A stretch of 35,648 bases of DNA, from contig JAAYUL010000055.1 of assembly GCA_012517675.1 (NCBI GenBank), positions 1 through 35,648 on the forward strand. Reading direction: 5' to 3'. Both the position numbers and the translations under genes were made by a program. The notes beneath the pieces are model-generated. The model did not search any database, was not told where the DNA came from, and saw only the letters and a list, made by a program, of their open reading frames with translations. Positions within the stretch are counted from its first letter, which is position 1; every line of letters starts with the position of its first letter. Below are positions 1 through 35,648 of this stretch, piece after piece. This DNA is from Clostridiales bacterium (GTDB lineage Bacteria; Bacillota; Clostridia; Oscillospirales; Acutalibacteraceae).

Positions 1-164
1 ACCAGCGGGGAAATAAACAGGGCGATCATGACCGGAACATGGCTTGCCAGCGTGAACGACGCCGGGCCCACGATAATTTTCGGGAAAAACATCGGGATAA
101 TAATCGCGATGGCAATCAACAGCGCCGCGATGATCATTTTGATCAATCCATTTTCTCGTTTCAT
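1..164 (-). CDS. niaX: ECF transporter S component, probable niacin transporter NiaX-like (N-terminal part only, runs off window)
   Basis: Minus-strand translation MKRENGLIKMIIAALLIAIAIIIPMFFPKIIVGPASFTLASHVPVMIALFISPL; GGAGAG RBS upstream; adjacent to niaR with a palindromic operator between them. Confidence 0.7.
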   Translation of the reverse strand, partial: MKRENGLIKMIIAALLIAIAIIIPMFFPKIIVGPASFTLASHVPVMIALFISPL

Positions 165-187
165 ATTCTACGCTCTCCAATTTTATG

Positions 188-217
188 TATTGACACATGT
201 CTTTACACATGTCAATA
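188..217. promoter_or_regulatory. Candidate NiaR operator upstream of the transporter gene
   Basis: TATTGACA-N14-TGTCAATA inverted repeat, also containing direct repeat ACACATGTC-TTT-ACACATGTC, 24-53 bp upstream of the transporter start codon. Confidence 0.6.
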
Positions 218-252
218 GCTATTGTAAAAGGAAAACGCGGGTTTGTCAAGTG

Positions 253-810
253 CTATGAACGGGAAAATAAAATTCCCTGTTCGCCCAAAAGCTTGAGCAC
301 CCTGCGGTAGTCCTCCTCCGACCGGCAGAAAACGGTGTGAAGATGCACCCCGTCCGTCAGGTCGCAAAGAGGGGAAGCGTTGTCCCTGGACAGCTTTTCC
401 AGAAAGCTGTCCGCGTCGTAGCGGGAAAAAATGTGCAGCTGGCCCGAAATCTGGCCGTAAACCGGGTGCTCCACAATCACGTCGATCAGGCCGCAGCCGT
501 TGTCCACAATGGTGTAAAGCTCCTGCGCAAGCCGTTCCGTTCCGTGCCTGCACGCAATGGTGTGCCGGATTTCCCGCGGGTCCGCGGATTCATCGCCGAG
601 GATGTAGCCGCGCGGCGTTGCGGATATTTTTTCGTTGGCAGCCCGCAGCAGGGCGATGTCGCCCACAATCACCTGCCTGCTCACATGAAAGCGCGCGGCA
701 ATCGCGCCGGCGCTCACCGGCTGGCTGCTCTGTTTTAAAATTTCCAGTATTTCCTGTCTTCTCCGAAACGCATCCAACTGACTCTCCTCCGTTTCTTCGC
801 TTTTTATCAT
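253..810 (-). CDS. niaR: Transcription repressor NiaR (HTH + 3H domain)
   Basis: MIKSEETEESQLDAFRRRQEILEILKQSSQPVSAGAIAARFHVSRQ (HTH) followed by 3H-domain residues HTIACRHG, DNGCGLIDVIVEHPVYGQI, LTDGVHLHT; start placed at the ATG at 810, not the 1341 ORF start. Confidence 0.85.
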   Translation of the reverse strand: MIKSEETEESQLDAFRRRQEILEILKQSSQPVSAGAIAARFHVSRQVIVGDIALLRAANEKISATPRGYILGDESADPREIRHTIACRHGTERLAQELYTIVDNGCGLIDVIVEHPVYGQISGQLHIFSRYDADSFLEKLSRDNASPLCDLTDGVHLHTVFCRSEEDYRRVLKLLGEQGILFSRS

Positions 811-872
811 ACCACAAATCCGTGCCGTATCAAAGAAAAACGCACCGGAACACCGGTGCGCAAACGGAACAA

Positions 873-1448
873 TCACTGCTGTCGGGCGGGCGTTCCCGCC
901 GGTTCCGGCTTTGGGGAGATGACGGCAATCAGAAGCAGCATGATCCCGACGCCGAGCACAAGGTCGCCGACGCTGATGAAAGCGCCGAACCCGCGGACGG
1001 GAACCGGGATAATATCCGCAAGGAAATAAAGATTCGCCCGGCCCTGCACAATAAAATAATTGGCCCTGCGGGCATACACGGCCTGCGCGGTCATTCCGGG
1101 AAACATGGCGAGCGCTGCGGCGGATACCGGCATGCGGAAGCCGTTCGCCGCAATGACCAGAAAATTGCTGAGCGAGCCCGCCGCCATCAGCGCGCAGGAA
1201 AGCCGATACCGCCGGTTTAAATACAGAAAAGCGAAAATGCAGAGGTATTCGGTGCAGGTGATGATCGCGGCGTACCGGAGCGCGAACCGGGGCGCGAAGG
1301 AAAACGAGCCGTCCAAAAGAACGCCGGCAATCGGCAGCCAAAGCCCCCGGAGGTTGGAAATTTCAGAAAATGAAAAGTGCAGGCCCTGCACCCTGTTTTT
1401 TACGAATCCGGCAATGATGCCAATCACCACGAAAAGAAACAGAATCAA
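873..1448 (-). CDS. DUF5317-like multipass membrane protein
   Basis: 191-aa ORF MILFLFVVIGIIAGFVKNRVQGLHFSFSEISNLRG... with several hydrophobic segments and a NGFRMPVS segment. Confidence 0.6.
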   Translation of the reverse strand: MILFLFVVIGIIAGFVKNRVQGLHFSFSEISNLRGLWLPIAGVLLDGSFSFAPRFALRYAAIITCTEYLCIFAFLYLNRRYRLSCALMAAGSLSNFLVIAANGFRMPVSAAALAMFPGMTAQAVYARRANYFIVQGRANLYFLADIIPVPVRGFGAFISVGDLVLGVGIMLLLIAVISPKPEPAGTPARQQ

Positions 1449-1466
1449 TCCGCTTCACACCCTTTT

Positions 1467-2759
1467 CTATATTTTCCCCAAGTCCTCCAGCACTTCCAGA
1501 AAAGCGCGCACCGTCTTTGGGTGAAACTGTTTTCCGCTCTCCTCGCGCAGGATGCACGCCACCTGCCGGTCGGTCAGGCTTTTGCAGTAAGGGCGGTCGC
1601 TGGTCATCGCGTCGTAGGCGTCCGCCAGGCCGACGATATAAGCTTCCATCGGGAGGCTGTCCCCTTTCGTTCCGTCGGGATAACCCTTCCCGTCGAAACG
1701 TTCGTGATGATGCACCACGCATGTTCGCACCACGCTGTTCAGCTTCACATTTTTCAGAATGTTGGAGCTGATCTGCGGGTGGGTCATAATGATTTCCCTC
1801 TCCTGCTGCGTCAGTCTGCCGGGCTTGTTCAGGATGGTCTCGTCAATGCCGATCTTTCCGATATCATGTAAAAGCGACGCCACCTTGATATTTTCAATAT
1901 CATAGGCGGAACGGTGCATTTTTTTCGCGATCAATTCGGCATACTGCTCCACGCGGTGGGAATGCCCTTCCGTGTAAGGGTCCTTCGCTTCCAGCGCCGC
2001 GGTCAGCGTTTTGATCATGTTGTAGTAGTTCTGCTTCGCGTCCAGATAAAGCACAAAGCTGTAGCGCGCCAGCATGAGCGGAAGCATGAACAGCAGAACC
2101 AAATATTCCCCATCATCCATTAGCATAAACCGCGCAATAAAATAACCAAGCGGCGCAGAAGCGATAATATTAGGAAGAAACGACGTAAAATTTTGAAAAA
2201 ATCCCGAAAAAAAAGAAACTTTATGTTCCAAAGAGAACAAAATCATCAAAATGCAACAGTTTAGCAAAAAGAACGTAACTGTGCTGATAATTGCCGGAAT
2301 AATGATAGAAGGAATATATAAACTTCCGACAGTCCCTCCAAGCTTTATGTAAACACATCCGGAAATATAGATGGAAATGATATAATTTCCAGCATTAAAT
2401 GCAGTCTTAATCGGCGGAGTATTAAAAATATGATAGTATACTTTGGACTCTCCATAAGAACGCACAACTTCAAAAGGTGTCCCCAATAAAACCATAGCCG
2501 CACCTGCGACCGGCCCTAAACATAAAATTGTACTCAAATTGCAGATAAACGATATATCAATCGCAAAATCATCGCGAATGTAAATTGGAAAGCAACGGCA
2601 GATAATATAAAGTATCCAAAGAATTACAAATTGCATCAGTAATTTGGATAAATCAGGTTGAGATAAAATATAAGTAAAATAAGAATAAACACAATATAAG
2701 CCAGTACCCACGCCGACAAAAGATATGATGCAAGCGTAAATTTTAGACGACCGTCTCAT
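1467..2759 (-). CDS. HD-GYP domain protein with N-terminal multipass membrane region (putative c-di-GMP phosphodiesterase or signalling protein)
   Basis: C-terminal half has HDIG (LLHDIGKIGI), HHERFDGKGYPDG (HD-GYP) and ADAYDAMTSDRPY; N-terminal half is hydrophobic; GGGGGT RBS before ATG at 2759. Confidence 0.85.
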   Translation of the reverse strand: MRRSSKIYACIISFVGVGTGLYCVYSYFTYILSQPDLSKLLMQFVILWILYIICRCFPIYIRDDFAIDISFICNLSTILCLGPVAGAAMVLLGTPFEVVRSYGESKVYYHIFNTPPIKTAFNAGNYIISIYISGCVYIKLGGTVGSLYIPSIIIPAIISTVTFFLLNCCILMILFSLEHKVSFFSGFFQNFTSFLPNIIASAPLGYFIARFMLMDDGEYLVLLFMLPLMLARYSFVLYLDAKQNYYNMIKTLTAALEAKDPYTEGHSHRVEQYAELIAKKMHRSAYDIENIKVASLLHDIGKIGIDETILNKPGRLTQQEREIIMTHPQISSNILKNVKLNSVVRTCVVHHHERFDGKGYPDGTKGDSLPMEAYIVGLADAYDAMTSDRPYCKSLTDRQVACILREESGKQFHPKTVRAFLEVLEDLGKI

Positions 2760-2777
2760 ACTGACCCCCAAAAAATA

Positions 2778-3010
2778 TAAAAATCAGGTTCGCAAGGTTT
2801 AACCCTTCAATCAGCTTCTACCTCCAGGTAAATCCTGCGCCGGCAGTCGCCAAAATGGAAAGAACAGACAGTAATGCCATCATAATGGTAGCCTTTTTCA
2901 TTGCGATATAGCCTCCTAAATAGAAAACTCTGTTTCGTCCGCTGAAAAAACAGGCTATATCCGCTCCGCTTAAAACTATGTACCATATGCTGCTGCGAAC
3001 CTGATTTTTA
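2778..3010. repeat. Perfect 17-bp inverted repeat pair (2778-2794 and 2994-3010) flanking a micro-ORF
   Basis: TAAAAATCAGGTTCGCA at 2778-2794; its exact reverse complement TGCGAACCTGATTTTTA at 2994-3010. Confidence 0.85.
2818..2901 (-). CDS. 27-aa hydrophobic micro-ORF, putative signal or membrane peptide
   Basis: TAGGAGGC RBS then ATG; translation MKKATIMMALLSVLSILATAGAGFTWR*; absent from the supplied ORF track because of its size. Confidence 0.55.
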   Translation of the reverse strand: MKKATIMMALLSVLSILATAGAGFTWR

Positions 3011-3039
3011 ACAAAACCATCGGGCCAAGCCCGAACCGG

Positions 3040-3675
3040 CTAAGCGACGGCGATCTTGCGGTTCAAAGCATCGAGTGTCGCCTTGACCACCGCGGTTTCA
3101 TTGTCGGTGCTGACAAACGCGCCGCCTAAAAGCCGTTCCACCTTGCCGTTCGACCGCACGGCGATACACACCGCGACGGCGGTTTCCCCGCCCAGGTTGA
3201 ACTGTTTCGCGTCTGAAACGGAAAGATGGACGCTTTTGTCAGTGAAATTTTCAACCGCATTGAGTGTCGCATGACAAATCATCTTGTTGATTTCAAGCTG
3301 ATCGTTCATGGCGAACGCCGTCCCGGTAAACGAGGTATCCCCGCCGGAAAGGGTCACGGTGGCGGAGGTCCTCTCCTTATTTTTGGACACGTTGATCTCT
3401 TCAAAAATCAGCCGGGCGCGCATGCGCATCTCGTTTTCCGAAGGGATCTGGGCCACGCTGATCAGCTTATGGTCCACGCTGACCCCGTACTGCGCCATAA
3501 TGGCGGACTGAATGTCCCGCACAATCTGCTTCGGCGCCCTGCTGGTATTCGACAAAATATGGATTTCCGAAATGTTGTCCCCGGAAAACACTATACTGGA
3601 GCTCATTACGCCCGGGAGCTTGTCTATTAATTCGCTGTAATGCCTGGTCGTTGTCGTTTGAATGCCGTCCGTCAT
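3040..3675 (-). CDS. Conserved hypothetical protein
   Basis: Start at MTDGIQTTTTRHY after CAGGAGGGG RBS; LPGVMSSSIVFSGDNISEIHILSNTSRAPKQIVRDIQSAIMAQYGV; 3' end followed by a GGGCTTGGCCC hairpin. Confidence 0.65.
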   Translation of the reverse strand: MTDGIQTTTTRHYSELIDKLPGVMSSSIVFSGDNISEIHILSNTSRAPKQIVRDIQSAIMAQYGVSVDHKLISVAQIPSENEMRMRARLIFEEINVSKNKERTSATVTLSGGDTSFTGTAFAMNDQLEINKMICHATLNAVENFTDKSVHLSVSDAKQFNLGGETAVAVCIAVRSNGKVERLLGGAFVSTDNETAVVKATLDALNRKIAVA

Positions 3676-4009
3676 AAAACCCCTCCTGTCAGGGCTGCTT
3701 TGGGGCAATGCCCGCAGCCGAAAATGACAAAATCAATTTGGAGATTATTCAACATAGATTATATAATAATTTGGTAACATTTTTCAATGTATTTTATGAA
3801 AAAAATTGAAAACGGATGAAATTCTTCCGGAGTCTTTCGTTTATTTTGACCTGTTCCGAAATAATGTTCCGCCAACAAATCAACGTAACCGGTCAAAACG
3901 GAGGGCCCGCATTGCGCGCTCCCTCTGCCTTTTCCTCTGCGCAGCCTCAATATTCCGGCATCTGTTTCGACTAATTGTCCAAATTTTTACCACATTTCAT
4001 GCAAGTTAT

Positions 4010-4038
4010 TTGCAATACTTCCAATAACATGGTAAAAT
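4010..4038 (+). promoter_or_regulatory. Predicted sigma-A promoter of gadCB
   Basis: TTGCAA - 17 bp - TAAAAT, about 43 bp upstream of the gadC start. Confidence 0.6.
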
Positions 4039-4080
4039 AATATCTGTCGTGGTATTTTTTACAAAACATGGAGGTGTAAT

Positions 4081-5595
4081 ATGGCAAAAACAAAAAGAAC
4101 CGCACAACCGAAAATGCTCTCCGGCATCCATTTGAGCGTCCTCACGCTGACGATCATGAATGTCGCCGCCGTTGTCAGCCTCAGGGGCCTGCCGGCAGAG
4201 GCGAAATACGGGCTCGGATCGATTTTCTATTATCTGTTCGCCGCGCTGGTATTCCTGATCCCGGTATCGCTGATTTCAGCGGAGATGGCGGCGGCCTGGC
4301 CGCAGAAGGGCGGCGTCTACCGCTGGATCGGGGAAGCGTTCGGCGCGCGATGGGGCTTTCTCGCCATTTGGCTGCAGTGGATTCAAAATACGATCTGGTA
4401 CCCGACGGTCCTGACCTTTTCGGCGGTTTCCATCGCCTATATCGGCCTGGACCCGGCCGCCGACGCATCACTCGCCGGCAACCGGATCTATGTCGCGGCC
4501 GTCTGCCTGGTGATCTACTGGGGCGCGACGCTGATCAACCTGCGCGGGCTTTCGGCCAGCGCAAAAATCAGCAAGTACGGCGGCATGATCGGCACGATCA
4601 TCCCCGCGGCCCTTCTGATCCTGTTCGGCATCGTCTGGCTGCTGACGGGACAGAAAATCCAGCTCGACACCAATCCCGCCACGCTGCTGCCGGATCTGTC
4701 CAAACTCAGCAATCTGGTTCTGGCGTCGGGCATCTTCCTGTTCTTTGCCGGAATGGAAGTGTCCGCCGTTCATGTCAAGGAAATCGACAACCCCCAGAAA
4801 AATTACCCGAAGGCAATTTTTCTCGCTTCCCTGATTTCCGTGGCCATTTTTATTTTCGGAACCCTGGCGATCGGGTTCGTCCTTCCCGAAAAATCCATCA
4901 ACCTGACGCAGGGACTGCTGGTCACCTTTGACACGTATCTGAAAACATTTCACCTCGGTTTTCTGACCCCGGTGCTGGCGGTCATGCTGGTCGTCGGCGT
5001 TCTGGCGGGTGTTTCCACCTGGATCGGCGGCCCGAGCAAGGGGCTTCTCGCCGTGGGGCATCACGGTTTTCTGCCGCCGTTTTTGCAGAAGGTAAATAAA
5101 AACGGCATTCAGATCAACATTCTCCTCGTACAGGGCTGCATCGTTACCGTTCTGGTCTTTTTGTTTACCTTCATGCCCTCGGTGCAGGCCGTCTACCAGG
5201 TGCTCAGCCAGCTGACGGCGATCCTCTACCTGATCATGTATCTGATGCTGTTTGCCGCGGGCATCGCGCTGCGGGTCAGGGAGCCGGACCGGCCCCGGCC
5301 GTACAGGGTCCCCGGCGGAAAAGCCGGCATGTTTCTCATCGGCGGGGTCGGCATACTGGGCGCGCTGCTGGCCATCACGCTCAGCTTCCTTCCGCCGGAT
5401 CAGATCAAAATCGGCAGCGCGGCGTCGTGGTACGGGATTCTGATTGTCGGCGCGGTGGTTTTCCTGTCTATTCCGCTCATCATCTACGCTTTGCGTAAAC
5501 CGGGCTGGAAAAACGAAACCGCCAAAAACGCCATGGAACCCTTCACCTGGGAAAACACGGGAAAACAGCAGGCCGTGAAAAAGCAGGGACGCTGA
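4081..5595 (+). CDS. gadC: Glutamate/GABA antiporter (APC family amino acid permease)
   Basis: 504-aa, ~12 TM protein, VVSLRGLPAEAKYGLGSIFYYLFAALVFLIPVSLISAEMAAAWPQKGGVYRWIGEAFG; GGAGGT RBS; directly upstream of gadB. Confidence 0.87.
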   Translation: MAKTKRTAQPKMLSGIHLSVLTLTIMNVAAVVSLRGLPAEAKYGLGSIFYYLFAALVFLIPVSLISAEMAAAWPQKGGVYRWIGEAFGARWGFLAIWLQWIQNTIWYPTVLTFSAVSIAYIGLDPAADASLAGNRIYVAAVCLVIYWGATLINLRGLSASAKISKYGGMIGTIIPAALLILFGIVWLLTGQKIQLDTNPATLLPDLSKLSNLVLASGIFLFFAGMEVSAVHVKEIDNPQKNYPKAIFLASLISVAIFIFGTLAIGFVLPEKSINLTQGLLVTFDTYLKTFHLGFLTPVLAVMLVVGVLAGVSTWIGGPSKGLLAVGHHGFLPPFLQKVNKNGIQINILLVQGCIVTVLVFLFTFMPSVQAVYQVLSQLTAILYLIMYLMLFAAGIALRVREPDRPRPYRVPGGKAGMFLIGGVGILGALLAITLSFLPPDQIKIGSAASWYGILIVGAVVFLSIPLIIYALRKPGWKNETAKNAMEPFTWENTGKQQAVKKQGR

Positions 5596-5667
5596 AGCGG
5601 GCGGAAAAATGGCGGCCTCAGATTCCATGAAAAATAAGAATACCAAAGAATAATACGGAGGTTTATT

Positions 5668-7071
5668 ATGGCTTTATATCAACGCAAGGATATCAGGGAC
5701 AATCTGGAAGACAGCATTTTCGGAAGCAGGGATTCCGAAATCAGGATGCCGAAGTACCGTTTCCCGAAAACGGAGTCCGACCCCAAGGTGATTCTGGAGG
5801 TGCTCAAGGACGAGCTTTTCCTTGACGGCAACGCGCGGCAGAACCTCGCGACGTTCTGCCAGACGTTCGAGGAGCAGGAGGTCCATGAAATCATGGACCT
5901 GTCGATCAACAAGAACATGATCGACAAGGACGAATACCCGCAGACCGCCGCCATTGAGGAACGCTGCGTCCATATGATTGCCGACCTCTGGCACGCCCCC
6001 GAATCGAAAAACACGGTCGGAACCTCAACGGTGGGTTCCTCGGAGGCCTGCATGCTGGGCGGTCTCGCCATGTACTGGCGCTGGCGGGAAAAACGGGAAA
6101 AAGAGGGGAAGGACACGTCGCGCCCCAACCTCGTGACCGGGCCCGTTCAGGTCTGCTGGGAAAAGTTCTGCCGGTACTGGGACATCGAGCTTCGCGAAGT
6201 GCCGATGGAGCGCGAATCCCTCGCCATGACGCCAGGCACCATGCTGGAACATATTGACGAAAACACGATCGGCGTCGTCGCGACCTTCGGCCTGACCTTC
6301 ACCGGAAAATACGAGCCGGTCAAAGCGCTCTGCGACGCGCTGGACCAGCTCAGCGGGGAAAAGGGGATCGACCTGGACCTGCATGTCGACGCGGCTTCCG
6401 GCGGATTTCTCGCACCGTTCTGCGCGCCGGACATTCCCTGGGATTTTCAAAACCCAAGGGTCAAGTCGATCAGCGCGTCCGGCCATAAATTCGGGCTGGC
6501 CCCGCTCGGCTGCGGCTGGGTGCTCTGGAGGGACCGCGGCGATCTGCCCAAGCGCCTCGTTTTCCATGTGAACTACCTCGGCGGGGACATGGCGGTTTTC
6601 CAGCTGAATTTTTCCCGGCCCGCCGGCCAGGTTATTTCCCAGTACTACGAGTTCCTGCGGCTCGGGTACGAGGGGTACCGGAAAATCCATATGAACTGCT
6701 ACCGTACGGCGCAGTACCTCGCGGCCAGCATTGAGAAGACCGGCTTATTCGATATTCTGTACGACGCAAACCCGGAGAAAGGGATTCCGGCGCTCGCATG
6801 GGCCCTGAAAAAAGACGCGAAGGTGAATTTCAACCTGTATGATTTTGCCGACAAGCTGAGAAGCCGGGGCTGGCAGGTGCCCGCCTATTCCCTGCCCAAA
6901 GACGCGCAGGACGTCGTCGTCCAGCGCATTCTGGTGCGCCAGGGGTTCGGGCTGGATATGGCGGAGCTGTTCATGGAGGATTTCCGCCGCACGCTCACCT
7001 TCTTCGAGGGGCATGAGGTCGTGACGCCGCTGACACAGCGCGAGGCGGGCGGCTTCAACCACGCGGGGTGA
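5668..7071 (+). CDS. gadB: Glutamate decarboxylase (PLP-dependent)
   Basis: 467 aa; PLP-lysine motif SASGHKFGLAPLGCGWVLWRD; TVGSSEACMLGGLA; AASGGFLAPF. Confidence 0.95.
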   Translation: MALYQRKDIRDNLEDSIFGSRDSEIRMPKYRFPKTESDPKVILEVLKDELFLDGNARQNLATFCQTFEEQEVHEIMDLSINKNMIDKDEYPQTAAIEERCVHMIADLWHAPESKNTVGTSTVGSSEACMLGGLAMYWRWREKREKEGKDTSRPNLVTGPVQVCWEKFCRYWDIELREVPMERESLAMTPGTMLEHIDENTIGVVATFGLTFTGKYEPVKALCDALDQLSGEKGIDLDLHVDAASGGFLAPFCAPDIPWDFQNPRVKSISASGHKFGLAPLGCGWVLWRDRGDLPKRLVFHVNYLGGDMAVFQLNFSRPAGQVISQYYEFLRLGYEGYRKIHMNCYRTAQYLAASIEKTGLFDILYDANPEKGIPALAWALKKDAKVNFNLYDFADKLRSRGWQVPAYSLPKDAQDVVVQRILVRQGFGLDMAELFMEDFRRTLTFFEGHEVVTPLTQREAGGFNHAG

Positions 7072-7144
7072 CCGTTCCTTTCGCCTGTGGAAGCACTGAT
7101 TGCACGACGACGCGCCGATAGACGCCGGAATCCAGCATCGCTTC

Positions 7145-7537
7145 CTACGTCTTTTTGATAAACTCCTTCCCGCAGACCGGGCAGGTGATTTGGATTTTCC
7201 CCTTTCCCTTCGGCACCCTCAGCCTGCTGGAGCAGTTGGGGCACTTATAATAGCGGTGGGTCCTGCGGTCGCGCCTGACCCGCATAAAGCGGCCGAACCA
7301 CCCCGAAACACGGTTCCAGTACCGCAGGAACCACTGATTTTCCCGCCACCGCCTGGAAAGATCGCGCGAAAGCATGCGGTAAAAGGCATAGCAGAGCAGC
7401 AAAAGCGCAAGGATCGCGAGCGGGAGCCATCGGATCGCCTGTGCCGTAAGATAAAGCGCCGCGTAAAGCACCAGCAGCGCAACGGTGAGCTGGTCGCTGC
7501 CGTAACGGCCCGCCATCATCCTTCTGAGCCAGTCCAT
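7145..7537 (-). CDS. Small membrane protein with C-terminal zinc ribbon
   Basis: 130 aa; two CxxC pairs (CPNC, CPVC) and hydrophobic N-terminal half; AGGAGG RBS. Confidence 0.65.
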   Translation of the reverse strand: MDWLRRMMAGRYGSDQLTVALLVLYAALYLTAQAIRWLPLAILALLLLCYAFYRMLSRDLSRRWRENQWFLRYWNRVSGWFGRFMRVRRDRRTHRYYKCPNCSSRLRVPKGKGKIQITCPVCGKEFIKKT

Positions 7538-7560
7538 TCTGATTTTCCTCCTTTGATTGA

Positions 7561-7601
7561 CAGGGGCCCGAACCCGGCTGTGTTCCGGGTTCGGGCCCCT
7601 G
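7561..7601. terminator. Strong hairpin between dnaJ and the zinc-ribbon gene
   Basis: CAGGGGCCCGAACCCGG - 7 nt - CCGGGTTCGGGCCCCTG, perfect 17-bp stem; no long T-tract on the minus strand, so terminator function is uncertain. Confidence 0.55.
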
Positions 7602-7621
7602 TTTGTAAAACGTCGGGCTGT

Positions 7622-8764
7622 TTACTCGCCGAACATGTTCTTGATTTTGTCGAAAAAGCTTCTGCGCTTCTGGTAGTTCTTGTCTTCCGTAACGCTGTCG
7701 AACTCCTTTAAAATCTGCTTCTGCCGTTCCGAAAGGTTCTTCGGCACCTCGATGGTCACGCGCACGAACTGGTCACCGCGGCCGCGGCCGTTCAGGCGCG
7801 GAATTCACTTGCCCTTCAGCTTGAACACATCGCCCGGCTGGGTGCCTTCGCGGACCGCGTAGCTCACGCGCCCGTCGATGGTGGGCACCACGACCTCCGC
7901 GCCGAGGGCGGCCTGTGTGAAGGTAATCGGCATTTCAAACCACACGTCGTTTCCGCGCCGCTCAAACAGCGGGTGCGGGCGCACGTTCACATAAACATGC
8001 AAATCGCCGGCGGGGCCGCCGTTGATGCCGGAATTTCCCTGTCCGCCCACGTTCAGGACCTGCTCGTTGTCCACACCCGCGGGAATGTTGATTTCAACCG
8101 TCTTTTTCCGGCGCACCCGTCCGGTGCCGCCGCACGTCCGGCAGGGGGTGTCGATCACCTTGCCCACGCCGCCGCAGCGGTCGCAGGTCCTGGCGGTCTG
8201 CACCACGCCGAACGGCGTGCGCTGAGAAACGCGCACCTGCCCGGTGCCGCCGCAGTTGGGGCAGGTTTTCGCGCTGGTCCCCTTTGCCGCGCCGGTGCCG
8301 CCGCAGTCGGGACAGGCTTCCACCCTGTCGTAGGAAACCGTCTTTTTGCAGCCCTTCGCCGCTTCCTCAAAGCTTATGTTGACCACCGTTTCGGTGTCGC
8401 CGCCGCGCCGCGGAGCGTTCGGGTTCACGGAGCGTGCGCCGCCGCCGAAGCCGCCGAAAAAGCTGTTGAATATGTCGCCCAGGTCAATGTCGCCCGTAAA
8501 CGGGCTTCCGCCGCCCGCGCCGCCGCCGAAATTCGGGTCCACGCCGGCGTGGCCGAACTGGTCGTACCGCGCTTTCTTGTCCTTGTCGGACAGCACCTCG
8601 TAGGCCTCGTTCAGCTCCTTGAATTTTTCCTCGGCTTTTTTATCGCCCGGGTTCAGGTCCGGGTGATATTTTTTCGCCAGCTTGCGGTATGCCTTTTTAA
8701 TCTCGTCTTCCGTGGCGTTTTTCGGCACACCCATAACTTCGTAATAATCTCTTTTATCTGCCAA
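7622..8764 (-). pseudogene. dnaJ: Chaperone DnaJ interrupted by an in-frame TGA (codon at 7805-7807)
   Basis: J domain with HPD, G/F region and four CxxCxGxG zinc repeats; reads ...[69 protein letters not shown] in one frame to TAA at 7622. Confidence 0.9.
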
Positions 8765-8971
8765 ACCAAATCACTCCTAAATCGGTGAATCACAAATCAT
8801 AATGGGAACCCGGCCTGTTTTCCGGCCGCCGCTGAAATACGCGCTAAGGGCAGCCGGAAGGGCTGCCCGAACGCGATTCTTTTATAAAACACCGGAAGAC
8901 TGCCGTTTCCGGAAACGGACGGTTTCCTTTATGACCTGTTTTTCATCTTTTCCGGTGCGGGATTCCGGCGA

Positions 8972-10816
<1,845 letters not shown>

Positions 10817-10901
10817 TTACCTCCAAGCAAAATATTTATTTTTTTCAAACGGATCGTGTGAACTCTGTACTCATGTATGATAACCGGGCCAGCCCGGCGG
10901 A

Positions 10902-11477
10902 CTAGTTTGCTACCTGCACCATTGCGTGGCGCACAACCTTGTCTTCCATTTTATAGCCCTTCTGGAAAACCTGAGAAATGGTGTTTTCGCCGGCGCTTTC
11001 GTCCTCCACATGGGAAACGGCGTTGTGAAGGCCGGGGTCGAACGCTTCGCCGACTTCGCCCATCGCGGTGACGCCGAGCTTGTTCAGAGCGGCGTTCATC
11101 TGCGCCTGCACCATTTCAATCCCCTTGCGGATATCGTCCGCGCTGCAGTCCTTCTGCGCCAGCGCCCGCTCCAGGTTATCCGCAACGGGCAGGAACTCCG
11201 TCACCGCCGCCGAGGTCGCGTCCGCGTAAAGGGCCAGCTTTTCTCGCTCGGTGCGCTTGCGGTAGTTGTCGTACTCCGCCGCGGTGCGCAGCAGAAGATC
11301 CTTTTGCCTGTTCAGTTCCTCCTGCGTTTTTTTCAACTGCACTCTGCACTCCTCCAGCGGGTCGGGTCCAAGGTCTTCCTGCCCTGCCGCGGGCTCCGCG
11401 GCCGCCTCGGTCTGCCCGGGGTTTGCCCCCCCGACCTGCTCTTTTTCATTTATGGTTTCGTTTTCCTGATCACTCAA
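10902..11477 (-). CDS. grpE: Nucleotide exchange factor GrpE
   Basis: RTAAEYDNYRKRTEREK...FLPVADNLERAL...GEAFDPGLHNAVSHVED...VFQKGYKMEDKVVRHAMVQVAN. Confidence 0.96.
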   Translation of the reverse strand: MSDQENETINEKEQVGGANPGQTEAAAEPAAGQEDLGPDPLEECRVQLKKTQEELNRQKDLLLRTAAEYDNYRKRTEREKLALYADATSAAVTEFLPVADNLERALAQKDCSADDIRKGIEMVQAQMNAALNKLGVTAMGEVGEAFDPGLHNAVSHVEDESAGENTISQVFQKGYKMEDKVVRHAMVQVAN

Positions 11478-11493
11478 AACAAGCAGCCCCTTT

Positions 11494-12534
11494 CTATTCC
11501 GTATCCATTAACTCCGTCAACATTCTTCCCACGGAGCCGGAAAGGTATTCGATATTGGAAATGATTTTGCCGTAGTTCATTCTGGTCGGGCCGATGATCG
11601 CGATGGCCCCCGCGTCTTTTCCGCCGACGGAATAGCGGGAAACCACCACGCTGGATTCGCTCAGCTCCGGCTGGTTCGTTTCCCTGCCGATCAGGACGCG
11701 GATGCTGTTCATCTGCTGCATCAGAAGCCGTGAAAGCTCCTGCGGGCGGGAAAGAAAATTCATGATCCGGCACACGTCGCTCTGCGAAAGCTCGCGGTAA
11801 TAAAGCAGGTTCATTTCTCCGTCCAGGCAAATTTCCGCCTGCATGGAGCTCTGCGCCACGTCGAGCACCGCCATGAGCGCCGAGCTCATGAGCATCGACA
11901 TTTCGCCCAGCGAAGCCGCCAGCGACTGGATGAACGCCGGCGTGACGGCCGAAACCGGCAGCCCGACCAGCTTTTCATTCAGCACGCGGAAGAACACGCG
12001 CAGGATTTCCGGCGTAATATCGTAATCGCAGTGGAATACCCGGCTTTTCATCGTCCCCGCGGAGGTCATCAGGATGACCATCGCGGTGCGGCGGCTGGTC
12101 TGCACAAACTGCACCGCGCGAATGTCCGCCGTGCTGCTGCTCGGTGTGGTGGAAACCGCCGCGAACCGGGTCATCCCGGCCAGCGCGCGGGCCACGCCGT
12201 CCATCAGCCGCTCCGGGTCGTAGGCGCTGGGCAGCAGCATGCTGTCGATATAGCGCTGTTCCTCGCCCGAAATAGGCGTCCGCTTCATCAGCGTGTCGAT
12301 ATAAAGGCGGTACCCCTTCTGGGAAGGGACCCTGCCCGCGGAGGTGTGCGGCTGTTCCAGAAGCCCAAGCTCGGAAAGCTCGCTCAGCTCGTTGCGCACG
12401 GTCGCCGACGAGACCGAAAAATCGAGGGTGTCGCAAATCGCCTTGGAACCCACCGGCTCCCCCGCGGCAACATAGAGGTCAATCACAGCCTTCAGAATTT
12501 TCTGCTTTCTTGTACTCAGCTGCAATCTCCTCAC
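11494..12534 (-). CDS. hrcA: Heat-inducible transcription repressor HrcA
   Basis: TRKQKILKAVIDLYVAAGEPVGSKAI...SSATVRNELSELSELGLLEQPHTSAGRVPSQKGYRLYID; first gene after CIRCE. Confidence 0.96.
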   Translation of the reverse strand: MRRLQLSTRKQKILKAVIDLYVAAGEPVGSKAICDTLDFSVSSATVRNELSELSELGLLEQPHTSAGRVPSQKGYRLYIDTLMKRTPISGEEQRYIDSMLLPSAYDPERLMDGVARALAGMTRFAAVSTTPSSSTADIRAVQFVQTSRRTAMVILMTSAGTMKSRVFHCDYDITPEILRVFFRVLNEKLVGLPVSAVTPAFIQSLAASLGEMSMLMSSALMAVLDVAQSSMQAEICLDGEMNLLYYRELSQSDVCRIMNFLSRPQELSRLLMQQMNSIRVLIGRETNQPELSESSVVVSRYSVGGKDAGAIAIIGPTRMNYGKIISNIEYLSGSVGRMLTELMDTE

Positions 12535-12547
12535 CTCTTTTGTAGTT

Positions 12548-12574
12548 TTAGCACTCTAAGTGTTCGAGTGCTAA
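12548..12574. promoter_or_regulatory. CIRCE element (HrcA operator)
   Basis: TTAGCACTC-N9-GAGTGCTAA, exact consensus. Confidence 0.97.
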
Positions 12575-12651
12575 CTCTATCTAATAATTTATCATTACTT
12601 CCGCGCATTGTCAATATGTTAATTGTAAACTAATTGTGAAATCAAAAAAAA

Positions 12652-13767
12652 TTATTGGGAATACAGCAGTTCCGCAATCAGAGTGTTGGAAACGAGAAAG
12701 CCCTTCGGGGTCAGCCGGACCGCGCCGTCCCCCGGCCGGGTCAGCCCGGCGGCTTCGTACCGGCGCGCGGCGGCCTTCATTTTTTCCGGGATCCCGTGCC
12801 CGAAGCGCGCGCGGCAGCCCCGCTCCGTCAGGCCCTCGGCCAGCCGGAGCGCCAGCATGGCGTACTCCTCGAATCCGCCGCCCGTGCCGTCCTCCACCGG
12901 GCCGCAGCCGGAAAGGAACCGCCGTAAATTCCTTTCATAATAAAACCGCTTTCCGTCCAGAAAGGAATGGGCGGCCGGGCCGAGGCCGAGGTATTCCTCA
13001 CAATGCCAGTATTTCAGATTATGCCTGCTTTCAAACCCCGGCCGCGCAAAATTTGAAATTTCATATTGGCGGAACCCCCGTTTTTCCAGCTCCGCGCACG
13101 CATACAGATAAAGCTCGCCCGCCTCGTCGTCGTCCGGCAGGGCAAGGGCGGCCCGGTTCTTCGCAAACGCGGTATGCGGTTCGATTTTCAGAAGATAAGC
13201 GGAAACATGCTGCACCCCCGCCTGCGCGCAGAACGCGGCGGACTCCGCAATGCTCCGTTTCGTCTGCCCCGGCACCGCGAGCATCAGGTCGAGCGAAAGA
13301 TTGCCGAACCCCGCTTTTTGCGCGGCCCGCACCGTCTGTTCCGCCTGTTGTGCCGTGTGGCGCCGACCGAGCAGGCGAAGCTCTTCTTCGTTCGCGGATT
13401 GCAGGCCGACGGAAAGGCGGTTCGCGCCTGCCGCGCGAACCGCCTCCAAAAAACCGCTCAGATCGCGCGCCGGGTTGACCTCCACCGTGATTTCCTCCTG
13501 CTCCGGTGAAAAATGCTCCCGCGCCGCGCCGATCAGGGCGGCGATCCGCCGCGCGCCGAGCAGGCTGGGCGTTCCCCCGCCGAAATACAGCGTATCCGCC
13601 GCCCTGCGGCATTTTGCCCCCCATTCGGCAAGACAGGCAATCATGCGGCCGGTGTATTCCTCCATGCGCTCCTCGCTGCCGCGCATGGAATAAAAATCGC
13701 AGTACGGGCATTTCGCGTCGCAGAACGGCACATGAAGGTACAGGCCGATCTTCGGCTGACTGTTCAA
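12652..13767 (-). CDS. hemW: Radical SAM heme chaperone HemW-like
   Basis: GLYLHVPFCDAKCPYCDFYS (CxxxCxxC), TLYFGGGTPSLL, ITVEVNP. Confidence 0.9.
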   Translation of the reverse strand: MNSQPKIGLYLHVPFCDAKCPYCDFYSMRGSEERMEEYTGRMIACLAEWGAKCRRAADTLYFGGGTPSLLGARRIAALIGAAREHFSPEQEEITVEVNPARDLSGFLEAVRAAGANRLSVGLQSANEEELRLLGRRHTAQQAEQTVRAAQKAGFGNLSLDLMLAVPGQTKRSIAESAAFCAQAGVQHVSAYLLKIEPHTAFAKNRAALALPDDDEAGELYLYACAELEKRGFRQYEISNFARPGFESRHNLKYWHCEEYLGLGPAAHSFLDGKRFYYERNLRRFLSGCGPVEDGTGGGFEEYAMLALRLAEGLTERGCRARFGHGIPEKMKAAARRYEAAGLTRPGDGAVRLTPKGFLVSNTLIAELLYSQ

Positions 13768-13782
13768 AACATACCTCTCCTT

Positions 13783-15600
13783 TTACTCGTCCAGCTTCAG
13801 CACGCTCATGAACGCCTCCTGGGGCACCTCGACCGTGCCGAGCTGGCGCATGCGCTTTTTGCCTTCCTTCTGCTTTTCCAGCAGCTTCTTCTTCCGCGTG
13901 ATGTCGCCGCCGTAGCACTTGGCCAGCACGTCCTTGCGCATGGCCTTCACCGTTTCGCGCGCGATGATGCGGCCGCCCACACACGCCTGGATCGGCACCT
14001 CAAACAGCTGGCGCGGAATCTTTTCCGCCAGCTTTTCCGCCATTTTGCGCGCGCGGGGATAAGCCTTGTCCGCGTGGAGGATAAACGACAGCGCGTCCAC
14101 CACGTCGCCGTTGAGCATGATGTCCAGCTTGACCAGGCTGCTCTTCCGGTAGCCGCTCAGCTCATAGTCGAACGAAGCGTACCCGCGGGTGCGGGATTTG
14201 AGCGCGTCGAAAAAGTCGTAGATGATCTCATTGAGCGGCAGCTCGTAATGGATGTCCACGCGGTCGGCGTCGATGTATTTCATATCCTTGAACACGCCGC
14301 GGCGCTCCTGGCAAAGCTCCATGATGTTGCCCACGTAATCCGTCGGCGAATAGATGTGCGCGTTCGTAATCGGCTCCTCGGCCGTCTGGATCAGCGAGGG
14401 GTCGGGATAGTTGGTCGGGTTGTCCACACAGACCACCTCGCCGTTTGTCTTGGTGATGCGGTAAATAACGCTCGGCGCGGTGGTGATCAGGTCGAGGTTG
14501 TACTCGCGCTCCAGCCGCTCCTGAATGATCTCCATGTGCAGAAGGCCGAGAAAGCCGCAGCGGAACCCGAACCCCAGCGCCACCGAGGTTTCCGGCTCGA
14601 AGGAGAGCGCGGCGTCGTTCAGCTGCAGCTTTTCAAGCGCGTCGCGCAGGTCGGGGTAACGCGCGCCGTCCGCCGGGTAAACGCCGCAGAACACCATGGG
14701 CTGCGCGGCGCGGTAGCCGGGCAGCGCCTCCTTCGCCGGGTTTTCCGCAAGGGTGACGGTGTCGCCCACGCGCGCGTCCCGGACCGCCTTGATGGAAGCC
14801 GCGATATAGCCGACCTCCCCGGCGCTCAGCAGGTCGCTCGTCTCCAGACAGGTCGCGCGGCCGTAGCCGCACTCCACCACGGTAAACTCCGCGCCGGTCG
14901 CCATCATGCGGATCACGTCGCCGGTGCGCACCCGGCCGTCCCTCAGCCGCACATGGATGATGACCCCCTTGTAGGGGTCGTAATAGGAATCGAAAACGAG
15001 CGCCTTGAGCGGCGCGTTTTCATCGCCCTGCGGCGGCGGAACGCATTTGACCACCTGCTCCATCACCTGGTCGATGTTCGTGCCCATTTTGGCGGAAACG
15101 CACGGCGCGTCGTCCGCCGGAATGCCGATCACGTCCTCGATTTCGGCCCGCACCTTGTCCGGCTGGGCGCTGGGCAGGTCGATTTTATTGATGACCGGCA
15201 CGATTTCCAGCCCCGCGTCCACGGCGAGGTAGGTGTTTGCCAGCGTTTGGGCCTCGATCCCCTGTGAAGCGTCCACCACCAGGACGGCGCCCTCGCACGC
15301 GGCGAGCGAACGCGAAACCTCGTAGTTGAAATCCACGTGGCCGGGCGTGTCGATCAGGTTGAACACATAGTCCTCGCCGTCCTTCGCGTGGTACACCAGG
15401 GTGACGGCGTGCGCCTTGATGGTGATACCGCGCTCGCGCTCCAGGTCCATGTTGTCCAGCAGCTGATTTTCCATGTCGCGCAGCGCCACGGAGCTGGTCT
15501 GTTCCAGAATGCGGTCGGCAAGCGTGCTTTTTCCGTGGTCAATGTGCGCAATAATACTGAAATTGCGTATTTTGTCGCGTGAAACTGACAAACTGATCAC
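13783..15600 (-). CDS. lepA: Elongation factor 4 (LepA GTPase)
   Basis: [50 protein letters not shown] start at 15600 ([13 protein letters not shown]) with GGAAGG RBS. Confidence 0.95.
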
Positions 15601-15716
15601 CCAATCCTTCCAATGACTCGGCCTACGCCGCGCGCCCGGCGCGGTTTTTCCGCCATACAGCAAAACGCGCCCCGGAACCTTCCGCGGCGCGTTTTACAGC
15701 CGGAACCGGCCCGACC

Positions 15717-16361
15717 TTAATATTTCATATTGCGATAGTATTTATCGTTCAGAAGATGCTTCTTCCGCGTTTGCCCCGGCTTTTTGCGGTAGCGCTTGCG
15801 GCCCGGCCCCCCGCGCGGCGGGCGGCGGTTGCTGAACACGACAAAAGCCACGACCAGCATTCCCAGCACGATGCAGGCCCATGAAAGGATCCCGATCCAG
15901 TTCATCCGGGAATTGGAGGAAGCCTGCACCTGCATGGAATCCAGCGGATTGTCCTCCGCAATGCTGCCGACGCTCGGCAGCACGATCTGGCTCGACGCTT
16001 CCTCGCTCGAGCTGGAAATCACGCTTGACAGGGCGCTCGAAGCGGCGGACGACACGGCCTTCGATGCCGTGGTGGCACGCGTTCGTTTGCTGCTGTAAAC
16101 CACCGTTTTTTTAGAGCTGGCTGTTGTCTGCGGCGGCGTGGAGCTCACTACTGGATTTGCAGACGACACCGGCTGCACGCTCGCCTGCGCGGGTTTCGCG
16201 GACGAAACTGCGGCAGAGGAGGAACTCTTTACCGGCGTTTCGGTTTTTGCCGCTGCTGAAGAAGATACCGTATTAGTTGTTGCATAAACGGGAACCGCTC
16301 CGAAGGAAAGCAGAACGACCGCAAGAAGGGAAAGCAGTCCTATGTTTTTTAGTCGTTTCAT
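15717..16361 (-). CDS. Secreted or membrane Ser/Ala-rich low-complexity protein
   Basis: Signal peptide MKRLKNIGLLSLLAVVLLSFGAVPVYA, long SSSAA-type linker, TM segment MNWIGILSWACIVLGMLVVAFVVF, basic tail. Confidence 0.6.
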   Translation of the reverse strand: MKRLKNIGLLSLLAVVLLSFGAVPVYATTNTVSSSAAAKTETPVKSSSSAAVSSAKPAQASVQPVSSANPVVSSTPPQTTASSKKTVVYSSKRTRATTASKAVSSAASSALSSVISSSSEEASSQIVLPSVGSIAEDNPLDSMQVQASSNSRMNWIGILSWACIVLGMLVVAFVVFSNRRPPRGGPGRKRYRKKPGQTRKKHLLNDKYYRNMKY

Positions 16362-16600
16362 TTTGATTCCTCCACATCATTCGCCGCCAGTGCAGATACA
16401 AAGTTATTATACCATACTTTTACCGTATTGCAAGTTTCCTGCCAGTTTTGCCCGATATATCGGGTAAAAACGGTTTTATTGTCGCCGAAGCCGATCCTGC
16501 GCGAATTTGCGTCGACCTCCGCAATGCCGAGGACCAGCGCGATTACGCACAGGGTGCTGAAAAAAGACGCAAAAAAGGCTCTTCTGTTTTGCCGCCCCAT
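16358..16600 (-). CDS. Small single-TM hypothetical protein
   Basis: MGRQNRRAFFASFFSTLCVIALVLGIAEVDANSRRIGFG...; overlaps the downstream gene by ATGA. Confidence 0.55.
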   Translation of the reverse strand: MGRQNRRAFFASFFSTLCVIALVLGIAEVDANSRRIGFGDNKTVFTRYIGQNWQETCNTVKVWYNNFVSALAANDVEESK

Positions 16601-16714
16601 TGTTTCACTTCTTTTCTTTTCATACGGTTCCCCCGCCAAAAGGCGGACCGGCTTTGCGCGCCCGCGGCGGGACGGAAAGCAGCCCGCCGCGGTTCCTGCG
16701 GCGGGAGCGCCGCA

Positions 16715-17827
16715 TCAGGTTAGCCGGTCCAGCACCGCGGCCAGCGCTTTCCCGAGCATGTCGCCCGAATATTTAACCTCGTCGACCGTGTTGACCTCCG
16801 TTCCGACCTCGATCAGCAGGGAGCCCTTCGTCATGTTTTCGTTGTATTTTCTCGGCAGAAAATTCAGCGGCTTCGCCAGGGTCGGATAACGGTCCGCAAG
16901 GGATTTTTGCAGCCGCACCGCGAACCGCAGGTTGTATTCCCAGTTGGGGAACCCCAGCGTTCCGTCGTCGTCGCAGCCGCAAATGACCATGATCTGCGCC
17001 GCCTTTTTGCCATTGATGACCGTGGTGGGCTTTCCCCTGGTATTGTCCTTCATCTCCATGGCGTCGCGGTGAATGTCCAGCGTCACCTGAATGCCCGGGT
17101 ACTTTTTCAGATCCTTCTGCATGGTGGCTTTGGAACGGTTGTAGGAACCGTTGTACATCGGATAATCGTGCAGCGTGGTGTCGTGCAGCGTTTTGATGCC
17201 CGCCGCCTCCAGCTGCGCCGCGATCCGGTCGCCCACGGCGACAACGCTCCTGCTCGCGTCGCGGCTTCGGTACTGGCTGGAATCATTCGGGCTGGAATCG
17301 TTCGGGCGGAACGCTTCCGTCGTATGGGTGTGGTAAATCAGCACCTGCGGCGTGGAGGCGTTTTTAATGATTTTAATTGCCGGCTGCTTTTTCAGCTCCC
17401 CGGCAATGTCGATGCCATGATTTTTGTTGCTGTTTTTCACCCAGATATTCTGGTACTGTGTGCCGCTGTTGCCCACGGTCATCTCCGTGATTCCGCCGCC
17501 CTTGGAGGCCGGCAGGCCGGAAGCGGCGGCCGCCGAAGAGGCATTCGCCCCGCCTTCGGAGGAGCGCGGCGGCAGGGAGAAAACAGGCGCCGAGGACACG
17601 GCGGACGAAGCGGACCGGGCGGACGGAATTCCGTCGTCCTCCTCATCCTCCTCCACAAAGCCGTCCTTCATCACCCGGATCGCGCCGCCGGGCATGATAA
17701 AGCCGGCGGCGGCCACGGCGGCATTCTGCGAAGCCGCGACCGGCATGCGCAACGCCACGCAGGCCACCGCCGCGACGGTGAGCATTGAGGAAACCAGCGC
17801 GACCGCTTTCTGTAACCATTTCTTCAT
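16715..17827 (-). CDS. spoIIP: Stage II sporulation protein P
   Basis: VLIYHTHTTEAF, VTLDIHRDAM, MVICGCDD, SLLIEVGTEVNTVDEVKYSG; start taken at MKKWLQ (upstream starts possible). Confidence 0.9.
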   Translation of the reverse strand: MKKWLQKAVALVSSMLTVAAVACVALRMPVAASQNAAVAAAGFIMPGGAIRVMKDGFVEEDEEDDGIPSARSASSAVSSAPVFSLPPRSSEGGANASSAAAASGLPASKGGGITEMTVGNSGTQYQNIWVKNSNKNHGIDIAGELKKQPAIKIIKNASTPQVLIYHTHTTEAFRPNDSSPNDSSQYRSRDASRSVVAVGDRIAAQLEAAGIKTLHDTTLHDYPMYNGSYNRSKATMQKDLKKYPGIQVTLDIHRDAMEMKDNTRGKPTTVINGKKAAQIMVICGCDDDGTLGFPNWEYNLRFAVRLQKSLADRYPTLAKPLNFLPRKYNENMTKGSLLIEVGTEVNTVDEVKYSGDMLGKALAAVLDRLT

Positions 17828-17936
17828 AACTGCCCCCATACCTTCTTCCGTGTGCGCGCCCGCGGCGCGGGGCACACTCCTGATGCAATTCTATGCGGGG
17901 CATGTTTTTTTCATTCCTTGAAAACACTTTTCTCCG

Positions 17937-18776
17937 TCAGGTGAGCTCTTCAAACTCCTCCAGCGAAAGGCCCGGGTTCAGCGTGAGATTGATCCCCATG
18001 GCGAGCAGCCTTGCCCCGCGCGAAATAATCAGGTCGATTTCCCGCGGGGTCACCATCATGGGCGCGCCGCGCGGCTCCACCTTTTCCATGGCTTCCGCGT
18101 CCGCCCCGCCCAGAAGGTCGGCGGCCAGGGTGGCGGCGTCCACCACGGTGGGAATGCCCATGCCCACCACCGGAATGCCCAGCGTCGCCGTGTCGATGCG
18201 GGGCCTTGCGTTTCCAACGCCGGAACCCGGCGAAATCCCGCCGGAGCTGAGCTGGACCGTACAGCCCAGCCGGGCCGGGCTGCGGGCCGCCAGCGCGTCG
18301 ACCGCGATCACGGCGGCGGGCTTGACCTTATCGACGAGCGCGATCAAAAGCTCCACCGCCTCTATGCCGGTGCAGCCCAGCACGCCGGGGCTCGCCACCG
18401 AAACCGGGCGAAGGCCGTCCAGCCCGGACACGCGGGCGATTTCCCCCTGAATGTGACGAGTCGCCAAAACCTTTTCCGCCGTCAGCGGGCCGATCGCGTC
18501 GGGCGTGATGGCCCGGTTGCCCAGCCCCGCCACAAGGACCGGCCCCTCTTTCGGCAGCAGCCCTCCCAGCTCCTCCACAATCAGGCGGAGCACGCCGTGG
18601 TCGCTGTCAAGGTGGTCGGAAATGGAATTCACCTCAATGGTGACGGAGCGCGCGCCGTTTTCCTCAATCCGCGTGACCACGCAGCCGTCCTGCTCGCGGC
18701 GCAGCTGTTTCTGCGGTTCGGTTTTTTCAAGCGCCAGATCGGTGCGGTAAATCAAAGAATCATCCCCCATTTTCAA
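17937..18776 (-). CDS. gpr: GPR endopeptidase (germination protease)
   Basis: YRTDLALE, VLVAGLGNRAITPDAIGPL, ASPGVLGCTGIEA, AVIAVDALAAR, GISPGSGVGN. Confidence 0.95.
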   Translation of the reverse strand: MKMGDDSLIYRTDLALEKTEPQKQLRREQDGCVVTRIEENGARSVTIEVNSISDHLDSDHGVLRLIVEELGGLLPKEGPVLVAGLGNRAITPDAIGPLTAEKVLATRHIQGEIARVSGLDGLRPVSVASPGVLGCTGIEAVELLIALVDKVKPAAVIAVDALAARSPARLGCTVQLSSGGISPGSGVGNARPRIDTATLGIPVVGMGIPTVVDAATLAADLLGGADAEAMEKVEPRGAPMMVTPREIDLIISRGARLLAMGINLTLNPGLSLEEFEELT

Positions 18777-18790
18777 GATAAAAAAAATCC

Positions 18791-18819
18791 TTGCAATTTT
18801 AAAAAAACAATGCTATGAT
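18791..18819 (+). promoter_or_regulatory. Predicted promoter of rpsT
   Basis: TTGCAA - 17 bp - TATGAT. Confidence 0.55.
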
Positions 18820-18853
18820 TAATAATATTTGACAGCCCGAAGGAGGTGTAACG

Positions 18854-19117
18854 ATGCCAAACATTAAATCAGCAAAGAAACGCGTAAGGGTTATTGCCAC
18901 AAAGTCTCTTATCAACAAGTCCATCAACTCCGGACTGAAGACAGATATAAAGAAAGCGAACGCTGCGATTGAAACCGGCGACGTCAATAAAGCCGAAGCT
19001 GTAAAGGTTGCGATTAAGGCAATCGACAAGGCTGCCGCAAAAGGGATTCTGCACAAAAATACCGCCGCAAGAAAAAAATCCGCCCTTGCACGCAAGCTGA
19101 ACGCGGTCAACGTATAA
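18854..19117 (+). CDS. rpsT: 30S ribosomal protein S20
   Basis: [30 protein letters not shown]...[30 protein letters not shown]. Confidence 0.97.
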
Positions 19118-19137
19118 CCGAATACGCGGTTAAAAGC

Positions 19138-19166
19138 AAAAGCAGAGCCTTGTGCCCTGCTTTTTT
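19138..19166 (+). terminator. Rho-independent terminator of rpsT
   Basis: AAAGCAGaGC-cttgt-GCcCTGCTTTTTT. Confidence 0.6.
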
Positions 19167-19204
19167 ACTTTTCCGGAGATCGGGAGGAATGTCCTCCTTT
19201 GTGA

Positions 19205-19233
19205 TTGACTTTTGAGCAATAAATGGTTATAGT
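19205..19233 (+). promoter_or_regulatory. Predicted promoter of the small membrane protein gene
   Basis: TTGACT - 17 bp - TATAGT. Confidence 0.5.
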
Positions 19234-19276
19234 AATAGTATAGAAGATTTCATGCTGTACATTGGAGGTGCTCGTT

Positions 19277-19429
19277 TTGAAAAAGCCGAATATTTTTACC
19301 GTTCTGGTTTCCGTCATTGCCGCACTTGCCGCCATGACGGCCGTGGTGGTCGCGGTTGTTCTTTATTTTGAAAAGAAGAAAAAGGATGAAGAAGAACTTG
19401 AGCACTACCTTGATTGCTCCATTCAGTAA
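19277..19429 (+). CDS. 50-aa single-pass membrane protein
   Basis: GGAGGT RBS, TTG start; (M)KKPNIFTVLVSVIAALAAMTAVVVAVVLYFEKKKKDEEELEHYLDCSIQ*; not in the supplied ORF track. Confidence 0.65.
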   Translation: MKKPNIFTVLVSVIAALAAMTAVVVAVVLYFEKKKKDEEELEHYLDCSIQ

Positions 19430-19496
19430 CGCGGTTTCGGCAGGCGCATAATGGTACGGGCAGGTGAAAACCTGCCCGTTTTGTTCCTTTCTGCAC

Positions 19497-19853
19497 TTAG
19501 CTTTTGTCGCCGGGCTTGGAAATCAGCGCGGCAATGTAACCGAAAAACACCGCGGCCGCAATGCCCGCGGCGCTGGCGGCCAGGCCGCCCGAAAACGCGC
19601 CCAGCAGCCCGTTCTGCCGCACGGCCTCCATCGTCCCTTTCGCCATCAGATAGCCGAACCCCGTGAGCGGAACGGTCGCGCCGGCCCCGGCAAGCTTGAC
19701 CAGCGGTTCGTAAACCCCAAGCCCGGTCAGCACGACCCCCAGGGTCACGAACAGCACCAAAATCCGCGCCGGCGTCATCTTTGTAAAATCAATCAGGAGC
19801 TGGCCCGCCACACAGATTGCGCCGCCCACCAAAAATGCCCAAACATACTGCAC
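19497..19853 (-). CDS. spoVAE: Stage V sporulation protein AE (SpoVAE)
   Basis: GTG start after GAGGTG RBS; VQYVWAFLVGGAICVAGQLLIDFTKMTPARILVLFVTLGVVLTGLGVYEPLVKLAGAGATVPLTGFGYLMAKG. Confidence 0.88.
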   Translation of the reverse strand: MQYVWAFLVGGAICVAGQLLIDFTKMTPARILVLFVTLGVVLTGLGVYEPLVKLAGAGATVPLTGFGYLMAKGTMEAVRQNGLLGAFSGGLAASAAGIAAAVFFGYIAALISKPGDKS

Positions 19854-19917
19854 GCTATTCACCTCGGTTTTAGTTTCGCCTGAACTGGAAAAGTTATACA
19901 CAAAGAAGGAGCCCCGG

Positions 19918-20709
19918 ATGAACAAAAAAACAATCTTTTTTGACGTGGACAACACACTGCTCGGCACCAGAAACGGAAAACGGTTCTGCATTCCGCCCAG
20001 CACGCTCGAAGCGCTCTCCCTGTTAAAGCGGAACGGCCACCGCGTCGCCATCGGCTCCGGCAGGCCGGAATCCTTTATCCGGCTCCATTTTCCCGGCATT
20101 TTCACCAGCTACGTCGCCATGAACGGAAGCCATGTGGTTTTTGAGGGGGAAACCGTGTTTCTGTTTGAATTTTCCGCCGAAAAAGTCCGCAGCCTGATGG
20201 AGCATTTCGACTCTTTCGGCTGCTGTTACACCTTTGTGGGAAGCTACCACGGGTGGCCGCGCAACATCCCCCAAAACACGCTGGACACCTTCGGCGTAAA
20301 CTACGGCGTGCCGGGCTACCTCTGCCCCGCGTGGCGGCCGGAGGACGTTCGCGCCTCCATGCTGGATTTCATGTTCACGGACGAGGAGCATTACCGCCGC
20401 TGCCGGCCCGCGTTCGACGACACCATGGTGCTCAACCGGAACCCCGCCCTTCCGGCCGCGGACCTCAGCTTCAAGGGCCGCGACAAGGCAAGCGGCGTGC
20501 GCGCCCTGCTCCGCTATGCGGGCATCGACCCCAAAGACACGATCGCGTTCGGCGACAGCTACAACGACCTTACCATGATGAAAGCCGTCGGCTTCAGCGT
20601 AGCGATGGGCAACGGCGTGGACGCGGCAAAGCAGGCGGCGGATTATGTGACCGCCCCGATTTTCGAGGACGGGATCTACAAGGCGCTGAAGCATCTGGAG
20701 CTGATCTAA
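19918..20709 (+). CDS. Cof-type HAD-superfamily hydrolase
   Basis: FFDVDNTLLGTRNG, GSGRPESF, DTIAFGDSYNDLTMMKAVGFSVAMGNGVDAAKQAADYVT. Confidence 0.9.
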   Translation: MNKKTIFFDVDNTLLGTRNGKRFCIPPSTLEALSLLKRNGHRVAIGSGRPESFIRLHFPGIFTSYVAMNGSHVVFEGETVFLFEFSAEKVRSLMEHFDSFGCCYTFVGSYHGWPRNIPQNTLDTFGVNYGVPGYLCPAWRPEDVRASMLDFMFTDEEHYRRCRPAFDDTMVLNRNPALPAADLSFKGRDKASGVRALLRYAGIDPKDTIAFGDSYNDLTMMKAVGFSVAMGNGVDAAKQAADYVTAPIFEDGIYKALKHLELI

Positions 20710-20720
20710 AACAGACAAAA

Positions 20721-20769
20721 CGCAAAAACGCCCGGAACCAGGGGCCCCCTGGTTCCGGGCGTTTTTGCG
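20721..20769. terminator. Bidirectional terminator between convergent HAD and asnB genes
   Basis: CGCAAAAACGCCCGGAACCAGGG-gcc-CCCTGGTTCCGGGCGTTTTTGCG, perfect 23-bp stem with A/T tracts on both strands. Confidence 0.9.
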
Positions 20770-20782
20770 TGACTGCGGCTTG

Positions 20783-22651
20783 TTATGCGAGCTCCACCGA
20801 ATCTCCCGATTCGTGGGCGCCGCCGTTGAAATAAATGTCGTACCACACGAGGAAGACGAAAATCGTCCAGATTTTGCGGTTGTTGTCGCGTTTTCCGCTG
20901 TAGTGGTCGTCGAGGAAGCGCATCAGCACGTCGGTGTTGAAGAACTTCTGCGCAATTTCGCCGGTAAACGCCTGCTTTACAATATTATAGTATTTTTCCT
21001 CCCGCAGCCAGACCCTGGTCGGCACGGGGAACCCGAGCTTTTTCTTCTGCGCCGTGGCCTGCGGCAGATGCTTCATCGCCGCCTTGCGCATGGCGTACTT
21101 GGTGTTTTCCTTATTGACGCGCAGCCTGCGCGGAACGCGCGAGGCGACCGCGAACACCTCTTTGTCGAGGAACGGCACGCGCAGCTCCAGCGAATTGGCC
21201 ATGCTCATGCGGTCGGCCTTGAGCAGGATGTCGCCCACCAGCCATACGTTGATGTCGAGATACTGCATTTTGGTCACGTCGTCCTTGCCCTGCACCCGGT
21301 CGTAGTAGGGCCTGGTCAGCTCCTGCGGGCGGGTGGCGGGAATATCGCTTTTCAGCAGGCTGCGCTTTTCCTCCATGGTGAACATGCTGCAGTTGCCGAT
21401 AAAGCGTTCCTCGATGGGCAGCGCACCGCGGATGAGGAAATTCTTGCCCTTGAACGAAAACGGCAGCTTTTTCGCAAACGCGGCGAGCGCCCGGCGCAGG
21501 CCGCGCGGCAGCCGCATGTAAGCCGCGAAATCGTCCGGCTCATGGTAAATGTTGTAGCCGCCGAACAGCTCGTCCGCCCCTTCGCCGGAAAGCACCACCT
21601 TCACATAGTCGCGCGCCATTTTGGAGACGAAATAGAGCGCGATGCAGGAAGCGTCCGCCAGGGGCTGATCCATGTGGTACTGCACCTTGCGGATGTTGCC
21701 CCAGTACTCGTCCGCCGAAATCACCTTGTAATGGTGCTCCACTCCGATCTTTTCGGAAAGGCCCTTCGCCCAGTCGATCTCGTTGTAGCGGTCGCCGTAG
21801 TCAAAGCCGACAGTAAAGGTTTTCTGCCCCGAAAAGTACGTGGAAACATAGCTGGAGTCCACGCCGCTGGAAAGGAAGCAGCCGACCTCCACGTCGCTGA
21901 TTTTATGCGCGTTGACCGAATCTTCAAAAATCTTCTCGATTTCGGCGACCGCCTGCTCCTCCGTCATGGTGTCGTCCGCATTGAACTTCGGTTCCCAGTA
22001 GCGGTGTGTTTCCACCTTGCCGTCGCGGTACCAGAGGTAATGCGCGGGCATCAGGCAGTAGACGTTTTCAAAAAACGTTTCCGGCGGCACGCTGTACTCA
22101 AAGGAGATATAGTTGTTGAGCGCGTTTTTGTTGAATTTCTTTTCATATTCCGGAAATTCCAGAATGCTCTTGATTTCGGAGCCGTAGACAAAGCGGCCGT
22201 TCGCCTGCGTGTAGTGCAGGGGCTTGATGCCGAAAAAGTCGCGCGCAAGGAACAGGCTTTTGTCCACCGTGTTCCAGATGGCGAACCCGAACATGCCGCG
22301 CAGCTTGTTCAGAAGCTCCTCGCCCCACTCCTCAAAGCCGTGCACCAGCACCTCGGAGTCGGTCTGGGTGTAAAACAGGTGGCCCTTTTCCACCAGGATT
22401 TCGCGCAGCTCCCGATAATTGTAGATTTCGCCGTTGAAGGTGAGAACCAGCGTTTTATCCTCGTTGAAGATCGGCTGGTCGCCCGTGGAAGCGATGTCGA
22501 TGATGCTCAGGCGGCGGAACCCCATCGAAATGGAGTCGTCCTGAAAGATTCCGCTCGAATCCGGCCCGCGGTGCGTTATTTTATCGGTCATCCTCCGGAT
22601 GACCGCGTCCCGGTCGGTCACCTCGCCGGTAAACCCGCAAATTCCACACAT
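20783..22651 (-). CDS. asnB: Asparagine synthase (glutamine-hydrolysing)
   Basis: MCGICGFTGEV (Ntn Cys2), THRGPDSSG, FNGEIYNY, SSGVDSSYV, LSGEGADELFGGY. Confidence 0.95.
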   Translation of the reverse strand: MCGICGFTGEVTDRDAVIRRMTDKITHRGPDSSGIFQDDSISMGFRRLSIIDIASTGDQPIFNEDKTLVLTFNGEIYNYRELREILVEKGHLFYTQTDSEVLVHGFEEWGEELLNKLRGMFGFAIWNTVDKSLFLARDFFGIKPLHYTQANGRFVYGSEIKSILEFPEYEKKFNKNALNNYISFEYSVPPETFFENVYCLMPAHYLWYRDGKVETHRYWEPKFNADDTMTEEQAVAEIEKIFEDSVNAHKISDVEVGCFLSSGVDSSYVSTYFSGQKTFTVGFDYGDRYNEIDWAKGLSEKIGVEHHYKVISADEYWGNIRKVQYHMDQPLADASCIALYFVSKMARDYVKVVLSGEGADELFGGYNIYHEPDDFAAYMRLPRGLRRALAAFAKKLPFSFKGKNFLIRGALPIEERFIGNCSMFTMEEKRSLLKSDIPATRPQELTRPYYDRVQGKDDVTKMQYLDINVWLVGDILLKADRMSMANSLELRVPFLDKEVFAVASRVPRRLRVNKENTKYAMRKAAMKHLPQATAQKKKLGFPVPTRVWLREEKYYNIVKQAFTGEIAQKFFNTDVLMRFLDDHYSGKRDNNRKIWTIFVFLVWYDIYFNGGAHESGDSVELA

Positions 22652-22653
22652 TG

Positions 22654-23316
22654 TTATTCATCCTCCTCGCGGTACCTGCGCAGCGTTTCCTGCGCCGCGT
22701 CATAGTCCACCGACTCAAATTTTCCGCTGTCGCCGTCCGCGCCGACGCTCCGTACGATTTCCAGCGATTTCCGGTAAACGTCCAGCCGCGTGCCCCGCCT
22801 GACGGGCTCGTCCCGGCCGGGCAGGAAAAAGGAAAACTCCATTCTGTCCGCTTCGCGGTCGACCGCGCTGAAATAGCTGGTCTCCACCTCGGTGCCGTGC
22901 TTGCTGGCCGCCACGTCGGCAAGCGCCAGCTTGACCAGCTCCACCGCAAGGTCGTCGAGGCCCGCCTCAAAAATCAGTATTTTTTCCTTCAGGCCGGCCG
23001 GCGTGGTGACCACCCGTTTTTTCATTCCGCCGAACTGGGGGAACTCCTCGCTCACATCCACCGCCTGCGGCGAACAGCAGCCCGCGTTCGGAACAACATA
23101 GACCAGAAAGCCGTTCTGCTTGTCGTGGTAAAGGCAGGGGTAGACAAGCTGCGCCTCGTAGCCGCATTCGGGGCATTTCCAGTCGAACAGCGTTTCGTCC
23201 ATCACGCGCTCCCGCAGCGGCGGGGACTCCTGCGCCCCGATACCGGGCCACATTTCCGTTTTGATCACGGCGCCGCAGCGCGGGCAGCTCACATCCTTGG
23301 TCATTTTTGTTGACAT
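22654..23316 (-). CDS. CpXC domain protein
   Basis: SCPRCGAVI ... WKCPECGYEAQLVYPCLYHD; GAGGAGG RBS; stop 2 bp from the asnB start. Confidence 0.75.
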   Translation of the reverse strand: MSTKMTKDVSCPRCGAVIKTEMWPGIGAQESPPLRERVMDETLFDWKCPECGYEAQLVYPCLYHDKQNGFLVYVVPNAGCCSPQAVDVSEEFPQFGGMKKRVVTTPAGLKEKILIFEAGLDDLAVELVKLALADVAASKHGTEVETSYFSAVDREADRMEFSFFLPGRDEPVRRGTRLDVYRKSLEIVRSVGADGDSGKFESVDYDAAQETLRRYREEDE

Positions 23317-23630
23317 TCCGGTTCCTCCTCAGCCTTTACGTGTTTTTTCATTATAGCACAGCAATGCCTAAAAAGAAACACCATTCGGGCCAAACCGTTT
23401 TCAGGAAAGTTTTATCGACAAAAAAATAAAACAGATCGCCCGCATCTTGCCGAAAAGGAGCAGGGACAAACCAATCCGCTGAAAAAGCAAGCCGCTCCGG
23501 CGGACCATCCGACGGGAAAACGAAATTTTGCAAATCGCAAAACACTCTGTTATTTTTGTCGTTTATGCGTTATAATATATGGTAAAGAAACGAAATTCAA
23601 CTACCGCTTTCCGCGGCCGGAGGTAAGCCC

Positions 23631-24149
23631 ATGAAATTTTTTGAAACCATGACAGACAATGTTACAAAGGCGGTCGACTTTGTCGTGGAAAAGAACCGCA
23701 AAGCCGCCCTGATCAACCGCATCCGCATCGTGATCAAGAACGAACGGGAAAACGAGGCGCGCGCCTATGTCGCGCTCGGCAAATATTATTATGAAAAACT
23801 GCGTGACGGGAAGGACGAAAAAACCGAGCCCCTGTGCCGTTCCGTGGACCTTTCCGCCGCGAAAATCAAAAAGGCGTTCGCCAAGCTCGACGAAATCACC
23901 GCGCCCGAAGGCTGCGGCGACGACGACGAATACGCGGGCTGCGGCGACTGCTGCTGCTGCACCTATGAGGACGAGGAGCCCGTCGGAGTCCACGCGGCGC
24001 CGGACGAAGAGGAGACGCCCTCCGCTTCCAGCATTATAAACAAGGCAAACGAAACCGCCCCGCCGGCAGACGAGACGGACGAGAAGGAGTCGGAGAACCG
24101 GGCCGGCGAAGAGGCGGCGGAGGACGAGCCGCTCGATCCGGGAATCTGA
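23631..24149 (+). CDS. Hypothetical protein with CGDCCCC motif and acidic low-complexity tail
   Basis: 172 aa; EGCGDDDEYAGCGDCCCCTYEDEEP followed by E/D/A-rich tail; stop TGA directly abuts the mnmA ATG. Confidence 0.6.
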   Translation: MKFFETMTDNVTKAVDFVVEKNRKAALINRIRIVIKNERENEARAYVALGKYYYEKLRDGKDEKTEPLCRSVDLSAAKIKKAFAKLDEITAPEGCGDDDEYAGCGDCCCCTYEDEEPVGVHAAPDEEETPSASSIINKANETAPPADETDEKESENRAGEEAAEDEPLDPGI

Positions 24150-25223
24150 ATGAAAAAAAAGGTTATGCTCGGCATGAGCGGCGGGGTGGACAGCTCGGCC
24201 GCCGCGCTTCTGCTGCTCCGGGCCGGTTACGACGTGACCGGGGTGACCATGCGCCTGTGCCCGGACAGACTCGCGCGGCAAAGCGGAGCGGATGCTTCCT
24301 GCCCGCCCGACGACATCGGCGACGCGCGGCGCGTGGCCCGCGCGCTGGGAATCGACCACATCGTGCTGAATTTTCAGGACGTCTTTGAAACAAACGTCAT
24401 CGACTATTTTGCGGAACAGTACGCCGCGGGCCTCACCCCCAACCCCTGCATCGCCTGCAACCGGCACCTGAAGTTCGGCGCCATGCTCCGCAGGGCGCGG
24501 GAGCTGGGCTTTGACTGGATCGCCACCGGGCATTATGCCGTGATTGAGCAAAATGCCGCGGGCCGCCGGCTTTTAAAGCGCGCCCCCACCGGCAAGGACC
24601 AAAGCTACGTGCTGTATTCGCTGACACAGGAGCAGCTCGGCCGCACGCTGCTGCCGCTCGGCCGCCTGACCAAGCCGCAGGTGCGCGCGCTGGCGCAGGA
24701 GGCTGGGCTTCCCGTGGCGCATAAGCCCGACAGTCAGGAAATCTGCTTTGTGGAAAACAACGATTATGCCGGGTTTATTGAGCGATACACCGGAACCGCT
24801 GCGCCGGAGGGCGATTTTGTGGACGGGTCGGGCCGCGTGCTCGGCCGCCACAGAGGCATCACCCACTATACCGTCGGCCAGCGCAAGGGCCTCGGCGTTT
24901 CGTTCGGAAAGCCGATGTACGTGACGAAAATAGACGCCGCGCACAATACGGTCACGCTCGGCGAGGAAGGCAGCCAGTACGCTGACTCCCTGATCGCCGC
25001 AGACCTGAACTTCATCCCGTTTGACGCGCTCGAAGCGCCCGTGCGCGCACAGGTGAAAGCACGCTACCAGGCGCAGCCCGCGCCCGCGCTGCTGGTCCCC
25101 CTGGAAAACGGAACCCTCCGCGTGGAATTCGACCGGCCCCAGCGCGCCGTTACCCCGGGGCAGGCCGCGGTGTTTTACGACGGCGACCTTGTGCTCGGCG
25201 GCGGCACGATTCAGGCGCGGTAA
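24150..25223 (+). CDS. mnmA: tRNA-specific 2-thiouridylase MnmA
   Basis: VMLGMSGGVDSSAAALLL, LTPNPCIACNRHLKFG, ATGHYA, KDQSYVLYSL, DSQEICFV, TVGQRKGLG. Confidence 0.96.
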   Translation: MKKKVMLGMSGGVDSSAAALLLLRAGYDVTGVTMRLCPDRLARQSGADASCPPDDIGDARRVARALGIDHIVLNFQDVFETNVIDYFAEQYAAGLTPNPCIACNRHLKFGAMLRRARELGFDWIATGHYAVIEQNAAGRRLLKRAPTGKDQSYVLYSLTQEQLGRTLLPLGRLTKPQVRALAQEAGLPVAHKPDSQEICFVENNDYAGFIERYTGTAAPEGDFVDGSGRVLGRHRGITHYTVGQRKGLGVSFGKPMYVTKIDAAHNTVTLGEEGSQYADSLIAADLNFIPFDALEAPVRAQVKARYQAQPAPALLVPLENGTLRVEFDRPQRAVTPGQAAVFYDGDLVLGGGTIQAR

Positions 25224-25236
25224 TCAAATCGACAGC

Positions 25237-25271
25237 AGCAGGGCGGAGCCTTTCGGCTCCGCCCTGCTTTT
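25237..25271 (+). terminator. Rho-independent terminator of mnmA
   Basis: AGCAGGGCGGAGCC-tttc-GGCTCCGCCCTGCTTTT. Confidence 0.85.
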
Positions 25272-25313
25272 GCTTTCCGGGCTTTGCTCCGCCGCGCCGG
25301 GAAGCGGCTCCAC

Positions 25314-25342
25314 TTGACAAAATCATTTTTTTAGATTAGAAT
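25314..25342 (+). promoter_or_regulatory. Predicted promoter of the putative glycosyltransferase gene
   Basis: TTGACA - 17 bp - TAGAAT, followed by a ~135-nt leader. Confidence 0.6.
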
Positions 25343-25482
25343 TTATATAAAGTAACAACTTAACTCATTTAATAAGTTGTTTGTTGATGATTTTTGTCGA
25401 TTCGCGGCGCCGTCCCATTGGGCGCCCCCGAAACACCGGGTGATGAAACTTGTCTTTCTGATTCAGAAAGGGGAAAAACACA

Positions 25483-26754
25483 TTGAATAATCGTGAAGAA
25501 ATACAGGTCGGCATCGGTTTTGCGACCGGGCGGGCAAATTTTCAGCAGGTGCTGAAAACCAACGTTTACAACTGGCAGGAGTGCGGCCTGACGGAGCGGG
25601 AAAAGGTGCGCCTGAACCTTCTGGTCGCCTATGACCTGGAGTATTCCAACACAAAGCAGACGGACTACACCAATGTCAGCGGCGACGTGCTGGGGCTGGT
25701 GGACGATACTTACTTTATTGGAAACGCCGCGATCGAAAAGGAAATCCGCTTTCTGGCGCGCGAGGGGATCGTGACCCCGGCGGAAGCCCGGACCCTTTTT
25801 GTCGGCGGATACGCCTCCAAGCGGAACATCCTGCTTTACACGGCGATGAAAAACAAGATGGACTGCCTGCTTTTTCTGGATGACGACGAATACCCGGTTG
25901 CCGTCACAAAAACCCACTCAACAGCGATTTGGAGCGGTCAGCATGTGCTGAACACCCACCTGAAAAACATACGAAGGGCAGATATTACAAATGGATACCA
26001 CTGCGGGTATATCTCCCCCATTCCGTACATCGGCTTCAACGACCGGCTGAGCGAGTCGGATTTCCGCCTGTTCATTGAAGCCATCAGCAACGACATCGTC
26101 AGCTGGGATACCATACGCTCCGTCATGGACAGCGGCGGGGTCACTTACGCCGACACCGACGTTCTGGTCAACGATTCCCCGCAGGTCGTGCCGGAGATCA
26201 ACCGCGCAAAATTCATTTCCGGTTCCAACCTGTGCGTCAACCTGAAAAATCCGGAGCGCGTTCTGCCGTTCTACAATCCGCCCGGCGCGCGCGGCGAAGA
26301 CACCTTTCTGGGGACCTGCCTGCATGACCGCACCGTTCTTCGGGTACCCTGCTACACCTTCCACGACGGTTTTTCCATGTACCACCACCTGATGGACGGC
26401 GTGCTGCCGATCGAGCTGAAGCATATTCAGGCCAACTCCAAAAAAATCGTCTCCCGCTTCTACCGCGCGTGCGTCGGCTGGGTCCGGTACAAGCCGCTGC
26501 TGCTTTACATTACCCAGCGGGATGAATACGAGCGGCAGATCGCACGGATGCGCGACCAACTGACTCTCACCCTGCCCAAGCTGTGCGCTTATTTCAACCG
26601 CAACGAATTTATGAACCTGATGCCGGAGCTGGAGCTGTACCATAAAAACGTCAGGAAGCATTACCGCGAGTTTCTGGAAACGCAGCGCATCTGGACAAAA
26701 CTCACCGATTCACTGTTCTGTGACAGCCGCGAAGCGGACCGGAAAGCCCAGTAG
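25483..26754 (+). CDS. Putative GT-A-type glycosyltransferase, family not recognised
   Basis: 423 aa, TTG start; DxD-like LLFLDDDEYPV, later ISGSNLCVNL and PPGARGEDTFLG (ED-like motif). Confidence 0.55.
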   Translation: MNNREEIQVGIGFATGRANFQQVLKTNVYNWQECGLTEREKVRLNLLVAYDLEYSNTKQTDYTNVSGDVLGLVDDTYFIGNAAIEKEIRFLAREGIVTPAEARTLFVGGYASKRNILLYTAMKNKMDCLLFLDDDEYPVAVTKTHSTAIWSGQHVLNTHLKNIRRADITNGYHCGYISPIPYIGFNDRLSESDFRLFIEAISNDIVSWDTIRSVMDSGGVTYADTDVLVNDSPQVVPEINRAKFISGSNLCVNLKNPERVLPFYNPPGARGEDTFLGTCLHDRTVLRVPCYTFHDGFSMYHHLMDGVLPIELKHIQANSKKIVSRFYRACVGWVRYKPLLLYITQRDEYERQIARMRDQLTLTLPKLCAYFNRNEFMNLMPELELYHKNVRKHYREFLETQRIWTKLTDSLFCDSREADRKAQ

Positions 26755-26810
26755 GCGGCGGAAAAGCGCCGCACGCCGGGACGATTATTTTTACAAAAGC
26801 AGAACCATCT

Positions 26811-26849
26811 GAGCGCGGATCTCTGTGAGAGGCCGCGCTCTGTTTTTTT
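26811..26849 (+). terminator. Rho-independent terminator after the putative glycosyltransferase
   Basis: GAGCGCGG-atCTCTgtgAGAGg-CCGCGCTC then TGTTTTTTT. Confidence 0.85.
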
Positions 26850-26850
26850 G

Positions 26851-27030
26851 CTTGAACTTCACTTGATTTTGCATCATTTCACTTTATTTTTTTGATTTAT
26901 TAAAGTTAATAAAGTGCAATATATCGGATTATTGAAAAAACAGTTGATAAAAAATCGTATTTATTGAATGATTTTATCTAAATTACTTGATTATTATAGA
27001 AATTCAAGTAATTTTAAGTTGAATTCAAGT
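26851..27030. promoter_or_regulatory. AT-rich control region with palindrome and repeated ACTTGAAT-like motifs upstream of the carbohydrate operon
   Basis: TTTATTAA-AG-TTAATAAA at 26896-26913; ACTTGATT at 26861 and 26985; AATTCAAGT at 27001 and 27022. Confidence 0.5.
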
Positions 27031-27122
27031 TGATTCCAGGATTATGATGATGTTGGGAGGAAGAAAAACAGAAACACACTCACGCATTCTACTTTCAAAG
27101 CCAGTTTGGAACAGGAGGTTTT

Positions 27123-28058
27123 ATGGAAGGGATACGCACATGCGGGCAGCTTTTGGAGGATTTCCCCTGTCGCCGGTTAAAGCTGCCGAACACCAAGCTC
27201 CCGATTTTACAGAAAGCGGGGGACCGGCGGGACATCTACAATATTTCATCGCCGTTTTTCCACCACAACAGGCAGCTGCTTTTGGGCAGGGTGGAGGAAC
27301 GGGACAGCGAAGATTCCAGCGTCGTGTTCTTCCGCTGGAATTCCGGCTTCTGGTCGGAGGACGAGCAGTACGCTCCGCTGGAACATTTGCAGGACCCGTT
27401 CTGCTGCAAAATCAAAGGGGAACTGATGCTCGGCGGCGTGGAAGTTTCCCTCGGCAGCAAAAACGAAACCACGTACCGCACGGTGTTTTACCGGGAAACC
27501 GCGCCGGGCCGCTTTGAACGGTTTTCAACCGGGCCGGAACGAATGAAGGACATCCGCCTGCTGGAACTGGCGAACGGAACGATCCTGGTCGCGACAAGGC
27601 CTCAGGGCGGCGCGGCGGGAAGGGGGAAAATCGGCTTTACCTCAATTCGTTCGCTCGACGAGCTGAACGCCCGGACGATATCATCCGCCGAGGTGTTCGA
27701 CGACCAGTTTACCCCGGAGGAATGGGGCGGTACCAATCAGCTCCATCTGCTTCAAAACGGAAAGGTCGGCGCCCTTTCGCACATTGCCCGGTTCGATTCC
27801 GAGGGCAACCGCCACTATTATTCGACCTGCTTTCTGCTGGACCCGGAAACCGGAGCCCATTCGCCGATGAAAATGGTCGCGGTGCGCGGCAATTTTGAAG
27901 ACGGCCCAAGCAAGCGGGAGGACCTGAAAGACGTCGTGTTCAGCGGCGGGCTTATTCGGCAGGGCAACGGCGTCGCGCGTCTGTACTGCGGCGTGAGCGA
28001 CACGGAAGCGCACTGCATTTCAATTTCAGACCCATTTTTGGAATGGGAAAGCACTTGA
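27123..28058 (+). CDS. DUF1861 family protein (predicted beta-propeller related to GH130-type folds)
   Basis: 311 aa; FFHHNRQLLLGRVEERDSEDSSVVFFRW, MKDIRLLELANGTILVATRPQG, EEWGGTNQLHLLQNGKVGALSHIARFD; AGGAGG RBS. Confidence 0.75.
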   Translation: MEGIRTCGQLLEDFPCRRLKLPNTKLPILQKAGDRRDIYNISSPFFHHNRQLLLGRVEERDSEDSSVVFFRWNSGFWSEDEQYAPLEHLQDPFCCKIKGELMLGGVEVSLGSKNETTYRTVFYRETAPGRFERFSTGPERMKDIRLLELANGTILVATRPQGGAAGRGKIGFTSIRSLDELNARTISSAEVFDDQFTPEEWGGTNQLHLLQNGKVGALSHIARFDSEGNRHYYSTCFLLDPETGAHSPMKMVAVRGNFEDGPSKREDLKDVVFSGGLIRQGNGVARLYCGVSDTEAHCISISDPFLEWEST

Positions 28059-28105
28059 AACGCCGGTTATTTTAACCAAAATAAATGTTACAGGAGGAAA
28101 TGAAA

Positions 28106-29512
28106 ATGTCAAAGAAGAAATTAGGTTGTTTGATTCTTGCAGGCGCCATGATGGCAAGCGTGTTCGCCGGATGCTCCAACGGCACGTCCTCTGGTTCCCA
28201 AAGCGGAAATTCCGCCGCAACGGGCGGAACGGTCACCGTCAAATTCTGGTCCGCCCCGCAGAAGGTTCAGTACGCCTTCTGGTCCGCGAAAGCCAAGGCC
28301 TTTAACGCCACCAAGGCCACGGTAAACGGAAAAACCATAACCGTAACCGTACAGCAAATGCCCGAATCCCCGTCGTCCGAAGCCGGCATTCAGAACGCCA
28401 TTGTAACGGGGACTATCCCGGCCGCGTCGGAAAACATCAGCCGCAGCTTCGCCTCAACGCTCGCCACCTCGGGCGCGGTTTACGATCTGCAGGACGAGCA
28501 GTGGTTCAAGGATGCCGTCGCCACCAAGCAAATAGAGAAAACCATCGCGGGCTGGGCGATCAATTCCAAACAGTACGTTCTGCCGGAATACGTAAATCCG
28601 ATGACCTGGCAGTGGAACGCGAAAGCGCTGAAGGCGCTCGGCATTACCAAAGTGCCGCAGACCGTGGATGATCTGGACGCCGTTCTCAAAGCGTTTACCG
28701 AGAACAAATCCAAAATGAGCGCCATCGGCGTAACGCACACCCTCTACCGCCCGGCGCTGCTTCACCCCGAGCAGTGGTGGGAAAGATGGTTTGATTTCCA
28801 GGGCCCGTACATGGCTCTTTCCCAGAAGACCTCATGGGTGGACGACGGCAAGCTGACGCTGGACCGTCAGGGCGCGATCGACACCTTCGAGCTGCTCGGC
28901 AAATTCGGCAACACCATCCAGACCAACGAGGTCACCGATCTCTGGACCGCGAAAAACCCGTCCATCCTGCTCAGCGTCAGCTCCCCGTGGGATATTCAGA
29001 CGCTCAGCGAGGCCGGAAAAACATATGGTCTGGACGGCGATTACGTCTTCGGCCCGTCCCTCGTCAAAAAATCAGGCGACAAGGCCTACAACTTCGGCGA
29101 CTCCAAGGGGATTGTCCTTTATAAGAACAGCAGCGTTTCCGACGACCAGCACCAGGGAGTCATCGAATTCCTGAAGTGGGTGTACGGCAAGGACAACTGC
29201 ACACAGACCGATGCGGACTGGCTGAAAGCAACCACCATGCTGCCGGTGCGCGGCGACATTGCAACCAACAGCGCGTTTGCGGATCAGCTGAAAAAGTATC
29301 CGGAACTGAAAGACCTGGTCGAATACTCCGCTTACAGCGTTCCCTGCATGGCATCCGATAAAATGACGGATATTCAGACGGCCCTGACCGAATCCGGCTT
29401 AACGCCGTATATTCAGGAAGCCTTAAAGCAGAAGCCCCTTAACGCTCCGGACGCGTCGAAATCCGTAGACAGCGCGTTCAGCGCAATGAAATCGGCAGGC
29501 GGTCTGAGCTGA
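28106..29512 (+). CDS. Carbohydrate ABC transporter substrate-binding lipoprotein
   Basis: Lipobox MSKKKLGCLILAGAMMASVFAGC; VKFWSAP...; RBS AGGAGG; followed by two MalFG-type permeases. Confidence 0.88.
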   Translation: MSKKKLGCLILAGAMMASVFAGCSNGTSSGSQSGNSAATGGTVTVKFWSAPQKVQYAFWSAKAKAFNATKATVNGKTITVTVQQMPESPSSEAGIQNAIVTGTIPAASENISRSFASTLATSGAVYDLQDEQWFKDAVATKQIEKTIAGWAINSKQYVLPEYVNPMTWQWNAKALKALGITKVPQTVDDLDAVLKAFTENKSKMSAIGVTHTLYRPALLHPEQWWERWFDFQGPYMALSQKTSWVDDGKLTLDRQGAIDTFELLGKFGNTIQTNEVTDLWTAKNPSILLSVSSPWDIQTLSEAGKTYGLDGDYVFGPSLVKKSGDKAYNFGDSKGIVLYKNSSVSDDQHQGVIEFLKWVYGKDNCTQTDADWLKATTMLPVRGDIATNSAFADQLKKYPELKDLVEYSAYSVPCMASDKMTDIQTALTESGLTPYIQEALKQKPLNAPDASKSVDSAFSAMKSAGGLS

Positions 29513-29545
29513 CGATTTTCTGAACCCGATTCTCAGTTTTTTCAA

Positions 29546-29589
29546 AGCGCCAAAACCTCCTTCCGGCCACCGGAAGAAGGTTTTGCGCT
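29546..29589 (+). other. Intra-operon stem-loop after the binding-protein gene
   Basis: AGCGCcAAAACCTcCTTCCGG-cca-CCGGAAGaAGGTTTTGCGCT; no T-tract downstream. Confidence 0.65.
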
Positions 29590-29643
29590 GTATTTACAAA
29601 GACGAAATACAGCCGCAGATTCTTCTGTTTCAGGGAGGAAGTT

Positions 29644-30546
29644 ATGACAGAAAAAACCATTTCCAAAAAACGCTACCGCGACAACTTGACCGGCTGGCTT
29701 CTCAACGTGCCCTATCTGGTCTACACCGTTATCTTTTTCCTGATCCCCCTGGTGTGGGCGGTCTGGCTTTCCACAATGAACTGGAACCTGATGTCTCCGG
29801 ACAAAATCTTTGTGGGCATCCAGAATTTCACGGGAATGCTGAAAAACCCGAAGGTCATCGCCTCTTTTTTCAACGCGTTCCGCTACCTGGTTCCCATTGT
29901 GATCCTTTGTTTCCTGTTCGGCCTGTTCCTTTCCCTGTTGATTTCAAGCCTGCCCGACCGAATCAAGGGCGTTACCGCCGTGCTGTTTTTTATCCCGTAC
30001 CTGACCTCCGGCGTTGCAACGTCCGTCATTGTCCGCTATTTTTTCAGCTACAACTCCTCGTTCAACGACTTTCTCCGCGGGCATTTCAACCTGGACGTCT
30101 CCTGGTTTCAGAACCCGACGACCGCGTTCTGGATCATTGTCGTGCTGATCGTCTGGAAAATGTCAGGGTATTACGCCCTGTTCCTTCTTTCCGCGATTGA
30201 GGGCATCGACTCTTCCGTGACCGAAGCGGCCGCCATAGACGGCTCCACCGGGTTCCACAGACTGACCCACATCACGCTCCCGATGATTCTGCCGACGCTC
30301 ACCACCGTGGTTGTTCTGGCGGCGGGCCTTGCGTTCGGAATTTACACGGAGCCTTACCTTCTGACCGGCGGCGGTCCGAACAACGCGACCACAACATGGC
30401 TGCTGGAAATTTACAACACGTCCTTCACGAGCTTCCGGTCCGGCGAAGGCGCCGCAATGGCCATTGCAAACGCCGTTCAGATTTTTGTTACGATTCAGCT
30501 GATCACCGTCGTGATGAACAAGCTGAACCGCAAATTCGGATATTAA
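29644..30546 (+). CDS. Sugar ABC transporter permease (MalF/UgpA type)
   Basis: YLVYTVIFFLIPLVWAVWLS; EAAAIDGSTGFHRLTHITLPMILPT (EAA loop). Confidence 0.92.
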   Translation: MTEKTISKKRYRDNLTGWLLNVPYLVYTVIFFLIPLVWAVWLSTMNWNLMSPDKIFVGIQNFTGMLKNPKVIASFFNAFRYLVPIVILCFLFGLFLSLLISSLPDRIKGVTAVLFFIPYLTSGVATSVIVRYFFSYNSSFNDFLRGHFNLDVSWFQNPTTAFWIIVVLIVWKMSGYYALFLLSAIEGIDSSVTEAAAIDGSTGFHRLTHITLPMILPTLTTVVVLAAGLAFGIYTEPYLLTGGGPNNATTTWLLEIYNTSFTSFRSGEGAAMAIANAVQIFVTIQLITVVMNKLNRKFGY

Positions 30547-30558
30547 GGAGGGACAGCT

Positions 30559-31383
30559 GTGAAAAAAAGGTCAGCCGCCAAAACCGGCATTCTGATCGTC
30601 ATCACCGCCTTTTTCCTGGTGTTTTCGCTTTTTCCGCTGCTGTATATGATCATACAGTCGTTGATGCCGTGGGACCAGGTGGACAAATCGGTGGTCCTCC
30701 TGCAGCCCACGCTGCGGAGCTACCAGTACCTGATCGGCACCGGTGATACCGCCGACGCCCTCATGTGGATCCGTTCCCTGATCAATTCCATCATCGTATC
30801 CCTTCCCACCGCGGTCGTTTCCGTTCTGGTCGGCCTTTGCGTCGGCTATTCCGTCACAAAGCTGCAGTTCAAAGGGAAAAAGCTCATCTACCAATCCCTT
30901 TTGTTTCAGATGTTTTTCCCCATCGTCATCCTGCTGGTGCCCCGCTACATCCTGATCAAGCCCCTTGCCAACCATTACATGGGCATGATCCTTCCCCTGT
31001 GCATCTCCACCTGGGCGATTTTCATGTACATCAACTATTTCACGACGCTGCCGAATGAAATATTCGAGGCGGCAAAAATCGACGGACTCGGCGAACTCGG
31101 CATCATTCTGAAAATCGCGGTCCCAATGACAAAGTCCGTAACCACCATCGTCTTCCTGTCCATGTTTATGACGCGCTGGAACGAACTGATGTGGGATATG
31201 CTGGTCGCGCCGGATATTAAAATGCAGACGCTGAACGTGTTGATTTCCACCCAGTTCCGTGCGATGGGGAATTTCCCCGGGCCGATGTACGCGGCTTCCG
31301 TGCTGCTGACCATGCCGATCATCGTCCTATTCCTCTTTGCTTCCAAATATTTCAAGGAAGGCATCAGCTTCATGCTGAAGTAA
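30559..31383 (+). CDS. Carbohydrate ABC transporter permease (MalG/UgpE type)
   Basis: EIFEAAKIDGLGELGIILKIAVPMTKS (EAA loop); six hydrophobic segments. Confidence 0.92.
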   Translation: MKKRSAAKTGILIVITAFFLVFSLFPLLYMIIQSLMPWDQVDKSVVLLQPTLRSYQYLIGTGDTADALMWIRSLINSIIVSLPTAVVSVLVGLCVGYSVTKLQFKGKKLIYQSLLFQMFFPIVILLVPRYILIKPLANHYMGMILPLCISTWAIFMYINYFTTLPNEIFEAAKIDGLGELGIILKIAVPMTKSVTTIVFLSMFMTRWNELMWDMLVAPDIKMQTLNVLISTQFRAMGNFPGPMYAASVLLTMPIIVLFLFASKYFKEGISFMLK

Positions 31384-31429
31384 CCGCGCGCTTACCAAAA
31401 TTTCAGTTGATCTCAGGAGGGACAGCTTC

Positions 31430-32491
31430 ATGAAAAGATGCAATAACAACCCACTCATCTCCCCAAATGATGTAGCACCAAGCCGTCACGATTTTCACGT
31501 GGAAGGAATTTTCAACTGCGGCGTTTGCCGCTATCAGGACGAAACCCTGCTGATCTGCAGGGTTTCCGAATCGGCGGGATTTACGGAAAGCAGTGTGAGA
31601 GTCCCCGTAATGACCCACGAGGACGGCCGCCCCGCCATGAGTGTGGTGGAGGTGAAAAAAAGCGACCACCCGAACTGGAACTTTTCCGATTCGCGTTCGG
31701 TCAGCATCAAAACGCCCGGCGGGCGCAGGATGATCTACCTGACGTCCTTCTCCCATCTGCGGATTGCCCGTTCCAAAGACGGCGTTCATTTTACCGTTGA
31801 CGACGCGCCGATGATCCAGCCGGAAACACCGGAAGAAACCTGGGGAATGGAAGACCCCCGGGTCACGCAGATCGGGGACACCTATTACATCAATTACACC
31901 GCGGTGAGTCCCCACGGCCCGGCGACCGCGCTGCTCAGCACAAAGGATTTTGTCCGCTTTGAGCGCCAAGGCATCATTTTCGCGCCGGAAAACAAAGACG
32001 TCGTTATCTTCCCCGAAAAAATCGGCGGAAAGTATTACGCGCTCAACCGTCCCGTCAGCCATGATTTCAGCGCCCCGGAAATGTGGATCTGCGAATCCCC
32101 CGACCTGATCCACTGGGGAAACCAGCGCCACTTCTGCGGCGTGCCCGAAACAGGCTGGGAAAACGGGCGCGTCGGCGGCGGCGCCGTGCCGTTTTACACG
32201 GAAAAAGGCTGGATCGAAATTTACCACGCCGCCGACCGCTCCAACCGCTACTGCCTTGGCGCCATGCTGCTCGACGCGCAGAACCCGCAAAAAATCCTGG
32301 CCCGCACGGAAGCCCCCATTCTTCAGCCGGAAGCCCCCTACGAAACAAACGGCTTCTTTCATAACACTGTTTTTACCTGCGGCTGTTGGCAAAACGGAAA
32401 TAATGTTGTACTATATTATGGAGCAGGGGACGATAAAATCTGCCGCGCGGACTTTACCTTGGATGAGATTTATCGTGCTTTAAAAATTTAA
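31430..32491 (+). CDS. GH130 family glycoside phosphorylase/hydrolase (probable beta-mannoside-active)
   Basis: ETPEETWGMEDPRVTQIGDTYYINYTAVS, GGGAVPFYTEKGWIEIYHAAD, YCLGAMLLDAQNPQKILART, NGFFHNTVFTCG. Confidence 0.88.
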   Translation: MKRCNNNPLISPNDVAPSRHDFHVEGIFNCGVCRYQDETLLICRVSESAGFTESSVRVPVMTHEDGRPAMSVVEVKKSDHPNWNFSDSRSVSIKTPGGRRMIYLTSFSHLRIARSKDGVHFTVDDAPMIQPETPEETWGMEDPRVTQIGDTYYINYTAVSPHGPATALLSTKDFVRFERQGIIFAPENKDVVIFPEKIGGKYYALNRPVSHDFSAPEMWICESPDLIHWGNQRHFCGVPETGWENGRVGGGAVPFYTEKGWIEIYHAADRSNRYCLGAMLLDAQNPQKILARTEAPILQPEAPYETNGFFHNTVFTCGCWQNGNNVVLYYGAGDDKICRADFTLDEIYRALKI

Positions 32492-32515
32492 CGCTTGAAA
32501 AGCAGGTGACGCACG

Positions 32516-33586
32516 GTGAAGCAGCGGGTAACAATGAAGGATATCGCCAAGGAACTCAACGTTTCGGTCAACGCGGTTTCTCTGGCCCTCAACGATAAAA
32601 TCGGGGTCGGAAAAGAAACCAGGAATCTGATTATCAACAAAGCCGACGAAATGGGATATTTTTCAGAAAAGAAGCGATACCGCAAGTCTCTCGCCAATAA
32701 AAACATCTGCATTCTGATCAAAGCGGAATATTTCATGAATTCGAATTTCTACGCCAAAGTTCTTTTGGGGGTCGAGGAAGAAGCCAAAAAAAACGGCTAT
32801 GAAATTCTGATCAACTTTACCGACGAGCTGGACCGCATTCCGGACTGCGTGAAAGAGGGCCGGGTCTGCGGGATTATTTCCGTCGGGCGGATCAGCGACA
32901 AATCTTTGGTGGAACTCAAAAAATACGGATTCCCGATCGTGGCCGCCGACCACAGCTCCCTAGCGGAGCCGACCGACTGCATCATTTCCAACAACCAGCT
33001 GGGGAGCTACCGCATCACGCGGCTGCTGATCGACAGCGGCTACCGCAAAATCGGCTTTTTCGGCGACCTGAATTATTCCATGAGCATCAAAGAACGGTTT
33101 TTCGGCTATCAGGAAGCCATTCGCAGCCTGCCCTCCATTTCCGGGTATCCGGACCTGTGCAGGTATGTTCTGGAGTATTCCGTTCTTGAAAATATCGAAC
33201 AATTCGTCATCGAACAGAACATTCCCCGGCTGATCGACCAGATCCGGCAAATCCGCCAGCTGCCGCGGGCCTTTGTCTGCTCGAACGACGAAGCGGCCAT
33301 CCAGCTGATCCACGCCCTTCGGAAGCTGGAATACCGCGTTCCGAGCGATCTGGCGGTCGTGGGCTTTGACAACACGGCCCTGTCCACCGCCGCGTCGCCC
33401 TGGCTCACCACGGTGAACGTGCCCAAGGAGCTGATGGGAAAGTCGGCCGTCCAGCGGCTGATCTGGCGCTTAAGCCACCTGAACGAGCCGTTGAAGAATA
33501 CCGTTCTGAATGTGGATATCGTTGAGCGCAACAGTGTAAAAAAGCGGACGGACGGAATCGCCGACGAAGGGATTCAGACGCTCTGA
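32516..33586 (+). CDS. LacI-family transcriptional regulator
   Basis: VTMKDIAKELNVSVNAVSLALNDKIGVGKETRNLIINKADEMGY; periplasmic-binding-protein-like core; GTG start. Confidence 0.93.
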   Translation: MKQRVTMKDIAKELNVSVNAVSLALNDKIGVGKETRNLIINKADEMGYFSEKKRYRKSLANKNICILIKAEYFMNSNFYAKVLLGVEEEAKKNGYEILINFTDELDRIPDCVKEGRVCGIISVGRISDKSLVELKKYGFPIVAADHSSLAEPTDCIISNNQLGSYRITRLLIDSGYRKIGFFGDLNYSMSIKERFFGYQEAIRSLPSISGYPDLCRYVLEYSVLENIEQFVIEQNIPRLIDQIRQIRQLPRAFVCSNDEAAIQLIHALRKLEYRVPSDLAVVGFDNTALSTAASPWLTTVNVPKELMGKSAVQRLIWRLSHLNEPLKNTVLNVDIVERNSVKKRTDGIADEGIQTL

Positions 33587-33630
33587 ACGGTCTTTCCTTC
33601 GACACAGCCGCTTTCCCGTGATAAAACTGC

Positions 33631-33666
33631 AAAATCAGAAGCGCCGGCCGGTGCTTCTGATTTTTT
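33631..33666 (+). terminator. Rho-independent terminator of the carbohydrate operon
   Basis: AAATCAGAAGCgCCGG-CCGGtGCTTCTGATTTTTT. Confidence 0.85.
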
Positions 33667-34425
33667 ATGCGGACAAATGGAGTCGGGACCACATTAAAAA
33701 TTGCTATAGTTGGCAAATTCTATCAAACGCGGTATAATAAAATAAACTTAAAGAAGAAAAACAAGAAACCATTCTTTATCGCATTCACAGCATTCCTTTT
33801 TCTGTTTCTTTCAGTTGGATGCCAAACGAGAAAAAACGCAATAGGAAGTCCGCCTGCCCCAATAAAAACCGTTACACAAAACAGTAAAGAGAATTTGGCA
33901 ACCTTTGAATTTCAAATACCGAAGGACTGGGTTCCCAGCCCGCAATATAATTTATCCGTTGTTGCGTGTCCTAAGGATGCGGCTGAGAAAAAGTTTGAAG
34001 CAGCGGAAGATTCCCTGCCGTTTATGGTAGGAATTGGGAATTATTACGATTCAGGGTTGGCGTTATCTGAAAAAGATAAGCAAATGTATCAAGATCTGTT
34101 CGCCGGAAAAACCAGTGCGTATGAAGAACATATGAAACAGTCGTTTGCGAATGCCGCAAGTATGTTAAGTTCAGATTCCTCGGGTCAAACAAACGTTCCC
34201 AGTGCCGATGTTAAATATCAGCATTACGATGGCACTCACGGCAAAATAACGGAAGTTCCGTATTTCTACACCTATGAGGGTAAAAAACATCATATTATTC
34301 AATGCTATCGGGAGGACATTCCTTCTTTAGTTGCCGGAGCATTTGATGAATCCGTAGATTTGTCTTCTGGAAAAATTGCGCTTTGGGTTGCTGATTCCTT
34401 GAAGGTCAGTGAAACGGCAAAATAA
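33667..34425 (+). CDS. Putative lipoprotein (true start uncertain)
   Basis: Lipobox-like KKKNKKPFFIAFTAFLFLFLSVGCQTRKN; soluble domain of unknown function; annotated ATG lies in a terminator T-tract. Confidence 0.55.
   Translation: MRTNGVGTTLKIAIVGKFYQTRYNKINLKKKNKKPFFIAFTAFLFLFLSVGCQTRKNAIGSPPAPIKTVTQNSKENLATFEFQIPKDWVPSPQYNLSVVACPKDAAEKKFEAAEDSLPFMVGIGNYYDSGLALSEKDKQMYQDLFAGKTSAYEEHMKQSFANAASMLSSDSSGQTNVPSADVKYQHYDGTHGKITEVPYFYTYEGKKHHIIQCYREDIPSLVAGAFDESVDLSSGKIALWVADSLKVSETAK
33710..33738 (+). promoter_or_regulatory. Near-consensus sigma-A promoter inside the 5' part of the lipoprotein ORF
   Basis: TTGGCA - 17 bp - TATAAT. Confidence 0.6.
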
Positions 34426-34564
34426 AACCAGAGGCTGCTTTGCACAGCTCTTGGTTTCAGATTGCAGACAAAACCATATTTTTCATTCTGCTTCCTGAAT
34501 TTTTGTTGCATATCAAACGCGCATTATTGAGAATACGCATAATGACAATGCAGGGGGAGTCTTT

Positions 34565-35443
34565 ATGCAAAAGCGATATGTTATTAAAAATTTTTTCTTC
34601 GCTTTTCTGTTTTTTTCAACACTGGAACTGTTTTGTTTTTTCTCTGTTCTGAACAGAAAAAATATCTTTCAAGTCTTGGAATTCAGTAAAGCATCTCAAA
34701 GTGTGCTGCAAGCATGCTTTGCTCTGTTTTACAATCTGCTCTATTTCTTTATCCTTGCTTTTATTTCGCAATTTCTGTCGAATAAATATAACTTCCGTCT
34801 ATTGAAAAATATTTGGGAAAGTTTTAAATGGTTGCTAATTTGGGGACTACCGGTAAGGCTGCTGGTCAATTTTCTGTATTTTTTTCTGAACCAGATTCCC
34901 CTTCAATATTATTCCTTAAAACACGAATTTGAATTTCTGATTGAAACTTGTTTTTGCATTTTTATCTGTACCATTGCCCTCTATCTTCCGGTAAAAAAGC
35001 AGAAACCAACGCTGAGCCTGAGACAGATTGTACAGGGAAAAAAACACATTTTTCTTGTGTTAACAGCCGGTATCCTGCTTCTGGTTACGCTGCGCTCATT
35101 CGCCTACGGCTCCATGTTTTCGTACTATAACTGGCAGATCAACAAGTACGTTTCTCCCGATATCAGCTACTTGCACAGCAACATGGAATATCAGGACAAA
35201 CTGATCAATCTGCTGTCTTTCACGGCTGTTGATATTTTGACATTCCTGTGTATTTTTTATATAGTAAATCGATATTATGGCAGTTATCAAAATACTATTG
35301 TATCAAAACGAAGTAAGTTCTTGGGAATTGTTATGATGGTTGTGCTATACAATGGTGTGTTTGCAGCGGCTACCAGGTCAAAAAGGATATGTATGTTTGC
35401 TTTCGAGTATGCCCATTTAGAGGTTGTACGGATAAGCCCCTAA
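34565..35443 (+). CDS. Multipass membrane protein of unknown function
   Basis: 292 aa, Phe/Leu-rich, several TM segments; GGGGGAG RBS before ATG; non-hydrophobic C-terminus may be truncated. Confidence 0.55.
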   Translation: MQKRYVIKNFFFAFLFFSTLELFCFFSVLNRKNIFQVLEFSKASQSVLQACFALFYNLLYFFILAFISQFLSNKYNFRLLKNIWESFKWLLIWGLPVRLLVNFLYFFLNQIPLQYYSLKHEFEFLIETCFCIFICTIALYLPVKKQKPTLSLRQIVQGKKHIFLVLTAGILLLVTLRSFAYGSMFSYYNWQINKYVSPDISYLHSNMEYQDKLINLLSFTAVDILTFLCIFYIVNRYYGSYQNTIVSKRSKFLGIVMMVVLYNGVFAAATRSKRICMFAFEYAHLEVVRISP

Positions 35444-35586
35444 AGATAGCGCCTTACTTTATTCATATAATTTCTATACTTTTCCCCAAACTTCTTTATG
35501 CACCATCTTTCTTCAGACAGGATAATCCAATGTTCTGAAGGGATATCATAAAAATGGAGAGGACAAACACACCAAATGTGATAAAA
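35440..35586 (-). pseudogene. C-terminal remnant of an isoprenylcysteine carboxyl methyltransferase-like membrane methyltransferase
   Basis: Minus-strand reading IPSEHWIILSEERWCIKKFGEKYRNYMNKVRRYL* resembles the EE-(x)n-FG-x-x-Y-x-x-Y-x-x-x-V-x-R-(Y/W) end of the family; no intact 5' part in window. Confidence 0.45.
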
Positions 35587-35611
35587 TTAAAGGAAGACAG
35601 GATGGTGTGTT

Positions 35612-35648
35612 ATGCGAAAATATGATAAAGGATTTAAAGAGGAAGCAG
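35612..35648 (+). mobile_element. Start of an IS3-like transposase OrfA (runs off window)
   Basis: MRKYDKGFKEEA..., typical N-terminus of IS3-family OrfA helix-turn-helix proteins. Confidence 0.6.

Follow-up and report, generated by a model that had tools for sequence, protein, structure and literature searches.

The window, i.e., the entire stretch of 35,648 nucleotides under analysis, harbors a heat-shock cluster on the minus strand. As named by sequence recognition, hrcA (11494..12534), grpE (10902..11477) and dnaK (8972..10810) are all intact, and dnaJ is the last gene of this hrcA-grpE-dnaK-dnaJ cluster. A perfect CIRCE operator (12548..12574, no strand assigned; 0 mismatches, 0 expected by chance) lies before hrcA and thus upstream of all four genes, so that regulation of the heat-shock cluster looks normal. 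A gadC-like transporter gene and a gadB-like decarboxylase gene (4081-7071) are convergent to the cluster and both end in TGA. The other recognized genes of the window are intact.

The dnaJ frame spans positions 7622-8764 of the minus strand, from a TTG start to a TAA end at 7622, and contains exactly one internal stop. This stop is a TGA at codon 320 (7805-7807, minus strand; context AAG TGA ATT CCG), where every aligned relative has Gly. It is located within the last sixth of the gene and 7.6 kb from a contig end. Read by table 11, dnaJ yields a product of 319 amino acids plus TGA (7805..8764, minus strand) with the J domain, G/F region, zinc center, CTD I and most of CTD II. The frame behind the stop (7622..7804, minus strand) stays intact for 60 codons plus TAA and encodes the last CTD II strand, the dimerization helix and the C-terminal helix. 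In the read-through frame, Pfam assigns the J domain (PF00226) to residues 6-68, the zinc center (PF00684) to residues 151-215 and DnaJ_C to residues 125-341. The translation carries YHPD, so that a J domain with its HPD is present, and four CXXCXGXG repeats, which make the zinc center complete. With the TGA taken as Gly, the frame would encode a complete class A DnaJ. The nearest solved full-length chain of a class A (type I) DnaJ/Hsp40, 6jzb, aligns with residues 5-378 of the read-through frame across all domains. Unlike 6jzb, the table 11 product stops at 319, without the end of CTD II and without the dimerization region; a complete CTD II and a C-terminal dimerization region occur only in the read-through frame.

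The sequence-only reading had described a TGA at 7805-7807 in an otherwise normal dnaJ, about 60 in-frame codons down to the TAA at 7622 and a truncated product of 319 amino acids. The single internal stop and the ORF list bear out the first and the last of these. The 60 codons align to the DnaJ C-termini of congeners, which agrees with the second and indicates that the intact frame is not due to chance. A check for a second dnaJ, proposed in the same reading, returned a single match to the zinc center; a second zinc-center dnaJ was not found in the draft genome of 152 contigs.

Codon 320 encodes Gly in 109 of the 110 aligned loci, the dnaJ of this genome being the sole exception, and the column of residue 320 is invariant in an alignment of 23 sequences. 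In the close orthologues from the same genus (n = 8), the codon is GGA (n = 5), GGC (n = 2) or GGT (n = 1). As five of the eight congeners use GGA, a single base change suffices to produce TGA. The change at a conserved Gly that the sequence-only reading proposed agrees with Gly at all 109 other loci. None of the matches listed for about 440 genomes (a number counted by hand), ranging from genus to class, has a TGA at codon 320. The only other internal dnaJ stop among these matches is a TAG at query position 342 in G035 (L022, G035:C32), which belongs to another genus of the same family. This gene likewise has one in-frame stop in its last 62 codons with an intact frame past the stop. It differs in codon and position and also stems from an unverified, fragmented draft (330 contigs). 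Recurrent dnaJ stops among relatives were considered and rejected, as the flags in G059, G367 and G018 correspond to the normal C-terminal end; for the flagged dnaJ genes of G077, G100, G072 and G112, no stop lies inside the realigned part. The dnaJ of one congener (G008; L137, G008:C12:169607-170665), situated at a contig end, is 59% identical versus 82-86% for other congeners; the contig may be foreign to the bin, or the gene may have been replaced.

A genetic code in which UGA specifies Gly is used in SR1/Gracilibacteria, and the presence of TGA at a conserved sense position is the sole support for a reassigned TGA, or one read as selenocysteine, in this organism. A UGA=Gly code is rejected because, in the genomic sequence that was sampled, TGA terminates 222 of the 530 ORFs exceeding 200 codons (140 and 82), RF2 is encoded in the genome, and no UCA-anticodon (TCA) tRNA was found among the 36 tRNAs read by ARAGORN at the tRNA search sites, a set that may be incomplete. 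The Gly tRNAs among these 36 are UCC, CCC and GCC only. A selenoprotein is rejected as well, since SelA was not found in the draft genome and tRNA-Sec remained below the cut-off, the matches in the draft being ordinary tRNAs. We consider reassignment or selenocysteine insertion hardly credible. The sequence-only reading had already deemed reassignment improbable because TGA is the stop of gadC, gadB and gpr, a judgment that stop usage in the sampled sequence upholds.

The state of the tail informs on the age of the stop. Compared with same-genus relatives, the post-stop tail of this dnaJ shows 14 to 19.5 non-synonymous differences, while that of the nearest intact congener (G004) shows 18 to 24.5 to the other congeners. 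No more than three residues of the tail occur in this dnaJ alone; two of them fall at positions that vary anyway, and the third is a Lys-to-Arg change. The comparison with congeners revealed neither a further lesion nor relaxed constraint past the TGA. An old pseudogene is ruled out, as the tail differences are no greater than in intact congeners and no lesion has been added. With a tail as constrained as in intact relatives, the stop would be very young, an artefact, or read through.

The last of these, a real stop with functional readthrough that yields a mixture of 319-amino-acid and full-length DnaJ, would be in line with an intact post-stop frame under constraint. However, the stop is common to no relative, and any inserted residue would replace an invariant Gly. 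No special structure was found in the RNA past the stop, its fold being similar to that of shuffled sequences (z = -0.67), and the incomplete set of 36 tRNAs provides no suppressor with the matching anticodon. The idea, taken from PMC13092985, that UGA is decoded by a tRNA-Trp whose anticodon stem has 4 bp was rejected, as the tRNA-Trp of this genome folds with a normal 5-bp stem. We therefore regard functional readthrough as very unlikely. More improbable still is a truly leaky stop by which one gene would supply a mostly monomeric 319-amino-acid DnaJ and a dimeric full-length form, in a ratio that depends on how often UGA is read through. Recoding of codon 320 is hence disfavored. Among the options listed in the sequence-only reading, a recent nonsense mutation and an error both stay, while readthrough is left without positive support, given a stop that is not conserved and the failure to find Sec machinery, a suppressor tRNA or an RNA structure.

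An artefact would mean that the consensus or the assembly is wrong at this base, or that the consensus of a mixed-strain bin took up a minor allele, with Gly and a full-length DnaJ in the true gene. The genome, a 2.28-Mb draft of 152 contigs in which 16S was not detected, is probably a metagenomic bin. A screen by codon score, covering about 834 kb of the draft, looked for frames that a single stop interrupts and that look coding before and after it. The initial screen gave 60 candidates, nearly all of them neighboring genes or shadow frames; after the criteria were tightened, inspection left two clear cases, the dnaJ TGA and a TAG in a uracil permease-like gene. The latter (9973-9975, minus strand; C152, L131) replaces a Trp (TGG) found in seven out of seven congeners; the nearest contig end is about 190 bases away. 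Applied to 400 kb of G005, a congener assembled in one contig, the screen left no lone mid-gene stops. The second lone stop, the clean congener, the fragmented draft without detectable 16S and the undecayed tail all argue for an artefact, as does the origin of the G035 stop from a fragmented draft. On the other hand, just two such stops occur in the sampled sequence. In this dnaJ, 3.3% of all single substitutions give rise to a stop. If both stops are errors, their occurrence within about 750 kb of coding sequence would thus imply an estimated substitution error rate near 8e-5, which is high, yet possible in a thinly covered bin. Moreover, the remaining recognized genes of the window are intact, the window ranks with the longer contigs seen, and neither of its ends is close to the site. 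Two real alleles fit the two lone stops as well. Published work on premature stops in bins from metagenomes offered nothing specific to substitutions. We give an artefact somewhat less than an even chance. Elsewhere in this genome (L129, around 14755 of G000:C145), a possible frameshift was noticed, where coding-like frames of 295 and 334 codons lie on the same strand and share 187 bases.

The account we favor, with about an even chance, is a nonsense allele of dnaJ that arose very recently through a single-base change and is private to the dominant strain of the assembly. Here we infer that the base is real as read, beyond the observed TGA, frame, residue conservation, single class A dnaJ and tail constraint. 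A stop private to this gene, one base away from the GGA of most congeners, with a tail as undecayed as a young change predicts, speaks in its favor; so do its position late in the gene, as in G035, and far from the contig end, a normal stop function of TGA with RF2 present, and the viability of near-identical, laboratory-selected truncations (PMC11842283, PMC10537758). Against it stand the fragmented draft without detected 16S and the fact that one or more further conserved genes of this draft carry a lone stop, compared with none in the one-contig congener. In addition, the strong conservation of Gly 320 and of the tail implies that truncation should be costly.

For a nonsense allele, the proposed course is that one substitution turned the Gly codon into TGA, at which RF2 would end translation. 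In an AlphaFold2 model of DnaJ built from 23 sequences (mean pLDDT 78.7), residue 320 sits between CTD II strands 313-316 and 332-339; strand 332-339 and helices 346-358 and 368-378, both helices of low confidence, come after the stop, as do the final 21 residues of the Pfam DnaJ_C match. The sequence-only reading was right that the J domain, the zinc center and most of the substrate-binding region would be kept, but the predicted loss is not confined to the dimerization tail, as the last CTD II strand and the end of DnaJ_C would go too. The 319-amino-acid DnaJ, retaining the J domain, G/F region, zinc center, CTD I and most of CTD II, would probably still stimulate DnaK, with poor dimerization and client holding in the absence of the last strand and both helices. 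The expected phenotype would be growth in mild conditions with a changed performance under stress.

Overall, a mutation of very recent date or an error of assembly explains the dnaJ stop best, rather than a new reading of the genetic code. If it is an artefact, it cautions against taking a lone stop in a conserved gene of a draft genome as recoding. If it is real, it represents a natural case of the C-terminal DnaJ truncation made by laboratory evolution under solvent or heat stress, in a genome where a second class A DnaJ was not found.

Known systems make a cell living on a 319-amino-acid DnaJ plausible. In the DnaJ homologue CbpA, loss of at least 20 C-terminal residues abolishes dimerization (PMC2955964), and Synechocystis grows at 34 °C, though not at 42 °C, with just the J and G/F domains (PMC7609799). 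C-terminal dnaJ mutations also arose in heat-evolved Legionella (PMC10537758). Since laboratory evolution has already produced C-terminal dnaJ truncations near residue 320, the allele, if real, would be viable and nothing out of the ordinary. The closest counterpart is dnaJ951_952insG of Pseudomonas taiwanensis GRC3, obtained by styrene selection, in which DnaJ is likewise disrupted from residue 320 onwards, ends 31 residues shorter and leaves the cell viable (PMC11842283). That allele differs in being a frameshift with 25 altered residues, confirmed by clone resequencing and selected in the laboratory (PMC11842283).
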